A DNA stretch of 64,000 nucleotides from Chloroflexota bacterium (GTDB lineage: Bacteria; Chloroflexota; Limnocylindria; P2-11E; CF-107): NCBI GenBank assembly GCA_005881435.1, contig VBHP01000029.1:1-64000 (forward strand), in the 5' to 3' direction. A program made the position numbers and the translations under genes. The notes below the pieces were generated by a model that did no database searches, was not told the origin of the DNA, and was given only the letters and a program-made list of their open reading frames with translations. Each line of letters opens with the position of its first letter. Position 1 is the first letter of the stretch. This document shows, piece after piece, positions 1-64,000 of this stretch.

Positions 1-518
1 CGGACCCGGTGAAGACGGGCGGCGGCTACATCTTCATCGCCACGCAGATCTTCCGTTTCAACCGCGACGAAGGCAAAGCCATGGACTACATGAAGGCTTT
101 GCACAAGAACATCGCCGACTACATCGGCACGTCGCCGCAGGCGATCGCGCTCGTCTCGCAGGGGCAGTACGTCGGCGCACCGAACTGGAGCCACGACATC
201 CTTACCGAGAAGGGCAAGAACCCGGGGGTCGATCTGGCGGTGCCAAGCGACACCGGCTTCGAGGTCGGCGCGGTGAGCATCGTGAAGGGTGCGAAGAACC
301 TGCCGCTGGCGAAGGCGTTCGTGGACTGGGTCCTGACACCCGATGCCGGCGCGCTCAACGTGAAGCTCAGCAACCGTGGCTCGACGCTCCCCGAGGTCGC
401 GCCCGCGGCGGGCGCGCCAACGTTGACGACGGTCAAGCTGGTCAACTACGACCGGCAATGGGCCACCGACAACAAGACGCGGATCCTGCAGTCGTGGCAA
501 GCGGCGGTCGGCCGCTAG
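1..518 (+). CDS. ABC transporter substrate-binding protein, ferric-iron (FbpA/AfuA) type, 3' part only
   Basis: The C-terminal ~172 residues of a periplasmic-binding-fold protein are visible; the frame is open to the left edge, so the GTG at 9 is not the real start. The segment ends with the usual type 2 binding-protein tail (FVDWVLTPDAG, then a long helix ending in TRILQSWQ), which in the Fbp/Afu family closes the second lobe. It would capture a ferric complex, or possibly another anion, outside the membrane and pass it to the two-domain permease that starts 32 bases downstream on the same strand. Substrate is inferred only from the family and the fused permease. No ATPase gene follows, so it must lie upstream or elsewhere. 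Confidence 0.8.
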   Translation, partial: DPVKTGGGYIFIATQIFRFNRDEGKAMDYMKALHKNIADYIGTSPQAIALVSQGQYVGAPNWSHDILTEKGKNPGVDLAVPSDTGFEVGAVSIVKGAKNLPLAKAFVDWVLTPDAGALNVKLSNRGSTLPEVAPAAGAPTLTTVKLVNYDRQWATDNKTRILQSWQAAVGR

Positions 519-550
519 GACCTCACCTCGTAGAAGCACGGACGTAACCG

Positions 551-2170
551 ATGCGCAGCCTGCAGCGCGAGCCGGGTCTCCTGCTCGCGCTGCTTGCTGC
601 CGTCGCGCTCGTCGTTCTCTTCGTCGTCGTGCCGCAGGTGGTCGTGATCCTGGTCCCCGGCATCGACGGTTACGTGTCGTTCCTCGCCGGCGGGACCTGG
701 ACGCGCCCGCTGGTGAATTCGCTGCAGGTGACGCTGCTGTCGACGACGACCGCCGTGACGCTCGGCTTCGTGTTCGCGTACTCGATGGTCTACACGCCGA
801 TGCCGTGGAAGCCGTTCTTCCGCGTCATCGGGATCCTTCCGCTGCTCTCGCCGCCATTCGTCGTCGCCACCGTCTATGCCCTGCTGTTCGGACCGCGCGG
901 CATCATCTCTTACGGCGTCTTCGGTCAGTCGCCCAGCGTGTTCGGGCTGGGCGGGATCTGGGGCGTGCAGACCATCGCCTATTTCCCATTCGCCTATCAG
1001 CTCATCGCCGACGTCCTGTCGCGCAGCGACGCGCGTCTGGAGCAGGCCGCGCGAAATCTCGGTGCCGGGCCGTGGACGGTCTTCCGCACCGTGACGCTGC
1101 CCCTGTCACGCCCGGGCCTCGGCGCCGCGATCCTCACCACCGCGATCTACGTGCTGGAGGACTTCGGCAATCCGGCGCTCATCGGCGGCGGTTTCAACGT
1201 GCTGCCGACGCAGGCCTACACGCTGATCGAGACCTCGGGCGATTTCGCCGGTGCCGCCGCGGTGAGCACGATCCTCCTGCTGTTGGCCCTGGTCCTGTAT
1301 CTGACCAAGACCCGGCTCGATCGTGGCCGCTCGTACGTCACCGTTTCGGGCAAGACGTCGTCGATGCCGCACCCGCCCGTACCGGTCGCGCTGACTCGCG
1401 CCTGCTTCGTGGCTTGCCTCGGGCTATCCGGTCTCATCCTGCTGGTCTATGGCACGCTCGTCGCCAGCGCGCTGACGCTGCGATTCCCGACCAACCTCGC
1501 CTTCACCACGGAGCACTTCGAGTACCTCGGTGCTCATGCGACCTCGCTGCAGAACACCCTGATCTACGGCGGCATCGCGGCGGTCGGCTGCGCCGCGTTC
1601 GCGCTGCTCGCCGGATTTCTGGTGCAGCGCGGCACCTGGCCCGGGCGCCAGGTGTTCGAGTTCGTGCTGATCATGCCCGCCGCGATCCCGGGCATCTTCT
1701 TCGGGATCGGCTACCTGATTACGTTCAACCAGCCCTGGCTGAACTGGGTCGACGCCGGCGCGCTGATCACCATCGCGCTGCTGTTCTGGAACGTGCCCGT
1801 CGCGTACCAGGCCATCGTGGCCGGACTGCGGCAGATCGATCGCTCCATCGACGAAGCCGCCACGAGTCTCGGGGCGTCCAAGCTGCGCGGCTTCCGCGAC
1901 GTGCTCGTGCCGATGCTCGGCGGCTCGGTGCAGGTCGGGCTGGTCACGTGCTTCGTCCGTGCCGTGACGACGCTGTCGCTGATCATCTTCCTGTTCACGC
2001 CGCGCTCGGCGACGGCGACGATCACCATCTTCCAGCTGGTGAACGACTTCGACTGGGGCGGCGCATCGGCGTTCACCGTCGGCGACATCGCGCTGGCGAT
2101 CGCGGCGGTCACGCTCATCGGCTTCGTCGGTGGCCGGCGCCGGCTCATCGTCGGCGCCGCGCACGGCTAG
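551..2170 (+). CDS. Fused two-domain ABC permease, iron(III) (FbpB) type
   Basis: A 539-residue integral membrane protein made of two homologous permease halves. Each half carries an EAA-type loop that docks the ATPase: LEQAARNLGAG in the first (about residues 162-172) and IDEAATSLGAS in the second (about 433-443). About twelve hydrophobic segments fit the FbpB/ThiP layout, in which one chain replaces a permease dimer. It follows the partial binding protein and should form the channel of the same importer. The start ATG at 551 leads straight into the first membrane helix, as expected. Ferric iron is the likeliest cargo, with other small oxyanion or thiamine-like substrates possible. Downstream it converges on the MalG-like gene with a 27-base gap and no clear terminator. 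Confidence 0.88.
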   Translation: MRSLQREPGLLLALLAAVALVVLFVVVPQVVVILVPGIDGYVSFLAGGTWTRPLVNSLQVTLLSTTTAVTLGFVFAYSMVYTPMPWKPFFRVIGILPLLSPPFVVATVYALLFGPRGIISYGVFGQSPSVFGLGGIWGVQTIAYFPFAYQLIADVLSRSDARLEQAARNLGAGPWTVFRTVTLPLSRPGLGAAILTTAIYVLEDFGNPALIGGGFNVLPTQAYTLIETSGDFAGAAAVSTILLLLALVLYLTKTRLDRGRSYVTVSGKTSSMPHPPVPVALTRACFVACLGLSGLILLVYGTLVASALTLRFPTNLAFTTEHFEYLGAHATSLQNTLIYGGIAAVGCAAFALLAGFLVQRGTWPGRQVFEFVLIMPAAIPGIFFGIGYLITFNQPWLNWVDAGALITIALLFWNVPVAYQAIVAGLRQIDRSIDEAATSLGASKLRGFRDVLVPMLGGSVQVGLVTCFVRAVTTLSLIIFLFTPRSATATITIFQLVNDFDWGGASAFTVGDIALAIAAVTLIGFVGGRRRLIVGAAHG

Positions 2171-2197
2171 TCCGGCTAGGGTACGCCTGACGCGCCG

Positions 2198-3046
2198 CTA
2201 CTTTTCGCGCACGACTCCGAACGTGAGACCGGCGATCACGTAGCGGCGGGCGAGCACCATCAAGACCAGCGGCAGCACCAGCGCGATCGCGCCGGCGGCG
2301 GCCATGTCGTTCCAGATGATCTCGAACTGCGTGACCAGACCCTGCACGCCGACCGGGAACGTCTGTGCGTTGGGCGTGCTGGTGAGGATCAGTGCGAACA
2401 GGAACTCACTCCAGGAGAACGAGAAGACGATGACACCCGCCGCCAGGAGACCCGGCATGGCCAGCGGCAAGAGGATGAGTCGGAACGCGGTCCAGCGGCT
2501 GGCGCCGTCGGAGAAGGCGGCCTCTTCGATCTCGCGCGGTATCTCCGTGAGGAAGCCCTTGAGCATCCAGATCGTGAACGGCAGATTGAACAGCGAATAG
2601 ATCAGGATCAACGCCAGCGGCTGGTCATACAGACCGACCGTCCGGACCACCGCGAAGTACGGGACGACGACCGCGATGGGCGGCAGGAACCGCAGCGACA
2701 GCGCCCAGTTCAAGACGCCGGTGCGGACCCGCGGCGAGACCTCGAGTCGGGTGATCGGATACGTGATCAGCAGCCCCACGGTGAGCGCCAGGATTACGGT
2801 CGCGGCGCAGACGACGATGCTGTTGCGCAGCAGCACGAGGAAGCCGCGGTCGACGAGCACGTCGACGTACGGCTGCAGCGTCGGCGCCTCCGGGTACAGG
2901 CTGAGCGTCGCCTGGAACAGCTCGGATCGGCCCTTCAGCGAGGTCGCGAGCAACCAGTACAGCGGGAACGCGTACAGGACCGCCAGCACGGCGAAGACCG
3001 GCAAGAGCACGAGGCCGCGCCAGCCCGCGCGCCGTCGTCGCCGCAA
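2198..3046 (-). CDS. Carbohydrate ABC transporter permease, MalG type
   Basis: A 282-residue inner-membrane permease with six hydrophobic segments and a clear EAA loop (EEAAFSDGASRWTAFR) in the C-terminal third. An arginine-rich start (MRRRRRAGW) precedes the first membrane helix. The start is a TTG one base after the stop of the MalF-like gene, so the two are translated together. With that gene and the binding protein at 3972-5264 it forms a sugar importer; the matching ATPase is the divergent gene at 5336. The exact sugar cannot be read from sequence. Membership of the MalFG family is secure, the substrate is not. Confidence 0.9.
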   Translation of the reverse strand: MRRRRRAGWRGLVLLPVFAVLAVLYAFPLYWLLATSLKGRSELFQATLSLYPEAPTLQPYVDVLVDRGFLVLLRNSIVVCAATVILALTVGLLITYPITRLEVSPRVRTGVLNWALSLRFLPPIAVVVPYFAVVRTVGLYDQPLALILIYSLFNLPFTIWMLKGFLTEIPREIEEAAFSDGASRWTAFRLILLPLAMPGLLAAGVIVFSFSWSEFLFALILTSTPNAQTFPVGVQGLVTQFEIIWNDMAAAGAIALVLPLVLMVLARRYVIAGLTFGVVREK

Positions 3047-3047
3047 T

Positions 3048-3884
3048 CTACCTGCGCTCCAGCGGTAGTACGCGGGTGACGAGCGAGTACAGCACGCTCA
3101 CGGCAACGAGCACCACGACGGCTAATGCCGCAGCCTGTCCAGTATCGGAGAACTTGAATTCGACGCGGTACAGATAGAGCGACAGCAGCTGTGTGGTATT
3201 TCCGGGACCACCTCCGGTGAGGATGAAGACGTGATCGAAGACGCGGAGCACGTCGGCCAGGCGGAAGAAGATGATCAGCACGAGCAGCGGGCGCAGATAG
3301 ATCAGCTCGATGTGCCAGAACTGCGACCAGCCGGACGCCCCGTCGACCTGCGCGGCCTCGATCTCCTCATGCGGCACCGTGAGAAAACCGGAGAACAGCA
3401 CGAGGTACACGAAGGGGGTCCACTGCCAGACGTCGACGCTCGCGACCGCGGGCATGGCCGTGATCGGCTGGCCCAGCCAGTTGATCTCGTCGTGGATGAC
3501 GCCGGTGAGCATGAGGATGTGGTTGAGCGCGCCGTATCCCGGCGCATAGATCAGCCGCGCGATCACGCCCACGGCGATGGGCGGGATGACGAGCGGGACG
3601 ATGGCCATCGCGAAGAACACCGCACGCAGTGCCGGACTCTTGACCGTGCGATGGACCAGCAACGCCAGGCCGAGCCCGAGGAGGATCTCGGTCGGCATGA
3701 CCAGGGCCGCGTAAATGCCGGTCGCCGCCAGTGCCTCGTACAGCAGCGGATTCTCGAGCCCGATGACGTAGTTCTGCAGGCCGACGAAGGCGCCGCCGTT
3801 GGTGGCCTGCAATGACTGGATGATCGCGAGCACGAACGGGTAGGTGACGATCAGGAAGATCGTGCCGAGGACCGGCACGAGCAT
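3048..3884 (-). CDS. Sugar ABC transporter permease, MalF type
   Basis: A permease of 278 residues from the first ATG, with an EAA loop (IEAAQVDGASGWSQFW) and the usual hydrophobic pattern. The ATG sits at the beginning of the first membrane helix, and the reading frame stays open upstream through KQERLAYL, which looks like the normal cytosolic lead-in of this family, all the way to the in-frame TAG that ends the binding protein. No ATG, GTG or TTG lies in that stretch; a CTG at 3965 is the only near-standard candidate. The annotated ATG is therefore conservative and the true protein may be up to 27 residues longer. Pairs with the MalG-like gene. Confidence 0.88.
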   Translation of the reverse strand: MLVPVLGTIFLIVTYPFVLAIIQSLQATNGGAFVGLQNYVIGLENPLLYEALAATGIYAALVMPTEILLGLGLALLVHRTVKSPALRAVFFAMAIVPLVIPPIAVGVIARLIYAPGYGALNHILMLTGVIHDEINWLGQPITAMPAVASVDVWQWTPFVYLVLFSGFLTVPHEEIEAAQVDGASGWSQFWHIELIYLRPLLVLIIFFRLADVLRVFDHVFILTGGGPGNTTQLLSLYLYRVEFKFSDTGQAAALAVVVLVAVSVLYSLVTRVLPLERR

Positions 3885-3916
3885 CAGGTACGCGAGGCGC
3901 TCTTGCTTCGTGAAAC

Positions 3917-3949
3917 GACCGGCCCCCGCTGTCTTGGCGGGGGCCGGTC
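3917..3949. other. Perfect 13-bp hairpin between binding-protein and permease genes
   Basis: GACCGGCCCCCGC and its exact complement flank a 7-base loop. It lies just after the binding-protein stop in the direction of transcription. There is no following T-run, so it is unlikely to be a full terminator. In malE-malF type operons such hairpins protect the upstream message and lower permease expression, which would fit here. It may also fall inside the extended permease reading frame. Confidence 0.7.
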
Positions 3950-3971
3950 CAACCGTCGAGGTCAGATTCGC

Positions 3972-5264
3972 CTAGTACCCCGCGTTCTTCATTTGTGTCT
4001 TGATCTGATCCGCGGCCTTCGTCACCGCGGCTTCAGGCGTGACCGTGCCGGCCAGAGCCGCGTTGAGGTTCGTGCCAAGGATCGTCTCGACGGCGTTCCA
4101 TTGATCAGTCCGCGGTCGCCAGTTCGGGACCGCGTCGAGGGACTTCGCGAGCGCGGCGAAATACGGATTCTTCTGGTTCAGGGTCGCGTCGTTGAGGATG
4201 CTCTTGCGCGCCGGGATGCCGCCCTTGTCCACGTAGGTCTTCTGTGTCTCCGACGACGTGAGCCAGGTGATGAAGTCGGCGGCGGCCTGACCGTTCGGCG
4301 ATGCCTTGGGGATGCCGAGAAGCCAATTGCCCATCATGCCGATGCCCTTGCCGCTCGGTCCGGCGGGCATCGGGATGTAGCTCACCTTGCCCTTGACCTG
4401 CGACACCTGCGCGTTCTCGATGACGTCGGTGATCTCGCCAGGCCACACCGTGGTCTGGTACGCCTGACCGGTGGCCATGAGGCGATCTCGATCCGCTGCG
4501 TCGATGCTTTCGGAGCCGGTGGGCGCAGCGGCCTTGAGGTCTTGGACCAGGAACTTGACCGCGCGCAGCGAGGCGGCGTTGTCGATGGTGACGTTCCAAT
4601 TCTGATCGAAGACATCTCCGCCGAACGACCACAGGATCGGCAGGAAGTCCGCGACGATCGGGTTGGTGGCCTTGCCGCGGATGACGTACCCGTAGAAGTT
4701 CGACTTCTTGTTCTTGTCCGCGTTGGCCTTGACCTCGTCCCAGGTCTTCGGCGCCGGACCCATGTCCGACCGGTACATGAACATCTCGACGTTGCCGACG
4801 ATGGTGATGCCGATGAGGTGCTGCGGCTTGCCCTTCGCCGCCGGCGGGACGGCGCCACGCGGTGGCGGCCATGTGCCGACGTCGTAGACCACATCTGGGA
4901 TGTCGGAGTCGCGCTTGAAACCGTAACTGGAGTCAAGCGGCTGAAGCGACTCGTCGGTGCCGAACTTCGGCATCCAGGGGTCGTCCATCATCACCAGGTC
5001 GTAGGTCGCGGCGTTCGCCTTGAACGTCGTGACGAGCTTCTCGTAGAGCTGGTCGTACGGGAACTCGACGACCTGGATCTTGATCCCGGTCTTCTGCTCG
5101 TACAGCGGTGCGACCGCTTTCAGCGCCGCGTCCTCGTTGCCCTGGACCGCGGCGATGGTGAGCTGGGCGGGCTTGTTGCCGCCGCCCGGCGCCGCCGCCT
5201 GACACGAAGCGATGACGACGAGTCCGAGCATCGCGAGCGCGAGTGTCTTAGTCCACGTTGTCAT
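3972..5264 (-). CDS. Sugar ABC transporter substrate-binding lipoprotein
   Basis: A 430-residue extracellular solute-binding protein (family 1, MalE/UgpB-like). The N-terminus is a lipoprotein signal with the lipobox VIASC, so the mature protein is anchored through Cys21. Mature features include the ABC-typical opening LTIAAVQG and the FADFITWL-like late helix (here AAADFITWLTSSE). A strong Shine-Dalgarno (GGGGGAGGAG) precedes the ATG. It is the first gene of a leftward operon with MalF- and MalG-like permeases and faces the ATPase gene across a 71-base divergent promoter region. It captures a carbohydrate outside the cell; which one is not evident. Confidence 0.9.
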   Translation of the reverse strand: MTTWTKTLALAMLGLVVIASCQAAAPGGGNKPAQLTIAAVQGNEDAALKAVAPLYEQKTGIKIQVVEFPYDQLYEKLVTTFKANAATYDLVMMDDPWMPKFGTDESLQPLDSSYGFKRDSDIPDVVYDVGTWPPPRGAVPPAAKGKPQHLIGITIVGNVEMFMYRSDMGPAPKTWDEVKANADKNKKSNFYGYVIRGKATNPIVADFLPILWSFGGDVFDQNWNVTIDNAASLRAVKFLVQDLKAAAPTGSESIDAADRDRLMATGQAYQTTVWPGEITDVIENAQVSQVKGKVSYIPMPAGPSGKGIGMMGNWLLGIPKASPNGQAAADFITWLTSSETQKTYVDKGGIPARKSILNDATLNQKNPYFAALAKSLDAVPNWRPRTDQWNAVETILGTNLNAALAGTVTPEAAVTKAADQIKTQMKNAGY

Positions 5265-5296
5265 GTGCTCCTCCCCCGCGAGCCCGGCGATCGGAC

Positions 5297-5325
5297 TTGG
5301 ACTCGCAGGCGGTTCATCCTACGCT
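5297..5325 (+). promoter_or_regulatory. Putative promoter of the ABC ATPase gene
   Basis: TTGGAC and TACGCT are separated by exactly 17 bases. The -10 box ends 7 bases before GTG 5333 and 10 before ATG 5336, so the transcript would be leaderless or nearly so. Matches to consensus are moderate. Confidence 0.4.
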
Positions 5326-5335
5326 CGCGGCCGTG

Positions 5336-6409
5336 ATGGCCGCGTCGAACGTCCACCTCGAGCTGTCGCATGTCAGCAAGCGCTTCGGCGATGCCCTCGC
5401 GGTCGACGACGTTTCGTTCGCCATCCCGCGCGGCGCCTTCGCGACGCTGCTCGGTCCTTCCGGTTGCGGCAAGACGACGACGCTGCGGATGATCGCGGGC
5501 TTCTACGACCCGGATGCCGGCGAGATCAACCTCGGTGGCCGGCGGATCAACGACCTGCCGGCGCACCGTCGCGGCACTGCGATGGTGTTCCAGGACTACG
5601 CGCTGTTCCCGCACATGACCGTGCGCGACAACGTTGCCTACGGCCTGCGGCTGGCCAAACGATCGCGGACCGACATCGCCAAGAAGGTCGCCGACACGCT
5701 CGCATTCGTCGGGCTCGCGGGGATGGAGGATCGTTCCCCGAGCCAACTGTCCGGCGGCCAGCAGCAGCGCGTCGCGGTCGCTCGTGCGCTCGCGATCGAG
5801 CCGCAGGTGCTGCTGTTGGACGAGCCCCTCTCGAACCTCGACGCGAAGCTCCGCGAGCAGCTCCGCGTGGAGCTGCGCACGCTGCAGCAGCGGCTGGGGA
5901 TGACGTTCGTCTACGTCACGCACGATCAGGCCGAGGCGCTGTCGCTCTCGGATTGGATCGCGGTCATGCGCGAAGGTCGCGTCGAGCAAGCCGGCACGCC
6001 CTGGGACATCTACTACCGGCCGCGCACGGCATTCCTCGCCGATTTCGTCGGGGCCGTGAATCTCGTACCGGCCGTGATCCGCGCGGCACAGGATGGCCAG
6101 GCTCGCGTCGCGGTGGGCACGCGCGAGCTGTCGATACCCGTGCCGCGAGAGGTAGCGCTGTCAGCGGGGCAGGAGGTGCGTCTGTGCATCCGTCCGGAGA
6201 CGGTCGAGTTCGCGCGAGACCGCGGCGGTCCCGCGCTCGTCGAAGGCTCGGTCCTCCGCCGCGCGTTCCTCGGCGATCGCATGCGCTACTGGGTCAGCGT
6301 CGACGGCCGCGAGTGGATCGTCGATCAGGCCGATCCGGGCGCCGGGCCCGCACTCGACGGACGCGTGTCGCTGTCGCTGCGGCCCGAACGCGTGCACCTG
6401 ATCGTCTGA
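5336..6409 (+). CDS. ABC transporter ATP-binding protein (MalK/FbpC/PotA type)
   Basis: A 357-residue ATPase with Walker A (GPSGCGKTT), a Q-loop at VFQDYALFPHM, signature LSGGQQQRV, Walker B LLLDEP and switch histidine VTHDQAEAL, followed by a TOBE-type C-terminal domain (about residues 240-357). It would energise the MalEFG-type importer encoded divergently, or the Fbp-type importer upstream, which also lacks an ATPase in view. The ORF is open further upstream, but the family N-terminus begins at NVHLELSHVSKRFG, so ATG 5336 (or GTG 5333) is preferred over the GTG at 5258. The likely promoter sits directly before the start. Confidence 0.9.
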   Translation: MAASNVHLELSHVSKRFGDALAVDDVSFAIPRGAFATLLGPSGCGKTTTLRMIAGFYDPDAGEINLGGRRINDLPAHRRGTAMVFQDYALFPHMTVRDNVAYGLRLAKRSRTDIAKKVADTLAFVGLAGMEDRSPSQLSGGQQQRVAVARALAIEPQVLLLDEPLSNLDAKLREQLRVELRTLQQRLGMTFVYVTHDQAEALSLSDWIAVMREGRVEQAGTPWDIYYRPRTAFLADFVGAVNLVPAVIRAAQDGQARVAVGTRELSIPVPREVALSAGQEVRLCIRPETVEFARDRGGPALVEGSVLRRAFLGDRMRYWVSVDGREWIVDQADPGAGPALDGRVSLSLRPERVHLIV

Positions 6410-6470
6410 TCGTCGCGGGCGTATCCTCCGCCCACGTGCCGGCGTCGTGTCGCCGGAGGGAAGGGACGTC

Positions 6471-6995
6471 ATGACTGCTCAACGCGTTGGGAGCGCCGCG
6501 CTGACACCCGCGGAGATCAGCACACGACTCATCGCCTACATCATCGACGCGGTCGTCCTGTCGATCGTATATCTCGTTCTGATCACGGCGATCGTGCTCG
6601 GCGCCTTCATCCAGGGCGACGCCGGCGTCACGCAGGCGCTCTCGCGTTCGATCCTGTTCGCACTGGCGAGCTTCTTGTACTTCGGCTGGGGCTGGACGCA
6701 CTGGCGCGCCACACCGGGTCAGCGCGCGATGGGCGTCATGACGGTCAACGCCACGGACGGATCCACGATGACGTGGAACCAATCGGCGCTGCGATGGGCG
6801 TATCTGTTCGGGCCCTCCGCGTTCGAGTCGCTGTTCACGAACTCGCAGCAGGTCGGCGGCCTGATCTCTTTCGTAGCCGGAGTCGCGGTGCTCGCGTACT
6901 ACGTCTACCTCTATCGCACCAGCGCGAGCGATCCGAAACGCCAGGGATTCCACGACAAGCAGAGCGGCACCATCGTGGTCAAAGCGGCGGCGTAG
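6471..6995 (+). CDS. RDD family integral membrane protein
   Basis: A 174-residue protein with the RDD signature: Arg-Asp pattern in the first helix (RLIAYIIDAVVLS) and TPGQRAMGV after the second. Three to four hydrophobic segments are visible. RDD proteins are membrane proteins of mostly unknown role; some are linked to sodium or proton exchange. The ORF track starts at GTG 6447, but ATG 6471 follows a strong Shine-Dalgarno (GGAGGGAAGGGA) and is preferred. A TATCCT box at 6422 may be the -10 of its promoter. It stands alone between the ABC ATPase and the histidine kinase. Confidence 0.8.
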   Translation: MTAQRVGSAALTPAEISTRLIAYIIDAVVLSIVYLVLITAIVLGAFIQGDAGVTQALSRSILFALASFLYFGWGWTHWRATPGQRAMGVMTVNATDGSTMTWNQSALRWAYLFGPSAFESLFTNSQQVGGLISFVAGVAVLAYYVYLYRTSASDPKRQGFHDKQSGTIVVKAAA

Positions 6996-7076
6996 CGCCG
7001 AGCGAGGCGACCGACGGATTCATTCAGACGTCGAGCCGCGGACGATTGGCGACGTCGAGCGGCCGGCCGTGAAGCG

Positions 7077-8738
7077 ATGTCTCCGATGAGAGCGATGCTG
7101 CTCTTGGCGAGCGTCTTCGTGCTGTACGTCGTCGCCGGGAAGGCCGGTCTGGCCCTGGCTTTTGTCAACGCCAGTGCCAGCGCGGTGTGGCCTCCGACCG
7201 GGATCGCCATTGCCGCGCTCCTGGTGCTCGGCACGCGACTGTGGCCTGCGATCTTCCTGGGCGCATTCGTCGTCAACGTCACGACCGCCGGATCGTTCGC
7301 GTCGTCGCTCGCCATCGCCGGCGGCAACACGCTCGAGGCGATCGCAGCGGCGACGCTGGTCACGCGGTTCGCGAACGGCGCGCACGCGTTCGAGCGTCCG
7401 CAGGACGTCCTGAAGTTCACCTTCCTGGCCGCGATCCTGAGCACCGCGATCAGCGCGACGGTCGGCGTGACCGCGCTGGTCCTGACGGGCAATGCGGCAG
7501 TGACCGACTACGCTCCGATCTGGCTGACCTGGTGTCTCGGCGACGCATCCGGCGCACTCATCGTCGCGCCGCCGCTGGTGCTGTGGGCCACCACGCCGCC
7601 TCGGCGCCAGGCGCTGCCACGTGTCGTCGAGCTGCTCGCGCTCGCCGCCGCCGTCGTAGCGATCGCCATCGTCACGTTCGCAGGGGTCGGCCCGCTCTCG
7701 CAGCAGCAGTACCCGATCAGCTTCCTGCCGTTCCCGGTGCTGGTGTGGGCCGCGTTCCGCTTTGGCCCACGTGAGGCGGCGACGATGATCGCGATCCTGT
7801 CGACGGTCGCGATCGTTGGAACGCTCAATCGGACGGGTCCGTTCGGCTCCCTGGCCCCGAACGATGCGCTGCTGCTACTGCAGTCCTTCTTAGCGGTGGC
7901 GGCGTTGACGACCCTCTCGCTGGCGGCCGCCGTGTTCGATCGCGATCGCGCCCATGAATTGGTGCGGGCGACAGAGGAGCGTTTGCGGGTCGCCGAGGAG
8001 CGCAAGGTCGTGGCGCGTGAGGAATTCCTCTCGGTCGCCGCACACGAGCTCAAGACGCCGATGACGACGCTGCAGATCTCGGTGCAAGCTCTGCTGCGGC
8101 TGCTCGATCGCGACGGTGCGGTCGAGACGGGCGTCCTGCGCCGTTCGCTGACGGCGGTGCGTGAGAACACCGACAAGCTCGCGCGCCTCGTCACCGAGCT
8201 GCTCGAGACGGTCCGTGCGCAGGCCGGGCGGCTCGAGCTCGAGATCGCCGACGCCGAGATCGCCACGCTGGTGGCGGCGGCCGTCGAGCGCGCGCAGGCT
8301 CGCACGCATCGGAGCGCGCTGACGCTCTCGGTCCCCGCATCAGAGCTACGCGCGAAGGTGGATACGCTTCGGATCGAACAGGTACTCGACAACGTGCTGG
8401 ACAACGCGATCAAGTTCAGCACCGACGGCGGCGACATCGAGGTGGTCTTGAGCGACACCCGCGGAGGCCTCCGCATCGCGATACGCGACCACGGTGTCGG
8501 CATACCGCCGGAGCGGCGCGATCGGATCTTCGAGCGGTTCTATCAGGCCCACCGGGAAACGGAGCGGTCGGGGTTGGGCCTCGGCCTCTATGTCGCGCGC
8601 GAGATCGTGCAGCTCCACGGCGGCCGGATCTGGGCCGAGTTCCCAGACGATGGCGGGACTCGCATCGTCATCGATCTGCCTTCGCTGTCCGCCGACTCCG
8701 GTCGCGGCGCTCCGGTCGGATCCGGCGCCGGCCCCTAG
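7077..8738 (+). CDS. Membrane sensor histidine kinase with MASE1 sensor
   Basis: 553 residues. Residues about 5-285 are a multi-helix MASE1 sensor (SAVWPPTGIAIAALL is typical). A short coiled coil (about 288-315) leads to the HisKA helix with phospho-acceptor His323 in SVAAHELKTPM. The HATPase domain follows with N box NVLDNAIKFS, G1 DHGVGIPPERR and G2 GLGLGLYVAREIV. It should autophosphorylate in response to an unknown membrane or cytoplasmic signal. No response regulator is adjacent; the receiver-only protein at 31719 is one possible partner in this window. Its stop shares the palindrome CTAG with the convergent metallo-hydrolase gene. Confidence 0.9.
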   Translation: MSPMRAMLLLASVFVLYVVAGKAGLALAFVNASASAVWPPTGIAIAALLVLGTRLWPAIFLGAFVVNVTTAGSFASSLAIAGGNTLEAIAAATLVTRFANGAHAFERPQDVLKFTFLAAILSTAISATVGVTALVLTGNAAVTDYAPIWLTWCLGDASGALIVAPPLVLWATTPPRRQALPRVVELLALAAAVVAIAIVTFAGVGPLSQQQYPISFLPFPVLVWAAFRFGPREAATMIAILSTVAIVGTLNRTGPFGSLAPNDALLLLQSFLAVAALTTLSLAAAVFDRDRAHELVRATEERLRVAEERKVVAREEFLSVAAHELKTPMTTLQISVQALLRLLDRDGAVETGVLRRSLTAVRENTDKLARLVTELLETVRAQAGRLELEIADAEIATLVAAAVERAQARTHRSALTLSVPASELRAKVDTLRIEQVLDNVLDNAIKFSTDGGDIEVVLSDTRGGLRIAIRDHGVGIPPERRDRIFERFYQAHRETERSGLGLGLYVAREIVQLHGGRIWAEFPDDGGTRIVIDLPSLSADSGRGAPVGSGAGP

Positions 8739-9466
8739 AGCTCCAACTCGAGTCCATCCTCGGCGCGCTCGAGCTCGACCTCATCGAGATGCGCGAGGGT
8801 CTCGTCGCCGAAATGAGTGAGGATGATGCGCTTGCAGTCGAGCTCGCGTCGATGCGCCATCAACGTGCGATAGCAGAGATGCGCGGGGTCGTCGGTCGAG
8901 AAATTCGTGGCCTCGCAGATGAACAGGTCCGCGCCATGGGCGAGCTCGGGCAGCGCTGAGCTCCACGTCGCGTCGCCGGAGTAGGCGATGAGCTTGCCGC
9001 CGACCTCCACGCGAACCCCGTGCGGATCGGACTCGGGCACGTGCGTCACCGGTACGGGCCTGAGCGAGACATTGCCGACGGAGATGTCGCCGTCGCCGAA
9101 GCGGCGGTGCTCGACCGCGAACGAGAGTGGCGTCGTGGCGAAGAAGTCCTGATACAGGCCGATGCTGGTCTGCTGCAGTCGTGCCTCGAGCTCTCGCGGT
9201 CCGGCGATCACCAGCGGGCGGGAGCGTTTGGCGAAATGTTGGTCCATCAGCAGATAGGGCAATCCGCCGAAGTGGTCGCCGTGCAGATGCGACACCACCA
9301 CCGTGTCGATGGCGGCGAGATCTGAAAACCGCTTCAGCATCGGCATCGCCGACCCGCCGCAGTCGAGCAGGATGGAGGAACGTCCGGCGGTCAGCTGGAT
9401 ACATGCGTTGGAGCGACCCCCGGCGGAGAACGCGTTCGCCGTGCCAAGGAAGCGGACCCGAATCAC
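8735..9466 (-). CDS. Beta-lactamase-fold metal-dependent hydrolase
   Basis: 243 residues of the MBL fold, ribonuclease Z-like subgroup. The metal motif SHLHGDHFGG (about residues 59-68) is present, followed by later ligands in the THVPES region, the aspartate of YSGDATW and the histidine of ILTHFGDE. The ORF track begins at 9562, but the family N-terminus is IRVRFLGTANAF, which matches GTG 9466; that start overlaps the stop of the upstream iolG-like gene as GTGA. Coupling to the inositol dehydrogenase suggests it processes a lactone or a phosphodiester in the same pathway, which is inference. Typical substrates in this subgroup are cyclic nucleotides, phosphonates or tRNA ends. Confidence 0.85.
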   Translation of the reverse strand: MIRVRFLGTANAFSAGGRSNACIQLTAGRSSILLDCGGSAMPMLKRFSDLAAIDTVVVSHLHGDHFGGLPYLLMDQHFAKRSRPLVIAGPRELEARLQQTSIGLYQDFFATTPLSFAVEHRRFGDGDISVGNVSLRPVPVTHVPESDPHGVRVEVGGKLIAYSGDATWSSALPELAHGADLFICEATNFSTDDPAHLCYRTLMAHRRELDCKRIILTHFGDETLAHLDEVELERAEDGLELEL

Positions 9467-10458
9467 GCGATCTCGCTGAGCTTGACCGGGCGGTGCTCGC
9501 GCCAGGAACGCCCCGCGGCTTCGGCGATGCGGAGCGCCTCGAGCGCGTCTGCCGCCGTGCACGGATTGTCCGCCTGGCCGCGCGCGAAACGGAGGAAGTG
9601 CGCGAGCTCGGCGTGATAGGCGTCACCGAACCGGACGAAAAAGGACGGATATGCCGGACCGCCGAGCGGCAGCGCGTCGGTTTCCACCGAGCGGATCGGC
9701 GTTCGTGGATCCAGTCCGATGGCGATCGTGTCCTTGGCGCCGTTGATCTCGACACGGATGTCGTATCCGGCCTCGTTATGACGGCCGGCGACGATCGCGC
9801 CGATCGCACCGCCGCGCAATTTCAGCAGCACCGCCGAAGTCGCGACGTCCTGCATGGCCTCATACGTCGGATGCCCCAACGTGGAACCATCCGCGCTCAC
9901 CTCCGCGACCTCGTCGTCGAAGAGCCATCGCGTGATGTCGAAGTCGTGGATCACCTGGTCTTTGAATTGCCCGCCGGAAGTCTTGATGTAAGCGTCGGGC
10001 GGCGGCAACCGATCGCGGCTGGTCATATAGAAGGAGTACACCGTCCCAAGCCTGCCTTCGCGAAGCTCCCGTTTCGCGGCTTGGTAGCCGGCGTCGAAAC
10101 GGCGCTGAAAGCCGATCTGCAGCCGCCCGTTCGCACGCTTCACCTGCGCCACGACGTCTTTTGTTTCCGGTAGGCCCATGGCGATCGGTTTCTCGCAGAA
10201 CGTCGGAAGGCCCGCGGCGATTGCCTTGTTGATCAACGTCGCGTGCGTGTCGGTCGGCGTCACCAGGACCACCGCATCCGCGCCGTGATAGGCGGCGTCG
10301 ACGCTGTCGACGGCCGTGGCGCCGACCTTCGCCGCGATCTCGCGCGCACGCGCGATGTCGGCGTCATAGATCCGCAGTTCGCGCACGTCGGGAAGCGAGC
10401 GGAGCGTTTCGGCGTGACTCGCACCCAGGCGTCCGACGCCGAGGAGACCGATCCGCAT
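9463..10458 (-). CDS. iolG: Gfo/Idh/MocA oxidoreductase, probable inositol 2-dehydrogenase
   Basis: 331 residues with an N-terminal NAD-binding Rossmann fold (GVGRLGASHAETL), the EKP catalytic motif (CEKPIAMGL) and the C-terminal alpha/beta domain with the HDFDITRWLF signature that carries the catalytic His. Enzymes of this kind oxidise myo-inositol to scyllo-inosose, the first step of inositol catabolism. It is transcribed away from iolC and its partners, leaving a 23-base divergent spacer. A second homologue is at 29931. One of the pair may prefer another inositol isomer. Function at the level of polyol dehydrogenase is solid; substrate rests on context. Confidence 0.85.
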   Translation of the reverse strand: MRIGLLGVGRLGASHAETLRSLPDVRELRIYDADIARAREIAAKVGATAVDSVDAAYHGADAVVLVTPTDTHATLINKAIAAGLPTFCEKPIAMGLPETKDVVAQVKRANGRLQIGFQRRFDAGYQAAKRELREGRLGTVYSFYMTSRDRLPPPDAYIKTSGGQFKDQVIHDFDITRWLFDDEVAEVSADGSTLGHPTYEAMQDVATSAVLLKLRGGAIGAIVAGRHNEAGYDIRVEINGAKDTIAIGLDPRTPIRSVETDALPLGGPAYPSFFVRFGDAYHAELAHFLRFARGQADNPCTAADALEALRIAEAAGRSWREHRPVKLSEIA

Positions 10459-10481
10459 CGCGCGTACCCTACAACGCGCGC

Positions 10482-11426
10482 ATGAGTGACGCGTTCGATG
10501 TCGTGACGATCGGCAGGGTCGGCGTCGACTTCTATCCCGAGCAGATCGGCGTTCCGCTCGCGCGGGTGCGCACCTTCGCGAAATCGCTGGGTGGCAGTCC
10601 GACCAATGTCGCTGTCGGCGCGGCGCGCCTCGGCCTTCGCGCGGCGGTCATCACGAAAGTCGGCGACGACGGCTTCGGCAGCTACGTCCGCGAAGCGCTA
10701 TCCGGCTTCGGCGTCGACACGCGGTGGGTCGGGACGGATCCGACGCTGCGCACGCCGGTGGTCTTCGCCGAGGTCTATCCGCCGGATCGCTTTCCGATCC
10801 TGTTCTACCGCGAGCCGCGAGCGCCGGACATGAACCTTCGCGCCGAGGAGCTCGACCGCGCCGAGCTCGGGCGGGCGAGACTGGTGTGGACGACCGGGAC
10901 CGGGCTCGCCGACGACCCCAGCCGTTCCGCGACGCTCGCGACGCTCGAGGCCGCGCGTGGGATCCGCGTCCACGACCTCGATCATCGGCCGGCGTTGTGG
11001 CGCTCGGACGATGAAGCGCGGCGCTGGGCGCGCGAAGCGTCGCGGCGCGCGACCGTCATCGTCGGCAACGAGGACGAGGTTGAGATGGCCACAGCCACGC
11101 GGGATCCGGATCGCGCCATGGAATTGCTGCTGGCGATGGGCCCCGAGCTCGTGATCGTGAAGCGCGGCGGTGAGGGCGCCGTGGCGCGGCGGGGGAGCGA
11201 GCGCGTCGAGGTGCCCGGCGTGCGCGTCGAAGTCCTGTGCGGTCTGGGCGCGGGCGACGCGTTCGGCGGCGCCCTCTGCTACGGGTTGCTCAATGCCTGG
11301 CCGCTCAAACGGATGCTCGCATTCGCGAATGCCGCCGGCGCGATCGTGGCTTCGCGTCTCGCGTGCGCCGACGCGATGCCGACCATCGCGGAGGTCGAGG
11401 GGCTCATCGCTCGCCCGACTGCCTGA
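10482..11426 (+). CDS. iolC: 5-dehydro-2-deoxygluconokinase (PfkB family)
   Basis: 314-residue ribokinase-fold sugar kinase. The substrate-side signature GGSPTNVAVGAARLGL sits near the N-terminus and the ATP/catalytic motif GAGDAFGGALCYGLL, with the base Asp, near residue 260. The N-terminal FDVVTIGRVGVDFYPEQIG strongly recalls IolC. In inositol breakdown IolC phosphorylates 2-deoxy-5-keto-gluconate before aldol cleavage; the aldolase-like gene, iolD and iolB follow on the same strand. A TACAAC or TACCCT box lies 6-11 bases before the ATG, suggesting a leaderless transcript. Confidence 0.9.
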   Translation: MSDAFDVVTIGRVGVDFYPEQIGVPLARVRTFAKSLGGSPTNVAVGAARLGLRAAVITKVGDDGFGSYVREALSGFGVDTRWVGTDPTLRTPVVFAEVYPPDRFPILFYREPRAPDMNLRAEELDRAELGRARLVWTTGTGLADDPSRSATLATLEAARGIRVHDLDHRPALWRSDDEARRWAREASRRATVIVGNEDEVEMATATRDPDRAMELLLAMGPELVIVKRGGEGAVARRGSERVEVPGVRVEVLCGLGAGDAFGGALCYGLLNAWPLKRMLAFANAAGAIVASRLACADAMPTIAEVEGLIARPTA

Positions 11427-11463
11427 GCCGTGACCTCGAGGCGTTTCATCTACGCGGCATGCG

Positions 11464-11925
11464 ATGACAAGGATATCGACCGCACGACTGATGTCCGCGC
11501 TCATGCTTGTCGCCGCGGCCTGCACGGCTGCGCCCCAGCCGCAGCGCGAGGCGCCATGTCCCTTCACGGTGCCAAACGGGGGACCTCCACCCGGCAACAC
11601 CGGCCCGGCCAACTTCGGCGACGGAAAGCTTTGGGTCTGGGTGCCCGGCGGGAAGCTGTATCTCGCCCCGGACTCCGACGGCCGGCTCTCGGAAAAGTTC
11701 GGCTGGTGGCGTGAGGTGCCGGGCACGTTGACCATCGACGGCCACCGGCTCGATGCTCCGGCGCCTTGGCTTAACGCGTCGGTCCCCGACGGGTATGGGC
11801 CGACGGGATTCCAGGCGACCGGCATCACGTTTCCAACTCCGGGCTGTTGGGAGATCACCGGCCACGTCGGAAGTGAAAGCCTGACCTTCGTCGTCGAGAT
11901 CGCTCGCGACTTCTCGCCGCCCTAA
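11464..11925 (+). CDS. Small secreted lipoprotein of unknown function
   Basis: 153 residues with a lipoprotein signal peptide and lipobox VAAAC, so the mature chain starts at about Cys20. The rest is a compact, Trp- and Gly-rich domain (KLWVWVPGGKLYL, GCWEITGHVG) that looks all-beta. The ending CWEITGHVG...SLTFVVEI resembles the last strands of bacterial carbohydrate- or Ig-like folds, without a family I can name firmly. It sits inside the inositol gene series, between iolC and the aldolase, so a role at the surface in substrate binding is possible but unproven. Start ATG 11464 is 37 bases after iolC. Confidence 0.7.
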   Translation: MTRISTARLMSALMLVAAACTAAPQPQREAPCPFTVPNGGPPPGNTGPANFGDGKLWVWVPGGKLYLAPDSDGRLSEKFGWWREVPGTLTIDGHRLDAPAPWLNASVPDGYGPTGFQATGITFPTPGCWEITGHVGSESLTFVVEIARDFSPP

Positions 11926-11951
11926 GCGCCGCGCCGCCACGGCGCGCTACT

Positions 11952-12851
11952 GTGCGTCAGGGCGTGAACGACATCGTCCGGCAGCTGACCGAGATCCGCG
12001 CCACGCGCCCGATCGCGATCCAGGAGGCGTGGAACCACCGCGCCCGCCGTCCGCTGCTGAGCCGCGGGCGACTGTTCCTCGTCGCCGCGGACCATCCCGC
12101 ACGCGGGGTCCTCAAGGTCGGTGCGGATCCGCAGGCGATGGGCGATCGCGGCGAACTGCTGCGGCGCCTCGTCGCCGCGCTCGAGCGGCCCGGCGTCGAC
12201 GGCGTCCTCGGAACGCCGGATGTCCTCGAGGATCTGGTGCTGCTCCGCGCACTGGAAGGAAAGTTGGCCTTCGGTTCGATGAACCGTGGCGGGCTGGCCG
12301 GATCGGCTTTCGAGCTGGACGACCGCTTCACCGCTTACGACGCCGACGGCATCGAGCGCGACGGGCTCGACGGCGGAAAGATGATGGTCCGGATCGCCGA
12401 TCGCGATCGCGGCTCGCTCGAGACGTTGGTCGCCTGCGCCCGCGCCATCGATTCTCTGGCCGAGCGTGGCCTGCCGGCGCTGGTCGAGGTCTTCGCCAGC
12501 CGAATCGAACCGGACGGCAACGCCGTCAACGACATGGACCCGTCGGCGCTGGCCAGAGCGATCGCGATCGCGTCGGGTCTCGGCAGCACCTCGGCCTACA
12601 CCTGGCTCAAGATCCCGGTGCTCGAGGACATGCGTCCGATCGCCGCGGCGACGACGCTGCCGCTGGTCCTGCTGGGTGGCGATCCCGGCCGGGACGCGGC
12701 GGCGACGTTCGCGCGCTGGGAACGGGCGATGTCGCTGCCGCAAGTGCGCGGGCTCGTCGCCGGACGCGCGCTGCTGTATCCGGAGGACGGCGACGTCGCC
12801 AACGCGGTCGACCGCGCCGCGGCGGTCGTGCGCAAAGCGGTCGCGGCGTGA
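11952..12851 (+). CDS. Cgl0159-type (beta/alpha)8 aldolase-like protein of inositol catabolism
   Basis: 299 residues, a TIM-barrel related to the deoxyribose-phosphate aldolase group and best matched to the Cgl0159 family found in actinobacterial inositol clusters. The motif FLVAADHPARGVL near residue 40 and YTWLKIP near 217, with a candidate Schiff-base lysine, fit a class I aldolase. In Bacillus the corresponding step, cleavage of the phosphorylated deoxy-keto-gluconate, is done by the unrelated IolJ; no iolJ is seen here, so this gene probably fills that place. Starts at GTG 11952 or GTG 11964. Its TGA overlaps the iolD start as GTGA. Confidence 0.75.
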   Translation: MRQGVNDIVRQLTEIRATRPIAIQEAWNHRARRPLLSRGRLFLVAADHPARGVLKVGADPQAMGDRGELLRRLVAALERPGVDGVLGTPDVLEDLVLLRALEGKLAFGSMNRGGLAGSAFELDDRFTAYDADGIERDGLDGGKMMVRIADRDRGSLETLVACARAIDSLAERGLPALVEVFASRIEPDGNAVNDMDPSALARAIAIASGLGSTSAYTWLKIPVLEDMRPIAAATTLPLVLLGGDPGRDAAATFARWERAMSLPQVRGLVAGRALLYPEDGDVANAVDRAAAVVRKAVAA

Positions 12852-14725
12852 AGACCACGCGCCTGACCACGGCGCAGGCGCTGATCCGTTTCCTGTCGCA
12901 GCAGTACGTCGAACGCGACGGCGTGGAGCAGCGCTTCTTCGCCGGCGTGTTCGGCATCTTCGGTCACGGCAACGTCGCCGGCATCGGGCAGGCCCTGTTC
13001 CAGTACCGCGACGAGATGCCGTACTTCCAGGCGAGGAACGAGCAGGCCATGGTGCACATCGCCTGCGGCTACGCGCGCATGAAGGATCGCCTCTCGACTT
13101 TCGCCTGCACCAGCTCGATCGGTCCCGGCGCGAGCAACATGCTCACCGGAGCGGCACTGGCCACGATCGATCGGCTCCCGGTGCTGCTGCTTCCGGGCGA
13201 CGTCTTCGCCTCGCGCCGTCCAGACCCGGTGCTGCAGCAGCTCGAGGTTCCTTGGCGCGGCGACGTCTCGGTCAACGACGCGTTCCAACCGTTGTCGCGC
13301 TACTGGGATCGCATCACGCGGCCCGAGCAGATCGTCCCCGCGGCGCTGGCGGCGGTGCGCGTCCTGACCTCGTCCGCGGACACCGGTGCGGTGACGCTGT
13401 CGCTGCCGCAGGACGTGCAGACCGAGGCCTTCGACGTGCCGGAGGAGTTCCTGGCCAAGCGCGTGTGGCACATCGAACGCCGGTTCCCCGATCCGGCGCT
13501 GCTCGCGCGCGCCGTGGCGCTGCTGAAGGATGCGCGGCGTCCATTGATCGTGGCCGGCGGCGGCGTGATCTATTCCGGCGCGACCGGCGCGCTGCGCGGC
13601 TTCGTCGAGAAGAGCGGTATCCCGGTCGCGGAGACGCAGGCCGGAAAGGGAAGCCTGCCGTACGACCATCCGTCCGCGCTCGGCGCGATCGGCGCCACGG
13701 GCACCTTCGCCGCCAACCGTGTCGCGCGTCAGGCCGACGTCGTCGTCGGCGTCGGCACGCGCTGGACCGACTTCACCACGGCCTCGAAGACCGCGTTCGC
13801 CAACGAGCGCGTCCGCTTCGTCAACGTCAACGTCGCAGAGGTCGATGCCGGGAAGCACGGTGCCATCGCGCTCGTCGCCGACGCTCGCGCCGCGCTCGAA
13901 GAGCTCGCGCTGGTGCCGATCTCCGTGTCGCAGGACTACCGCGAGGAGGTCGCGAGGCTGAATCGCGAGTGGGACACGGAGGTGACGCGCCTGTACGCAC
14001 TTGGAAACGCGCCGCTTCCCGCGCAGAGCGAGGTCATCGGCGCGGTGAACGAGGCGGCCGGCGAGCGCGGTGTGGTCGTGTGCGCGGCTGGCTCCATGCC
14101 CGGTGAGCTCCATAAGCTCTGGCGCGCGCGCGATCCGAAGCAGTATCACGTCGAGTACGGGTACTCCTGCATGGGCTATGAGATCCCGGGCGGCATCGGA
14201 GCGGCGATGGCCGCGCCGGATCGCACCGTCTTCGTCCTCGTCGGCGACGGCAGCTATCTGATGCTGCCGAGCGAGATCGTGACCGCCGTTGCCGAGCGCG
14301 TGAGGCTCGTGATCGTGCTCGTCGACAATCGTGGCTTCGCGTCCATCGGCAGCCTGTCGCGGTCGCTCGGACTCGATGGCTTCGGCACGCTGTCCCGCTA
14401 TCGCGAAGACGGCACGCTCGGTCTCGACAGCGAGAAGCATCCCGCTCCGGTCTTGCCGATCGACCTCGCGGCCAACGCGGAGAGCCTCGGCGCGATCGTG
14501 CATCGCGCCAGGACCGTGACCGAGGTGCGGCGCGCGCTGGCGGAAGCGACCACAGCCGATCGCACCAGCGTCATCTACGTCGAGGTCGATCGCTACGCCG
14601 GCGTCCCGAACTACGAATCGTGGTGGGAGGTCGCGACGGCGGAAGTCTCCGAGGATCGAGGGACGCAGCAGGCGCGCGCTGAATACGTCAAAGCGAAACA
14701 GCGCCAGCGCTGGCACGTGTCGTGA
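12848..14725 (+). CDS. iolD: 3D-(3,5/4)-trihydroxycyclohexane-1,2-dione acylhydrolase
   Basis: 625-residue thiamine-diphosphate enzyme that opens the inositol-derived ring. The N-terminal PYR domain contains NEQAMVHIACGYARM with the glutamate-type cofactor site; the central domain follows, and the C-terminal PP domain carries the ThDP motif GDGSYLM...VDNRGFASIG. The long ORF from 12029 is an open shadow upstream; the true start is GTG 12848, which overlaps the previous stop as GTGA and gives the normal IolD N-terminus. It lies between the aldolase-like gene and iolB, to which it is again coupled by a 4-base overlap. Confidence 0.93.
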   Translation: MKTTRLTTAQALIRFLSQQYVERDGVEQRFFAGVFGIFGHGNVAGIGQALFQYRDEMPYFQARNEQAMVHIACGYARMKDRLSTFACTSSIGPGASNMLTGAALATIDRLPVLLLPGDVFASRRPDPVLQQLEVPWRGDVSVNDAFQPLSRYWDRITRPEQIVPAALAAVRVLTSSADTGAVTLSLPQDVQTEAFDVPEEFLAKRVWHIERRFPDPALLARAVALLKDARRPLIVAGGGVIYSGATGALRGFVEKSGIPVAETQAGKGSLPYDHPSALGAIGATGTFAANRVARQADVVVGVGTRWTDFTTASKTAFANERVRFVNVNVAEVDAGKHGAIALVADARAALEELALVPISVSQDYREEVARLNREWDTEVTRLYALGNAPLPAQSEVIGAVNEAAGERGVVVCAAGSMPGELHKLWRARDPKQYHVEYGYSCMGYEIPGGIGAAMAAPDRTVFVLVGDGSYLMLPSEIVTAVAERVRLVIVLVDNRGFASIGSLSRSLGLDGFGTLSRYREDGTLGLDSEKHPAPVLPIDLAANAESLGAIVHRARTVTEVRRALAEATTADRTSVIYVEVDRYAGVPNYESWWEVATAEVSEDRGTQQARAEYVKAKQRQRWHVS

Positions 14726-15513
14726 GCTCGTTGCTGGTGCGCGGCCCGGCCACCCCCGACGCGGAGAAGCGCGTGCTGGCCGTGACGCCAGAGCGTGCGA
14801 AGTGGCGGTACGTCGGCTTCGAGGTCCTTCGTTTGGAGCGCGGCGACGCCTGGCGGCGCGAGCTCGGCGATCGCGAGGCATGCCTGGTGTGGCTCTCGGG
14901 CACTTGCAACGCGGAGACCGAGGGCATGCGCTGGCGTGAGGTCGGTGGCCGCAAGGACGCGTTCGACGGACCGCCGCAGGCGCTGTACATCCCGCCGGGC
15001 TCGTGGGTGAAGCTCGTCGCGGGCGCGACGTCGGAGATCGCCATCGGCTACGCGCCGGCGAAGAAGGGCGCCAAAGCGCGCCGGCTGGCGCAGGCGCGCG
15101 TGGAGATACGCGGCGCGGGTCCGACCGAGCGCAAGATCCACCACATCTTGATGGAGGACGAGGAGGCCGAGTCGCTCCTCGTGACCGAGGTCTTGACGCC
15201 CGCCGCGCACTGGTCGAGCTACCCCCCGCACAAGCACGACGAGAACGATCCACCGACCGAGACCCAGCTGGAGGAGACGTACTACCACCGCCTGCGCGAC
15301 ACCAGAGGCTTTGGGCTGCAGCGCGTCTACACCGCGGATCGCTCGCTGGATGAATCCGTCGCGGTGCGCGACGGCGACCTGGTGCTGGTGCCGCGCGGCT
15401 ATCACACCGTCTCGGCGGCGCCGGGATACGAGCTGTACTACCTGAATGTCATGGCAGGTCCGGTCCGGCGGTGGTGTGTCACCTTCGATCCGGATCACGA
15501 GCGGCTGCGATAG
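14722..15513 (+). CDS. iolB: 5-deoxy-glucuronate isomerase
   Basis: 263 residues, double-cupin IolB. The metal-binding stretch is HWSSYPPHKHDENDPP with a downstream ELEETYYHR-like run and the C-terminal GYHTVSAAPGYELYYLNVMAG that is near-invariant in the family. It isomerises 5-deoxy-glucuronate to 2-deoxy-5-keto-gluconate, the substrate of IolC. GTG 14722 overlaps the iolD stop as GTGA. The HAD gene starts within its last 14 codons. Confidence 0.94.
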   Translation: MSSLLVRGPATPDAEKRVLAVTPERAKWRYVGFEVLRLERGDAWRRELGDREACLVWLSGTCNAETEGMRWREVGGRKDAFDGPPQALYIPPGSWVKLVAGATSEIAIGYAPAKKGAKARRLAQARVEIRGAGPTERKIHHILMEDEEAESLLVTEVLTPAAHWSSYPPHKHDENDPPTETQLEETYYHRLRDTRGFGLQRVYTADRSLDESVAVRDGDLVLVPRGYHTVSAAPGYELYYLNVMAGPVRRWCVTFDPDHERLR

Positions 15514-16184
15514 CACCGATCGAGGCCGTCCTCTTCGATTGGGGAGACACGCTTTTCCATCCGCCGGACGCGGGGCGGGTGATCCTCGACGCCGCCCGCA
15601 AGCGCGGCATCGCCATGGACGAGGCTGAAGCACGCGCGCTGTGGACGGAGCTGTGGGAGGCTGGGAAGACGCCCGAGGAGGTCGCCAGCGGCCGCGACCT
15701 CTCGCTCGAGCAGCACCGGGCGTCGTGGACGCGGCTCTTCGGCCGCGCCGATTCGCGCGTGCCCGGCATCTCGGCGCGTTTGTACGAGCTGATGGACCCG
15801 TACCGCTGGACGGTCTACCAGGACACGCGACCGACGCTCGAGACCTTGCGTGCGCGTGGCCTGCGCCTCGGCCTGGTGAGCAACCACGCCTACGATCTGC
15901 GCCGGGTCTTCGCCGCCCGCGGGCTCTCGCCGTTCATCGACACGTACGTGCTGTCGTTCGAGAAGGGCGTGGCCAAGCCGTCGCCACGGCTATTCGAGAT
16001 CGCCGCAGCCGACATCGGCGTCGCACCGGAGCGCACGCTCATGGTCGGCGATCATCCCGAGGCCGATGGCGCCGCGGCGCGCGCCGCGGGCATGCAGACA
16101 TACATCTTGCCGGCGTGGTCCGGTGCGGGTCCGCGCGGACTCGGGCATGTCGTGGAGCTCGTCGATCGTTCGCGCGACAAGTAG
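15471..16184 (+). CDS. HAD-superfamily hydrolase (phosphatase)
   Basis: Up to 237 residues with the HAD motifs: I as LFDWGDTLF, II as LGLVSNHAYDL, III Lys in GVAKPSPRLFEIA and IV as MVGDHPEADGAAARAAGM. A small helical cap lies between motifs I and II. It probably dephosphorylates a small sugar- or polyol-phosphate. The conserved core begins at IEAVLFDWG; the nearest standard start is GTG 15471 or 15474, giving about 17 extra residues and a 43-base overlap with iolB. Tail position in the iol operon suggests it relieves a phosphorylated intermediate or inositol phosphate, which is inference. A relative is at 27602. Confidence 0.82.
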   Translation: MVCHLRSGSRAAAIAPIEAVLFDWGDTLFHPPDAGRVILDAARKRGIAMDEAEARALWTELWEAGKTPEEVASGRDLSLEQHRASWTRLFGRADSRVPGISARLYELMDPYRWTVYQDTRPTLETLRARGLRLGLVSNHAYDLRRVFAARGLSPFIDTYVLSFEKGVAKPSPRLFEIAAADIGVAPERTLMVGDHPEADGAAARAAGMQTYILPAWSGAGPRGLGHVVELVDRSRDK

Positions 16185-16238
16185 CGTTTGACCACGCGAG
16201 TAGGCTTGGCCGGAGCGAATTCGTGGGGGAGGGAACCC

Positions 16239-16589
16239 GTGGCGAAGCACGTGATGATCACGGCGACGATCGGCATCGGCCTACTTCTCGCCTTTGCCAG
16301 TGTCGCAAGCGCTGACCCGACCGCGCATTTTTCGACGTTCACCATTCACTGTGGCGGGAACGTCTACGAGATCGTGTCCAAGCCAGGATCGAGCAACGTG
16401 GTGACGGTGAACGGCTTGCCGAGCACGAGCGTCTCGGTCCTGATGGGTCTCACGATCACCGTGTCCGGTGAGACTGTCTTTGAATTCCATAAGCCGTTCA
16501 CCGAGCACCAGTCGTTCACCGTGTGCCGGGACGAGGAGCCGGGCGGCGTCGTCGTCGTCGCGGAGGTGCTGTTCACGCCACGGAACTAG
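16239..16589 (+). CDS. Small secreted protein of unknown function
   Basis: 116 residues from GTG 16239, which follows GGGGGAGGGAAC; the ORF track start at TTG 16188 is unlikely. A signal peptide (HVMITATIGIGLLLAFASVASA) is followed by a short beta-rich domain containing two cysteines (HCGGN and VCRDEE) that could form a disulfide. No recognisable family. It converges on the glycosidase gene with a 4-base gap between stops. Its secretion signal is clear; nothing in the surroundings gives a function. Confidence 0.65.
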   Translation: MAKHVMITATIGIGLLLAFASVASADPTAHFSTFTIHCGGNVYEIVSKPGSSNVVTVNGLPSTSVSVLMGLTITVSGETVFEFHKPFTEHQSFTVCRDEEPGGVVVVAEVLFTPRN

Positions 16590-16593
16590 CGGT

Positions 16594-17868
16594 TCAGGCC
16601 CTTTCCGCGGCGATGAGATCGAGGACGAGGGTGGTCCAGGCGAAGTCCTCCGCCCCTTCGCCTTCGCCGGTGAGCGGGTCGTAGAACTCGCGTACGCCCG
16701 AGCGCGCGACCAGCTCGATCGAGCGCCGCGCCAGCTCGTGCGCGACGTCGTCGAAGCCGTGCTGCCGCAGGCCCCAATAGAGGTACCAGTTCACGTTCAT
16801 CCAGGTTGGGCCGCGCCACGTCGTGTTGGTCTTCCAGTCGGGATCGAAGGTCGGCTCGCTCGCCGCGATCGATGGCACCGGATACGGCAGCCAGAACTCT
16901 TTGTCGTTGAGGAGGTGCTCCTCCACCAGGCGCCGCGCGATCTTTGGCTCGAGCTCCGGGAGGATGAGCGGGAACAGGATCGAGAACGTCAGCACCCGGA
17001 CGCGCTCCTCGGCCTTGCCGGACAGATCCCAGAACGCGCCGGCTCTGTCGTCCCAGCACTTGGTCAACAAAGCTTTGACGCATTTGGCGCGGCGAGCCTC
17101 GAGATCCTCGGCGCCCGGCGCGCCGGTCGCGCGGCACATCGCCGCGAGCGCGCGCAGTGAGTCCGCGTAGATCGCATTCACCATCACGTCCTCGAACAGG
17201 AAGACGTCCTGGAGTGGCTGCTCGCGCATGGGCTTGCCGTCGTAGGCCTTGAACAGGCGCTGCATCGAGACACGCAGCGCGGGAAGCGTGTCCGACGGCG
17301 GATCGAATGGCAGGCGCATCGCCGCGTCGTATTTGGGACTGGCGTCGAGGCCCGATTCATCCGGCTGGATGATCGCGATGAGTCCGTCGCGATCCGGATC
17401 GCGGATGTCGTCCAGCCAATCGAAGATCTTCCGCACCGCCGGCAGCACCTCGCGCACGAACTCCGCGTCCCCGGTGGCCTCGTAGATGCGCTCGATGCTG
17501 CGACCGATCACCGGCGGCTGGATCGTCGCCGTATAGAAAGGATGCGCCAGCCGGATCGAGTATTCGGTGTAGGCGCGTTCGTGAGCGCTCTTCTCCCACA
17601 ACAGCATGTGCGGCATGAAGCCGTCCGGACGCGTGCCCTGCAGCAGGCACCGCAGCTCCTGCTTGCTGAGCTCGGGGTCTACGCGCAACAGCGCGATCGC
17701 GATGAAGGCAGAGTCCCACCACCACTGGAATGGATAGGTCGCCGGCGACGGGCAGACGAAGTCGTAGCGCTTCCCATCCCAGGCCGAAACGCCGCGCTGG
17801 CGATTGCCTTCGAGGACGCGCCGGCACTCTGCCACGACACGCTCGACCTGCGCGCCGGTGATGGTCAT
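16594..17868 (-). CDS. MGH1-like glycoside hydrolase, copy 2
   Basis: 424 residues, an (alpha/alpha)6-barrel enzyme of the MGH1-like (GH63/trehalase clan) group. Signature pieces are FQWWWDSAFIAIALL near residue 48, the catalytic-type stretch IIQPDESGLDASPKYDAAM near 165, and WRGPTWMNVNWYLYWGL near 350. Members act on glucosylglycerate, mannosylglycerate and similar compatible solutes. No signal peptide, so it is cytoplasmic. Its ATG overlaps the stop of the near-twin gene upstream (ATGA), making a three-gene leftward operon with the GlpD-like gene. Start at ATG 17868 aligns with that of the twin. Tandem duplication is evident. Confidence 0.85.
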   Translation of the reverse strand: MTITGAQVERVVAECRRVLEGNRQRGVSAWDGKRYDFVCPSPATYPFQWWWDSAFIAIALLRVDPELSKQELRCLLQGTRPDGFMPHMLLWEKSAHERAYTEYSIRLAHPFYTATIQPPVIGRSIERIYEATGDAEFVREVLPAVRKIFDWLDDIRDPDRDGLIAIIQPDESGLDASPKYDAAMRLPFDPPSDTLPALRVSMQRLFKAYDGKPMREQPLQDVFLFEDVMVNAIYADSLRALAAMCRATGAPGAEDLEARRAKCVKALLTKCWDDRAGAFWDLSGKAEERVRVLTFSILFPLILPELEPKIARRLVEEHLLNDKEFWLPYPVPSIAASEPTFDPDWKTNTTWRGPTWMNVNWYLYWGLRQHGFDDVAHELARRSIELVARSGVREFYDPLTGEGEGAEDFAWTTLVLDLIAAERA

Positions 17869-19160
17869 GCGGCCGGCGGCTGCTCGCCGCGCTCAGCGGC
17901 GATGAGATCGAGCACCAGCGTCGTCCAAGCGAAGTCGCGTGCGCCCTCGCCCTCCCCGGTCCGCGGATCGAAGAACTCGCGCACGCCGGCGCGCGCGACC
18001 ATCTCGATCGAGCGGCGCGCGAGCTCGTGCGCGACGTCGTCGAAGCCGTGCTGCCGCAGCCCCCAGTACAGATACCAGTTCACGTTCAGCCACGTCGGAC
18101 CGCGCCAGGTGGTGTCGGTCTTCCATTCCGGATCGAAGGACGGTTCGCTCGCGGCAACCGACGGGACCGGATAGGGGAGCCAGAACTCCCGCTCGTTCAA
18201 CAGGTGGTCCTGCACCAGGCGGCGCGCAATGCTGGCATCGAGCTCGGGCAGGATGAGTGGGAAGAGGATCGAGAAGGTCAGCGTCCTCACCCGCTCCTCC
18301 TTCTTGCCGGAGAGATCCCAGAATGCACCGGCTTTCTCGTCCCAACACTTCGCGACGAGCGCACGCACACATTTCGCGCGACGCGCTTCGAGGATCTCCG
18401 CGCCGTCGACCCCGACGGCACGGCACACCGCCGCCAGTGCGCGGAGCGAGTCGGCGTAGATCGAGTTCACCATCACGTCCTCGAACAGGAACATGTCCTG
18501 GAGTGGCTCCTCGCGCATCGAATGACCCTCGTAGGCGTCGTACAGCCGGTACATCGAGCGCTCCAGCGCTGGAAGCGTCTCCGACGGCGGGTCGAACGGG
18601 ATATCCATGGCGGCATCGTATTTGGGGCTTGCGTCCAAGCCGGATTCGTCGGGCTGGATGATCGCGATGAGCCCATCGCGGTCCGGATCGCGGACCTCGT
18701 CGAGCCAGTCGAAGATCCGGCGCACCGCCGGCAGCACGTCGCGAACGAACGCGGCGTCGCGCGTGGCCTGGTAGACGCGCTCGATGGCGCGACCGATGAC
18801 CGGCGGCTGGATCGTCGCGGTGTAGAAGGGATGCGCCAGGCGGATGGGCTGTACCGACTCGAGCGCGCGAGCGTGAGCGCTCTTCTCCCACAAGATCATG
18901 TGCGGCATGAAGCCGTCGGACCGCGCGCCCTGCAGCACGCACCGCAACTCCTGCTTGGCGAGCTCCGGGTCGACATGCAGCAGCGCGATCGCGATGAACG
19001 CCGAGTCCCACCACCACTGGAACGGATAGGTCGTCGGCGAGGGGCACACGAAGTCGTACGGCTTGCCCTCCCATTCGGCGATCCCGCGCTGGCGGTTGCC
19101 GGCGAGGACCCGGCGGCACTCGGCGATGACGCGCTCGACCTGGCTGGTGGCGACGCTCAC
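17865..19160 (-). CDS. MGH1-like glycoside hydrolase, copy 1
   Basis: 431 residues, collinear with the next gene along nearly its whole length; long blocks such as SPKYDAAM, the LAHPFYTATIQPPVIGR run and WYLYWGLRQHGFDDVAHE are identical. It ends with a short extra tail GEQPPAA. The same barrel motifs as copy 2 are present, including both acidic sites, so both copies look active. GTG start overlaps the GlpD stop as GTGA. Within the family, substrates are glycosylated glycerate or glycerol; pairing with a glycerol-3-phosphate dehydrogenase favours a glycerol-linked substrate, but this is context only. Confidence 0.85.
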   Translation of the reverse strand: MSVATSQVERVIAECRRVLAGNRQRGIAEWEGKPYDFVCPSPTTYPFQWWWDSAFIAIALLHVDPELAKQELRCVLQGARSDGFMPHMILWEKSAHARALESVQPIRLAHPFYTATIQPPVIGRAIERVYQATRDAAFVRDVLPAVRRIFDWLDEVRDPDRDGLIAIIQPDESGLDASPKYDAAMDIPFDPPSETLPALERSMYRLYDAYEGHSMREEPLQDMFLFEDVMVNSIYADSLRALAAVCRAVGVDGAEILEARRAKCVRALVAKCWDEKAGAFWDLSGKKEERVRTLTFSILFPLILPELDASIARRLVQDHLLNEREFWLPYPVPSVAASEPSFDPEWKTDTTWRGPTWLNVNWYLYWGLRQHGFDDVAHELARRSIEMVARAGVREFFDPRTGEGEGARDFAWTTLVLDLIAAERGEQPPAA

Positions 19161-20737
19161 GCCGGGACGCGCAGCGCGCGGCGTCGCTGAACGCTGGCGG
19201 CCTCCGCGTATTCCACCGCGGCGTCGGCGCCGAAGCCACCGAACTCGGCGACCGCCCGGGCCAGCGGCACGGCACGGTCGCGCCCGAGGCCGAGGCAGGT
19301 GCGCCGAAGGAGCACGTCCTCGAGGGTCGCGGCGTCCTCGGTCTCGATGGCGTGGACGACCTCGACGCGCGTCGCCGCCGAGCCCGACACGATCCGGCCG
19401 GCGAGAGTTGGGTCGCGCTCGACGCGCGTGAGGAGCTCGCGGGTCATCGCGCCGTAGACGGAAATGAGCCGATCGAGCTGGTCCGGCGCGAGGCCAAGCC
19501 CGGCGGCGTCCTCCCGCACGCCGTCGACCGCGCCGCCGCCGGGTAGTGGCCGCGTCTTCGTGGCACAGCGCGCGCGGCTTCCGAGACGCTTGGCCACGAA
19601 GTCGACCGCCTCCTGGGCGATGCCGCGGTACGCCGTGAGCTTCCCGCCGACGACCGAGACGATGCCGGAGACGCCGTCGGCCGCGTCGTGATCGCGGATC
19701 TCGTGTTCGCGCGGGACTGCGCCGGCCTTCACGCCACGCACGTCGACGAGAGCGCGAACGCCGGCATAGGCGTACGCGACGTCGGCGAGGGGCGCGCCGG
19801 GGAAGACGCGCGCGGCCGCGTCCACGAGGTAGCGGATATCCGATTCGGTGACCGTCGCATCAGCGGGATCGCCGTCGAAATCGGTGTCGGTCGTGCCGAC
19901 GAGGGATGAGTCGAGCCAGGGGAGGACGAAGATCGGTCGGCCGTCGGTGTGGAAATGGAGGAACGCGTGGCGTGTCGCGGGTGGAGTCACCAGATGCACG
20001 CCTTTCGTCAGCCGCAGCAGCGGACGTTTCCCGCGCCGCGCGCCGCGGATGGTGATATCGACCCAGGCGCCCGTCGCGTTCACCGTCTCGCGCGCGCGCA
20101 ACCGGACGCGGCGGCCCGACAGCTCGTCCTGCACCTCGGCGCCGACGACGGCATCGCCCTCGCGCAGCCAGCCCGTCGCCTTGGCGTGATTGAGCACCTT
20201 CGCGCCGCCGCGCTTGGCGTCGACGACGTTCTCGACGACGAGCCGCTCGACGAGCGCGCATTGCGCGTCGTAGAAACGCCACGCCCCGCGAAGGCCATCT
20301 GGCGCGAGGCCCGGCTCGAGGGCCAGGAGCCGTTCGCGCGGGATCCAGCTGCGGCGGGGCAGTGACTTCCGCCGCGACAGCAGGTCGTACAGCAGCATGC
20401 CGGCGCGCATCCGAGCGCGCTCTCGCACCGACGGTCGATACAGCGGCACGTAGACCGGCAACGGCCGCACCAGATGCGGCGCGGTGCGAAGCAGGATCTC
20501 CCGCTCACGCAGGTTCTCGCGGACCAGGCCGAATTCCCGCTGCGCGAGATAGCGGAGCCCGCCATGGATGAGGCGTGTCGAGCGGGACGTCGTGCCTTCG
20601 GCGAAGTCGTGCTGCTCGACGAGTGCCACGGCGAGACCTCGAAGCGCGGCGTCGCGTGCGGCGCCCGCGCCCATCGCACCCCCGCCGACGACGAGCACGT
20701 CGAAGACGCGCGAGTCCAGGGCCCCCAGGTCTCTCAT
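19157..20737 (-). CDS. glpD: Glycerol-3-phosphate dehydrogenase, FAD-dependent (GlpD/GlpO type)
   Basis: 526 residues with the N-terminal FAD site VVGGGAMGAGAARDAALRG, the family signature TTSRSTRLIHGGLRYL (about residues 49-64), the DAO fold including TDTDFDGDP, and the C-terminal DAO_C helical domain (about 400-510). It oxidises sn-glycerol 3-phosphate to dihydroxyacetone phosphate, passing electrons to quinone or oxygen at the membrane. First gene of the leftward operon with the two glycosidases. It faces the solute-binding protein gene across 52 bases, so the two are probably controlled together, consistent with import of a glycerol-phosphate compound. Confidence 0.92.
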   Translation of the reverse strand: MRDLGALDSRVFDVLVVGGGAMGAGAARDAALRGLAVALVEQHDFAEGTTSRSTRLIHGGLRYLAQREFGLVRENLREREILLRTAPHLVRPLPVYVPLYRPSVRERARMRAGMLLYDLLSRRKSLPRRSWIPRERLLALEPGLAPDGLRGAWRFYDAQCALVERLVVENVVDAKRGGAKVLNHAKATGWLREGDAVVGAEVQDELSGRRVRLRARETVNATGAWVDITIRGARRGKRPLLRLTKGVHLVTPPATRHAFLHFHTDGRPIFVLPWLDSSLVGTTDTDFDGDPADATVTESDIRYLVDAAARVFPGAPLADVAYAYAGVRALVDVRGVKAGAVPREHEIRDHDAADGVSGIVSVVGGKLTAYRGIAQEAVDFVAKRLGSRARCATKTRPLPGGGAVDGVREDAAGLGLAPDQLDRLISVYGAMTRELLTRVERDPTLAGRIVSGSAATRVEVVHAIETEDAATLEDVLLRRTCLGLGRDRAVPLARAVAEFGGFGADAAVEYAEAASVQRRRALRVPA

Positions 20738-20757
20738 GCGGTCACACTATCCAGACC

Positions 20758-20763
20758 TATACT
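20758..20763 (+). promoter_or_regulatory. -10 element (TATACT) ahead of the solute-binding protein gene
   Basis: TATACT lies 26 bases before the ATG and just before a full Shine-Dalgarno (AAGGAGG). No good -35 is visible at the normal distance. The site falls in the 52-base divergent region shared with glpD. Confidence 0.4.
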
Positions 20764-20789
20764 CGCGCGCGGCAAGGAGGGGAGCACTG

Positions 20790-22148
20790 ATGTCCGCATA
20801 CTCGCGTCGAACATTCCTCAAGGTGGCGGCCGCGACCGGCATCGCTGTGGCGTGCTCTCCGGCGGCGCAGCCGTCGGCCACTCCGTCGAGTGGGGCGCCC
20901 AGCCAGGCCAAGGGCCTGACGGGCACGATCACGGTGTCCTATCCGGACGAGCTCGGTGTCAAGCCGAAATACGTCGATCAGGCCGCGAAGACGGTGCAGA
21001 GCAACAACTCGGGGGCCACGGTGAAGGTCGATCTGCAGAAGATCTCCGACGACCTCTACTACCCGAAGCTGCTGCTCGCGCTGCAGAGCGGCACCGATGT
21101 GCCGGACGTGTTCCATTTCGGCGGCGACAGCATCGGCGAGCTCGCCGACGCGGGTTACATCGAGCCCCTGGACAACTACGTCAACGCCTGGGCCGACTGG
21201 AAGCAGTATCCCGACTCGATCAAGAAGGGCGCGACCTATAAGGGCAAGGTCTGGGCGATCCCCTACGGCATGGACACGCGCTGGCTGTACTTCCGGCGCG
21301 ACGATCTGCAGAAGGCCGGACTCGCCGCCGACTGGACGCCGACCAAGCTCGACGACGTCGTCGCGGCAGCGACGGCGGTCAAGTCGAAGGTCACCAACGT
21401 GCTGCCATACGCGCTGTATGCGGGACAAGCCGCGTCTGACGGCGCTCGCGACCACGCCTTCGTGCCCCTGGTCTGGGCTTACGGCGGTGACGTCGTCACC
21501 AGCGATGGCAAATGGATCGGCAACAGCGCCGCCATCCGCAAGGCCCTCGCCTACTACCAGAAGGTCTACGGCCAGGGCCTCTCGCCGAAAGAGATCTTGA
21601 CCACGACCAAGCCCTGGACGGCGATGCGCGCGAAGCTTGGCGACGGCAGCCTGGCGCTGCTCTTCGAAGGCGGCTGGGTCTACGGCGGTTGGCAGTCGAA
21701 GGACAAGTCAGGCACCGAGAAGAACGTCGGCTACGTGCTCCATCCGACCGAGACCAGCGGACCGTCGTTCACCATCGGTGGCCTCGGGACGTGCTGGTAC
21801 ATCACCGCGAAATCCAAGAACAAGGATCTGGCGTGGGAGTTCATCAAGACCTGGAACAACAAGGACACCGTCGCGAAGATCAACATCGAAGATCCGCACC
21901 CGGTGGCGCGCAGTGACTCCGCGGACGTCGCCGAGTTCAAGGCGCAGCAGTACCTTGTCGATTCGACCAAGTCGCTGGAGAAGGCGCGGTTCCTCCCGCC
22001 GGACCCGAACCTGAGCAAGATCACGACCGCGATCCAGAAGGCCACGGGTCGGGTCGCGAACGGGGATTCCAGCGCGGACGACGCCGCGAAGCAGTACTCC
22101 GCGGACCTCAAGCAGGCCATCGGAGCGGACAAAGTCGTCGAACAGTAG
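20790..22148 (+). CDS. Extracellular solute-binding protein (UgpB-like), Tat-type lipoprotein
   Basis: 452 residues from ATG 20790, which follows GGCAAGGAGGGGAG. The N-terminus combines a twin-arginine motif (SRRTFLK) with a lipobox (AVACS), so it should be exported folded and then lipidated at Cys21. The body is a family 1 solute-binding protein (DVFHFGGDSIGELADAGYIEPL, LLFEGGWVYGGWQ). No permease is adjacent: it is flanked by a terminator and a GDPD-like gene, while UgpA/E/C-like genes without a binding protein lie at 32172-34994. It could serve that importer. Shared divergent region with glpD hints at a glycerol-phosphate or glycerophosphodiester cargo. Confidence 0.85.
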   Translation: MSAYSRRTFLKVAAATGIAVACSPAAQPSATPSSGAPSQAKGLTGTITVSYPDELGVKPKYVDQAAKTVQSNNSGATVKVDLQKISDDLYYPKLLLALQSGTDVPDVFHFGGDSIGELADAGYIEPLDNYVNAWADWKQYPDSIKKGATYKGKVWAIPYGMDTRWLYFRRDDLQKAGLAADWTPTKLDDVVAAATAVKSKVTNVLPYALYAGQAASDGARDHAFVPLVWAYGGDVVTSDGKWIGNSAAIRKALAYYQKVYGQGLSPKEILTTTKPWTAMRAKLGDGSLALLFEGGWVYGGWQSKDKSGTEKNVGYVLHPTETSGPSFTIGGLGTCWYITAKSKNKDLAWEFIKTWNNKDTVAKINIEDPHPVARSDSADVAEFKAQQYLVDSTKSLEKARFLPPDPNLSKITTAIQKATGRVANGDSSADDAAKQYSADLKQAIGADKVVEQ

Positions 22149-22163
22149 CCCGTCGTGCGCAGC

Positions 22164-22199
22164 GCGGAGCGGAGGCCTTTGCCTCCGCTCCGCTTTTCT
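22164..22199 (+). terminator. Strong intrinsic terminator after the solute-binding protein gene
   Basis: A perfect 13-bp stem (GCGGAGCGGAGGC with its complement), a CTTT loop and a following TTTTCT tract, 15 bases after the stop. This isolates the binding-protein gene as a single-gene transcript. Confidence 0.9.
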
Positions 22200-22213
22200 G
22201 CCGCGCGGCGCGC

Positions 22214-22219
22214 CACAAT
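22214..22219 (+). promoter_or_regulatory. -10 element (CACAAT) of a leaderless GDPD-like gene
   Basis: CACAAT ends 6 bases before GTG 22226, so transcription would begin at or next to the start codon. No clear -35. Same spacing as at 56983 and 61629. Confidence 0.4.
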
Positions 22220-22225
22220 CCAGGC

Positions 22226-23134
22226 GTGGACGCGCCGCACCCGGATTCGCTGATCCGCGCGCCGTCCGGCCGCGCGGTCGAGCTCAAGGTCCATCGCTGC
22301 AACTGGAGTGGTGTGCACCCCGAGAATTCCTTGTCCGCGCTGGAAGAGTGCTCGCGCGAGCGCGTGCTTCGCGTCGAGATCGACGTGCAGATGCTGCGCG
22401 ACGCGGCCTGGGCGGTGTTCCATGACGATCGCGTCGACCGCGCCACGACCGCGTCGGGACGAGTTCGCGACCTGACCGCGGTCGAGCTGTCGCGGGCGCG
22501 ATTCCGCGGGACGAGCCAGCGCGTGCCGCTGCTGTCCGAGGCTCTGGCCCTGATCGCGAACGCCGCGTACCCGCGCACGATCGAGCTCGACCTCAAGGCC
22601 GACGCGCCGATCCCGTGGCCGCGCGTCGAGGAACTCGCGCGCGCGGTCGAGCCGGCCAAAGCGCGCATCGTCTTCGGAGGCACCGCCGACTGGAATCTTC
22701 GCCGCTTGCTGAGCGTGGATCCGACGCTGCCCGTGAGCCTCAATCCGCACGCGTATCTCGACTACGGCGAGCGGAACGGGCGTCTCCCCGCCGGCGCCTA
22801 CGGCTATCTCGACGCGCACCCCCTCGCGCGGCGCCGCCTCGGCAGCGTCGGTGACTACCTGCGTGATCGATTCGGCGGCGTGATGCGGCTCGTGCCTGGG
22901 GCGCGCGAAGCGCATCTGCGGCTTCGGATGTTCGAGAAGATGTTGGACGACGGCGTCGGCGATGCGGCCGAGATCTTCCACGCCCTGAACGTGAAGGTCG
23001 ACGTCTGGACACTGGATGCCGGGATGGCGCGATGGCAGCACCGGCTTGCGCGCGCCCTCGGCGCCGCGGTCGACATCATCACCACCAACACCGCACACGC
23101 CCTGGCCGCGGCCGCCCGCGCGATCGAGCCATGA
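22226..23134 (+). CDS. Glycerophosphodiester phosphodiesterase-family protein
   Basis: 302 residues of the GDPD TIM-barrel. Motifs seen are HRCNWSGVHPENSLSAL (the HRG...ENT site, with Cys-Asn instead of Gly and a slightly longer spacing), EIDVQM and FHDDRVDRAT. The C-terminal INVWT-type motif is VDVWTLD followed by IITTN. It should hydrolyse a glycerophosphodiester to glycerol 3-phosphate and an alcohol. The altered first motif suggests a divergent substrate, or reduced activity, compared with the canonical GDPD at 30938. It lies just after the binding protein and beyond GlpD, both consistent with glycerophosphodiester use. Confidence 0.75.
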   Translation: MDAPHPDSLIRAPSGRAVELKVHRCNWSGVHPENSLSALEECSRERVLRVEIDVQMLRDAAWAVFHDDRVDRATTASGRVRDLTAVELSRARFRGTSQRVPLLSEALALIANAAYPRTIELDLKADAPIPWPRVEELARAVEPAKARIVFGGTADWNLRRLLSVDPTLPVSLNPHAYLDYGERNGRLPAGAYGYLDAHPLARRRLGSVGDYLRDRFGGVMRLVPGAREAHLRLRMFEKMLDDGVGDAAEIFHALNVKVDVWTLDAGMARWQHRLARALGAAVDIITTNTAHALAAAARAIEP

Positions 23135-23140
23135 ATGACT

Positions 23141-23170
23141 GAGGAGGCGCTCCACCAGGAACGCCTCCTC
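23141..23170. terminator. Inverted repeat between convergent genes
   Basis: GAGGAGGCG and CGCCTCCTC form a 9-bp stem with a 12-base loop just after the GDPD-like stop. No T-run on the plus strand, so termination strength is uncertain. Confidence 0.45.
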
Positions 23171-23201
23171 TATCGCGGGCGTCGCGAATCGCTTCGGTCG
23201 G

Positions 23202-23423
23202 CTAACGCTTCGGCGGCTGTCCGCCGCCCTGTCCGGGTTTCTGCTGCTGGCCTCCGCCCTGTCCGGGCTTGCCCATGCCGCCGCCACCGGAACCCGGCAT
23301 CCCGCCGCCTCCGCCGCCACCCTGTCCAGGACGCTGTTGTCCGGGCATACCGCCGGGCGTGCCCTGGCCGCCTTTTCCGCCGCCCTGTCCGCCTTCGCCA
23401 GGCTGTTTCGGTTGTTCCTTCAA
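23202..23423 (-). CDS. Tiny Gly/Gln/Pro-rich low-complexity protein
   Basis: 73 residues made almost only of Gly, Gln, Pro, Lys and Met, with no aromatic, Asp, Asn or Cys residue and no hydrophobic segment. Short units such as KPGQGGGQ recur. It must be disordered. A perfect GGAGGT sits 8 bases before its TTG start, which is the main reason to accept it as a gene; the overlapping frame from 23433 lacks comparable support. No family or function recognised. Possible roles are RNA, polyanion or surface binding, none shown. Lies between the GDPD-like gene and the polyamine-type importer. Confidence 0.6.
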   Translation of the reverse strand: MKEQPKQPGEGGQGGGKGGQGTPGGMPGQQRPGQGGGGGGGMPGSGGGGMGKPGQGGGQQQKPGQGGGQPPKR

Positions 23424-23431
23424 AAGAGTGC

Positions 23432-23437
23432 ACCTCC
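23432..23437 (-). promoter_or_regulatory. Shine-Dalgarno (GGAGGT) deciding a TTG start
   Basis: Full-length anti-16S match at 8 bases from TTG 23423. It selects the Gly/Gln-rich frame over the competing minus-strand frame that starts at GTG 23433. Confidence 0.65.
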
Positions 23438-23505
23438 GTGCATTTCGCCCGCGCGCGAAATTCTTGGCGCTGCCGTGCGCGAGAGCAACTCCCCAGGCAG
23501 ACGAG

Positions 23506-24570
23506 TTAGTCCCGCATCTCCGCTTCAGGTTCGGCGAAAGCGCGAGCGCGAGTCAGTTTCACGTACACCGGTCGAGCGTCGAGTCGAAACGATTTCGGCA
23601 CGCGCGCCTCGATCGGCCCCAGCGTGGGATGACGTCCGGCCAGGCGCTGGTACGCGCCGAAATTCACCAGGCGTGGATCGTCGAGCGCGAACGCTCCGGG
23701 CTCCGGGGCCCGCACGACCTCGACGACTTCGGGCCGCGTCGAGACGGTGACGTGTGCACCGTCCGGCGCGCCGTCAACGGGCTCGACCGCGACGCGTTCG
23801 TCGCCGATGTGCGCCCACGTCACGCCGTTCGCGCGACGGAGCGTGCCGCGAAAGAAATTGCTCTGACCGATGAAATCGGCGACAAACGACGTGGCGGGGC
23901 GATCGTAGATGTCGTTGGCGTCGCCGAGCTGCTGGATCACGCCACGGTTCATGACCGCGATGCGGTCGGCCATCGTGAGGGCTTCCTCCTGATCGTGAGT
24001 CACGTACACGGTCGTGATCTGCAGCTCCTGCTGGATTCGGCGGATCTCGTCGCGCATGCGCACGCGAAGCTTGGCGTCGAGATTCGAGAGCGGCTCGTCG
24101 AGGAGCAGGATCTTCGGACCGAGGACCAGCGCGCGCGCCAGCGCCACGCGTTGCTGCTGCCCTCCCGAAAGCTGGGAGGGGAAGCGATGCTCGACACCGG
24201 GAAGGCGGACCACGTCGAGCATGGCCCGCGCGCGCTCGGCGATCTGCGCCGCCGGCACTTTGCGCAGCTTCAGACCGAACGAGATGTTCTCGCCGACGGT
24301 CATGTGCGGCCACAGCGCGTAGCTCTGGAACACCATCGCCGTCGGCCTCCGCTCCGGCGGCAGGTCGGTGACGTCCTTCCCATCGATGAGGATCTGACCG
24401 GTGTCGGGACGGATGAAGCCCGCCAGCATTCGCAGCGTCGTGGTCTTGCCGCAGCCGGACGGCCCGAGGAGCGCCACGAACTCGCGATCGGGGATGCGCA
24501 GCGAGACGTCGCTCACAGCGGCGACTTCCTTGTAGTACTTGGAGACACCGCGGAGCTCGACCTCGGCCAT
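23506..24570 (-). CDS. ABC transporter ATP-binding protein (PotA-like)
   Basis: 354 residues with Walker A GPSGCGKTT, VFQSYALWPHM, signature LSGGQQQRVALARAL, Walker B LLLDEP and YVTHDQEEAL, then a TOBE domain from about residue 240. Last gene of the leftward operon with two PotB/PotC-like permeases and a binding lipoprotein; the gap to the permease gene is 3 bases. Energises that importer. PotA, FbpC and CysA types are hard to separate by motif; the permease partners point to polyamine or another small cation or anion. Confidence 0.9.
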   Translation of the reverse strand: MAEVELRGVSKYYKEVAAVSDVSLRIPDREFVALLGPSGCGKTTTLRMLAGFIRPDTGQILIDGKDVTDLPPERRPTAMVFQSYALWPHMTVGENISFGLKLRKVPAAQIAERARAMLDVVRLPGVEHRFPSQLSGGQQQRVALARALVLGPKILLLDEPLSNLDAKLRVRMRDEIRRIQQELQITTVYVTHDQEEALTMADRIAVMNRGVIQQLGDANDIYDRPATSFVADFIGQSNFFRGTLRRANGVTWAHIGDERVAVEPVDGAPDGAHVTVSTRPEVVEVVRAPEPGAFALDDPRLVNFGAYQRLAGRHPTLGPIEARVPKSFRLDARPVYVKLTRARAFAEPEAEMRD

Positions 24571-24573
24571 GTG

Positions 24574-25434
24574 CTAGACCCTCCCCAGGCCGGCGGCGAC
24601 GTATTCGCTGCGGAGGTAGCGCTGCGCCGCGACCAGGAGCACCAAGGACGGCAGCGACAGCAGCACCGAGAACACCGCCGCGACCGGGCGTTCGAAGCTC
24701 GAGATCAGCGTGTACATCAGCACCGGCATGGTGATGAAATGCGGCGTACCGACGATCAGGGTGCCCTGCGCTTCATCCAGCGAGGCGAGGAACGAGAACA
24801 GTGAAGCCACGATGATCCCCGGCAACGCCAGCGGAAAGACCACGCTCCAGAAAGCGCGAAGCGGCGAGGCGCCCGCATCGCGAGCCGCCTCCTCGAGATG
24901 CGGATCGATGCTGCGGAACGTCGCCGTAGTGATCCAGGTCATGTACACCAGCGTGCCGATCATGTGCAGGAAGACGACGCCCCAGTACGTGTCGATGAGG
25001 TTGATCTGGTAGTACAGGACCGCCAGCGACACGTACAGGCCGATACGCGGGAAGGCATTCGGGATCAAGAACAGCAGCAGCAGCACCCGCCGGAACGGCA
25101 CGTTCAGGCGTGCGAAGGCGTAGCCGGCCGGAATCGCGATGAGCGCCGTGAGCACCGTCACGACCGGCGCGATGGTGAACGACAGGACCATCGCGTTCAC
25201 CACCCGCGGGTTCTCGAACACCTGCTCGTACCAGCGGATCGTCCACTGCGTCGGGATGACGTTCGGCCAGAACCATTCGCCGGCGAACGACCACAGCACC
25301 AGCGTGAGCAGCGGAATGCCGATGAACACCGCCAGACCCGCCACGAACAGCCGTAGGATCAATCGCCGCATGCGCGGGTCGTCGATCGCCCAGGTGAGCG
25401 ACACACCTGGCAGCGCCCGCGCACCCGCCGCCAT
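24574..25434 (-). CDS. ABC transporter permease, PotC type
   Basis: 286-residue permease with six hydrophobic segments and the EAA loop EEAARDAGASPLRAFW. The N-terminal ~20 residues are hydrophilic, then the first helix LFVAGLAVFIGIPLLTL. Directly abuts the next permease gene, whose stop immediately precedes its ATG. Works as the second half of the translocation channel. Binding partners are the PotB-type gene, the ATPase and the lipoprotein in the same operon. Confidence 0.88.
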   Translation of the reverse strand: MAAGARALPGVSLTWAIDDPRMRRLILRLFVAGLAVFIGIPLLTLVLWSFAGEWFWPNVIPTQWTIRWYEQVFENPRVVNAMVLSFTIAPVVTVLTALIAIPAGYAFARLNVPFRRVLLLLFLIPNAFPRIGLYVSLAVLYYQINLIDTYWGVVFLHMIGTLVYMTWITTATFRSIDPHLEEAARDAGASPLRAFWSVVFPLALPGIIVASLFSFLASLDEAQGTLIVGTPHFITMPVLMYTLISSFERPVAAVFSVLLSLPSLVLLVAAQRYLRSEYVAAGLGRV

Positions 25435-26340
25435 CTAGCGCACCTCGCGCTTGAATTGCTGCCGCACGTAGTAGATCGCGGCTACCAGAGACAGCAAGAA
25501 GATGACGACCGCCTGCGTGCTCGCAACGTACGGCTCGAAGTAGTTGGTCATGTAGTAGACCATCGACACGCCCAGCATCTGTGGCGCGTTCGGTCCCAGC
25601 AGGTACGGCACGGTGAACCCGCCGACCACGCCGAGGAACATGAACGTTATCCCGATGAGCGCTCCCGGCGCCGACAACGGTAGGACGATGTGGCGGAAGA
25701 TCTGCCACGACGAGGCGCCGACGTCGCGCGCCGATTCGACGAGGGTGTCGCTGATCTCGAGCAGCACCGAGCTCAGCAGCACGGTCATGAACGGGAGCGA
25801 CAGCCACACCTGGGTGATGACGATCCCTTTCCAGTCGAACACGATCCGCGGGAAAGATTCGTCGGGGAAGCCGACACGCTGCAGCAGGCCGTCGACGAAA
25901 CCATGGTTCGCCAGGAAGGTGATCATCGCGTAGCTCGCGATGACCGAGGGGATGAACAGCGGGATCACGTAGATGCGCGATAGGAAGCGCACGGCCGGAC
26001 CTTTGCCAAAACGAAGCGCCAGCGCGATGGAGTAGGCCAGAGCGAACACGATCGCGACGGAGATCACCGCGATGAGAACGGTGAAGATCACGTTGTCGCG
26101 AAGCGTCTCCGTCTCGAAGATGGCGCGGTAATTGTCCGTGCCGACGCGGTAGCTGTAGTTGCCGGCGTTGTCACGGTCGCGCACGGTGAAGGACGTGGTG
26201 ATCGCTTTCACCACGGGAATGAACACGAAGACGGTCAGATACAGCAGCGAGGGGGCGACCAACGCCAGGCCGGCCAGCCGCGAGCGATCGAGACGGCGCG
26301 GTCGCGGCCGAGGCGGGGCGGCGAATGTCGTGCTTGCCAC
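25435..26340 (-). CDS. ABC transporter permease, PotB type
   Basis: 301-residue permease with an EAA loop VESARDVGASSWQIFRH and the family FIPVVKAITTSF entry into the periplasmic region. A basic, proline-rich cytosolic tail (PPRPRPRRLDRSR) precedes the first helix. Its TAG ends the codon directly next to the following permease start, so both are made in step. Start ATG 26340 lies 29 bases after the binding-protein gene. Confidence 0.88.
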   Translation of the reverse strand: MASTTFAAPPRPRPRRLDRSRLAGLALVAPSLLYLTVFVFIPVVKAITTSFTVRDRDNAGNYSYRVGTDNYRAIFETETLRDNVIFTVLIAVISVAIVFALAYSIALALRFGKGPAVRFLSRIYVIPLFIPSVIASYAMITFLANHGFVDGLLQRVGFPDESFPRIVFDWKGIVITQVWLSLPFMTVLLSSVLLEISDTLVESARDVGASSWQIFRHIVLPLSAPGALIGITFMFLGVVGGFTVPYLLGPNAPQMLGVSMVYYMTNYFEPYVASTQAVVIFLLSLVAAIYYVRQQFKREVR

Positions 26341-26369
26341 GCCGCCGCCCCTCCTCTAGTGCTCCGTTG

Positions 26370-27539
26370 CTACTTCGCGGCCGCGACCTTCTCGTGCCAG
26401 AGACGCTGCATGTCGCTGCCATAGGTCCCGCCCGGCCAGTAGCGGAACTCCTTGTCCGCGCCGGCGAAGCGGCTCCGCGCATCCGCCGGCATGTACTGCC
26501 AGTCGATGCCCGGATATCCGGCCATTGCGCCCTGGACGATGAGCTTCTGCTGATTCGGATCGAGCAGGTAGTTCAGGTACGCGAATGCGGCCTGCTTGTG
26601 CGTCGAACCCTTCGGAACGCCGATGTAAGCGGCGCCACCATTGAGCGCCGGATTGATCTGGGTCAGCTTGATCGTCTTCGGCAGCGTGCCACCGGCGAGC
26701 GCCTGCGTCGCCTGGTCGGACCACACCGTGCCCATGGAGATCTCGCCGCGGTTCAGCAGGTCCAGGGTGCCCGCGTTGCCCTTGGGGTACACGCCCTTCT
26801 GATAGAGCGAGGGCGCGAGATCGCGAAGGGCGGCGAAGGCTTGATCCCAATCCTTCTCGTTGTCCGCGCTGAACGGCTTGCCGTTGTATTTGCTGTAGTC
26901 GCTGTACTTGTAGATCATCGCGATCACGAACGCGTCACCGGATCCGCCGGTCGACGGCTCGTTGTAGGCGAACTTGCCGGGGTTCGCTTTGATCCAGCTG
27001 ATCAGCTCGTCGAACGTCTGTGGCGGGTTTGCGATCTTATCCGAGTTGTACGCCACCACGACGCTCGAACCGCGATACGGGACAGCTTTGTTGTTGACGA
27101 AGTCCAACTCCGCCTTCGGGACCTTCGCCAGGTTGGGAATGTCCTTGTCGCTGATGGTCAGGAAGAGGTCGTCGGGTCGGGTGTAGTAACCAGTGTCGGC
27201 CTCCCACAGGTCGATGTCCCACTGCTGCTTGCCGGCATCGCGTTGCGCCTTCAACCGGTCGTAGATGCCCTGCGCGCCGGTGCCGTGCTCCAGGAACGTG
27301 AAGGTGACCTTGACCCCGCTCGACGATTGGAAGCCGGGAATCACCTGCTTCTCGTGCAGGTCCTGCACGTTCGTGTCGCCGCCGCTGTAGAAGGTCAGCT
27401 CGGTGTCCTTCGCCGTCGCGCTCGAGCCGGCGGACGGACTGCTGCCGCCCGTCGGTGTTCCGCCGCCGCAGGCCGCGGCCACCACCAAGGCCACGACGAC
27501 CGGCACCGCGCGACGAAGCCAAAACGCGAGACCGTTCAT
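26370..27539 (-). CDS. Extracellular solute-binding lipoprotein of a PotD-like importer
   Basis: 389 residues with a signal peptide and lipobox VAAAC (Cys24), then a Gly/Ser/Thr-rich linker. The mature part is a type 2 binding protein of the spermidine/putrescine or iron class: LTFYSGGDTNVQDL at the start of the first lobe, GEISMGTVWSDQATQAL in the hinge region and YLNYLLDPNQQKL near the end. First gene of the operon; ATG preceded by a purine-rich GAGGGGGG. A polyamine, thiamine-like or iron-chelate cargo is possible. Confidence 0.87.
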   Translation of the reverse strand: MNGLAFWLRRAVPVVVALVVAAACGGGTPTGGSSPSAGSSATAKDTELTFYSGGDTNVQDLHEKQVIPGFQSSSGVKVTFTFLEHGTGAQGIYDRLKAQRDAGKQQWDIDLWEADTGYYTRPDDLFLTISDKDIPNLAKVPKAELDFVNNKAVPYRGSSVVVAYNSDKIANPPQTFDELISWIKANPGKFAYNEPSTGGSGDAFVIAMIYKYSDYSKYNGKPFSADNEKDWDQAFAALRDLAPSLYQKGVYPKGNAGTLDLLNRGEISMGTVWSDQATQALAGGTLPKTIKLTQINPALNGGAAYIGVPKGSTHKQAAFAYLNYLLDPNQQKLIVQGAMAGYPGIDWQYMPADARSRFAGADKEFRYWPGGTYGSDMQRLWHEKVAAAK

Positions 27540-27601
27540 ATCGCAAAACCCCCCTCAAAACGCGCGCGCTGAGGCGGCCTACGCTAGCACCGCCTTCATC
27601 G

Positions 27602-28339
27602 ATGCTTCGAGCTGCGTTCTTCGACCTCGGCGACACCCTTCTACGCGCGCGAGGCGATCAGAACGCGATCCTCGCGGCCCACCGCGACCGTCTGATCGAG
27701 CGGTTCGGGAGGCGCGACTGGTATGAGGCTCTGCTCGCCGCGGACCTGCTCTCGGAGCTGCTGGTCGACGACCCGGCCGAGCCCCTGCGGCAGCGGACGC
27801 TGGTCGTTCTCGACCGCTGGCTGGAGCGGCGGGGCGTCGATCGTGACGGTCTGGACCTCGACGAGCTCCGGCGTACCGCTGAGGTGCCGCGAAAGCTGAA
27901 CGCGACGCTGATGCCTGGAGCGCACCAGATGCTGTCGGTCCTGCGCGCCCGTCCCGGTCTGCGCATCGGCGTCATCAGCAACACGCTGTGGACCGGCGAC
28001 GACGATCTGCGCGCGGACCTGCCGCTCCTGGGCCTAGCCGACGTCGTCGACGTCGTCGTCACCTCGCATAGCGCCGGCTATCGCAAGCCGCATCGGGCGA
28101 TCTACGAGCGGGCACTCGCGCTGGCAGACGTCGCTCCCGAGGAGGCGTTCATGGTCGGCGACGAGCCCTATGCCGACGTCGTCGGAGCCCAGCGCATGGG
28201 CATGCGCGCGGTGTGGTTGCGCCATCCGCCGCCGCGTCCGCACCCGGTCGGCGCGCCACACGACCTTCGTGTGACCGCTGACGCAGAGATCACCGCTCTC
28301 TCAGAGCTTCCGGCGGTGGTCGAGCGCTGGAGTAGATGA
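27602..28339 (+). CDS. HAD-superfamily hydrolase (phosphatase)
   Basis: 245 residues from ATG 27602. Motif I is FFDLGDTLL at the very N-terminus, motif II VISNTLWTGDD, motif III Lys in SAGYRKPHRAIYERAL, motif IV MVGDEPYADVVGAQRMGM. Between I and II lies a helical cap of about 100 residues. Small-molecule phosphatase, substrate unknown. The ORF track extends upstream to 27455, but that part overlaps the divergent lipoprotein gene and does not fit the fold. Divergent from the PotD-like gene, convergent with a secreted protein across a strong hairpin. Confidence 0.85.
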   Translation: MLRAAFFDLGDTLLRARGDQNAILAAHRDRLIERFGRRDWYEALLAADLLSELLVDDPAEPLRQRTLVVLDRWLERRGVDRDGLDLDELRRTAEVPRKLNATLMPGAHQMLSVLRARPGLRIGVISNTLWTGDDDLRADLPLLGLADVVDVVVTSHSAGYRKPHRAIYERALALADVAPEEAFMVGDEPYADVVGAQRMGMRAVWLRHPPPRPHPVGAPHDLRVTADAEITALSELPAVVERWSR

Positions 28340-28343
28340 CTGC

Positions 28344-28375
28344 GCGAAGACCCGTCTTCGGAGACGGGTCTTCGC
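28344..28375. terminator. Perfect hairpin between convergent genes, likely bidirectional terminator
   Basis: A 14-bp perfect stem (GCGAAGACCCGTCT and complement) closed by a TCGG loop, 5 bases after the HAD stop and 24 from the convergent stop. No long T-run on either strand. Confidence 0.65.
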
Positions 28376-28398
28376 ACCAGAGATCCCGCGACGCGTGG

Positions 28399-28908
28399 TC
28401 AATCGAAGTGATAGTTGACCGTGTAGGTCCCGCCGGTGCCGATCGCGCTGAATGTGCCCTGGCCATGAAGATCGGACAGGCCCGCGGTCCCGTTCTGGAG
28501 GACGAACTGCCCGTCGAGAGTGGCGGTGGCGCCCGTTCCGCTGCCCGTGCCCTCGAATCGGATCTGGATCGTCCCGCTGTTACCGCCGATCGTGCAGACG
28601 CACGTCACCAGGCCGCGGCTGTTCGTCTCGCCATTCGCGTGGGTCACCGTCCGCTGTCGCAGCGAGAACGCGCCACTCAGCGCGCCGCCAAGGACGCCCG
28701 GGGCAGTCGTCTCGGTGATGGTGTTTCCGTCCGCCGTGCGTGTCGACGTCACCGTCGGCGCGGCGGTGAACGCGAAGATGCCGCTGCCGTGCGTGGGTGT
28801 GCTCGCACCCGCGGATCCCGACAGCATGGCGAAGGACATCGCCGCCGTCGCAACGACCACGGCGAGCTGGCGGATGCGTTCGTGAATCGCGACCCTTCTC
28901 ATCGTCAT
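28399..28908 (-). CDS. Secreted beta-rich protein of unknown function
   Basis: 169 residues with a signal peptide (AVVVATAAMSFAMLSGSAGA) followed by a Thr/Gly-rich domain. The tail GQFVLQNGTAGLSDLHG...YTVNYHFD looks like an eight-stranded barrel of the DUF3224/allene-oxide-cyclase-like type, an uncertain match. Two cysteines, in VTCVC, could pair. It is transcribed divergently from iolE across 114 bases in which I see no convincing operator. No functional link with neighbours is evident. Confidence 0.65.
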   Translation of the reverse strand: MTMRRVAIHERIRQLAVVVATAAMSFAMLSGSAGASTPTHGSGIFAFTAAPTVTSTRTADGNTITETTAPGVLGGALSGAFSLRQRTVTHANGETNSRGLVTCVCTIGGNSGTIQIRFEGTGSGTGATATLDGQFVLQNGTAGLSDLHGQGTFSAIGTGGTYTVNYHFD

Positions 28909-29022
28909 TCCCCCTCGGCGCGAAATTGACCGCCGGAGACTAGTCCTGCCGTCACGCCCGTCAACCGCTCGCGAGGTTCGACCGGCTTTGTCGCCGCGGA
29001 TACCCTCTCACTCGGACGATCG

Positions 29023-29934
29023 ATGACGGACAACACCTCCGATATGAAGCTCGGCACAGCGCCGATCAGCTGGGGCGTCTGCGAGCTGCCCGATTGGGGC
29101 GAGGTGCTGCCGTACGCCCGCGTGCTGGATGAGATGTCCGACCTCGGCTACACCGGGACGGAGCTCGGCCCGTGGGGCTATCTGCCGCAGGACCCGGCCA
29201 AGCTCGGACGCGAGCTTCACGCACACGAGCTCGCGCTCGCGGGGGCGTTCTGCCCGGTCACGCTGCACGATCCGTCGCGCTATCAAGATCAGCTGCGCTA
29301 TGCCATGGATACCGCCCGTCTGTTGTCGGACCTCGGCGCGCCAGTGCTCGTCCTGGCGGAGGCCGGCGACGCCGGGCGCGAGGGGATCGCCGGTCGGGTT
29401 CGGCTCGACGACGCGCACTTCTCGGAGTCGGAGTGGACGCGTTTCGCCGAAGGAGCGAACGAGATCGCGCGACGCGCGAAAGCGCTGGGTCTCGAAACCG
29501 CGTTCCATCCGCATGCGGGCACGTACGTCGAGACCCCGGGCGAGATCGACGAGCTCCTTCGCCGGACCGATCCGTCGCTGGTGGGACTCTGTCTGGATAC
29601 AGGCCATATCGCATACGGCGGCGGCGACCCGCTGGCCCTGGCGCGGCGCGATCCGAAGCGCGTCCGCCACGTCCATCTCAAGGACATCTATCGCGATCGG
29701 TACGAGCGCGCGCTGTCGCGGAAGCTCGACTTCACCGCCGCGGTCGGCGAGGACGTCTTCGCTCCGGTCGGCGATGGCTTCATCGACATGAAGGGTGTGC
29801 TGCGGTCGCTCCGCGACTCGGGCTATCAGGGCTGGCTCATCGTCGAGCAGGACATCCGCATCGCGCCGCGGAGCGGACGGGAGCCCAAGCTCGACGCGGC
29901 CAAGAGCTACGCGTTCATCACGCGTCAGCTGTGA
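29023..29934 (+). CDS. iolE: Inosose dehydratase-like TIM barrel protein
   Basis: 303 residues of the xylose-isomerase-like TIM barrel. The opening LGTAPISWGVCE and GTELGPWGYLP are hallmarks of IolE (2-keto-myo-inositol dehydratase), as are FHPHAGTYVETPGEID and CLDTGHIAYGGGDP with metal ligands. It dehydrates scyllo-inosose to the diketone that IolD opens, so it supplies the step missing from the main iol block at 9463-15513. The TGA overlaps the following dehydrogenase start as GTGA, making an iolE-iolG-GDPD unit. Confidence 0.9.
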   Translation: MTDNTSDMKLGTAPISWGVCELPDWGEVLPYARVLDEMSDLGYTGTELGPWGYLPQDPAKLGRELHAHELALAGAFCPVTLHDPSRYQDQLRYAMDTARLLSDLGAPVLVLAEAGDAGREGIAGRVRLDDAHFSESEWTRFAEGANEIARRAKALGLETAFHPHAGTYVETPGEIDELLRRTDPSLVGLCLDTGHIAYGGGDPLALARRDPKRVRHVHLKDIYRDRYERALSRKLDFTAAVGEDVFAPVGDGFIDMKGVLRSLRDSGYQGWLIVEQDIRIAPRSGREPKLDAAKSYAFITRQL

Positions 29935-30938
29935 GCGCTCCGCGCATCGGCGTCGCCGTCATCGGCGTCGGCGCGATGGGCGAGCAGCACGCGACGAACG
30001 CGGCGCTACACGTGCCGGGCGCGACGCTCGTGGCGGTGTTCGATGCCGATCGCGCGGCGGCGACGCGCGTTGCGGCCGACCTCGGGGCCGAGCCGTGCGC
30101 CTCGCTCGAGGCGCTCGTGTCCCGAGACGACGTGCAGGTCGTCGTGATCGCCACGCCATCGCGCTTTCACGCCGATCACGCCGTGGTCTCGCTCGCCGCC
30201 GGCAAGGACACCTTGCTCGAAAAGCCGATGGCGCATTCGCTGGCGGATTGCGATCGCATCGTCGCGGCAGCTGAGCGCGCCAAGGCGCGTCTGCAGATCG
30301 GCTTCATGCGCCGGTACGATCCCGCGTACGCCGAAGCGAAGCGCCTCATCACTTCGGGCGCATTCGGCGAGCCGCTGCTCTTCCGCGCCGTCCACCGCGA
30401 CCGCGAAGCCACGCCGACATCGGTGGAAGCCGGCGTGCGCGCCTTGATGTTCGAGTCGGCGATCCACGACTTCGACCTGTCGCGGTTCTTGCTCGGCGAC
30501 GACATCGCCACGGTCTCGACCACGGTGGCGGTGCTGAGTCAGGGCCCCGATGCACAGGGCCGTGTGCCGACGGCGGCCTTGAACACCGTGATCTACCGCC
30601 GCGGCGCGCTGGCCGGCATCGAGACGTACTGGGGCGCCCAGTACGCCTACGACGTGCGCACCGAGGTCATCTGCGCGGCCGGAACGGTGATGATCGGACA
30701 GCAGCAGCGCACCCGGCTCGACGTCTACGTCGAGGGTCACGCACGCCACGACCTCTTCACCGATTGGCGTGAGCGTTTCCGCGATGCCTATCGCGCCGAG
30801 CTCACCGACTTCGTCGGCGGCGCCACCGATCGCCGGCCCCCGGCGGTGACCGGGGCCGACGGCCGCGCCGCGGTCGCTGCCGCTCTCGCCGGTATCGCCG
30901 CGCACGCCAGCGGTCGCGCCGAGCGCGTCCCGGCCTAG
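29931..30938 (+). CDS. iolG: Gfo/Idh/MocA oxidoreductase, second inositol dehydrogenase
   Basis: 335 residues from GTG 29931, whose overlap with the iolE stop (GTGA) sets the start; the ORF track start at 29172 is a shadow extension. Rossmann site VIGVGAMGEQHATNAA, catalytic LLEKPMAHSLAD, then GFMRRYDPAYAEAKR and SAIHDFDLSRFLL with the conserved His. Oxidises an inositol isomer to an inosose. Compared with the copy at 9463 it is longer and its middle differs clearly, so the two are not recent duplicates and may prefer different isomers. Confidence 0.88.
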   Translation: MSAPRIGVAVIGVGAMGEQHATNAALHVPGATLVAVFDADRAAATRVAADLGAEPCASLEALVSRDDVQVVVIATPSRFHADHAVVSLAAGKDTLLEKPMAHSLADCDRIVAAAERAKARLQIGFMRRYDPAYAEAKRLITSGAFGEPLLFRAVHRDREATPTSVEAGVRALMFESAIHDFDLSRFLLGDDIATVSTTVAVLSQGPDAQGRVPTAALNTVIYRRGALAGIETYWGAQYAYDVRTEVICAAGTVMIGQQQRTRLDVYVEGHARHDLFTDWRERFRDAYRAELTDFVGGATDRRPPAVTGADGRAAVAAALAGIAAHASGRAERVPA

Positions 30939-31639
30939 TGCTCAAGATCGGTCACCGCGGCGCTGCCGCGTATGCACCGGAGAACACCCTCACGTCGTTC
31001 CGCCGCGCGGTCGAGCTTGGCGCCGACGGCGTCGAGTTCGATCTGCATCGCGCGCGCGACGGCACCTTCGTGGTGCTGCACGACGACACCGTCGATCGCA
31101 CCACCGATGGCCATGGCAAGGTCGAGGCACTGACCGTCGCCGAGCTGCGCCGGTTTGACGCCGGATCGTGGAAGGGCCGGGAGTTCGCGGGCGAGCGGAT
31201 CCCGACCTTCGACGAGGTGATCGCCGCCGTTCCCCAGCGCATCCTGCTCTTCGCCGAACTCAAGGACGGTTCGGCCCGGTCCCCCGGGATCGAGGACGCG
31301 CTGGCTCGCTTCATCCGCGAGCGCGGGGTCGTCGAGCGCGTGCGGGTCTCGTCCTTCGACCACCGCGCGCTGGCGCGCCTGCGACCTCTCGTGCCCGACC
31401 TCGAGACGGGCGCGCTCTTTACCGGTCTTCCGGTGGACCTGGTCGCCCTGGCCCGGAACGCCGCCGCGCAGGCGGTCCATCCCAGCTTCCATTACCTGAC
31501 GCGCGAGGCGGTCGAGGAGGCGCACCGCGCCGGTCTGGCCGTCAACGCTTGGACGGTCAACGAGCCCGAAGACATCGAGGCGGTCCGCGGGATGGGCGTC
31601 GACGGCATCTTCTCCGACCACCCAGACAGGCTTAGGTAG
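30938..31639 (+). CDS. Glycerophosphodiester phosphodiesterase
   Basis: 233 residues, canonical cytosolic GDPD/UgpQ. All motifs are present: IGHRGAAAYAPENTLTSF, VEFDLHRARDG, VLHDDTVDRTTDG, and C-terminal VNAWTVNEPEDIEAV with GVDGIFSDHP. It splits glycerophosphodiesters into sn-glycerol 3-phosphate plus the alcohol. GTG 30938 shares one base with the dehydrogenase stop, so it is co-translated with the inositol genes; glycerophosphoinositol is the natural substrate that would feed both. No signal peptide, so the substrate must be imported first. Confidence 0.93.
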   Translation: MLKIGHRGAAAYAPENTLTSFRRAVELGADGVEFDLHRARDGTFVVLHDDTVDRTTDGHGKVEALTVAELRRFDAGSWKGREFAGERIPTFDEVIAAVPQRILLFAELKDGSARSPGIEDALARFIRERGVVERVRVSSFDHRALARLRPLVPDLETGALFTGLPVDLVALARNAAAQAVHPSFHYLTREAVEEAHRAGLAVNAWTVNEPEDIEAVRGMGVDGIFSDHPDRLR

Positions 31640-31718
31640 CACTGAAGCCCACCGTCGGGTGAGCCTTCTCACTCGGTCGAGCCAAGAATCAAAGGAGCGA
31701 TGCGTTCACCGTAGCGCG

Positions 31719-32132
31719 ATGATCCGCGTGCTCATCGTGGACGACCACGATGGCGTTCGAACCGCCACCCGCCTCATCCTCGGATTCGAGACGGACCTGC
31801 AGGTCGTCGGCGACGCCCCCAACGGTCTCGCCGGCCTGCGTCTGGCGCGAGAGCTGCGCCCCGACATCATGGTGCTCGACCTCAGCATGCCGGGTATGGA
31901 CGGGTTCGACGTCATGCGGCAGCTCGCGGCGATGAAGACTGATATCCGTGTGGTGATCCTGAGCGGCGACACGGCCATGCGCTCGGCCGCGCTGGCTTGC
32001 GGCGCCGCCCACTTCGTGGCCAAGGGCTGCGCCGGCGCCGAGCTCGCCGGGGCGGTCCGCCAGGCCTACGAGTCACGCAAGCGTCCCGTGTCCACGCTGG
32101 CGATCACCGCGCCGCTGCCGCACGCCGTCTAG
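31719..32132 (+). CDS. Receiver-only response regulator
   Basis: 137 residues from ATG 31719: a complete CheY-like receiver with acidic pocket Asp8/Asp9, phospho-acceptor Asp54 in VLDLSMPG, the Ser82 switch residue in VILSGD and Lys102 in VAKGC. It stops about 25 residues after the receiver, without a DNA-binding or other output domain. The sequence is NarL/FixJ-like (MIRVLIVDDHDGVRTATRLIL), so it looks like a regulator that lost, or works without, its HTH. The ORF start at 31659 adds a non-conserved stretch and is less likely. No kinase is adjacent. Confidence 0.82.
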   Translation: MIRVLIVDDHDGVRTATRLILGFETDLQVVGDAPNGLAGLRLARELRPDIMVLDLSMPGMDGFDVMRQLAAMKTDIRVVILSGDTAMRSAALACGAAHFVAKGCAGAELAGAVRQAYESRKRPVSTLAITAPLPHAV

Positions 32133-32159
32133 CGACCGCAGCGCACTCCGACCCCTCGG

Positions 32160-32165
32160 TATCCT
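32160..32165 (+). promoter_or_regulatory. -10 element (TATCCT) of a leaderless permease gene
   Basis: TATCCT ends 6 bases before GTG 32172, the preferred start. This spacing rules against GTG 32169, which would leave only 3 bases. No clear -35. Confidence 0.35.
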
Positions 32166-32171
32166 CGCGTG

Positions 32172-33053
32172 GTGGTCGCGCGGAACTCGGCGTATCTCAT
32201 CGGGCTCACACCGGCCGCGCTGCTGCTGTCGCTCTTCTTCGTCGGACCGGCGCTATGGGCGGCCTACTCCAGCCTGACCAACCTCGCTCTCGTCGGCATC
32301 GATGCCGCGAATCCGCGCTTCATCGGACTCGACAACTACGCCCGGCTGTTCAGCGACCCCGATTTCTGGCAGGTCATTCGCAACTCCGTGACCTTCGTCG
32401 TCGGATCGGCGGTGATCGGCCAGTTCGGCCTGGGCCTCGGGCTCGCGCTGCTCATCGACCACGCCGAGCGACGGCGCTGGTGGTTCGCTACGGTCGCGTA
32501 CGCCGCCGTCCTTCTGGCCTGGGTCAACCCGACGCTGATCGCGGGTTTTCTGTGGGTGGCGATGTACGACTTCTTCTTCGGCTCGCTCAACCACGTGTTC
32601 CTGAGCGCGCTGGGTCTGCCGCCTGTCGACTGGCTGGGATCGTTCCCGATGCCGGCGGTGATCGTCGCGAACGTCTGGCGCGGCACCGCCTTCACCATGA
32701 TCATCTTTCTCGGCGCGCTCAAGACGATCCCGCCCGACATCTATGAGGCCGCGCGTATCGACGGCGCCGGCACGTGGCGTCGCTTCTGGGACCACACCAT
32801 CCCCAGCCTTCGTCCGATCGTCGCGCTGACGCTCCTGTCGATCACGATGTCGACGTTCGGCACGTTCATCGTCATCCAGGCCCTGACGAACGGCGGACCC
32901 GGTATCGCCACCGAGGTCATCGCGCTGTACGCCTTCGACAGCGCGTTCAAGTCCTTCTCCATCGGCTACGGGTCGGCGATCGCCGCGGTGATGCTGGCGC
33001 TGAATCTGGTCTTCGCCGTCGTGTACCTGCGCTGGTCGAGGGCGCGAGCGTGA
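32172..33053 (+). CDS. Sugar/glycerophosphodiester ABC permease, UgpA/MalF type
   Basis: 293 residues with about six hydrophobic segments and the EAA loop YEAARIDGAGTWRRFWDH. The stretch TNGGPGIATEVIALYAF is typical of MalF/UgpA-type subunits. The next gene starts within its stop (GTGA). Forms the channel with the UgpE-like subunit. No binding protein is present in this operon; the nearest orphan is at 20790. Glycerol-3-phosphate, glycerophosphodiester or a sugar are the candidate loads. Confidence 0.88.
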   Translation: MVARNSAYLIGLTPAALLLSLFFVGPALWAAYSSLTNLALVGIDAANPRFIGLDNYARLFSDPDFWQVIRNSVTFVVGSAVIGQFGLGLGLALLIDHAERRRWWFATVAYAAVLLAWVNPTLIAGFLWVAMYDFFFGSLNHVFLSALGLPPVDWLGSFPMPAVIVANVWRGTAFTMIIFLGALKTIPPDIYEAARIDGAGTWRRFWDHTIPSLRPIVALTLLSITMSTFGTFIVIQALTNGGPGIATEVIALYAFDSAFKSFSIGYGSAIAAVMLALNLVFAVVYLRWSRARA

Positions 33054-33928
33054 CGCCGCGGGCCGAAACGACGGTGGCCAGGACGGTCGCCGCGCCGAGA
33101 GGCGCTTCGTGGCTCGAGACCATCGCCGTCCACGCGGTGTTCGCGCTGGTGGTCGTGTTCTTCCTGGCGCCGTTCGTCTGGCTCTTCACCGCGGCGTTCG
33201 ACGGGCGCGCGCAGGCCTACATCCGGCTTCCGGAGCAGCCGACGGTAGACAACTTCGCGCGCATCTTCACCGAGCACGACTTCGCACGCGCGCTCGGCAA
33301 CTCCGTGCTCGTCGCGGGCGCGACGATGCTGCTCGACGTGGTCGCGGTCTCGCTGGCGGGATATTCCCTGTCGCGCCTCGACCTGCGCTTCAAGTCCTGG
33401 ATCACCTACGCCGTGCTGCTGCTGCAGACCATGCCGCTGTCGGCGACGATGGTGCCGATTTACGGACTCGCGCAGGCGCTCGGACTGCGCAACTCATATC
33501 TCGGCCTCATCCTCATCCACGCCGCCATCGAGCTGCCCTTCCTGATCTGGCTGATGAAGGGGTTCTTCGACGGCGTGCCGCGGTACCTGGAGGAGGCGGC
33601 GTGGCTGGACGGGCGCTCCAAGCTTCGCGCGCTGATCGAGATCGTGCTGCCGGTGGCGCGGAACGGCATCGGCGTGGTCGCCGGCCTGTCGTTCCTCGCG
33701 GCCTGGTCCGAGGTCCTGATGATGATCATCCTCATCGACAAGCAAGATCTGAAGACCGTGCCACTCGCGTTCTATGAGGTGCTTCGGACTCGCGGCGGGT
33801 ACACCGAGGTGCAGTACGGTCTTATCGCCGCCATGGGTGTGCTGTACGCGGTGCCGGTCATGGCCATTTTCTTCGCTACTCGCCGGATGATGGTGCGCGG
33901 TCTGATCGCGACCTCGAGGGGTCTCTAA
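33050..33928 (+). CDS. Carbohydrate ABC permease, UgpE/MalG type
   Basis: 292 residues from GTG 33050, set by the GTGA overlap; the ORF track start at 32774 is a shadow. EAA loop EEAAWLDGRSKLRALIEI, typical PLSATMVPIYGLAQALGLRNSYLGL segment. An N-terminal hydrophilic tail of about 25 residues precedes the first helix. Works with the UgpA-like gene and the UgpC-like ATPase 4 bases downstream. Confidence 0.88.
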   Translation: MTPRAETTVARTVAAPRGASWLETIAVHAVFALVVVFFLAPFVWLFTAAFDGRAQAYIRLPEQPTVDNFARIFTEHDFARALGNSVLVAGATMLLDVVAVSLAGYSLSRLDLRFKSWITYAVLLLQTMPLSATMVPIYGLAQALGLRNSYLGLILIHAAIELPFLIWLMKGFFDGVPRYLEEAAWLDGRSKLRALIEIVLPVARNGIGVVAGLSFLAAWSEVLMMIILIDKQDLKTVPLAFYEVLRTRGGYTEVQYGLIAAMGVLYAVPVMAIFFATRRMMVRGLIATSRGL

Positions 33929-33932
33929 GATC

Positions 33933-34994
33933 GTGGCGCGGGTCGAGTACGAGAACGTCTCCAAGCGCTTTCCGACGCAGGACCGCGCGGCGATCGACGA
34001 CTTCACACTCGACGTCGCCGACGGCGAGCTGCTCGTGCTGCTGGGACCGTCCGGCTGCGGTAAGACCACCGCGCTGCGCATGCTCGCGGGTCTGGAGCAC
34101 CCCGACTCCGGCGACATCCGCATCGACGGCAAGAGCGTCGTCGGCCTCGAGCCAAAGGACCGCGACGTCGCGCTGGTGTTCCAGAGCTACGCGCTCTATC
34201 CGCACATGAGCGCGAAAGACAACATTCGCTATCCGCTTCGGGTCAAGCACATGAACGAGGCCGAGCGCGAGCGCCGCGTCGGCCAGGTCGCGGAGATGCT
34301 GTCGCTCACGGCGCTGCTGGAGCGGCGTCCCGCCAGACTTTCCGGCGGCGAGCAGCAGCGAGTGGCGCTGGCGCGTGCGATCGTGCGTCAGCCGCGGGTG
34401 TTCCTGATGGACGAGCCGCTGTCGAATCTCGATGCCAAGCTGCGGACGCACACCCGGACCGAGCTGAAGGCGCTGCAGCGGCAGCTCGGCACCACGACGG
34501 TGTTCGTGACGCACGATCAAGCCGAGGCCATGACGCTCGCCGACCGCATCGCGGTGATGGACCGCGGGCGGCTGTTGCAGCTCGGCACGCCCGACGATCT
34601 GTACCTCCGGCCGGTGAACCTCTTCGTGGCGCAGTTCATCGGCAGCCCGCCGATGAACATCCTCGCCGCCGAGGTCCGTGACGGCGCTCTCCTCGCGGAG
34701 GGGACGTGGCGCTTGCCGCTGCCACGCGGAATCGCGGCGAAGTCGGTGAGTGTTGGCATCCGGCCCGAAGGCATCGAGCTCGACGAGAGCTCCACGGACG
34801 CCCAGGTCGGCGAGGTGCTTGTTTCCGAGCCCCTGGGTAGCGAGACCATCGTCGACGTCAAGGTCGGCGGGGCGCTGGTGAAGGTCCGCGCCGCGCCGCA
34901 GGTCCGTCCCGATCCCGGCACGCGCGTGCATCTGCGCGTCGATCCCAGCGCCATCCGTCTCTTCGATACGGCAAGCGGCTCCGCGATCGCGTGA
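33933..34994 (+). CDS. ABC transporter ATP-binding protein, UgpC/MsmK type
   Basis: 353 residues: Walker A GPSGCGKTT, VFQSYALYPHM, signature LSGGEQQRVALARAI, Walker B FLMDEPLSNLDAKL, VTHDQAEAM, and a C-terminal OB/TOBE regulatory region (about 235-353). The FIGSPPMNIL block is the family mark of MalK/UgpC/MsmK ATPases. It drives the two permeases upstream. The PHP hydrolase begins within its stop codon (GTGA). Confidence 0.92.
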   Translation: MARVEYENVSKRFPTQDRAAIDDFTLDVADGELLVLLGPSGCGKTTALRMLAGLEHPDSGDIRIDGKSVVGLEPKDRDVALVFQSYALYPHMSAKDNIRYPLRVKHMNEAERERRVGQVAEMLSLTALLERRPARLSGGEQQRVALARAIVRQPRVFLMDEPLSNLDAKLRTHTRTELKALQRQLGTTTVFVTHDQAEAMTLADRIAVMDRGRLLQLGTPDDLYLRPVNLFVAQFIGSPPMNILAAEVRDGALLAEGTWRLPLPRGIAAKSVSVGIRPEGIELDESSTDAQVGEVLVSEPLGSETIVDVKVGGALVKVRAAPQVRPDPGTRVHLRVDPSAIRLFDTASGSAIA

Positions 34995-36343
34995 CGCGCG
35001 GCCACGACGTCGTCCTCACCGGACGGTTCGAAGAAACGGACGTCAAGCGCTACTTCCATCTGCCCTTCGCCGTGCCGGCGGGAGTCCGGCAGCTCCACGT
35101 GCGGTACTCGTACAACGACCAGATCGACAGCGACCCGCTCATCGGCGGCGGCAACACGCTCGACATCGGAATCTTCGACGAACGCGGTATCGCGCCATCG
35201 TCACCCGGTTATCGCGGCTGGAGCGGGAGCGAAAAGCTGGAGTTCACCATCGACGCCGAGTGGGCCACGCCGCCGTACCGCGCCGGGCCGATCGGCGCGG
35301 GCACGTGGCACGTGATGCTGGGGCCGTACAAGGTCGGCCCGCGTGGGTGCGACTACCGCGTCGAGATCCGCTTCGACGCCGGCCGGCCGCGTGAAGACCG
35401 CATCGTGCTGCGGCACGGACCCCCGCGCCGGCCGCGCCTCCCGGCCGCGGAGCCGGGCTGGATCCGCGGCGACCTGCACTGCCACACCCTGTACTCGGAC
35501 GGAGATTCATGGCCCTCGGAGATGCTCGTCGCCGCGGCCGATGCTGGCCTTGCGTTCCTCGGCGCCACGGACCACAACAGCGTCGCGCATCACCCCGAGT
35601 ACGGCGGCGGGGGCGGCGCGTTACCGATCGTCGTTCCGGGCGTCGAGATCACCACGTATCACGGCCACTGGAACGCCTGGGGCACCCAACGCTGGTACGA
35701 CTTTCGCGAGCCGACCGCGGCGGGTGTGTCCACCTCGATGCGGCAGGCGCTGGCCGATGGGGCCTTCGTCTCGGTCTGCCATCCGAAACCGTTCGGTCCT
35801 CCCTGGGAGTACGCCGAGACGCGCGGCTTTCCGGCGATCGAGGTGTGGAACGGTCCGTGGGAACGGCTGAACTCGGCATCGCTGGCGTTCTGGGAGGAGC
35901 ATCTGCGGCGCGGCGACAGAGTCGTCGCGCTCGGGGGGAGCGACACGCATCTGCTCCGATCGCCGCATCACGCCAAGCTGGGACAACCGACAACCTGGGT
36001 CAGGATCGAAGGCGACTGGACAAGCCACGAACCACGTCTCGCGCGCGAGGCCGTCCTCGCCGCGCTCCGCCGCGGCGACGCCTTTCTCTCGGCATCGCCC
36101 GCGGGGCCGCAGCTGTACCTGACGCCTGATCCGCGCGGCGCGCTGCTTCGGGTCCGGAGTGCTGTGGGCACGACGCTGGCCCTCGTCTCGGACGCCGGTT
36201 CGATCCACGCCGAGGCCATTGACTCCGACGAGTACGAGAGACGTTTCGAGCTCTCGCGAGGCATCCGTTACGTCCGCGCTCAGATCCTGGACGGGACCGG
36301 TTCGATCCTCGCACTCACCAACCCGCTGTGGCTGAGCGGCTAG
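34991..36343 (+). CDS. PHP-domain metallo-phosphoesterase, CehA/McbA family
   Basis: 450 residues. The first ~150 form a beta-rich N-terminal domain without known motif. The PHP domain follows with metal ligands DLHCHTLYSDGDS, GATDHNSVAHHPEY, VPGVEITTYHGHWNAWG and the late GGSDTHLL. Members hydrolyse carbamate or phosphate esters; CehA and McbA act on carbaryl. Coupled by GTGA to a Ugp-like importer it is more likely to act on an imported phosphodiester, which is inference. No signal peptide; probably cytosolic. The last 29 bases overlap the convergent MFS gene. Confidence 0.85.
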   Translation: MTRGHDVVLTGRFEETDVKRYFHLPFAVPAGVRQLHVRYSYNDQIDSDPLIGGGNTLDIGIFDERGIAPSSPGYRGWSGSEKLEFTIDAEWATPPYRAGPIGAGTWHVMLGPYKVGPRGCDYRVEIRFDAGRPREDRIVLRHGPPRRPRLPAAEPGWIRGDLHCHTLYSDGDSWPSEMLVAAADAGLAFLGATDHNSVAHHPEYGGGGGALPIVVPGVEITTYHGHWNAWGTQRWYDFREPTAAGVSTSMRQALADGAFVSVCHPKPFGPPWEYAETRGFPAIEVWNGPWERLNSASLAFWEEHLRRGDRVVALGGSDTHLLRSPHHAKLGQPTTWVRIEGDWTSHEPRLAREAVLAALRRGDAFLSASPAGPQLYLTPDPRGALLRVRSAVGTTLALVSDAGSIHAEAIDSDEYERRFELSRGIRYVRAQILDGTGSILALTNPLWLSG

Positions 36344-37427
36344 CGCGGGACCGCGAAGCGGTATGGAGCGCGACGAGCGCCCCCGCGAGCAGCGTCGCGG
36401 CCGGACCGAGCACCGGTACGGCCAGCGACTGCATCGCCAGGCCGATCGCCGGCGGGAACGCGCCGCCGCCGATCGTCCCTGCGGCGAACTGCACGCCGAC
36501 CGCGCTGGCGGTCGTGGCCACGCCGACGCGCGCCGGCGTGAACGCGATCAGCACCGGGATGAACACCGACAGTCCGAGCCCCAAGAGCGGGAGCGCCACG
36601 AGCGCGGCGATCTCGGGCGGCAGCAACCAATAGCCGGCCGCTCCGGCGAGCGCCAGCGCGACACTGGCGTCGAGCTCGCGCTGCGGTGAGATGCGATGAC
36701 CGCCCACGCCGAGCAGCACGCGTCCGGCGGCGAGCGCGGCGAAGAACAGTGAGACCCCCCAGCCGGCGATGATCCCCGACAGTCCGCGCTCGATGGTGAG
36801 GTCGACGTACGCCCACTGTCCGGCTGCGGTCTCCAACCCGACGTAGAAGAAGAACATCGCCGCGCCGAGCAGGACGTTGACGCTCGCATCCGGGATCGCG
36901 CGGCCTTCACCCTGCGGTGTCGCGGTTGTCGCGATCCGCTCCGGCCGAAGCAGGTTGAGCAACAGCGCGATCGCGACAAAAGCCAGAGCAGCGCCGACGT
37001 ACGCCGCACGCCAGGACGCGAGCGCCTCGGCAAGACCGACGGTCGCGGGGCCGGTGGCCGCTCCGACGGCCCACGAGGCGTGAAGCACGCCCATCGACCG
37101 CACGCCGCCGGCGAGCGCGACGTGGGTGTTGATGCTGGCGTCAAGGCCAGCTGTGCCGAGTCCGATGAACAGGGCGGCAATGATCGCCTGCGGCCAACTC
37201 GCGACCGACGCCAGCAGGATCAGCCCGATCGCCGCGGTAAACGCGGCCAGCGACGCCAGACGCGACGTCCCGAGCAGGCCCGCCAGCGTCCCGGTGGCCG
37301 CGGTCGCGACGAAATGGGCCGCGGTCCATGCGGCGACGAGGATCCCGAGTCCCGCCAGCGGCGCGTCGAGGGCGACGCGCATCGCCGGCCACGCCACGCC
37401 GAGCATCCCGCTCGGCAGGCCGAGCAC
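36315..37427 (-). CDS. MFS transporter
   Basis: At least 370 residues with about twelve hydrophobic segments, no clear specificity motif. Late segments and the AFTPARVGVATTASAVGVQFA stretch recall the YfkF/fucose-like drug and sugar MFS group. From GTG 37427 the first helix is cut short; the frame continues upstream through ALRHAVPFLSFI to a CTG at 37466, two bases after the ribD stop, which would complete it. It probably exports or imports a small molecule; substrate unknown. Convergent overlap with the PHP gene. Confidence 0.8.
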   Translation of the reverse strand: MLGLPSGMLGVAWPAMRVALDAPLAGLGILVAAWTAAHFVATAATGTLAGLLGTSRLASLAAFTAAIGLILLASVASWPQAIIAALFIGLGTAGLDASINTHVALAGGVRSMGVLHASWAVGAATGPATVGLAEALASWRAAYVGAALAFVAIALLLNLLRPERIATTATPQGEGRAIPDASVNVLLGAAMFFFYVGLETAAGQWAYVDLTIERGLSGIIAGWGVSLFFAALAAGRVLLGVGGHRISPQRELDASVALALAGAAGYWLLPPEIAALVALPLLGLGLSVFIPVLIAFTPARVGVATTASAVGVQFAAGTIGGGAFPPAIGLAMQSLAVPVLGPAATLLAGALVALHTASRSRASRSATAGW

Positions 37428-37468
37428 GATGAAGGAGAGGAAGGGGACCGCGTGACGAAGCGCCAGCG

Positions 37469-38533
37469 CTAATCCGGCGGGACGAGGCCCTGCACCGCGA
37501 CGTCATCGCCGAGGCGGAACACGCGGCTCTGACGCAACGCGATCGCCTCGATCGTGCCGCCGAGCGCAGGTAGACCCGCGTCGCCGACGACCAGTGGCGC
37601 ATAGAGGAAGAGCGCCTCGTCGACCAACGCCGCGCGCAGCATCGCGGTCGCCACCGTCGGGCCGGCCTCGAGCAGCACGGAGAGGACGTCGTGCTTGTCC
37701 AGCCACCCCAGCGCGGCCCGGAGGTCCACGCCACGATCGGCGCGCGGGATCTCGACGACGCGCGCCCCGGCATCGCGCAGTCCGCGCACGCAACCGGCAT
37801 CGGCGCCTTCGCCGACGAACACGACGGCGCGGCCGTCATTTCCGATCACGCGCGCGGCCGGCGGCGTGCGCGCCCCGGCGTCGAGGACCACGCGAAGCGG
37901 GTCGCGGCCGCGGACGTCGCGAACGGTCAGCTGCGGATCGTCCGCCAGGACGGTCCCGATCCCGACGAGCACCGCGTCGCTTTGATCGCGCAGCCGGTGC
38001 ACCTGACGGCGCGCTTCCGGACCAGTGAGATAGCGGCGGCCGGGTGCGGTGACGCGACCGTCGAGCGACAGCGCGAGTTTCAGCAGCACCCAGGGCAGGC
38101 GCGTGCGGAGATGCTTGAAGAACGCCCGATTCAGCGCGCGAGCGTCCTCCTCGAGCACGCCCTCGGTCAGCTCGACCCCGGCCTGCTGCAGTCGGGCGAT
38201 GCCACGGCCGTCGACACGCGGATCCGGATCGCGCGTGGCGACCACGACCCGCGACACTCCCGCGGCGAGGATCGCGTCGACGCACGGCGGCGTGCGCCCG
38301 ACGTGAACGCAGGGCTCGAGAGTCGCGTACAGCGTGGCGCCGCGTGCCTTCGGGCCCGCGCGCTCGATCGCGATCACCTCGGCGTGCGGCTCGCCGGCGC
38401 GCTGGTGCCAGCCCTCGCCGACGACCTGCTCGCCGCTGACCACGACGCTGCCGACCGCAGGGTTCGGGCTGGTCCGTCCGAGCCCGCGGCGCGCCAGCGA
38501 CAGCGCCCGGCGCATGTAAATCTCGTCACGCAC
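37469..38533 (-). CDS. ribD: Bifunctional riboflavin biosynthesis deaminase/reductase
   Basis: 354 residues from GTG 38533. N-terminal zinc deaminase: substrate stretch TSPNPAVGSVVV, zinc ligands in PHAEV and TLEPCVHVGRTPPC (about residues 50-82). C-terminal DHFR-like reductase (about 145-354) with LKLALSLDGRVT and the late LLEAGPTVATAML. It carries out the second and third steps from the GTP-derived pyrimidine to the riboflavin precursor. Stand-alone: no ribE, ribA or ribH nearby. The ORF start at 38602 would run over the divergent gene and is unlikely. MRRALSLARRG fits the family N-terminus. Confidence 0.93.
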   Translation of the reverse strand: MRDEIYMRRALSLARRGLGRTSPNPAVGSVVVSGEQVVGEGWHQRAGEPHAEVIAIERAGPKARGATLYATLEPCVHVGRTPPCVDAILAAGVSRVVVATRDPDPRVDGRGIARLQQAGVELTEGVLEEDARALNRAFFKHLRTRLPWVLLKLALSLDGRVTAPGRRYLTGPEARRQVHRLRDQSDAVLVGIGTVLADDPQLTVRDVRGRDPLRVVLDAGARTPPAARVIGNDGRAVVFVGEGADAGCVRGLRDAGARVVEIPRADRGVDLRAALGWLDKHDVLSVLLEAGPTVATAMLRAALVDEALFLYAPLVVGDAGLPALGGTIEAIALRQSRVFRLGDDVAVQGLVPPD

Positions 38534-38567
38534 AGATCGAGGATATGTGAGTACTCTGTCCGCTCCT

Positions 38568-39593
38568 ATGACCACCACGCTTCCGGATATCGACGCAGTC
38601 ACGCAGCGGCTCCCGCCGGGTTACCGCGCGCGACCCTTCCGCGACGAGGACCGCGAGCCGCTCACTGCGGCCCGCAACGCTGAGCTGCCCGAGGTCGAGC
38701 AGCAGAGCGCTGCGGAGTGGCGCGAGTGGGAGCGGCTGGTGCCCGACCCGGCGCAGGTCCGCGTCATCGTCGAGACCGGCGCCAGCGACGAGATCGCGGC
38801 GTTCCTCAACGTCGGCAACGGCGGCCCGTTCCGCGCCCCGGACGGCAGCGCCCGCGGCGGCATCGATGTCGCTCGCGCGCACCGGCGCAAAGGCCTGGGC
38901 GGCGCGCTGCTGCCGTTCCTGGAGGAAGAGGCACGACGGCTCAGCGCGCCAAAGCTGTACTCCGGTGTGAGCGCGCGCGAGCCGGAGAGCCTGTCGTGGG
39001 CCCAAGCGCGCGGCTTCAAAGAAATCGGCCGTCGCATCGAGGCGGCCATCGATCTCGACGCTTTCGAGCCCGCGAAGTGGGAGGAACGCGCGCGCAAGAC
39101 GATCGAGCAGGGGATCCGGCTCGTCTCGCTGGACAGCCTGAGGCAGGAGCTGGACGACGCGCGCTTCGAGGCGTTGACGCGCGAGATCTACGACGTCGAA
39201 GCCGAGGCCTGGGAGGACGTCCCCGTGGCGGGCCCGTTCCCGCACTGGCAGTACGACGTGTTCCGCCGCCTGATGCTCGAGTCACCCTCGAGCGCGCTGG
39301 ATCTGGACATCCTCGCGCTGGACGGCGACAAGCTCGTGGCCTTCACCTCGAGCTACCGCAATCAGGGCGGCAAGAAGGGCGGCACCGGCTTTACCGGAAC
39401 GCTCCGCTCGCATCGCGGTCGCGGCATCGCCTTCACGCTGAAGGTCGACGTCCTCGGACGCGCGAAGAACAGCGGTCTGCGCTGGATGCTCACCACCAAC
39501 GACGAGCCGAACAAGGCGATGCGCGGCATCAACTACACGCTCGGATACGAGCCGCTGCCCGCGCACATCCAGCTGGAGAAGCAGCTGTCGTAG
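38568..39593 (+). CDS. Tandem-GNAT N-acetyltransferase
   Basis: 341 residues from ATG 38568 (or 348 from GTG 38547). Two GNAT folds in series: the first carries DVARAHRRKGLGGALLPFL (acetyl-CoA loop), the second a shorter RSHRGRGIAFTLKVDVLG. This arrangement is shared by mycothiol-synthase-like and other double-GNAT enzymes. The acceptor is unknown. A TACTCT box lies 10 bases before the ATG. It faces ribD over a 34-base spacer and precedes the arginine operon, whose ARG box begins 20 bases after its stop. Confidence 0.82.
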   Translation: MTTTLPDIDAVTQRLPPGYRARPFRDEDREPLTAARNAELPEVEQQSAAEWREWERLVPDPAQVRVIVETGASDEIAAFLNVGNGGPFRAPDGSARGGIDVARAHRRKGLGGALLPFLEEEARRLSAPKLYSGVSAREPESLSWAQARGFKEIGRRIEAAIDLDAFEPAKWEERARKTIEQGIRLVSLDSLRQELDDARFEALTREIYDVEAEAWEDVPVAGPFPHWQYDVFRRLMLESPSSALDLDILALDGDKLVAFTSSYRNQGGKKGGTGFTGTLRSHRGRGIAFTLKVDVLGRAKNSGLRWMLTTNDEPNKAMRGINYTLGYEPLPAHIQLEKQLS

Positions 39594-39613
39594 GGGCGTC
39601 ACAAAAAAAGGCG

Positions 39614-39645
39614 TTTGCATAATTATGCACCACCGTGCATACTGG
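39614..39645 (+). promoter_or_regulatory. ARG box (ArgR operator) and promoter of the arginine operon
   Basis: TGCATAATTATGCA at 39616-39629 is a perfect 14-bp palindrome, followed closely by a second half-match CCGTGCATAC. Actinobacterial ARG boxes carry the same TGCATA core. The embedded CATAAT can serve as -10, so ArgR binding would block the promoter. The operon encodes its own ArgR. Confidence 0.8.
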
Positions 39646-39649
39646 GTCG

Positions 39650-40669
39650 GTGCGCGCGGTCGCCATCGTCGGCGCCACCGGCTACGCGGGCGGTGAGCTC
39701 GCTCGCCTCCTGCTGCGGCACCCGCACGTACGCATCGTGTCCGCGGTCGCACGCAGCCATCAGGGTCAGCCACTTCGCAGCGTGCAGCCGCAGCTGCACG
39801 ACGCCCCCGACGATCTGACGATCTCAGCCGATATCGGCGAGGCCGAGATCGTCTTCACCGCGCTTCCCGCCGGTGAGGCCGCTAAACGCGCACCGGCGTG
39901 GATCGCGGATGGTCGGACCGTCATCGACATCGGCAGCGATTTCCGGCTGCAGCGGCCGGAGCTCTATCGCGAGTGGTACGGCTACGAGCATCCCGCGCCG
40001 GAGCTGCTCCCGCTCGCGGTGTACGGGCTGACCGAGCGCAATCGCGCGGCGTTGCGCGGCGCTCGGCTGATCGCGAATCCCGGTTGTTATCCGACCGCCG
40101 CACTTCTGGCGCTGCTGCCGGCCCTCGCGGCGGGTCTGACCGGCGAGGATGTGATCGTTGACGCGAAGTCGGGAGTCTCCGGGGCGGGGCATACGCTCGA
40201 CGACGCGTTCCTTTTCGGCACCGTCGACGAGAGCGTGCGCGCGTACGGCCTTCCCAAACACCGCCACACCCCCGAGATCGAGCAGGAGATCGCGCGCGCG
40301 CTACACCGTGCGACACGCTTGACCTTCACGCCGCACCTGGTCCCGATGACGCGCGGCCTGATGGCGACGTGTTACGCCGACGTGCGTCCGGGCGTGACCG
40401 CGGCGCAGATGCACGACGCCTATGTCGCGGCGTACGGTGAGGAGCCCTTTGTTCGGATCGTCGACAGCCCGCCGGCGACGAAGGCCACACTCGGAAGCAA
40501 CGTCTGCCTGGTCTTCGCCACCATCGACGAGCGCACACGACGTCTGGTGGCGATCGCCGCGCTCGACAACCTGGTCAAGGGCGCGGCAGGTTCGGCGATC
40601 CAGAACATGAATGTCGCGCTCGGCTATCCCGAGGACGCCGGTCTCCCGACCGCGGCGCTGTGGCCCTAG
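39650..40669 (+). CDS. argC: N-acetyl-gamma-glutamyl-phosphate reductase
   Basis: 339 residues from GTG 39650, which leads directly into VAIVGATGYAGGELARLL, the NADP site. Catalytic Cys in IANPGCYPTAALLALLP (about residue 143), then the substrate domain with KSGVSGAGHTLDD and RHTPEIEQE. Third step of ornithine synthesis, reducing acetylglutamyl phosphate to the semialdehyde. GTG 39635 lies inside the second ARG half-site, so 39650 is preferred. First gene of the arg operon. Confidence 0.95.
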   Translation: MRAVAIVGATGYAGGELARLLLRHPHVRIVSAVARSHQGQPLRSVQPQLHDAPDDLTISADIGEAEIVFTALPAGEAAKRAPAWIADGRTVIDIGSDFRLQRPELYREWYGYEHPAPELLPLAVYGLTERNRAALRGARLIANPGCYPTAALLALLPALAAGLTGEDVIVDAKSGVSGAGHTLDDAFLFGTVDESVRAYGLPKHRHTPEIEQEIARALHRATRLTFTPHLVPMTRGLMATCYADVRPGVTAAQMHDAYVAAYGEEPFVRIVDSPPATKATLGSNVCLVFATIDERTRRLVAIAALDNLVKGAAGSAIQNMNVALGYPEDAGLPTAALWP

Positions 40670-40671
40670 CG

Positions 40672-41850
40672 ATGTCGATCACGTTCGCTGCCGGATTCAC
40701 CGCCGGGGCCGTCGCGTGCGGCGTGAAGAGTGACGTACCCGAACGGCTCGATGTCGCGGTCGTCGCGTCGGATCGACCCTGCACCGTCGCGGCGCTCTAC
40801 ACCACGAACCGCGTGGTGGCGGCGCCGCTGGTGGTGACGCGCCGCCACCTCGCCGGCGCGCGACCGCGCGGGATCGTCGTGAATAGCGGAAACGCGAATG
40901 CCTGCACCGGCGAGCAGGGCGAGCGCGACGCCGAAGCGATGGCGACCGCGGCGGCGAACGCGATCGGCGCGCGGCCGGAGGAGCTGATCGTCGCGAGCAC
41001 CGGCGTGATCGGCGTGCCACTGCCGGCGGAGCGGATCGCGCGGGGGCTGATGGGCTTGCGGCTGTCGCGCGAGGGCGCGTCCGACGCGGCTCGCGCCATC
41101 ATGACCACGGACACGCGCCCGAAAACGTCGTCGCGTGAGGTCGCGTTGTCCGGTGGCACCGTGCGCATCGGCGGCATGGCCAAAGGCGCGGGCATGATCC
41201 ATCCGAATCTCGCGACCATGCTCGCGTTCGTCACCACCGACGCCGCGATCGAGGAGTCACTGCTCCGCGGATACACGTCCGAAGCGGCCGAGACGTCCTT
41301 CAACGCCGTCAGCGTCGACGGCGACACCTCGACGAACGACATGCTGGTCGTGCTCGCGAACGGCGCGTCGGGGACGCGCGTGTCCGGGCCCGATGGGACG
41401 GAGTTCCTGCACGCGCTGACCGAGGTGTGCGTCGAGCTCGCTGTCGCGATCGTCGCCGACGGCGAGGGCGCGACCAAGCTGGTGCAGGTAACGGTCTCCG
41501 GCGCGCGGAGCCGCGACGACGCGCGCTCCGCGGCCCGCACGATCGTCGCGAGCTCTCTGGTGAAGGCGGCGATACACGGGGCCGACCCGAACTGGGGCCG
41601 CATCCTGGCGGCGGCCGGACGCTCAGGCGCGGAAGTGAACGATCGTCTCGCCAGCGTGCGCATCGCCGGCCACTGCGCCTTCGAGCGTGGGCGGCCGATG
41701 CCGCTCGATGCGGCCGCGGTGCGACACGCTCTGGAGCAGCGCTTTGTCGAGATCGAGCTCGAGCTCGGCCTCGGCGCCGACGGCGCGACGGCTTGGGGCT
41801 GCGACCTGTCGGCGGAGTACGTCCGCATCAATGCGGAATACACGACGTGA
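40672..41850 (+). CDS. argJ: Bifunctional glutamate N-acetyltransferase / amino-acid acetyltransferase
   Basis: 392 residues from ATG 40672, two bases after the argC stop. The self-cleavage site is HPNLATMLAFV, where the nucleophilic Thr becomes the N-terminus of the beta chain. GMAKGAGMIHP before it and ADPNWGRILAAAGRSG after it are family marks. It recycles the acetyl group from acetylornithine to glutamate. Whether it also uses acetyl-CoA cannot be told; a separate acetylglutamate synthase ends the operon, which points to a monofunctional role. Confidence 0.95.
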   Translation: MSITFAAGFTAGAVACGVKSDVPERLDVAVVASDRPCTVAALYTTNRVVAAPLVVTRRHLAGARPRGIVVNSGNANACTGEQGERDAEAMATAAANAIGARPEELIVASTGVIGVPLPAERIARGLMGLRLSREGASDAARAIMTTDTRPKTSSREVALSGGTVRIGGMAKGAGMIHPNLATMLAFVTTDAAIEESLLRGYTSEAAETSFNAVSVDGDTSTNDMLVVLANGASGTRVSGPDGTEFLHALTEVCVELAVAIVADGEGATKLVQVTVSGARSRDDARSAARTIVASSLVKAAIHGADPNWGRILAAAGRSGAEVNDRLASVRIAGHCAFERGRPMPLDAAAVRHALEQRFVEIELELGLGADGATAWGCDLSAEYVRINAEYTT

Positions 41851-42635
41851 AAGACGCTCAGTCCAGTGGCCGGCCGATGGTCATCAAGCTCGGCGGCGCG
41901 GCGGTCGGTGACGAAGACGCGGCGCTGGACTTCGTCGCCGAGCGTGCCGAGGCCGCGGACGCCATCGTCGTCGTACACGGCGGCGGGCCGCTCGTCGACG
42001 AGTGGTCCAAGCGGCTCGGCATCGAGACGCGCTTCGAGGACGGTCTGCGCGTCACCGACGAGCGGACGCGTGATGTCGCGCTGGCGGTGCTCGCCGGCCT
42101 CGCGAACAAACGTGTGGTCGCGGCGCTGTCGCGACGACGCGTCGATGCGGTCGGGATCTCCGGCGTGGATGCCGGCCTGCTCATCGTCGATCGTGCCGCG
42201 CCGTCCCTCGGTTTCGTCGGTCGCGTGCGCGCGGTCCGTCCCAAGGTCATCGACGCGCTCCTCGAAGCGCGCCTCGTGCCGGTCGTGGCGCCGGCAGCGG
42301 TGGCCAGCAGCGGCGGAGAGCTGCTCAACGTGAATGCCGACGAAGCCGCCGGCGCGATCGCTGCCGGCATCGGCGCGCGGCTCCTCCTGTTCGTCACCGA
42401 CGTCAACGGCGTTCAGGACCGGAATGGCAGACGCATCGCACGACTCGATGCCGAGACGATCCGACGCCTCCGTGCCGAGCGGGTCGTGAGCGGCGGCATG
42501 CTGCCGAAGCTCGAGGCCGCGCTCGTCGCCGCGGCGGAGGGCTGCGTCGCCGCGATAGTCGGTGCCAGGGACCGCTCCGGCTTGCGCGCCCTGGCCGAGG
42601 GGCGCCAGGCCGGGACGATGGTGAGCGCGGGCTGA
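41847..42635 (+). CDS. argB: N-acetylglutamate kinase
   Basis: 262 residues of the amino acid kinase fold from GTG 41847, fixed by the GTGA overlap with argJ. VIKLGGAAVGD opens the nucleotide site, VVHGGGPLVDEWSKRLG holds the substrate, and LNVNADEAAGAIAAGIGARLLLFVTDVNGV is the late ATP region. No long N-terminal helix typical of arginine-sensitive hexamers is seen, so feedback control may rest on another enzyme. Second step of the pathway. Stop overlaps the argR ATG. Confidence 0.94.
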   Translation: MKDAQSSGRPMVIKLGGAAVGDEDAALDFVAERAEAADAIVVVHGGGPLVDEWSKRLGIETRFEDGLRVTDERTRDVALAVLAGLANKRVVAALSRRRVDAVGISGVDAGLLIVDRAAPSLGFVGRVRAVRPKVIDALLEARLVPVVAPAAVASSGGELLNVNADEAAGAIAAGIGARLLLFVTDVNGVQDRNGRRIARLDAETIRRLRAERVVSGGMLPKLEAALVAAAEGCVAAIVGARDRSGLRALAEGRQAGTMVSAG

Positions 42636-43129
42636 TGGCGTCGGATAAGCGCGTGCGCCAGCAGGCGATCCTCCGCGTCATCGGGATGCGGCCGGTGCGC
42701 ACGCAGCAGGAGCTGGCCACCGCGCTTCGCCGGCAAGGCGTCGAGGCGACACAGGCGACGGTGTCGCGCGACATCGAGGAGCTCGGGCTGGTCAAGGTCC
42801 GCGGCGCGCGCGGCGAGCCGCACTACGAGGTCGCCTCGCGCAACACCATCGTCGACGCGCAGCAGGGCCCGAGCCGGTTGCGCCGGTTCTGCGAGGACTA
42901 CGCCGTCGAGGGCGCTGTCTCGGAATCGTTGGTGGTGCTGCGCAGCACGCCCGGTTCAGCGAATGCGCTGGCTGCGGCGATCGACGCGTGCGCGCTGCGG
43001 CACGTCGTCGGCACCCTTGCCGGCGACGACACCGTCTTCCTGGCCACCGAGGGGACACGCTGGTCGCGCAACGTGCTCGAGCTGCTGAAGGAGTTCGGCG
43101 TGTCGGAACGGGACAAGCAGCATGCCTGA
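42635..43129 (+). CDS. argR: Arginine repressor
   Basis: 164 residues with the winged-helix N-terminal domain (TQQELATALRRQGVEATQATVSRDIEELGLVKVRG) and the C-terminal trimerisation/arginine domain ending GTLAGDDTVFLAT. Binds the ARG box at 39614 when arginine is present. Located within the operon it controls, hence autoregulated. Overlaps argB by one base and argG by eight. Confidence 0.95.
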   Translation: MASDKRVRQQAILRVIGMRPVRTQQELATALRRQGVEATQATVSRDIEELGLVKVRGARGEPHYEVASRNTIVDAQQGPSRLRRFCEDYAVEGAVSESLVVLRSTPGSANALAAAIDACALRHVVGTLAGDDTVFLATEGTRWSRNVLELLKEFGVSERDKQHA

Positions 43130-44438
43130 GCGCTGCGTGCTGGCGTACTCGGGCGGGCTCGACACGTCCGTCGCCGTCGCCTGGATCCGCGAGACGTACG
43201 GCTATGACGTCGTGACCTGCACGGCCGATCTCGGCAACGTCGCCGATCTGAATGCGGTGCAGCAAAAGGCCATCGCCTCGGGTGCCGCCAAGGCCGTGGT
43301 CGTGGACGCGCGCGACGTCTTCGTGACGTTCTTCGTCTGGCCGGCGCTGCAAGCCGGCGCGCTGTATCAGGACAAGTACCCGCTCGCGACCGCGCTGGGG
43401 CGGCCGCTCATCGCCAAGCTGCTCGTCGACACCGCCCGCGACGAGGGCGCGAAGTATGTCGCGCACGGCAGCACCGGCAAGGGGAACGATCAGGTGCGCT
43501 TCGACCTGGCCGTCCACGCGCTTGCGCCGGATCTCGTCGTCGTCGCACCGATGCGCGGCGGCATGAACATGTCGCGGGAAGAGGAGATGGCGTACGCGAA
43601 GCAGCGCGCCATCCCCGTTCCGGTGACGAAGAAGAGTCCGTACAGCGTCGACGAGAACCTGTGGGGACGGTCGATCGAGGCGGGCGTGCTCGAGGACCCG
43701 TGGCAGGCGCCGCCGAGAGACGTGTACCAGTGGACCGTCGATCCGAATGAAGCCCCCGAGCGGCCGTCCGTCGCCGTCGTCGGCTTCGAGCAGGGCGTGC
43801 CGGTCAGCCTCGACGGCAAACCGCTCACCGGTCCGGCGCTGATCGAAGCGCTCAACGCCCTCGCCGGAAAGCACGGCGTCGGGAGGATCGACATGGTCGA
43901 AGACCGGCTGGTCGGGATCAAGTCCCGCGAGATCTACGAGGCGCCGGCGGCGGTGACCCTACACGCGGCACATATGGCGCTAGAGGAGATGGTGCTGTCG
44001 CGCGACGTGCAGCGCTTCAAACGACAGGTCGCGCAGGAATACGCACGCGTCGTGTACGAGGGGCTGTGGTTCAGCGCGCACCATCAGGACCTCGCGGCGT
44101 ACGTGCGCTCGACCCAGCGCTTCGTCAGCGGTGAGGTCAAGCTGCAGCTGCATCGCGGCGCCGTGACCGTCGTCGGCAGAAAGAGCCCGAATGCCCTGTA
44201 CCAGGAGGCGCTGGCGACGTACTCGAAGGCGGACCGCTTCGACCACAAGGCCGCGGAGGGATTCATCACCGTCTTCGGCCTGCCGCTGCGGACGCAGGCG
44301 CGCGCGCAGCGGCTGTGGGCCGCGGACGACACCGCGGCGCTCGATGTGCCGCGGCGAGCGATCGAGGCTCCGGCGTCGGCGCCGGCGGTCAAGCGGAAGC
44401 AGCGCGCCTCGCAGCCGCGCCCGAAGCTGGGGCGATGA
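43122..44438 (+). CDS. argG: Argininosuccinate synthase
   Basis: 438 residues. PP-loop ATPase site LAYSGGLDTSVAVAWI at the N-terminus, AHGSTGKGNDQVRFD at about 115, KSPYSVDENLWGRSIEAG at about 170. Joins citrulline and aspartate. It is longer than the usual ~400 residues by a basic, proline/alanine-rich tail (after about residue 405, ending KRKQRASQPRPKLGR) that is probably disordered. ATG overlaps the argR end. TGA overlaps the argH start as ATGA. Confidence 0.96.
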   Translation: MPERCVLAYSGGLDTSVAVAWIRETYGYDVVTCTADLGNVADLNAVQQKAIASGAAKAVVVDARDVFVTFFVWPALQAGALYQDKYPLATALGRPLIAKLLVDTARDEGAKYVAHGSTGKGNDQVRFDLAVHALAPDLVVVAPMRGGMNMSREEEMAYAKQRAIPVPVTKKSPYSVDENLWGRSIEAGVLEDPWQAPPRDVYQWTVDPNEAPERPSVAVVGFEQGVPVSLDGKPLTGPALIEALNALAGKHGVGRIDMVEDRLVGIKSREIYEAPAAVTLHAAHMALEEMVLSRDVQRFKRQVAQEYARVVYEGLWFSAHHQDLAAYVRSTQRFVSGEVKLQLHRGAVTVVGRKSPNALYQEALATYSKADRFDHKAAEGFITVFGLPLRTQARAQRLWAADDTAALDVPRRAIEAPASAPAVKRKQRASQPRPKLGR

Positions 44439-45823
44439 CGTTGTGGGGCTCGCGGATGTCCGCGCCACTCGACCCGCGCGTACGCGAGTTCACCGCGTCG
44501 CTCGAGGCGGACAAGCGGCTCGCGCCGTATGACCTCAAAGGCTCGCTGGCGCACGCCCGCATGCTGAAGCGGCAACGCATCCTCGATGCCGCGACGGCCG
44601 ATCGCATCGTGGCCGGGCTCGAGGAGATCGCAAGGGAAATCGAGCAGGCCTCCTTCCCATGGCCGGATGACGCCGAGGACGTGCATTCCGCCGTGGAGGC
44701 GCGCCTGCGTGAGAAGATCGGCGACGCCGCCGGTGCGCTCCACACGGCGCGCAGCCGGAACGATCAGGTCGCCCTCGCGCTGCGGCTCTTCACGCTCGAC
44801 GCGATCGACGGCGTCGACGATGCGCTCGACGATCTGCAGACGGCACTCCTGGATGTCGCGCGCGAGCACGTGGACGCGGTGCTGCCGGGCTACACCCATC
44901 TGCAGCGCGCGCAACCGATCTCGCTGGCGCACCACCTGTTGGCCCACGTCGAGGCGTTCGATCGCGATCGAGCCCGTCTCGGCGAGGCCCGCGCGCGTGT
45001 CGGCGTCTCGCCGCTGGGCGCCGGGGCACTGGCGGGCACGTCGCATCCGATCGATCCGCGCTCGGTCGCCGACGACCTCGGCCTGCTCGGCACGTTCCGG
45101 AACAGCGTCGATGCCGTATCCGAGCGCGACTTCGTCGCGGAGTTCGTCTTCTGCTGCGCGCTCGCGGCCGTGCACGCCTCGCGGCTGGCCGAGGAGATCG
45201 TGCTGTGGACGTCGAGCGAGTTCGCCTTCGCGCAGCTCGACGATCGTCTGACGACCGGCTCGAGCATCATGCCGCAGAAAAAGAATGCCGACGCGGCCGA
45301 GCTGATCCGCGCCCGCAGCGCGCGCGGCATCGGCGCCGTCACCGCGATCCTGGCGCTGCTGAAGGGTCTGCCCCTGGCCTATGACCGCGACCTGCAAGAG
45401 GATCGCGCCGCCTTGTACGAAGCCTTCGACGTCGCGCGCGACGGTGCCCACATGCTCGCCACGCTAATGCGCGGGCTCCACTTCGATCACGCCGCAATGC
45501 GGCGCGCGTGCGAGCGCGGCTACCTCACGGCGACGGAGCTCGCCGACCATCTGGTGCGGGCCGGGGTGCCGTTCCGTGACGCGCACGCCGTCGTGGGCAG
45601 GATCGTGCGCGAGCTTTCGGAGCGTGACCGCTCGCTCGAATCGCTGACCCTGGAGGAGCTTCGTCGCTACCACCCGCGCTTCGGCGCGAGCGCGCTGGAG
45701 GAGGTCACGGTCGAGCATGCCCTCGCGTCGCGCTCGTCTCCCGGCGGCACCGCTCCGGTCCGCGTCCGCGAAGCGCTGGCCGCCGCCGACGCGCGCCGCC
45801 GGGCTCGGGCGGGCGAACGATGA
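44435..45823 (+). CDS. argH: Argininosuccinate lyase
   Basis: 462 residues of the fumarase/aspartase superfamily. Signature GSSIMPQKKNADAAELIRARSARG, HTARSRNDQVALALRL for substrate binding, and GYTHLQRAQPISLAHHLLAH with the catalytic His. Releases arginine and fumarate. ATG 44435 set by ATGA overlap; the ORF track start at 44315 is an artefact. Not fused to an acetyltransferase, unlike the ArgHA proteins of some marine gammaproteobacteria, but the acetyltransferase follows at once. Confidence 0.95.
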   Translation: MTLWGSRMSAPLDPRVREFTASLEADKRLAPYDLKGSLAHARMLKRQRILDAATADRIVAGLEEIAREIEQASFPWPDDAEDVHSAVEARLREKIGDAAGALHTARSRNDQVALALRLFTLDAIDGVDDALDDLQTALLDVAREHVDAVLPGYTHLQRAQPISLAHHLLAHVEAFDRDRARLGEARARVGVSPLGAGALAGTSHPIDPRSVADDLGLLGTFRNSVDAVSERDFVAEFVFCCALAAVHASRLAEEIVLWTSSEFAFAQLDDRLTTGSSIMPQKKNADAAELIRARSARGIGAVTAILALLKGLPLAYDRDLQEDRAALYEAFDVARDGAHMLATLMRGLHFDHAAMRRACERGYLTATELADHLVRAGVPFRDAHAVVGRIVRELSERDRSLESLTLEELRRYHPRFGASALEEVTVEHALASRSSPGGTAPVRVREALAAADARRRARAGER

Positions 45824-46362
45824 GCGCGGAGCCGATCCGGAAGGCCCGCGCCGGCGACGTCGCGGCGATGCGCGAAACCATCAACGCGTATGCCCGCGAG
45901 GATCGGATGCTCGAACGGAGCGACGAGTTTCTGTTCGAGAACCTGCGCGATTTCAGCGTCGCCGAGGTCGGCGGCGCGTTCGCCGGCTGCTGCGCGCTCC
46001 ATGTGCTGACACCGGATCTGGCCGAGATCCGTTCTCTCGCCGTGCCGCACGCGTTCGAAGGGCGCGGATTCGGTAGGCGTCTGCTGCAGGCTTGCATCGT
46101 CGAGGCTCGCGAGTTGGGGCTGCGCCGCGTCTTCGCCCTCACGCTCGTGCCCGACTTCTTCTCCAAATGCGGTTTCACGGTGACGAGCCTGGCCCACCTC
46201 TCGGAGAAGAGCGCAGCCGAGTGTCCGATCTGTCCCAAGCGCTTCGCCTGCGACGAGGTCGCGCTGGTGCTGCATCTCGACGGCTCAAAGCCGCTGCCGC
46301 TCGCAGCCAACGAGCCGGTCGGCTACACGAGGCTGTTCCTGCACATGGAGCCGCGCTCCTGA
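45820..46362 (+). CDS. Stand-alone N-acetylglutamate synthase (GNAT)
   Basis: 180 residues, a single GNAT domain of the short ArgA type: IRKARAGDVAAMRETINAYAREDRMLERS at the N-terminus, EIRSLAVPHAFEGRGFGRRLLQACIVEAR as acetyl-CoA loop, and FFSKCGFT. It also has the cysteine pair CPICPKRFAC typical of this group in actinobacteria and thermophiles. It makes acetylglutamate from glutamate and acetyl-CoA. Coupled by ATGA to argH, as the last arg gene. Without the amino-acid-kinase domain of E. coli ArgA, arginine inhibition, if any, uses the GNAT domain itself. Confidence 0.85.
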   Translation: MSAEPIRKARAGDVAAMRETINAYAREDRMLERSDEFLFENLRDFSVAEVGGAFAGCCALHVLTPDLAEIRSLAVPHAFEGRGFGRRLLQACIVEARELGLRRVFALTLVPDFFSKCGFTVTSLAHLSEKSAAECPICPKRFACDEVALVLHLDGSKPLPLAANEPVGYTRLFLHMEPRS

Positions 46363-46859
46363 GCCTCATCGTCGTCGACGAGCCACAGGATCGCCCGGCC
46401 TGGATCCGGGAGACCGTCGCGCTCGTCGCGGCACGAGTCCGCGCCGAGCGCGCGCGACTGATGGCCCGCGTCGCCGCGGCGTCCGAGGCGGAGATCGGCG
46501 CGGGCGGCGACGACGACTGGGGGCTCGGCCAGATCGCGGTCCATCTCCTCGTCGTCGAACGTGGCGTGTTCTCGATCGCCGGCCGCCTGGCGCGGGGCGA
46601 GGCGGTCGACCGCGGCACCGGACAGCCTCGTCCGCCGGTGAGCGGCGTCTCACGCGACGGCATCGCGACGCTGTCGCAAAAGGCCGAGCGCGATCTCACC
46701 ACGTTCGCGGCCGGCTTCCCCGCGGAGCCCGATGTAACCGCGACCGCTCGGCATCCCTTCTATGGCCGGCTGAATTGCTTCGGCTGGCTGCTCACGCAGC
46801 TGAGCCATTACGCGGCGCATCTCGAGGCGCTCGAGCGCGGGACGAAGAGCGCGCTGTAG
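46359..46859 (+). CDS. DinB-like four-helix protein, probable CTG start
   Basis: About 166 residues. Helical, with WGLGQIAVHLLVVERGVF and FGWLLTQLSHYAAHLEAL, giving the His...HxxxH pattern of DinB/YfiT metal-dependent proteins. These often act as thiol transferases or have no known activity. No ATG, GTG or TTG lies near the natural N-terminus. CTG 46359 overlaps the upstream stop as CTGA, exactly as ATGA and GTGA do elsewhere in the window, and is taken as the start; the first ATG in frame (in ARLMARV) would remove about a third of the first helix pair. Confidence 0.65.
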   Translation: MSLIVVDEPQDRPAWIRETVALVAARVRAERARLMARVAAASEAEIGAGGDDDWGLGQIAVHLLVVERGVFSIAGRLARGEAVDRGTGQPRPPVSGVSRDGIATLSQKAERDLTTFAAGFPAEPDVTATARHPFYGRLNCFGWLLTQLSHYAAHLEALERGTKSAL

Positions 46860-47248
46860 TGCCGGCCTCGCGGTCGCTGCGCTTCTTCATCGGCGCGTTC
46901 AACACGGTCGCTGCCGCCGGCCTCGCCGCGTACACGTCGGCGTTTCCGCTCGCTTTCGTGCCCCGCCCGCAGCTCGCCTTCCACGTCACGACGTCGTGGC
47001 TCGCGGTGCTGGCCGCGCTCGTGGCGACGATCTCGATCGCGTTCGATCTCGCGGTCCTGGCGTGGGTCGCCGTCGGCTACCTGGTGTGGATCGCGCTGCT
47101 CGCGGGGCACGCGCTCTCACTCGTCTACCTCGCCCTGGCCGTGTCTCTGGCGCCGGTGGTGCCTCGTCCGCAGCGTTCGTTGGGGCAGGGGATGGCTGTC
47201 GCGGCGATCACGGTCGCTGCGATCGCTATCGCTCGAGGCTTCTTCTGA
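46859..47248 (+). CDS. Small four-helix membrane protein
   Basis: 129 residues from GTG 46859, one base overlap with the previous stop. Four hydrophobic segments alternate with short loops (FFIGAFNTVAAAGLAAYT, SWLAVLAALVATISIAF, VLAWVAVGYLVWIALLAG, GMAVAAITVAAIAIARGFF). No family recognised and no charged or catalytic motif. Last gene before a 150-base non-coding stretch with a LexA-like site. Translationally tied to the DinB-like gene. Confidence 0.65.
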   Translation: MPASRSLRFFIGAFNTVAAAGLAAYTSAFPLAFVPRPQLAFHVTTSWLAVLAALVATISIAFDLAVLAWVAVGYLVWIALLAGHALSLVYLALAVSLAPVVPRPQRSLGQGMAVAAITVAAIAIARGFF

Positions 47249-47250
47249 AT

Positions 47251-47264
47251 CGAACGTACGTTCT
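47251..47264 (+). promoter_or_regulatory. LexA (SOS)-like box with overlapping -10
   Basis: CGAACGTACGTTCT fits 13 of 14 positions of the Gram-positive SOS consensus CGAACRNRYGTTYC; its core GAACGTACGTTC is a perfect palindrome. A -10 candidate TAAGAT begins at its last base, so LexA would occlude the promoter of the gene at 47399. Confidence 0.55.
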
Positions 47265-47302
47265 AAGATTACACCAGAGCGATAACGCTGGCGCAGGCAA
47301 CG

Positions 47303-47327
47303 CAAGACCGCCGGAGATGCGGTCTTG
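47303..47327 (+). other. Leader hairpin in the 47250-47398 stretch
   Basis: CAAGACCGC and its exact complement form a 9-bp stem with a 7-base loop, inside the leader between the LexA-like box and the 47399 start. No T-run follows. Flanked by TTACACC (47270) and GGTGTAA (47356), an inverted pair, with a third similar element TGTAATCACC at 47343. Confidence 0.5.
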
Positions 47328-47398
47328 ACGGCGCACTATAGATGTAATCACCATCGGTGTAACAGCTTCCCGGAACGTGGAAGCAAGCAGGAGGGCAT

Positions 47399-47914
47399 AT
47401 GAGCCTCAAGGAAGAAGCCCAGGGTTGGTTCGCCGGCCGGATCCCCGGCGGATGGTTCAGCGAAGCGCCGGAGGTACTCACCGATCGCGAGGAGATTCTG
47501 GTCATCGGTCGACTCGCGGACGTGCAGCTGGCCAAGGACAGCAGCGCCGATGCGCTCGCCGCGGCGCGAGCCGGCAGGATCAAGGAGTTCCGCGAGCGGA
47601 CGCGCGACGAGCGCATGGCCATCGCCAATGAGGCGCAACAGAAATTCGGTCGAGCTGTCTCCTGGGGCGCGAGAGCTGGAGACGTGACCGAGCTGTTCAC
47701 GACGCTCTCGGTGCCGGTGATGACGCGACTGCGGATCAAGGAGCGAGAGCTTCTCGACGCGCTCGTGGACTCGGGCGTTGCGCGGAGCCGCAGCCACGCG
47801 CTGGCGTGGTGCGTCAAGCTCGTCGCCGATCATCAGGGCGAATGGGTCACCGAGCTGAAGGACACCGTCCGCCGGCTCGAGGAGCTCCGCGCCGGCGCAC
47901 CACGGCCGAATTGA
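47399..47914 (+). CDS. Uncharacterised protein with ribbon-helix-helix-like C-terminus
   Basis: 171 residues. N-terminal ~45 residues contain WFAGRIPGGWF and REEILVIGRLAD, which look like a compact domain; 50-85 is a charged helix (IKEFRERTRDERMAIANEA); residues about 105-145 (VMTRLRIKERELLDAL...SRSHALAWCVKLV) have the strand-helix-helix pattern of RHH DNA-binding proteins. I do not recognise the family. Strong Shine-Dalgarno GCAGGAGGG. Upstream lie a LexA-like box and repeats of TTACACC that could be its own operator. Its stop overlaps the protease start (TTGA), so the two are made together and may act as partners. Confidence 0.7.
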   Translation: MSLKEEAQGWFAGRIPGGWFSEAPEVLTDREEILVIGRLADVQLAKDSSADALAAARAGRIKEFRERTRDERMAIANEAQQKFGRAVSWGARAGDVTELFTTLSVPVMTRLRIKERELLDALVDSGVARSRSHALAWCVKLVADHQGEWVTELKDTVRRLEELRAGAPRPN

Positions 47915-48849
47915 CCGCGATGCGCGAACCGCTGGGCCAGCCGCTCTCGATCCTCGAAGCCCTCTCAGAGCAATTCGTTCGCGTCGTCGAACGGGTCTCG
48001 CCGGCGGTCGTGAACGTGCGCTCGGGCCGCGGCGGCGGGAGCGGCGTGGTGATCACACCCGACGGCTATGTGCTGACGAACGCGCACGTCGTCGCGGAGG
48101 CACAGCGGGTGCAACTGCGTCAGCGAGACGGGTCGGACATCACGGCCGACGTCGTCGGGACCGACGCGAGCACCGACCTGGCGGTGCTGCGCGCCTCCGC
48201 CTCCAGTCTCGAGGCTGCCGAGCTGGGCGACTCCGACGCGCTCCGTGTCGGTCAGATCGTCATTGCCATCGGCAATCCGCTCGGCCTGCAGTCGACGGTG
48301 ACGCACGGTGTCGTCAGCGCGCTCGGGCGCAGCCTGCGCGCGCAGAACGGACGAATGATCGAGAACGTCATCCAGACCGACGCGCCGCTCAACCCCGGCA
48401 ACTCGGGCGGCCCGCTGGTCGACGTCCACGGCGCCGTCATGGGCGTCAACAGCGCCATCATCGCGATGGCGCAGGGCATCTCGTTCGCGATCCCGTCGGC
48501 GACCGCGCGGTTCGTCGCGGCCGCGCTGATGCGTGACGGTCGCGTTCGGCGCGCGTACTTGGGCATTTCCGGCGCGCCGACCCCGATCGGCCGCGGTCTT
48601 GCGGCCGCGCTCGGCCTTGCGGTGCGCGAGGGCATCCGCGTCGTCGAAATCCTGTCGCGAGGTCCGGCCGAGCGCGGCGGACTCCGCGCCGGCGACATCC
48701 TCGTCAGCTTCGACGGGATCCAGATCCGAAGCCTCTCCGACCTCCAGCGTTGGTTGGACGCGAGCCGGGTCGGTCAAGCCGTGCTGGTGCGCGCGATCCG
48801 GCGTGGCGAGCTCGTGTCACTCACCGTGGTGCCCTCCGAAGCGCGCTGA
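47911..48849 (+). CDS. HtrA/S1C serine protease without signal peptide, with PDZ domain
   Basis: About 312 residues. Trypsin-like domain with catalytic His (LTNAHVV), Asp (ASTDLAVL) and Ser (PGNSGGPL), at about 59, 89 and 165, then a PDZ domain (about 215-305; GGLRAGDILVSFDGI). The N-terminus goes directly into the protease fold: no signal peptide or membrane anchor, unlike nearly all DegP/HtrA. It would therefore act in the cytoplasm. Start is TTG 47911 (TTGA overlap) or ATG 47920. Coupling with an RHH-like protein suggests that protein may be regulator or substrate; this is inference. Confidence 0.85.
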   Translation: MTAMREPLGQPLSILEALSEQFVRVVERVSPAVVNVRSGRGGGSGVVITPDGYVLTNAHVVAEAQRVQLRQRDGSDITADVVGTDASTDLAVLRASASSLEAAELGDSDALRVGQIVIAIGNPLGLQSTVTHGVVSALGRSLRAQNGRMIENVIQTDAPLNPGNSGGPLVDVHGAVMGVNSAIIAMAQGISFAIPSATARFVAAALMRDGRVRRAYLGISGAPTPIGRGLAAALGLAVREGIRVVEILSRGPAERGGLRAGDILVSFDGIQIRSLSDLQRWLDASRVGQAVLVRAIRRGELVSLTVVPSEAR

Positions 48850-48885
48850 TCGCGAGGGGCGCAGTCTGGTAGCGTCCGGCCGAGC

Positions 48886-50418
48886 ATGGCGACGCGCCCT
48901 ACGATTCGAGCGACCCACGGCCTCGTCGCGAGCGGACATCATCTTGCGACCACCGCCGGCGTCGAGGCACTGCGCGACGGTGGCAACGCGTTCGACGCCG
49001 CGGTGACGGCTGCAGCGGTGTGCGCCGTGGTGCTGCCGGCGCGGACGTCGATCGGAGGCGATCTCTTCGCCCTCGTGCACGACGCCCGCAGCCGCACGAC
49101 CACGGCGTTCAACGGCAGCGGCCGATCGCCGAAGCGATTGAGCGCCGACGGCTTTCCCGACGGGTTTCCCGAGCGCGGCCCGCAGCTGCTCACGGTCCCG
49201 GGGGTGCTCGCCGCCTGGTCCGAGCTCCTCTCGCGGCATGGCACGTTCGATCTCACGCGCGCGCTGGATCCGGCGATCCGCTACGCCGAGGAGGGCTTCC
49301 CGGTCAGCGACGTCCTGGCGGCCGGCATCGCGGCGCACCGCGACGTGCTTTCCGCCGATCCGGGCTGCGCCGCCACCTTCCTTCCGCGTGGACGCGCGCC
49401 GCGTCCGGGCGAAGTGCTGACACAGCCGGATCTGGCGCGTTCACTTCAGCTCGTCGCCGAGCACGGCGCCGAGGTCTTCTATCGCGGCGAGCTGGGCGAG
49501 CGCTTCATCGCGGCGATCCAGGAGGCCGGCGGCGTGCTCGGCCTCGACGACCTCGCCGCGCACGACACCGTCATCCGAGAGCCACTGGTGCTCGAGTACC
49601 GCGGCCTGCGCGTGCACGGCCAGCCGCCGATCTCTCAGGGTCACGTGCTGCTGGAGGAGCTCGCCATCGCCGCGCAGGATGACCTTCGCGAGATGGGCTG
49701 GGGGAGCGCGGATCTGGTGCACCTCATGGTCGAAGCCAAGAAGCTCGCCTTCGCCGATCGCGACGCGGTCTCAGGCGACGTCCCCGGCTTCGACCCGAAG
49801 CTCCTGATCACGGCCGATCGCGCCGCCGAACGACGGCTGCAGATCGGTGGCAAAGCCGCGGACCACACCACCTATCTCGGTGCCATCGACCGCGACGGCA
49901 ACGCGGTGTCGCTGATCGAAAGCATCTTCTCCGAATTCGGCGCTGGATTCCTGGCGCCGGGGACGGGCATCGTCGCGAACAACCGTCTCACCGGATTTTC
50001 CCTCGAGGCGCGATCGCCGAACGCGTTGGCGCCGGCGAAGCGTCCCGTGCACACCTTGAATACTGTGCTCGTGACCGATGGCGCGAGGCCTCGTTTCATT
50101 TTCGGAACGCCCGGACGCCACGCGCAGGTGCAAACCAATTTCCAGCTCGCGGTCGGGCTCATCGATTTCGAGATGGACGTGCAGGAGGCGATCGACGCGC
50201 CCCGCTGGTACCACGAGCGCGGCAGGCGGCTGCAGGTCGAAGGGCGCTGGCCGGAGGCCGTCCGCCGAGCGCTCGCGGCCCGCGGCCACCAACTCGAGAT
50301 CCTTGCCGATTGGGCGCCGGTGACGGGCGGCGCGCAGGCCATCGCCGTCGATCGCGAGACCGGCGTCTTCAGCGGCGGCGCCGATCCGCGCCGGGAAGGC
50401 TACGCCGCGGGCTACTGA
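48886..50418 (+). CDS. Gamma-glutamyltransferase family protein
   Basis: 510 residues of the Ntn-hydrolase GGT fold. The large-subunit start (ATHGLVASGHHLATTAGVEALRDGGNAFDAAVTA) and the autoprocessing point before Thr in DHTTYLGAIDRDGNAVSLIES are clear. Late GGTHAQVQ-like stretch is GTPGRHAQVQTNFQL. No signal peptide, so it is a cytosolic GGT-like enzyme, perhaps acting on gamma-glutamyl or acylated amines rather than glutathione. A TAGCGT box lies 10 bases before the ATG. Alone between the protease and the PBP. Confidence 0.88.
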   Translation: MATRPTIRATHGLVASGHHLATTAGVEALRDGGNAFDAAVTAAAVCAVVLPARTSIGGDLFALVHDARSRTTTAFNGSGRSPKRLSADGFPDGFPERGPQLLTVPGVLAAWSELLSRHGTFDLTRALDPAIRYAEEGFPVSDVLAAGIAAHRDVLSADPGCAATFLPRGRAPRPGEVLTQPDLARSLQLVAEHGAEVFYRGELGERFIAAIQEAGGVLGLDDLAAHDTVIREPLVLEYRGLRVHGQPPISQGHVLLEELAIAAQDDLREMGWGSADLVHLMVEAKKLAFADRDAVSGDVPGFDPKLLITADRAAERRLQIGGKAADHTTYLGAIDRDGNAVSLIESIFSEFGAGFLAPGTGIVANNRLTGFSLEARSPNALAPAKRPVHTLNTVLVTDGARPRFIFGTPGRHAQVQTNFQLAVGLIDFEMDVQEAIDAPRWYHERGRRLQVEGRWPEAVRRALAARGHQLEILADWAPVTGGAQAIAVDRETGVFSGGADPRREGYAAGY

Positions 50419-50455
50419 AACCGATCTCGCTGGCGCACCATTAGATGGAGAAGTG

Positions 50456-52549
50456 ATGCTGCGACGCTTCGCGCTCGCGTTCGGCGCGCTCCTCGTCGTG
50501 ACGATCGCGTGCGAGGCGCCGGCGCCGAAGCCCGAAGATGCCGCACGCATCTACGCCGACGCGTGGCAGGGCGCGAGCTACACCGCGATGTACGACCTGC
50601 TGACTCCTGCCGCGCAGAAGCGCGTCGCGCGCGACGCGTTCGTGACGCGCTACGGAAATATCGCTGACGAGATGTCGCTGACGGGCGTCGCGGTGACGCC
50701 CGGCCTGGCGACGCCGGAACAGGATGCATCGCAGAAGCCTATCGACGGTCGCGTCGATGTGCCGCTCACGGTGCAGTACCGCACCACAAAGGTCGATCCC
50801 TTCACGCGAACGGTGCCACTCATCCTGGTGCGGCAGCCAGACAAGACCTGGAGGGTCGATTGGACGCCCGAGGCCATCGTCCCGGGCCTCTCCGGCGACC
50901 GGCTGGTCCGGATGACACGGCAAGTGCCGACGCGCGGGCGCATCATCGCCCGCGACGGGTCCGAGCTTGCGACGTTCGGCGACGCCTTCGAGGTCGGCGT
51001 CGTGCCCGGTCAGATCAAGGACGAGGCGGCGATGCTGCAGAGCCTCGCGCCGCTGGTCGGCCTGCCGGAAGCGGAGATCAAGAAGCGCTACGCCAACGGA
51101 CAGCCGGACTGGTTCATGCCGGTTCGGGTCATGCCGCCCGCGACGCCGGCCGACGTGCGTCAGAAGCTCGGCCTCATCGAGGGCGTGCAGCTGCGGCCGG
51201 CGCGGGTGCGGCAATACCCGCAAGGCACGCTCGCTGCGCACGTCATCGGGTACGTCGGCGTGATCACTGTCGAGGAGTTGCAGAAGCTCGGGCCGAAGGG
51301 CTACCAGGACGGCGACCTGGTGGGCAAGACCGGCTTGGAGCAGACGCTCGAAGACGTTCTCGCCGGCACCTTCGGCTGGCGGCTCGGAATCGTCGCGCCG
51401 GATGGCACGCAGACGGCGATCCTCGGTGAGCGCGTGGCGGAACAGGGCCAGGACGTGCAGCTCTCGCTCGACATCACCTTGCAGCGGGCGGCGGAAGCCG
51501 CGCTCGCCCCGGAGCCGAAAGCGGCGGTGGTGGTCGAGGATCTGAATACCGGCGAGATACTCGCCATTGCCTCGCGACCCAGCTTCGATCCGAACGCGTT
51601 CGCCGGCGGCGACGTGGCCACGACCTCGCGGTACCTCACCGACGCGACGCGCCCACTGTTCGATCGCGCCACCTTCGGGCAATACCCGACCGGCTCGTCG
51701 TTCAAGATGATCACGTCGTTCGCCGCGCTCCGAGAGGGCGTGCTGCAACTTGGCGAAAAGGTGCCGTGTCCGGCCGTCTGGACCGGGTACGGCGACAAGT
51801 ACAAGCAGCTCAACCACGAGACCGGCGACCTCGGCCCGATCGATCTTCACACCGCGCTGTCGCGCTCGTGCAACACCTTCTATTACGAGCTCGGAAAGCG
51901 ACTGAACGACAAAGACCAGCACCTGCTGCCGAGCACCGCCAAGTCGTTCGGGCTGGGCAAGGCGACCGACATCGACTACGTCCTCGAGGCCGAGGGCTTC
52001 GTGCCGACGCCGGAGCAGCCGGTGCCCGGCACAGCGGCGGATCGCGTCTGGCTTCCCGGCGACGCGACGAACCTGGCGATCGGGCAGGGGCAGCTGCTTG
52101 CGACACCGCTACAAATGGCGAATTACGTCTCCGCCGTGCTCAACGACGGCACCCTACTCAAACCTCGTCTGGTGCTGAAAATTCAGAAGCGCGACGGGAC
52201 CGTGGTGAAGATGTTCGAGCGCGCCGAGCTGGGCAAGGCGAACACGCGACCTCAGGACTTCGCCGCGGTACGCGACGGCATGCGCGGCGTCGTCGCCGAC
52301 CGCGACGGCACCGCATATTTCCCGTTCCTGGGCTTTTCCGTGCCGGTGCTCGGGAAATCCGGTACCGCCGAGACCGCCGTCGGCAAGCCGGATGGCTGGT
52401 TCATCGCTGGCGCGCCCTACGGCACTCCCACAGTGGCGGTCGCAGCCCTCGCGGAGGAAGTGATCGAACGGCCGGGAACGTTCGCCTCGGTGAACTCCGC
52501 CGCGATCGCCCGCAAGACGCTCGCTGCGGCGCTGCACGTGTCGCCCTGA
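50456..52549 (+). CDS. Penicillin-binding protein transpeptidase, lipoprotein, PBP2a-like architecture
   Basis: About 697 residues. Residues 1-20 are a lipoprotein signal with lipobox VTIAC. Then an NTF2-like MecA_N domain (about 25-145), a PBP dimerisation domain (about 150-320) and the transpeptidase domain with motifs SSFK (415-418), SCN (472-474) and KSGT (635-638). It cross-links peptidoglycan outside the membrane. The lipid anchor replaces the usual membrane helix. Domain order matches PBP2a/PBP3 of Firmicutes that show low beta-lactam affinity; whether that applies here is unknown. ATG 50456 follows GGAG. Confidence 0.9.
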   Translation: MLRRFALAFGALLVVTIACEAPAPKPEDAARIYADAWQGASYTAMYDLLTPAAQKRVARDAFVTRYGNIADEMSLTGVAVTPGLATPEQDASQKPIDGRVDVPLTVQYRTTKVDPFTRTVPLILVRQPDKTWRVDWTPEAIVPGLSGDRLVRMTRQVPTRGRIIARDGSELATFGDAFEVGVVPGQIKDEAAMLQSLAPLVGLPEAEIKKRYANGQPDWFMPVRVMPPATPADVRQKLGLIEGVQLRPARVRQYPQGTLAAHVIGYVGVITVEELQKLGPKGYQDGDLVGKTGLEQTLEDVLAGTFGWRLGIVAPDGTQTAILGERVAEQGQDVQLSLDITLQRAAEAALAPEPKAAVVVEDLNTGEILAIASRPSFDPNAFAGGDVATTSRYLTDATRPLFDRATFGQYPTGSSFKMITSFAALREGVLQLGEKVPCPAVWTGYGDKYKQLNHETGDLGPIDLHTALSRSCNTFYYELGKRLNDKDQHLLPSTAKSFGLGKATDIDYVLEAEGFVPTPEQPVPGTAADRVWLPGDATNLAIGQGQLLATPLQMANYVSAVLNDGTLLKPRLVLKIQKRDGTVVKMFERAELGKANTRPQDFAAVRDGMRGVVADRDGTAYFPFLGFSVPVLGKSGTAETAVGKPDGWFIAGAPYGTPTVAVAALAEEVIERPGTFASVNSAAIARKTLAAALHVSP

Positions 52550-52563
52550 TCCTCGAGCGAGCG

Positions 52564-52593
52564 TTGACTGACGCCGGAGCGGGCCGTTAGAGT
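52564..52593 (+). promoter_or_regulatory. Putative greA promoter
   Basis: TTGACT and TAGAGT with an 18-base spacer, 15 bases after the PBP stop. Transcription would begin near 52600, upstream of the terminator-like hairpin at 52621, leaving a ~120-base leader before greA. Confidence 0.5.
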
Positions 52594-52620
52594 ACCTGGG
52601 ACAGAACGGCTTCATGAGTG

Positions 52621-52653
52621 CTGAGGGCGCCAGCCTTCAGTGCTTTTATTTTC
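52621..52653 (+). terminator. Intrinsic terminator in the greA leader / after the PBP gene
   Basis: CTGAGGGC and GCCTTCAG pair over 8 bp (one G-U) with a GCCA loop, followed by TGCTTTTATTTTC, a U-rich tract. It can stop read-through from the PBP gene or attenuate transcripts from the 52564 promoter. Confidence 0.7.
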
Positions 52654-52678
52654 TGAAAGCAGCGTTCTAGAGGTACAA

Positions 52679-52704
52679 GGCACGGCCCGCTTTTTGGGCG
52701 TGCC
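52679..52704 (+). other. Hairpin directly abutting the greA Shine-Dalgarno
   Basis: GGCAC and GCCC pair with GGGC and GTGCC (one bulged G, loop GCTTTTT); the ribosome binding site GGGAGG begins at the next base. Could hide or expose that site. Confidence 0.5.
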
Positions 52705-52718
52705 GGGAGGTTCTCGAG

Positions 52719-53186
52719 ATGGCGACAGACAAGCCCGTCTACGTGTCCGCCGAAGGGCTCGCGAAGCTCGAGGAAGAGCTCGAGCACCTGCGCACCGAGC
52801 GCCGCAAGGAAGTCGCCGAGCGTATCCACTCGGCCATGGAATTCGGCGACTACTCCGAAAACTCGGAGCTCGAGGACGCCAAGAACGAGCAGGCGTTCAT
52901 GGAAGGTCGCATCTTGACCCTCGAGCAGATGCTCAAGAACGCTGTCGTCATCGATCAGAACGGTCATCACGACAAGGTCGAGCTGGGAAGTCACATCGTC
53001 GTCGAGGTCGACGGCGAGCGTGAGAACTACACCGTTGTCGGATCGGCCGAAGCCAATCCGGCTGAGGGTCGTATCAGCAACGAGTCGCCGGTCGGTCGCG
53101 CCTTGCTCGGGCATCGCGCCGGCGACAAGGTCCGAGCGGTCGTCCCGGCAGGAGAGATAGATATGAAGATCGTGGCGGTGCGATAG
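52719..53186 (+). CDS. greA: Transcription elongation factor GreA
   Basis: 155 residues. N-terminal coiled coil with the acidic tip SAMEFGDYSENSELEDAKNEQAFMEGRI (about residues 41-68), then the FKBP-like C-terminal domain with SPVGRALLGHRAGDKVRAVVP. It enters the RNA polymerase channel and triggers cleavage of backtracked RNA. Strong Shine-Dalgarno GGGAGG. Followed after 3 bases by the lysyl-tRNA synthetase. Confidence 0.96.
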   Translation: MATDKPVYVSAEGLAKLEEELEHLRTERRKEVAERIHSAMEFGDYSENSELEDAKNEQAFMEGRILTLEQMLKNAVVIDQNGHHDKVELGSHIVVEVDGERENYTVVGSAEANPAEGRISNESPVGRALLGHRAGDKVRAVVPAGEIDMKIVAVR

Positions 53187-53189
53187 ACG

Positions 53190-54758
53190 GTGTTCTGGGC
53201 GGACGAGCTCGCGCGGCATGTGCCGCCGGGCCAGCCGCAGGTGGTGAACGATTCGAAGACGCCATCCGGAAGCATTCCGATCAGCAGCCTGCGCGGCCCG
53301 ATCATTCACGACGCCATCACCCGTGCCTTACGCGCGGCCGGGGTCACCGCGACGTTCCTCTATGGCAGCGACGACGTGGATCCGATGGACAGTCAGTCGA
53401 TGAAGACGGATGCGGCCATCGCGCCGCATATGGGGAAGCCGCTGTACGCGATCCCGGCGCCGGAAGCTGGCGGCACCGACTTTGCCGATCTGTACACGAA
53501 CCGTTTCCTGTCGTCGTTCCCGGAGTTGGGGCTGCATCCCGACCAGCTGTATCGCATGCGCGATCTGTATCGCGACGGCAAGCTCGACGCGTCGATCGAC
53601 CTGGCGCTGCGCAACGCCGACGTGGCCCGCGAAGTGCTTGCGCGCGTCGCGAAGGTGAACAAGGACGCGGGCTACTTTCCGCTGCATGTCATCTGTGAGA
53701 ACTGCGGGCGTATCGGCACGACGAGGGTCACGTCGTACGACGGTCGAGAAGTCACCTACGAATGCCGCAAGGATCTGGTGTCCTGGGCCGAGGGCTGCGG
53801 TCACTCCGGGAAGACATCGCCGTTCGGCGGCCGCGCGAAGCTCCCGTGGAACTTCGAATGGTGCGCGCAGTGGGATGTGTTCGGCGTGACCATCGAGGGC
53901 TGCGGCAAGGACCTGGCGACCGCCGGCGGCTCGCGCGACCGTTCCGACGAGTTGTTCCGCGCGATCTGGAAGAAGGAGCCGCCGATCCGGGTGACATATG
54001 AGTTCGTCACCGTCGCCGGAAAGAAGATGTCGACCTCACACGCGGAGGCCTGGCGTCACCTCGGCGCCGCCGCGCATGAGATCGTGGAGCTGCTGACCGG
54101 CGAGATCGTTCGCTTTCTGATGCTCCGCACGCGGCCGTCGTCGACGATCGAGTTCGATCCCAGTGGGGACCGCATCCCAAAGCTGTTCGACGAGTACGAC
54201 CGCGCGCAAGATGCGTATCTGAACGATCCCGCCAGTGATCTCGGCCGCATCTACGCCATGTCGCAGCTGTCCACGAAGGTGCAGACGGGGTTTCGGGTGC
54301 CATTCGGCCTGCTGGCGAATTGGCTGCAGATGCCGCATCTGGATCCGAAGGCGCAGGCCGAGCAGCTCGTGGGCCGCAAGCTGACCGACTGGGAGACGAA
54401 TGAGCTGGCCCGTCGCATCGCCGTCGCGCGCGTGTGGCTGGAACGGTGGGCGCCGGAGCAGGCTCGCTTCAGCGTCGCCACCGCTCTCCCGGAGGCGGCG
54501 CACGAGCTCAACGAGCGCCAACGCGAGCTGCTGCGGCGGCTGATGCCGTTCGTCGGGGACTCCCTCGGTGCGGAGGAGCTTCAGGCGAAGATCTACGAGC
54601 TGAGCCGCGAGCTCGGCATCGAGTCGAACGCGGTCGCATTCGCCGCCGTGTACCTCGCGTTCATCGGAAAGCCGCATGGTCCGCACGCCGGCCGACTCCT
54701 GGCGTCGCAGAATCGCGAGTTCGTCCGCCGGCGCCTGGAGGAGGCGGCGCGCGCATGA
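53190..54758 (+). CDS. lysS: Lysyl-tRNA synthetase, class I (archaeal type)
   Basis: 522 residues of the class I LysRS family, unrelated to the class II enzyme most bacteria use. Rossmann catalytic part with the HIGH-region SKTPSGSIPISSLRG (23-36), where Ile-Pro-Ile-Ser replaces the usual His-x-Gly pattern, and KKMSTS (278-283). A CENC and later CGH cysteines (about 169-204) suggest a zinc knuckle. The C-terminal part is the all-helical anticodon-binding cage. Charges tRNA-Lys. GTG start 3 bases after greA; its stop overlaps the GH57 start as ATGA. Confidence 0.9.
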   Translation: MFWADELARHVPPGQPQVVNDSKTPSGSIPISSLRGPIIHDAITRALRAAGVTATFLYGSDDVDPMDSQSMKTDAAIAPHMGKPLYAIPAPEAGGTDFADLYTNRFLSSFPELGLHPDQLYRMRDLYRDGKLDASIDLALRNADVAREVLARVAKVNKDAGYFPLHVICENCGRIGTTRVTSYDGREVTYECRKDLVSWAEGCGHSGKTSPFGGRAKLPWNFEWCAQWDVFGVTIEGCGKDLATAGGSRDRSDELFRAIWKKEPPIRVTYEFVTVAGKKMSTSHAEAWRHLGAAAHEIVELLTGEIVRFLMLRTRPSSTIEFDPSGDRIPKLFDEYDRAQDAYLNDPASDLGRIYAMSQLSTKVQTGFRVPFGLLANWLQMPHLDPKAQAEQLVGRKLTDWETNELARRIAVARVWLERWAPEQARFSVATALPEAAHELNERQRELLRRLMPFVGDSLGAEELQAKIYELSRELGIESNAVAFAAVYLAFIGKPHGPHAGRLLASQNREFVRRRLEEAARA

Positions 54759-56413
54759 ACGGACAACTGGCGGTCGCGATCGTCTGGCACATGCACCAGC
54801 CGTACTACCGCCATCCCCAGACCAGCGAGGTCGTCCTGCCGTGGGTGCGCCTGCACGCGGCGAAGGACTACCTGCACATGGCGCGGCTGCTTCACGAGTT
54901 CCCCAATGTGAAGGTGAACTTCACTCTCGTCCCCGCGCTGCACGATCAGCTCGAGGAGGTCGCGCGCGGCGAGGACGATGCCGACGCCCGCCTGACGTTG
55001 CGGTCGGGCGACGGCGGCCTTTCGGTCGACGATCGCTTGCACCTGCTGCGGCGCTTCTTCTCCATCTCGCATCAGCGGGTCGTGCACCGCATCCCGGACT
55101 ACGCGCGACTGCACAACCTGCGCATGGCGGCCGGCGACCGCCCCGACCTGCTCTCGAGCTCCTACTTCCGCGACCTCGCGGCCTGGTTCAACCTGGCCTG
55201 GATCGATCCGGAGCTCCTTACCATCGACGACCGTCTGGTGCGCCTGCGCGATCGCGGGCGGAACTTCTCGCGCGACGACCTCCAGTACATCCTGTCGCGA
55301 CACCGCAACATGGCGTCCGGTGTGGTGCGGCTATACCACCGTCTGCAGAAAGCGGGTCAGATCGAGGTCGTCACGGTACCGGCGTATCACCCGATCCTGC
55401 CGTTGATCATCGATTCCGACGTGGCGCGGCACTCGGACCCGAACGCGGTCCTGCCACAGCCGCCGTTCCGCTGGCCCGAGGATGCCGCGGCACACGTCGA
55501 CGACGCCGTGCGGCAGTACGAGCAGGTCTTCGATCACAAGCCGACGGGGCTCTGGCCGGCCGAGGGCGCGGTCAGTCCCGAGGCCGCGGACATCATCGCC
55601 AAGCGCGGCATCCGGTGGTTCGCGACGGACGAGGGCATCCTCGCGAATTCGATCGGCGCTCAGATCTGGCGCGACGACGTCGGTGCGCTGACCGACCCGG
55701 CGCTGCTCTATCGCCCCTACCGCCTGGCGAATGGGATGAGCGTGATCTTCCGCGACCGCGAGCTCTCGGATCGCATCGGGTTCGCCTACGGCCACATGAA
55801 TCCCGCCGATGCCGTCGGCGAAATGATCGCGCGGCTCGCGCGGGCTCGCGATCGATTGTCCGACGGTGGCGGACCGTACCTGGCCTCGATCATCCTCGAC
55901 GGCGAGAACGCCTGGGAGGGCTACTCCAACAACGGCAACGAGTTTTTGCGCGCGCTGTACGGCGCGCTGAACGCGGATCAGCGGTTCGTCACCGTGCGCG
56001 TCTCGGAGTTCCTGGAGCAGAATCCGGCGCAGGTCGAGCTGCCACGGCTCCACTCGGGCTCGTGGATCGACGCTAACTACCGCGTGTGGATCGGCGAGGA
56101 GGGACATCTGCGCGCCTGGAATCTGCTCGGGCGTACCCGCGCTTTCGCCGCCGAGCAGTGGGGCGCGTTGGGCGAGATGCCCGCGAACGTCGCGCGGGCG
56201 TTGATGGTCGCGCAAGGCAGCGACTGGTTCTGGTGGTACAGCTCGCGAAATTCCAGCCCCGAGGATCTCGTCTTCGACGAGCTGTTCCGCGCCAACCTCG
56301 AGGTGGTGTGGTGGTGGGGCGGCACCGAGCCTCCCGCGGAGCTCCGCCAGCCGCTGACCGCGCCACAGGTCGCTCCGGTCGGCGGCGCGATGCTGCCCGG
56401 CCGCACCGAATAG
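54755..56413 (+). CDS. Glycoside hydrolase family 57 protein
   Basis: 552 residues from ATG 54755 (ATGA overlap); the ORF track start is a shadow. The GH57 opening AIVWHMHQPYYRH, the nucleophile-region GLWPAEGAVSPEAADIIAKRGIRWFATDEG and the third conserved region SIILDGENAWEGYSNNG are all present. No signal peptide, so it acts in the cytosol on alpha-glucans, as amylase, branching enzyme or 4-alpha-glucanotransferase. Its coupling to a tRNA synthetase has no obvious biochemical sense and may be simply a compact operon. Confidence 0.9.
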   Translation: MNGQLAVAIVWHMHQPYYRHPQTSEVVLPWVRLHAAKDYLHMARLLHEFPNVKVNFTLVPALHDQLEEVARGEDDADARLTLRSGDGGLSVDDRLHLLRRFFSISHQRVVHRIPDYARLHNLRMAAGDRPDLLSSSYFRDLAAWFNLAWIDPELLTIDDRLVRLRDRGRNFSRDDLQYILSRHRNMASGVVRLYHRLQKAGQIEVVTVPAYHPILPLIIDSDVARHSDPNAVLPQPPFRWPEDAAAHVDDAVRQYEQVFDHKPTGLWPAEGAVSPEAADIIAKRGIRWFATDEGILANSIGAQIWRDDVGALTDPALLYRPYRLANGMSVIFRDRELSDRIGFAYGHMNPADAVGEMIARLARARDRLSDGGGPYLASIILDGENAWEGYSNNGNEFLRALYGALNADQRFVTVRVSEFLEQNPAQVELPRLHSGSWIDANYRVWIGEEGHLRAWNLLGRTRAFAAEQWGALGEMPANVARALMVAQGSDWFWWYSSRNSSPEDLVFDELFRANLEVVWWWGGTEPPAELRQPLTAPQVAPVGGAMLPGRTE

Positions 56414-56442
56414 CACCGTACCCGGCCCGCGTCTCTGTTCCT

Positions 56443-56928
56443 GTGCGGGCTCGAGCCCTCGTGGCATTGCTCCTCGGCGCGTGCACTTCGGTGGTGCCGC
56501 CATCGGAGCCGCCGCACGACGTCTCCAGACTCGACGCGAGTGAGGCGGTGCTGTTCCGATTCGTCGACGCCTACAACGCCGGTCGACTCGACGACGCCAT
56601 GGCGCTCGTGGACGACACGATCGTCGGCAGCGATTGCGACTACCGCACCATCAGCGCCTTCAGCGAACGAGGCGCGGCTGAATTCCGCGGCTGGCTCGCG
56701 GCGCGAATCGCCGATCGCGATCGCCTTCTCGGAGCGACGATCGAGTCGTCGGCTGACGCGCTCGCGGTGAGCTTCCGCGAACGCTGGAGCGACACGCTCC
56801 GCGGGCTCGGATACCCGAACGGGATCGCGCCGAAGCTCGGTGCCAAAGTCGCCGTCTTCGACGGCCGGATCCGCGCCTTCGCCCTCGGCCCGCTCGGCGG
56901 CGACCAGGATCTCTGCCGCCCGTCATAG
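56443..56928 (+). CDS. Putative lipoprotein with NTF2-like domain
   Basis: 161 residues from GTG 56443. Short lipoprotein signal with lipobox LLGAC, then a SnoaL/NTF2-like fold: LFRFVDAYNAGRLDDAMALVDDTI at the start and a cluster of strands at the end. Such domains bind small ligands or serve as protein partners. Three further cysteines (SDCD and DLCRPS, plus the lipid Cys). The ORF track start at 56086 overlaps GH57 in full. Function unknown. Confidence 0.65.
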   Translation: MRARALVALLLGACTSVVPPSEPPHDVSRLDASEAVLFRFVDAYNAGRLDDAMALVDDTIVGSDCDYRTISAFSERGAAEFRGWLAARIADRDRLLGATIESSADALAVSFRERWSDTLRGLGYPNGIAPKLGAKVAVFDGRIRAFALGPLGGDQDLCRPS

Positions 56929-56982
56929 CGACCCCAAGGCGTGATCGTCATCGTAGTCCGTTCCGCGCTATATCGCGCCGCG

Positions 56983-56988
56983 TACTAT
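56983..56988 (+). promoter_or_regulatory. -10 element (TACTAT) of a leaderless padR gene
   Basis: TACTAT ends 6 bases before GTG 56995, so the transcript would begin at the start codon. The preceding CGCTATATCGCG is a near-palindrome that could be an operator for the regulator itself. Confidence 0.45.
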
Positions 56989-56994
56989 TGTCGA

Positions 56995-57285
56995 GTGGCG
57001 CTCTCCGAGGAGGCACGCCTCATACTCGTTAGCCTCGCCGATGGAGCGAAGCACGGTTACGCGATCGCGCAGGACGTGGAGCGTTTCGCCTCACGACGTC
57101 TCGGTCCGGGAACCCTTTACGGGGCGATCGCGCGCTTGGAATCATGGGGTTACATCGAGCCGCTCGCCGGGGATGCGCGGCGGCGCCCGTATCGATTGAC
57201 GAGCGCAGGCCTGCGGGCGCTCAAGAGTGAGATACACGTGCTTCGCCGCCTGACTTCCGCGGCGGCGCGGCGCCTCGCGCGATGA
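56995..57285 (+). CDS. PadR-family transcriptional regulator
   Basis: 96 residues from GTG 56995 (ORF track begins at 56941, less likely). Winged helix: ILVSLADGAKHGYAIAQDVE, the recognition helix in LGPGTLYGAIARLESWGYIEPL, and the wing RPYRLTSAGLRAL. Short form, with only the start of the C-terminal dimerisation helix. Probably a repressor responsive to a small molecule. It overlaps the next gene as ATGA, a pairing frequent for PadR regulators with a partner beginning LYPxxWRxRY. Confidence 0.88.
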   Translation: MALSEEARLILVSLADGAKHGYAIAQDVERFASRRLGPGTLYGAIARLESWGYIEPLAGDARRRPYRLTSAGLRALKSEIHVLRRLTSAAARRLAR

Positions 57286-58571
57286 AGCGATTGATCTCCT
57301 TGTATCCAGAGCGGTGGCGCGAGCGGTATCGGGCCGAGATCGAGGCGTTGATCGCAGATCGGACCTTCGATCTGCGTGTCGCGCTAGATCTGCTCAAGGG
57401 TGCGCTCGATGCGCATGTCCATCCCGAGCTCGTGCGCTCCGGCCTCCTTCTGTCTGCCGCAGGAGCTGATCGCGTCTTTGTGCCGGGTATGGGTTTCCGG
57501 GCCGCCGAAGGTGGGCTGACGCTGAAGCAGCCGGTCGAGGTAAGGCGCGGCGAAGTTTCGTTATGGCTGGGACGAATCGTTTCGGCCGAGCGTACAGATG
57601 TCGACTTCGCATTCAGCCCTATCGACGCGCTACTCGCACCTCAACCGAGCCCGACACCGTGGATCGGCTGGACGGTTGAGCTCCGCGATTCGACGGGTCG
57701 TGTCTACCGCGCGGGCGGGCGTGGCGCAGGCGGGACGCTGGGCCGGGTAAGCATCCGCGCTACGTTCGAGCCGATCGCTCCAGAGATACGGCACGCAGAG
57801 CTACGGGTGGACGGTCCGTTTGGAAGGTGGGAGATACCGTTCGATCTCGTTCCGCTTGCGGAATCCGAGGCGCCGCACGCGATTACTCCCGATGCGTCGG
57901 CCCACGATCAGGGCATCACTCTCACGGCGACGGCGTTCGCGCGCGCGGCGGACTACACCGCCTTGCGCCTGGCGGCCATAGCAGGACCGCCCGTCCGCTT
58001 CGTCCGTGCCATAGCCGTCGGGACGCGATTGCCGGGCGCGTTCGCCATCCGCGCCGAGCCAATCGAACTCTCCGACGACAGGGGAAACCGTTATGGGCTG
58101 CGGTCGCAGGTCTCGACCGCCTGGCCCGAGCCCGGCGCGTACCAAGAGACGCTCCTCTTCGGCCCCCTAGCTGCGGATGCGCAGCTCGTAACCGTCACCG
58201 TCGAATACATCCTCGTCGAGCTGAGCGCGGAGCCGTGCCGCATCACATATCCGCCCGGTACCGGCGACTACCTGTTCGGTGGATTCCCAATGCGGATCCG
58301 CAGCGCGACGCCGGACCGAATGCCGGACCAGTACCTGTCACTGGAAGTCGAAACCAGTGAAGCCGCGGACGGACGCCGGCTGTCCCATCCCGGACGGGTA
58401 GACGTCGATGAGGCGGACGGCGGCTTCCGGATACAACAGGTGCGGACGACGCCCAACCTTCGCGTCATCCAGCTTGGCGTACGGCATCCTGGCGACGAGC
58501 CGTTCACGATCACCTTCCGCAATCCTGTCGTCGATGTGCCGGGGCGCTGGGCCGTGAGCTTCGCCGTCTAG
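57282..58571 (+). CDS. Uncharacterised PadR-linked protein with LYPERWRERY N-terminus and beta-sandwich body
   Basis: 429 residues. Residues 1-48 (LISLYPERWRERYRAEIEALIAD...LLKGALDAHVHP) match the short cytosolic module of PadR-linked actinobacterial membrane proteins. In those, helices follow; here there is none, instead two or three beta-rich domains (about 60-185, 195-330, 335-429). So this looks like a soluble variant of the partner. Stop codon TAG shares the CTAG palindrome with the convergent DUF983 gene. Function unknown; regulation by or of the PadR protein is likely by coupling. Confidence 0.7.
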   Translation: MKRLISLYPERWRERYRAEIEALIADRTFDLRVALDLLKGALDAHVHPELVRSGLLLSAAGADRVFVPGMGFRAAEGGLTLKQPVEVRRGEVSLWLGRIVSAERTDVDFAFSPIDALLAPQPSPTPWIGWTVELRDSTGRVYRAGGRGAGGTLGRVSIRATFEPIAPEIRHAELRVDGPFGRWEIPFDLVPLAESEAPHAITPDASAHDQGITLTATAFARAADYTALRLAAIAGPPVRFVRAIAVGTRLPGAFAIRAEPIELSDDRGNRYGLRSQVSTAWPEPGAYQETLLFGPLAADAQLVTVTVEYILVELSAEPCRITYPPGTGDYLFGGFPMRIRSATPDRMPDQYLSLEVETSEAADGRRLSHPGRVDVDEADGGFRIQQVRTTPNLRVIQLGVRHPGDEPFTITFRNPVVDVPGRWAVSFAV

Positions 58572-58936
58572 CGTCCGGGATCGAGGCGCTGATCCAAGTA
58601 GACCCACAGCACGCGTGAGTAGCGGAACACCAGTGGCGACAGGACGACGAACAGGATCGTCGCCGCGACCGCGGCCAAGATGATCTCGAGATGCAGCACG
58701 GCCATGAAGAACACCGTCCCCCCAAGGAGGATCGGGATGGTGAAGATGTACGAGAGCTCGATCGCGACCGTGGTGTAGCCGGGCTCTCGCAGAAAGCGAA
58801 GCTCGCAGACCGGGCAGAACCAGTACATCGTGAGACGGCGTCGGAAGATCCGGCCTTCGCGGCAGCGCGGGCAGCGTTGCCGGAGGATCGCCTGTAGCAG
58901 GCCGAGACGCTGCACCGTGGCCATCGCCGCCGGCAC
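58568..58936 (-). CDS. DUF983 family membrane protein
   Basis: 122 residues with two CxxC pairs, CPRC and CPVC (about residues 22 and 41), forming a small zinc ribbon-like head, then two hydrophobic segments (AIELSYIFTIPILLGGTVFFMAV and LAAVAATILFVVLSPLVF). DUF983 proteins are small membrane proteins of unknown role, often near heme-copper oxidase genes, which are not seen here. Start may be the ATG at 58924 (MATVQRLG). Convergent with the previous gene, sharing four bases. Confidence 0.8.
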   Translation of the reverse strand: MPAAMATVQRLGLLQAILRQRCPRCREGRIFRRRLTMYWFCPVCELRFLREPGYTTVAIELSYIFTIPILLGGTVFFMAVLHLEIILAAVAATILFVVLSPLVFRYSRVLWVYLDQRLDPGR

Positions 58937-59059
58937 CAGTTTCCACCTAACGGTGCCCGACCTGGTCCGGCTTGCCCGACGGGGCTACGATTCCGCCCCG
59001 GCGAACGCTCTAGCGCTCGCCTGCATCATGATCACGCGGGCATCAAGGGGGAGGTGCAC

Positions 59060-60706
59060 ATGGCGGTCTCGGTCGTCGTCACGCCGGAAGGCAAACACGA
59101 GCTCTCCGGCGAGCTCAAACGATCCGGGCTCTACAACAAGGACCTGGCGCCGACGCCAGCGCGGCTCCGGAACTGGGGCCTCTATTCGTTCCTCGCGTTC
59201 TGGGTCGGGTGTTGTGTCGTCATCCCATCCTGGAGCCTCGCCAATGTCGGGCTCGTGTTCGGCTTCACTCCGCTCACTTCGATCTTGGTCGTCGTTCTGG
59301 GGAACGCGATCGTCACTGTGCCGCTGCTGCTGAATTCGCACGTCGGCGCGAAGTACGGCATCCCGTTCCCGGTGTTCGTCCGCGCCTCGTTCGGTACCTG
59401 GGGCGCGAATATCGCCGCAATGCTTCGCGCGATCGTCGCGTGCGGCTGGTTCGGCATCGAGTCGTGGCTCGGTGGCTACGCCATGTACGTTCTCGTCGGC
59501 ATCATCTTCCCGGGGTTCAAGGACCCGCCGGTGAAGATCGACTGGTTCGTGCTTCCCGGGCCGTTCCAGATGTCGATGTTCCTGCTGTTCCTGATCCTCC
59601 AGGTCTGGCTGGCCGTCGTCGCGCCCCCGTGGAAGGGCTCACGCGCGATCAAGGCCATGTTCGACTGGTCCGCGCCGTTCCTGCTGGCCTTCACGCTGTT
59701 CTTGTTCCTGTATTTCGGATTGAAGGTCGGCTTCGACAAGATGTTCACCTTCCAATTGACTCCGGACAAGCCACTCGGCGGCGGTCTGTACTTCCTGTTC
59801 CTGTTGCTCAACATCAACGTCGGCTTCTGGGCGACGATGGCGCTGAACATCTCCGACGTGACGCGCTTCGCCAAGAATCAGACCCGCCAGATGATCGGTC
59901 AGGCCATCGGCCTGGTCGGAACGATGGCGTTCTTCAGCGGGATGGGCGTTCTGGTGACGGCCGGAGGCGTCGGCGCATATCCGGATGCGCTGAAGGACAC
60001 CGCCAATCAGGCGGGCACCGCGAACGACCTATGGAACCCGATCAACCTGTTCGCCAAGCTCAATGCCGACCTCGGTGGCGCGCTCGGCATCATCGTGGTG
60101 GTACTGGCGTTGCTGTTCGTGATCCTCGCGCAGCTCTCGACCAACATCGGAGCGAACGTCATCGCGCCGGCCAACGACTTCCAGAACCTCGCGCCGAAGC
60201 GGCTGAACTGGGCCGCGGGGGTGATCATCACCGCGATCATCGGCACGCTGCTGCAGCCATGGGTCCTGTTCTTCAACGCGTTCTCGTACGCGATCACCTG
60301 GCTGTCCGGCTACGGCGGCTTCCTCGGCGCCATCGGCGGCATCATGATCGTCGACTACTGGCTGCTCCGGCGCCGGCGGCTCAACCTGCTCGAGCTCTAT
60401 CGAGAGAACGGCGTCTACAGCTACCGAAACTCGTGGGGCGTCAACCCGTACGCGATCATCGCCCTGCTGATCGGAATCGTTCCGCCGTTTGTCGGTTGGC
60501 TCAACGTCATCGGCTGGGGCATCAGCATTCCCGGCTACCAGGGATCCTGGCTCGACTGGCTCCAAACCGGGTCGTGGTTCTGGAGCTTCTTCACCGCGGG
60601 AGTCTCGTACTTCATCCTCATGGCGCTGTTCGGCCGCCAGTACATCGCCGAGCAGACCGGTGAAGCAGTCCGTCGGGACGAGGCGCGCGCACCAGCGCGG
60701 GCCTAG
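59060..60706 (+). CDS. NCS1-family nucleobase/hydantoin permease
   Basis: 548 residues from ATG 59060, which follows GGGGGAGGTG. Twelve hydrophobic segments with the NCS1 patterns NKDLAPTPARLRNWG before the first helix, FPVFVRASFGTWGANIAAMLRA in helix 3 region and NISDVTRFAKNQ. It brings in uracil, thymine, dihydropyrimidine or hydantoin by cation symport. First gene of the pyrimidine-degradation group; a terminator at 60724 lies between it and the amidase gene, so it may be transcribed partly alone. Confidence 0.9.
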   Translation: MAVSVVVTPEGKHELSGELKRSGLYNKDLAPTPARLRNWGLYSFLAFWVGCCVVIPSWSLANVGLVFGFTPLTSILVVVLGNAIVTVPLLLNSHVGAKYGIPFPVFVRASFGTWGANIAAMLRAIVACGWFGIESWLGGYAMYVLVGIIFPGFKDPPVKIDWFVLPGPFQMSMFLLFLILQVWLAVVAPPWKGSRAIKAMFDWSAPFLLAFTLFLFLYFGLKVGFDKMFTFQLTPDKPLGGGLYFLFLLLNINVGFWATMALNISDVTRFAKNQTRQMIGQAIGLVGTMAFFSGMGVLVTAGGVGAYPDALKDTANQAGTANDLWNPINLFAKLNADLGGALGIIVVVLALLFVILAQLSTNIGANVIAPANDFQNLAPKRLNWAAGVIITAIIGTLLQPWVLFFNAFSYAITWLSGYGGFLGAIGGIMIVDYWLLRRRRLNLLELYRENGVYSYRNSWGVNPYAIIALLIGIVPPFVGWLNVIGWGISIPGYQGSWLDWLQTGSWFWSFFTAGVSYFILMALFGRQYIAEQTGEAVRRDEARAPARA

Positions 60707-60723
60707 CGTTTCACGGCGCCTAC

Positions 60724-60758
60724 GTACGGCGCGGGTTCGTCCCGCGCCGTACTCTTTT
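60724..60758 (+). terminator. Intrinsic terminator between permease and amidase genes
   Basis: Perfect 12-bp stem (GTACGGCGCGGG and complement), 5-base loop TTCGT, then TCTTTT. It would reduce or gate transcription into the beta-ureidopropionase gene, which starts 23 bases later. Confidence 0.8.
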
Positions 60759-60780
60759 CGTCTCAGGGGGGAGAGGACGG

Positions 60781-61617
60781 ATGAAAGTGAAAGCGGGACT
60801 GCTGCAGGCATCCTGGAGCGGCGACAAGGACTCCATGGTCCAGAAGGCCGCGCGGTACATCGGCGACGCGGCGAAGCAAGGCGTACAGGTGCTGTGCCTG
60901 CAGGAGCTGTTCTACGGACCGTATTTCTGCCAGGTACAGGACACCAAGCACTACTCCTACACCGAGCGCATTCCCGAGGGACCGACGACGAAGCTGATGC
61001 AGGAGCTGGCCAAGAAGCACGGCATGGTCCTCATCGCGCCGATGTACGAGGAGGATCGGACCGGCGTGTACTACAACACCGCGGCCGTCATCGACGCCGA
61101 CGGCAAGTACCTCGGGAAGTACCGCAAGACGCACATCCCGCACGTCAACGGCTTCTGGGAGAAGTTCTACTTCCGACCGGGGAACATGGGTTATCCGGTG
61201 TTCGACACCGCCGTTGGAAAGGTCGGCGTGTACATCTGCTACGACCGTCACTTTCCGGAAGGCGCTCGCGCGCTCGGCCTGAATGGGGCGGAGCTCGTGT
61301 TCATCCCCTCGGCGACGTCGCGGGGATTGTCGATGCACCTGTGGTTCATCGAGCAGACCGCACACGCGATCGCCAACGGCTACTGGGTCGGGACCATCAA
61401 TCGCGTCGGCAAAGAGGAGGAGTTCGGGCCGAACGACTACTACGGCTCCAGCTACTTCGCCGACCCGCGGGGCAAGATCGTCGCACAGGCGTCGGACAAG
61501 GAGGAGCAGCTGGTGTGCGCCGAGCTCGACATGGACCTGGTGCGCGAGGTTCGCAATACCTGGCAGTTCTACCGGGATCGCCGCCCGGACATGTACGAGG
61601 AGCTCGTCAAGCCGTAA
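60781..61617 (+). CDS. Beta-ureidopropionase / N-carbamoylputrescine amidase-like nitrilase
   Basis: 278 residues of the nitrilase superfamily with the Glu-Lys-Cys triad: Glu42 in LCLQELFYGPYFC, Lys116 in KYRKTHIPH, Cys153 in VYICYDRHFPEG. Additional DYYGSSYFADPRGKIV is typical of beta-ureidopropionase and carbamoylputrescine amidase. It hydrolyses N-carbamoyl-beta-alanine to beta-alanine, ammonia and CO2. Context with dihydropyrimidinase makes the pyrimidine reading the likely one. Good Shine-Dalgarno (GGGGGGAGAGGA). Confidence 0.88.
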   Translation: MKVKAGLLQASWSGDKDSMVQKAARYIGDAAKQGVQVLCLQELFYGPYFCQVQDTKHYSYTERIPEGPTTKLMQELAKKHGMVLIAPMYEEDRTGVYYNTAAVIDADGKYLGKYRKTHIPHVNGFWEKFYFRPGNMGYPVFDTAVGKVGVYICYDRHFPEGARALGLNGAELVFIPSATSRGLSMHLWFIEQTAHAIANGYWVGTINRVGKEEEFGPNDYYGSSYFADPRGKIVAQASDKEEQLVCAELDMDLVREVRNTWQFYRDRRPDMYEELVKP

Positions 61618-61628
61618 CGTCCGATGCC

Positions 61629-61634
61629 TAGAAT
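61629..61634 (+). promoter_or_regulatory. -10 element (TAGAAT) of a leaderless small gene
   Basis: TAGAAT matches TATAAT at five of six bases and ends 7 bases before ATG 61642. Together with 22214 and 56983 it supports leaderless initiation. -35 not clear. Confidence 0.45.
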
Positions 61635-61641
61635 CACCGCC

Positions 61642-61833
61642 ATGAAGACGCGCGTGGGCTTGCTGATCGCGTTTCTCGTGCTCGCGTACGGGACGGCGCT
61701 CGTGTTCCTCGCGTTCGATCGTGATTCGCATTCGGCGAGCGACACGATCCGCCCGTTTATCATCACCATGCTGCCCGTGTGGATCGTCGCGATCGCGGCC
61801 GCGCGCGTGCTCGTTCGCTCGCGCCCGCAGTAG
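61642..61833 (+). CDS. Small two-helix membrane protein
   Basis: 63 residues from ATG 61642 (69 from 61624). Two hydrophobic segments (VGLLIAFLVLAYGTALVFLAF and IRPFIITMLPVWIVAIAAA) separated by a short charged loop. No motif. Lies between the amidase and cupin genes. Coding is supported by a well-placed -10 and the length of the two helices, but not by any known family. Confidence 0.55.
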   Translation: MKTRVGLLIAFLVLAYGTALVFLAFDRDSHSASDTIRPFIITMLPVWIVAIAAARVLVRSRPQ

Positions 61834-61856
61834 CAGGCGAGTTGGGGGGTCGGCCT

Positions 61857-62405
61857 GTGGAAGGGGATCTGCAGCGCTTCATGCGGCGCGCTCGTGAAGC
61901 CGTCGCTGCTCAGGACGGCGAGGCCGCGCGGCGGGAGATCGGGCGTCTTCTGGGCGAGCTGTCGCGGTCTGGTGCGATCGCGCTCGACGGCGTCGAAGTC
62001 GGTCTCCACGGCAGCACCGCGACCGCGTCGACGGTTCTGGCCCGGGACCCGGGCGGGCTGACGCTGATGCTGCTGCGACTGTCCGCGGACGAATCGACGC
62101 CGGTGCACGATCACAAGTCGTGGGGCGTGGCGTACACGCTGCGCGGCACGGACCGGCATAAGCACTGGCGCCGCCTCGACGACGGCAGCGAGCCCGGCCG
62201 AGGCCGGGTCGCCGTCGACGACGAACGCGAGGTCGGTGAGGGCGAGTTCGTCGACTGGCCTGACCCACCGCACGACATCCACAGCCAGCAGGGCGTCGGC
62301 GGACCGGCGTACGAGCTGGTCTGCTTCGGACGCGACCCGATGGCCGCGTTGCGCGATTACTACGATCCCGAACGTGGCACCGTCCGACAGGAACTGGCGC
62401 GATGA
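61857..62405 (+). CDS. Cysteine-dioxygenase-like cupin protein
   Basis: 182 residues from GTG 61857; the ORF start at 61779 overlaps the small gene. A helical N-terminal ~50 residues leads to a cupin: metal ligands in PVHDHKSWGVAYTLRGTDRHKHW and a later His in PHDIHSQQ, the layout of the CDO-type thiol dioxygenases. Coupled by ATGA to dihydropyrimidinase. A role in breaking down thymine-derived or sulfur-bearing amines (for instance 3-mercaptopropionate) is possible; substrate not determinable. Confidence 0.75.
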   Translation: MEGDLQRFMRRAREAVAAQDGEAARREIGRLLGELSRSGAIALDGVEVGLHGSTATASTVLARDPGGLTLMLLRLSADESTPVHDHKSWGVAYTLRGTDRHKHWRRLDDGSEPGRGRVAVDDEREVGEGEFVDWPDPPHDIHSQQGVGGPAYELVCFGRDPMAALRDYYDPERGTVRQELAR

Positions 62406-63811
62406 AGACGTTGCTGCAAGGCGGCACGATCGTGACCGCAGCCGATATATACCAGGCCGACGTGCTGGTCGACGGCGAGAAGGTCGCGCTGATCGGCAAG
62501 GGCCTTCCCGTGTCGGGGGCGAAGGAGATCGACGCGACCGGCAAATACGTGATCCCCGGCGGGATCGACGTGCATACCCACATGGAGCTGCCGTTCGGCG
62601 GCACGTTCGCGTCCGATGACTTCGAGACCGGCACGATCGCGGCCGCGTTCGGCGGGACGACGTCGATCATCGATTTCGCGGTGCAATCGTTCGGGGCGAC
62701 GCTGACGTCGGCGATCGAGGCCTGGCAGAAGAAGGCCCGCGGCAAAGCGGCGATCGACTACGGGCTGCACTGCATCGTGCGCGAGCTCGACGACGAGCGC
62801 CTGAAAGAAATGGACGAGCTCGTCGACGCCGGAGTGTCGTCGTTCAAGCTGTTCATGGCGTATCCCGGCGTGTTCATGGTCGACGACGCCACGATCTTCA
62901 AGGCCATCACCCGCACCGGCGAGAACGGCGGCCTGATCTGCATGCATGCCGAGAACGGCGGCGTCATCGACGTCCTGATCAAGAAAGCGCTGAAGGAAAA
63001 GCACACCGAGCCGAAGTGGCACGCGCTCACCAGGCCGCCGGAAGCCGAGGGCGAGGCCACCAACCGGGCCTTCCGCCTGGCCGAGATGGCCGGCCGGCTG
63101 CCGCTGTACATCGTCCATCTCTCCGCCGCGCAGGCGCTCGAGCAGGTGCGACTCTTCCGCGACCGCGGTCTCCCGGCGTACGCCGAGACGTGTCCCCAGT
63201 ACCTGTTCCTGTCGTACGACAACTACGAGGAGCCGGGCTTCGACGGCGCGAAGTACGTGATGTCGCCGCCGCTCCGTCCGAAGTGGCATCAGGATGAGCT
63301 CTGGAAGGGCCTCGCGCGCAACGATCTGCAGGTCGTGTCGACGGACCACTGCCCGTTCTGCATGACCGAGGGCTACCAGGGCCTGCCCAAGCAGAAGCAG
63401 CTCGGCGTGGGGGACTTCTCCAAGATCCCAAACGGGGCGCCGGGCGTGGAGACACGGATGGTCTTGCTATACGACGGAGGGGTGTTGGGCGAGCGGATCA
63501 CGCTGAACCGCTGGATCGAGCTGACGTCGACGACGCCGGCCAAGCTCTTCGGCATGTTCCCGCGCAAAGGCACGATCGCCGTCGGCAGTGACGCCGATAT
63601 CGTGGTGTGGAATCCGAAGACGACGTCGACGATCTCGGCGAAGACGCATCACATGCGCGTCGACTACAACCCATATGAGGGCAAGCAGGTCAAGGGCAAG
63701 GCCGATGTTGTGCTCTCACGCGGCGAGGTCATCGTGGACGAGGACAAGTTCGTCGGAAAGAAGGGCAGGGGGCGGTTCCTCAAGCGCGGGAGCCCGATCC
63801 TTCAGACATGA
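62402..63811 (+). CDS. Dihydropyrimidinase
   Basis: 469 residues, amidohydrolase superfamily. Metal ligands His58/His60 in GIDVHTHMELPFGG, carboxylated Lys149 in SSFKLFMAYPG, His in LICMHAENG and IVHLSAAQALEQV, and the catalytic Asp in STDHCPF. The LFGMFPRKGTIAVGSDADIVVW ending is typical of hydantoinase/dihydropyrimidinase. Opens dihydrouracil or dihydrothymine to N-carbamoyl-beta-alanine. ATG overlaps the cupin stop. D-hydantoinase activity is a possible alternative. Confidence 0.93.
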   Translation: MKTLLQGGTIVTAADIYQADVLVDGEKVALIGKGLPVSGAKEIDATGKYVIPGGIDVHTHMELPFGGTFASDDFETGTIAAAFGGTTSIIDFAVQSFGATLTSAIEAWQKKARGKAAIDYGLHCIVRELDDERLKEMDELVDAGVSSFKLFMAYPGVFMVDDATIFKAITRTGENGGLICMHAENGGVIDVLIKKALKEKHTEPKWHALTRPPEAEGEATNRAFRLAEMAGRLPLYIVHLSAAQALEQVRLFRDRGLPAYAETCPQYLFLSYDNYEEPGFDGAKYVMSPPLRPKWHQDELWKGLARNDLQVVSTDHCPFCMTEGYQGLPKQKQLGVGDFSKIPNGAPGVETRMVLLYDGGVLGERITLNRWIELTSTTPAKLFGMFPRKGTIAVGSDADIVVWNPKTTSTISAKTHHMRVDYNPYEGKQVKGKADVVLSRGEVIVDEDKFVGKKGRGRFLKRGSPILQT

Positions 63812-63833
63812 GCGCGCGAGCGGAGGTGAGCTG

Positions 63834-64000
63834 ATGGCTGTCACGACCAAGGCGCAGACGGACATTTCGCGGATCGCCAAGGACACACGCGACCACGTCC
63901 TGATCTCGTGGTCCGCGCAAGGGCAGGTCCAGCCACTCGTCGTCACCGGCGCGGAAGGCGTCTGGTTCTACTCCGGCGAGCGCAGGATCTTGGACTTCTC
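63834..64000 (+). CDS. Class III aminotransferase, 5' part only
   Basis: The first 55 codons are in the window; not listed in the ORF track. Start ATG 63834 follows CGGAGGTGAG. The opening HVLISWSAQGQVQPLVVTGAEGVWFYSGERRILDF is the N-terminal segment of omega-amino acid:pyruvate type class III transaminases. Such an enzyme would convert the beta-alanine from this pathway to malonate semialdehyde. Only the N-terminus is visible, so PLP-site residues cannot be checked. Confidence 0.8.
   Translation, partial: MAVTTKAQTDISRIAKDTRDHVLISWSAQGQVQPLVVTGAEGVWFYSGERRILDF

Follow-up and report, generated by a model that had tools for sequence, protein, structure and literature searches.

Can a class I synthetase that has lost its HIGH motif still serve as the housekeeping lysyl-tRNA synthetase (LysRS) of a bacterial cell? 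The HIGH motif is near-universal and ranks with the most ancient catalytic signatures of translation. The question is raised by a gene at positions 53190–54758 of the forward strand of the window, the 64,000-nucleotide stretch of Chloroflexota DNA analysed here. This gene has a GTG start and encodes a full-length class I LysRS (LysRS1) of 522 aa. Directly upstream, on the same strand, is greA, which encodes a transcription elongation factor (52719–53186; NF001263, 177.5 bits, over the cut-off). A penicillin-binding protein gene (50453–52549) precedes greA, and a GH57 family gene lies downstream of the LysRS1 gene. The initial annotation, made from the sequence alone, had placed an archaeal-type class I LysRS with an altered HIGH motif in the greA-lysS position. 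The window's genome is a draft assembly of 2.9 Mb that is 92% complete, and every genome compared with it is also a draft assembly.

The identity of the enzyme was confirmed by profile, structure and fold searches. The product matched PF01921, the class I LysRS family, at 244.3 bits (cut-off 27) and the NCBIfam profile lysS_arch, TIGR00467, at 306.8 bits (cut-off 147.55). Its sole PDB relative by sequence was 1irx, a solved class I LysRS (E 5e-53). The AF2 model (pLDDT 90.5) also had 1irx as its best PDB match (TM 0.84/0.86, E 9.5e-36), and the predicted fold contains a Rossmann catalytic core and a C-terminal helical domain as in 1irx. These Pfam, NCBIfam, PDB and fold checks excluded an annotation by name alone. 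Membership in class I is assigned here from the full-length match and not from the HIGH catalytic signature, H-x-G-x, in place of which the window enzyme reads PISS.

The HIGH region aligned without a gap, as DSKTPSGSI-PISS-LRG in the window, DSKTPSGTV-HVGS-LRG in relatives and TPSGYVHVGN in 1irx; therefore, HIGH positions 1 and 3 are P30 and S32. The altered site, residues 30–33, lies at 53277–53288 on the forward strand, where HVGS is canonical in the class. Sequence comparison placed the conserved DSKTPSG (residues 21–27, 53250–53270, forward strand) immediately N-terminal to it and found the KMSTS signature (residues 279–283, 54024–54038, forward strand) intact. Both the missing His-x-Gly pattern and the intact KMSTS had been read correctly in the initial annotation. 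A sequencing or assembly error behind PISS was ruled out since 26 genes from separate genomes agree, and a misaligned motif was ruled out since no gap separates the invariant DSKTPSG from LRG. We also ruled out that HIGH had shifted and its His moved elsewhere, since no newly gained His is shared by all enzymes of the order; family f2 has H17, H121 and H270, which are absent from the window enzyme. In the AF2 model, helix alpha-1 spans residues 31–49 with P30 at its start, where a proline would be tolerated. The equivalent helix of a canonical relative (G032, HVGS) is predicted at residues 29–47, which is the same start given a numbering offset of 2.

The altered site is shared by the window's whole order. 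Our sample of the order had 29 genomes, 27 with a LysRS1 match and 26 with a gene covering the HIGH site. His1 was absent in 26/26 (24 Pro, 2 Leu), and position 3 was Ser in 23/26 and Gly in 3/26 but never His. Position 4 varied (S, G, A, H, N), giving the variants PISS, PISG, PISA, LISN, PIGH and PFGH. Gly3 occurred only together with His4, as PIGH or PFGH, in three enzymes (L015, L017 and L023) located in two distinct regions of the tree, a pattern suggesting that P-x-G-H may be an alternative solution in these enzymes. The rest of the class served as an outgroup of 88 LysRS1 sequences, with His1 in 86/88 and Gly3 in 88/88. A more distant LysRS1 from another Chloroflexota family read HLGN in 9/9 sequences. 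The motif is therefore a variant confined to the order and not the standard form of the class or of distant Chloroflexota LysRS1. A Pro-specific pattern scan of 400 Chloroflexota genomes gave matches in nine order genomes and in three places elsewhere, and those three look like chance since the matched DNA has no DSKTPSG coding context.

Next, we examined the history of the motif and of its place behind greA. When the HIGH columns were left out of the alignment for the tree, the altered enzymes grouped in one clade (SH-aLRT 97) with canonical outgroups, and the window protein was sister to the remaining altered enzymes. The Patescibacteria outgroup has the canonical His and Gly, so the HIGH loss is derived. 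On this tree, the loss arose once, inside the window's order. By the same tree, two individual enzymes from elsewhere in the class lost His1 separately, to Thr in G038 (L135, PSGTATAGS; T-A-G-S) and to Asn in G474 (L088, PSGTVNVGS; N-V-G-S). In neither genome did a class II LysS exceed the cut-off, as expected if the LysRS1 subtype tolerates the loss.

LysRS1 was found in 145/151 genomes of the class and in 53/53 of the good ones. Class II LysS was found in 53/55 sampled Chloroflexota genomes outside the class, and greA was in the examined upstream flank of 18/30 of their class II LysS loci; the initial annotation had named class II as the usual bacterial enzyme, often beside greA. In a Chloroflexota family outside the class (f22; G085, G093, G243, G333, G498), the class II LysS match is split in two, with profile positions ~323–358 unmatched, suggesting a divergent or inserted middle part throughout the family. 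greA was upstream of LysRS1 at 27/27 order loci and at 79/86 testable class loci. The exceptions (L151, L152, L155, L156, L159, L160, L167) are all in family f5, with genomes of 1.0–1.2 Mb. One genome, G482, has two different LysRS1 genes (L095 and L096), both HVGS, perhaps from a mixed assembly (5% contamination). These distributions fit an old, class-wide event in which class I LysRS took over the locus of the class II enzyme, with the HIGH loss much later. The proposed non-homologous replacement is thus supported, with the correction that it would be class-wide, older than the HIGH change and separate from it. The label archaeal-type holds at the family level only; the nearest relatives found of the window LysRS1 are Chloroflexota and Patescibacteria enzymes, where the comparison outside Chloroflexota covered two Patescibacteria sequences and 1irx. 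Transfer of LysRS1 among bacteria is well described (PMC1475646). A class I LysRS in bacteria is not itself new; what is new here is that the motif was lost, and not the enzyme class or position.

We then asked if the altered enzyme is the only LysRS available to the cell. The window's genome contains one PF01921 gene over the cut-off. No class II LysRS (TIGR00499) was found over the cut-off in this genome; the best match, 71.6 bits against 427.6, was an AspRS-like locus, and the sole PF00152 match reads as AspRS. Genes for tRNALys with CUU and UUU anticodons are present. The genome also has two tRNA-Trp genes, both with a CCA anticodon (L199 and L205, on contigs C109 and C120). LysRS1 was present in 10/10 well-assembled order genomes, and it occurs once per genome in the order, always behind greA. 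A class II LysS over the cut-off was not found in 60/61 relatives. The exception, G028, has a greA-lysS pair on contig C61 (L034:926–2988), with a class II LysS of 585 bits, in addition to a separate greA-LysRS1 locus. G028 is 66% complete with 3% contamination, so C61 is likely, not proven, to be a foreign contig. The greA on C61 is at most 53% identical to any other greA compared and 49% identical to that of the window, and the greA adjoining the LysRS1 of G028 is 69% identical to the window greA. The case is ambiguous, and G028 may have a foreign contig or be a rare genome with both LysRS classes.

Close pairs within the altered LysRS1 had a dN of ~0.04–0.2 against a dS of 0.4–0.85, and P30 and S32 were maintained via different synonymous codons. 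These patterns indicate that the altered enzymes are under strong purifying selection. From the sole-gene status and the constraint, we concluded that the altered enzyme most probably is the housekeeping LysRS. Overall, we consider it probable that this is a housekeeping and apparently sole LysRS, that HIGH was lost once in the ancestor of the order, and that the enzyme is still active without the HIGH His.

How such an enzyme might work is suggested by the residues that are kept and those that changed. Invariant core residues are K23, S26, D62, D64, D67, G239-K240-D241, R249, E271, K279, M280 and S283, of which K279, M280 and S283 of KMSTS were invariant in 111 sequences. K23 lies five residues after the beginning of strand beta-1 (for which N20 is named) and seven before HIGH position 1; it is fixed in the class and in both Patescibacteria sequences, and not in 1irx or the distant Chloroflexota LysRS1. 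Two candidate compensations were found on the forward strand. Residue 72 (53403–53405) is K in the window and K or R in 26/26 order genes, and it is Leu in 87/88 of the class outgroup. R124 (53559–53561) is Arg in 25/26 order genes and Ser in 88/88 of the outgroup. Also, A225 changed to Cys in all 25 order genes covering the position. The class-conserved TPDA was lost in the order, in the same stretch as the Leu to K/R72 change, and a helix at 72–78, adjoining this site in the G032 model, was not predicted in the window enzyme. Of 145 columns highly conserved in the outgroup, 24 changed in the order, and the pairing of K72 and R124 with the HIGH loss is therefore not specific.

In the mechanism that we propose, the order ancestor would have undergone His1 to Pro and Gly3 to Ser in a single loss and retained the other class I elements (the DSKTPSG loop, D62/D64/D67, GKD 239–241, GGSR 246–249 and KMSTS). 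K23, fixed beforehand in the class and the two Patescibacteria sequences, could have made His1 partly redundant, and K/R72 and R124, which appeared on the branch where HIGH was lost, would have completed the change. The backbone and S26/S32 may hold ATP at the N-terminal end of helix alpha-1, and the transition-state charge may be borne by the KMSKS lysine and by basic residues presumed to lie near the cleft. The window enzyme would then most likely form lysyl-adenylate and charge tRNALys. Compensation by K23, K/R72 and R124 is what we infer from residue conservation. Two published results count against activity: mutation of His1 in several class I enzymes lowers activation ~1000-fold, and a fit to adenine accounts for the strong conservation of Gly3 (PMC10485003). 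That the whole order depends on a class I synthetase without the HIGH His, and mostly without the Gly, through an ATP-phosphate site rebuilt with these three residues has, in our judgment, about an even chance of being correct.

Other explanations were weighed against this reading. The protein could be a paralogue-like or regulatory relic that is no longer the housekeeping LysRS, with an unseen class II LysS doing the work, perhaps as in G028. The class II lysS behind a second greA on contig C61 agrees with this, and the HIGH loss alone suggests lost catalysis. We consider a relic very unlikely since the other order genomes, several of them 90–97% complete, have no class II LysS, and LysRS1 is single-copy, lies behind greA, keeps KMSKS and has a dN/dS well below 1. 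The weight of G028 is also reduced by its incompleteness, its contamination and a C61 greA distant from all others compared.

Ordinary drift is another possible explanation, in which this LysRS1 subtype never strongly needed His1 and the motif decayed neutrally with no specific compensation. This could account for three separate His1 losses in the class to differing residues (P/L, T, N) and for the variable position 4 in the order. We find drift doubtful, as Pro at position 30 and Ser at position 32 are nearly fixed in the order even as their codons change synonymously, Gly3 occurs only with His4, which suggests constraint, and the outgroup keeps His1 and Gly3 almost throughout. By analogy with IleRS2 G/AXHH and mupirocin, the HIGH change could also have been selected as resistance to a natural ATP-site inhibitor of LysRS1. 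An altered HIGH as a resistance mechanism has a direct precedent in IleRS2 (PMC10485003), and the change has become fixed, along with alterations in several conserved columns on the same branch. The order enzymes do not have the swapped His at position 3 that IleRS2 has, and resistance appears improbable. A natural inhibitor that acts specifically on class I LysRS is not known to us, which also counts against it.

If the altered LysRS1 is an active housekeeping enzyme, an essential and apparently sole synthetase can dispense with HIGH, mostly without a relocated His, and the absence of HIGH is not always a safe ground for calling a synthetase inactive. The enzymes of the order would be natural test cases for how HIGH can be replaced. 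The stepwise intermediates (PISS, PISG, PISA, LISN, PIGH and PFGH, along with the separate T and N) make the replacement directly testable by mutagenesis. In the open-access literature, we found no description of an altered-HIGH LysRS1 clade, no report of a PISS-type LysRS motif or of a class I synthetase without HIGH, and no papers on LysRS in Limnocylindria or Eremiobacterota.

The window enzyme resembles known LysRS1 (PF01921, TIGR00467, 1irx) in its full-length match, predicted fold, KMSKS and other core residues. The order differs at HIGH positions 1 and 3, whereas the outside relatives checked have H-x-G except for two single position-1 exceptions. IleRS2, likewise a class I synthetase with a housekeeping role, has a natural change in HIGH that is fixed in clades. 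In its G/AXHH motif, positions 1 and 3 are swapped with the His kept, giving mupirocin hyper-resistance at little catalytic cost, and the same swap kills IleRS1 (PMC10485003). The first His of IleRS2 reappears at position 3 and takes over the role, whereas 23/26 LysRS1 of the order have no motif His. The exchange was described as "adopted exclusively in IleRS2", where IleRS2 was set against IleRS1 (PMC10485003). The LysRS1 described here would be a second and different case of HIGH exchange, fixed throughout one order of uncultured Chloroflexota. Bacterial TrpRS uses TIGN in the place of HIGH (PMC10201369) and is likewise an active class I enzyme with a residue other than His at position 1. 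TrpRS has a hydroxyl at position 1 and keeps the Gly at position 3, whereas the order LysRS1 has Pro or Leu at position 1 and mostly Ser at position 3. The published natural HIGH variants that we found, IleRS2 and TrpRS, keep either a His or the Gly, and most LysRS1 of the order keep neither.
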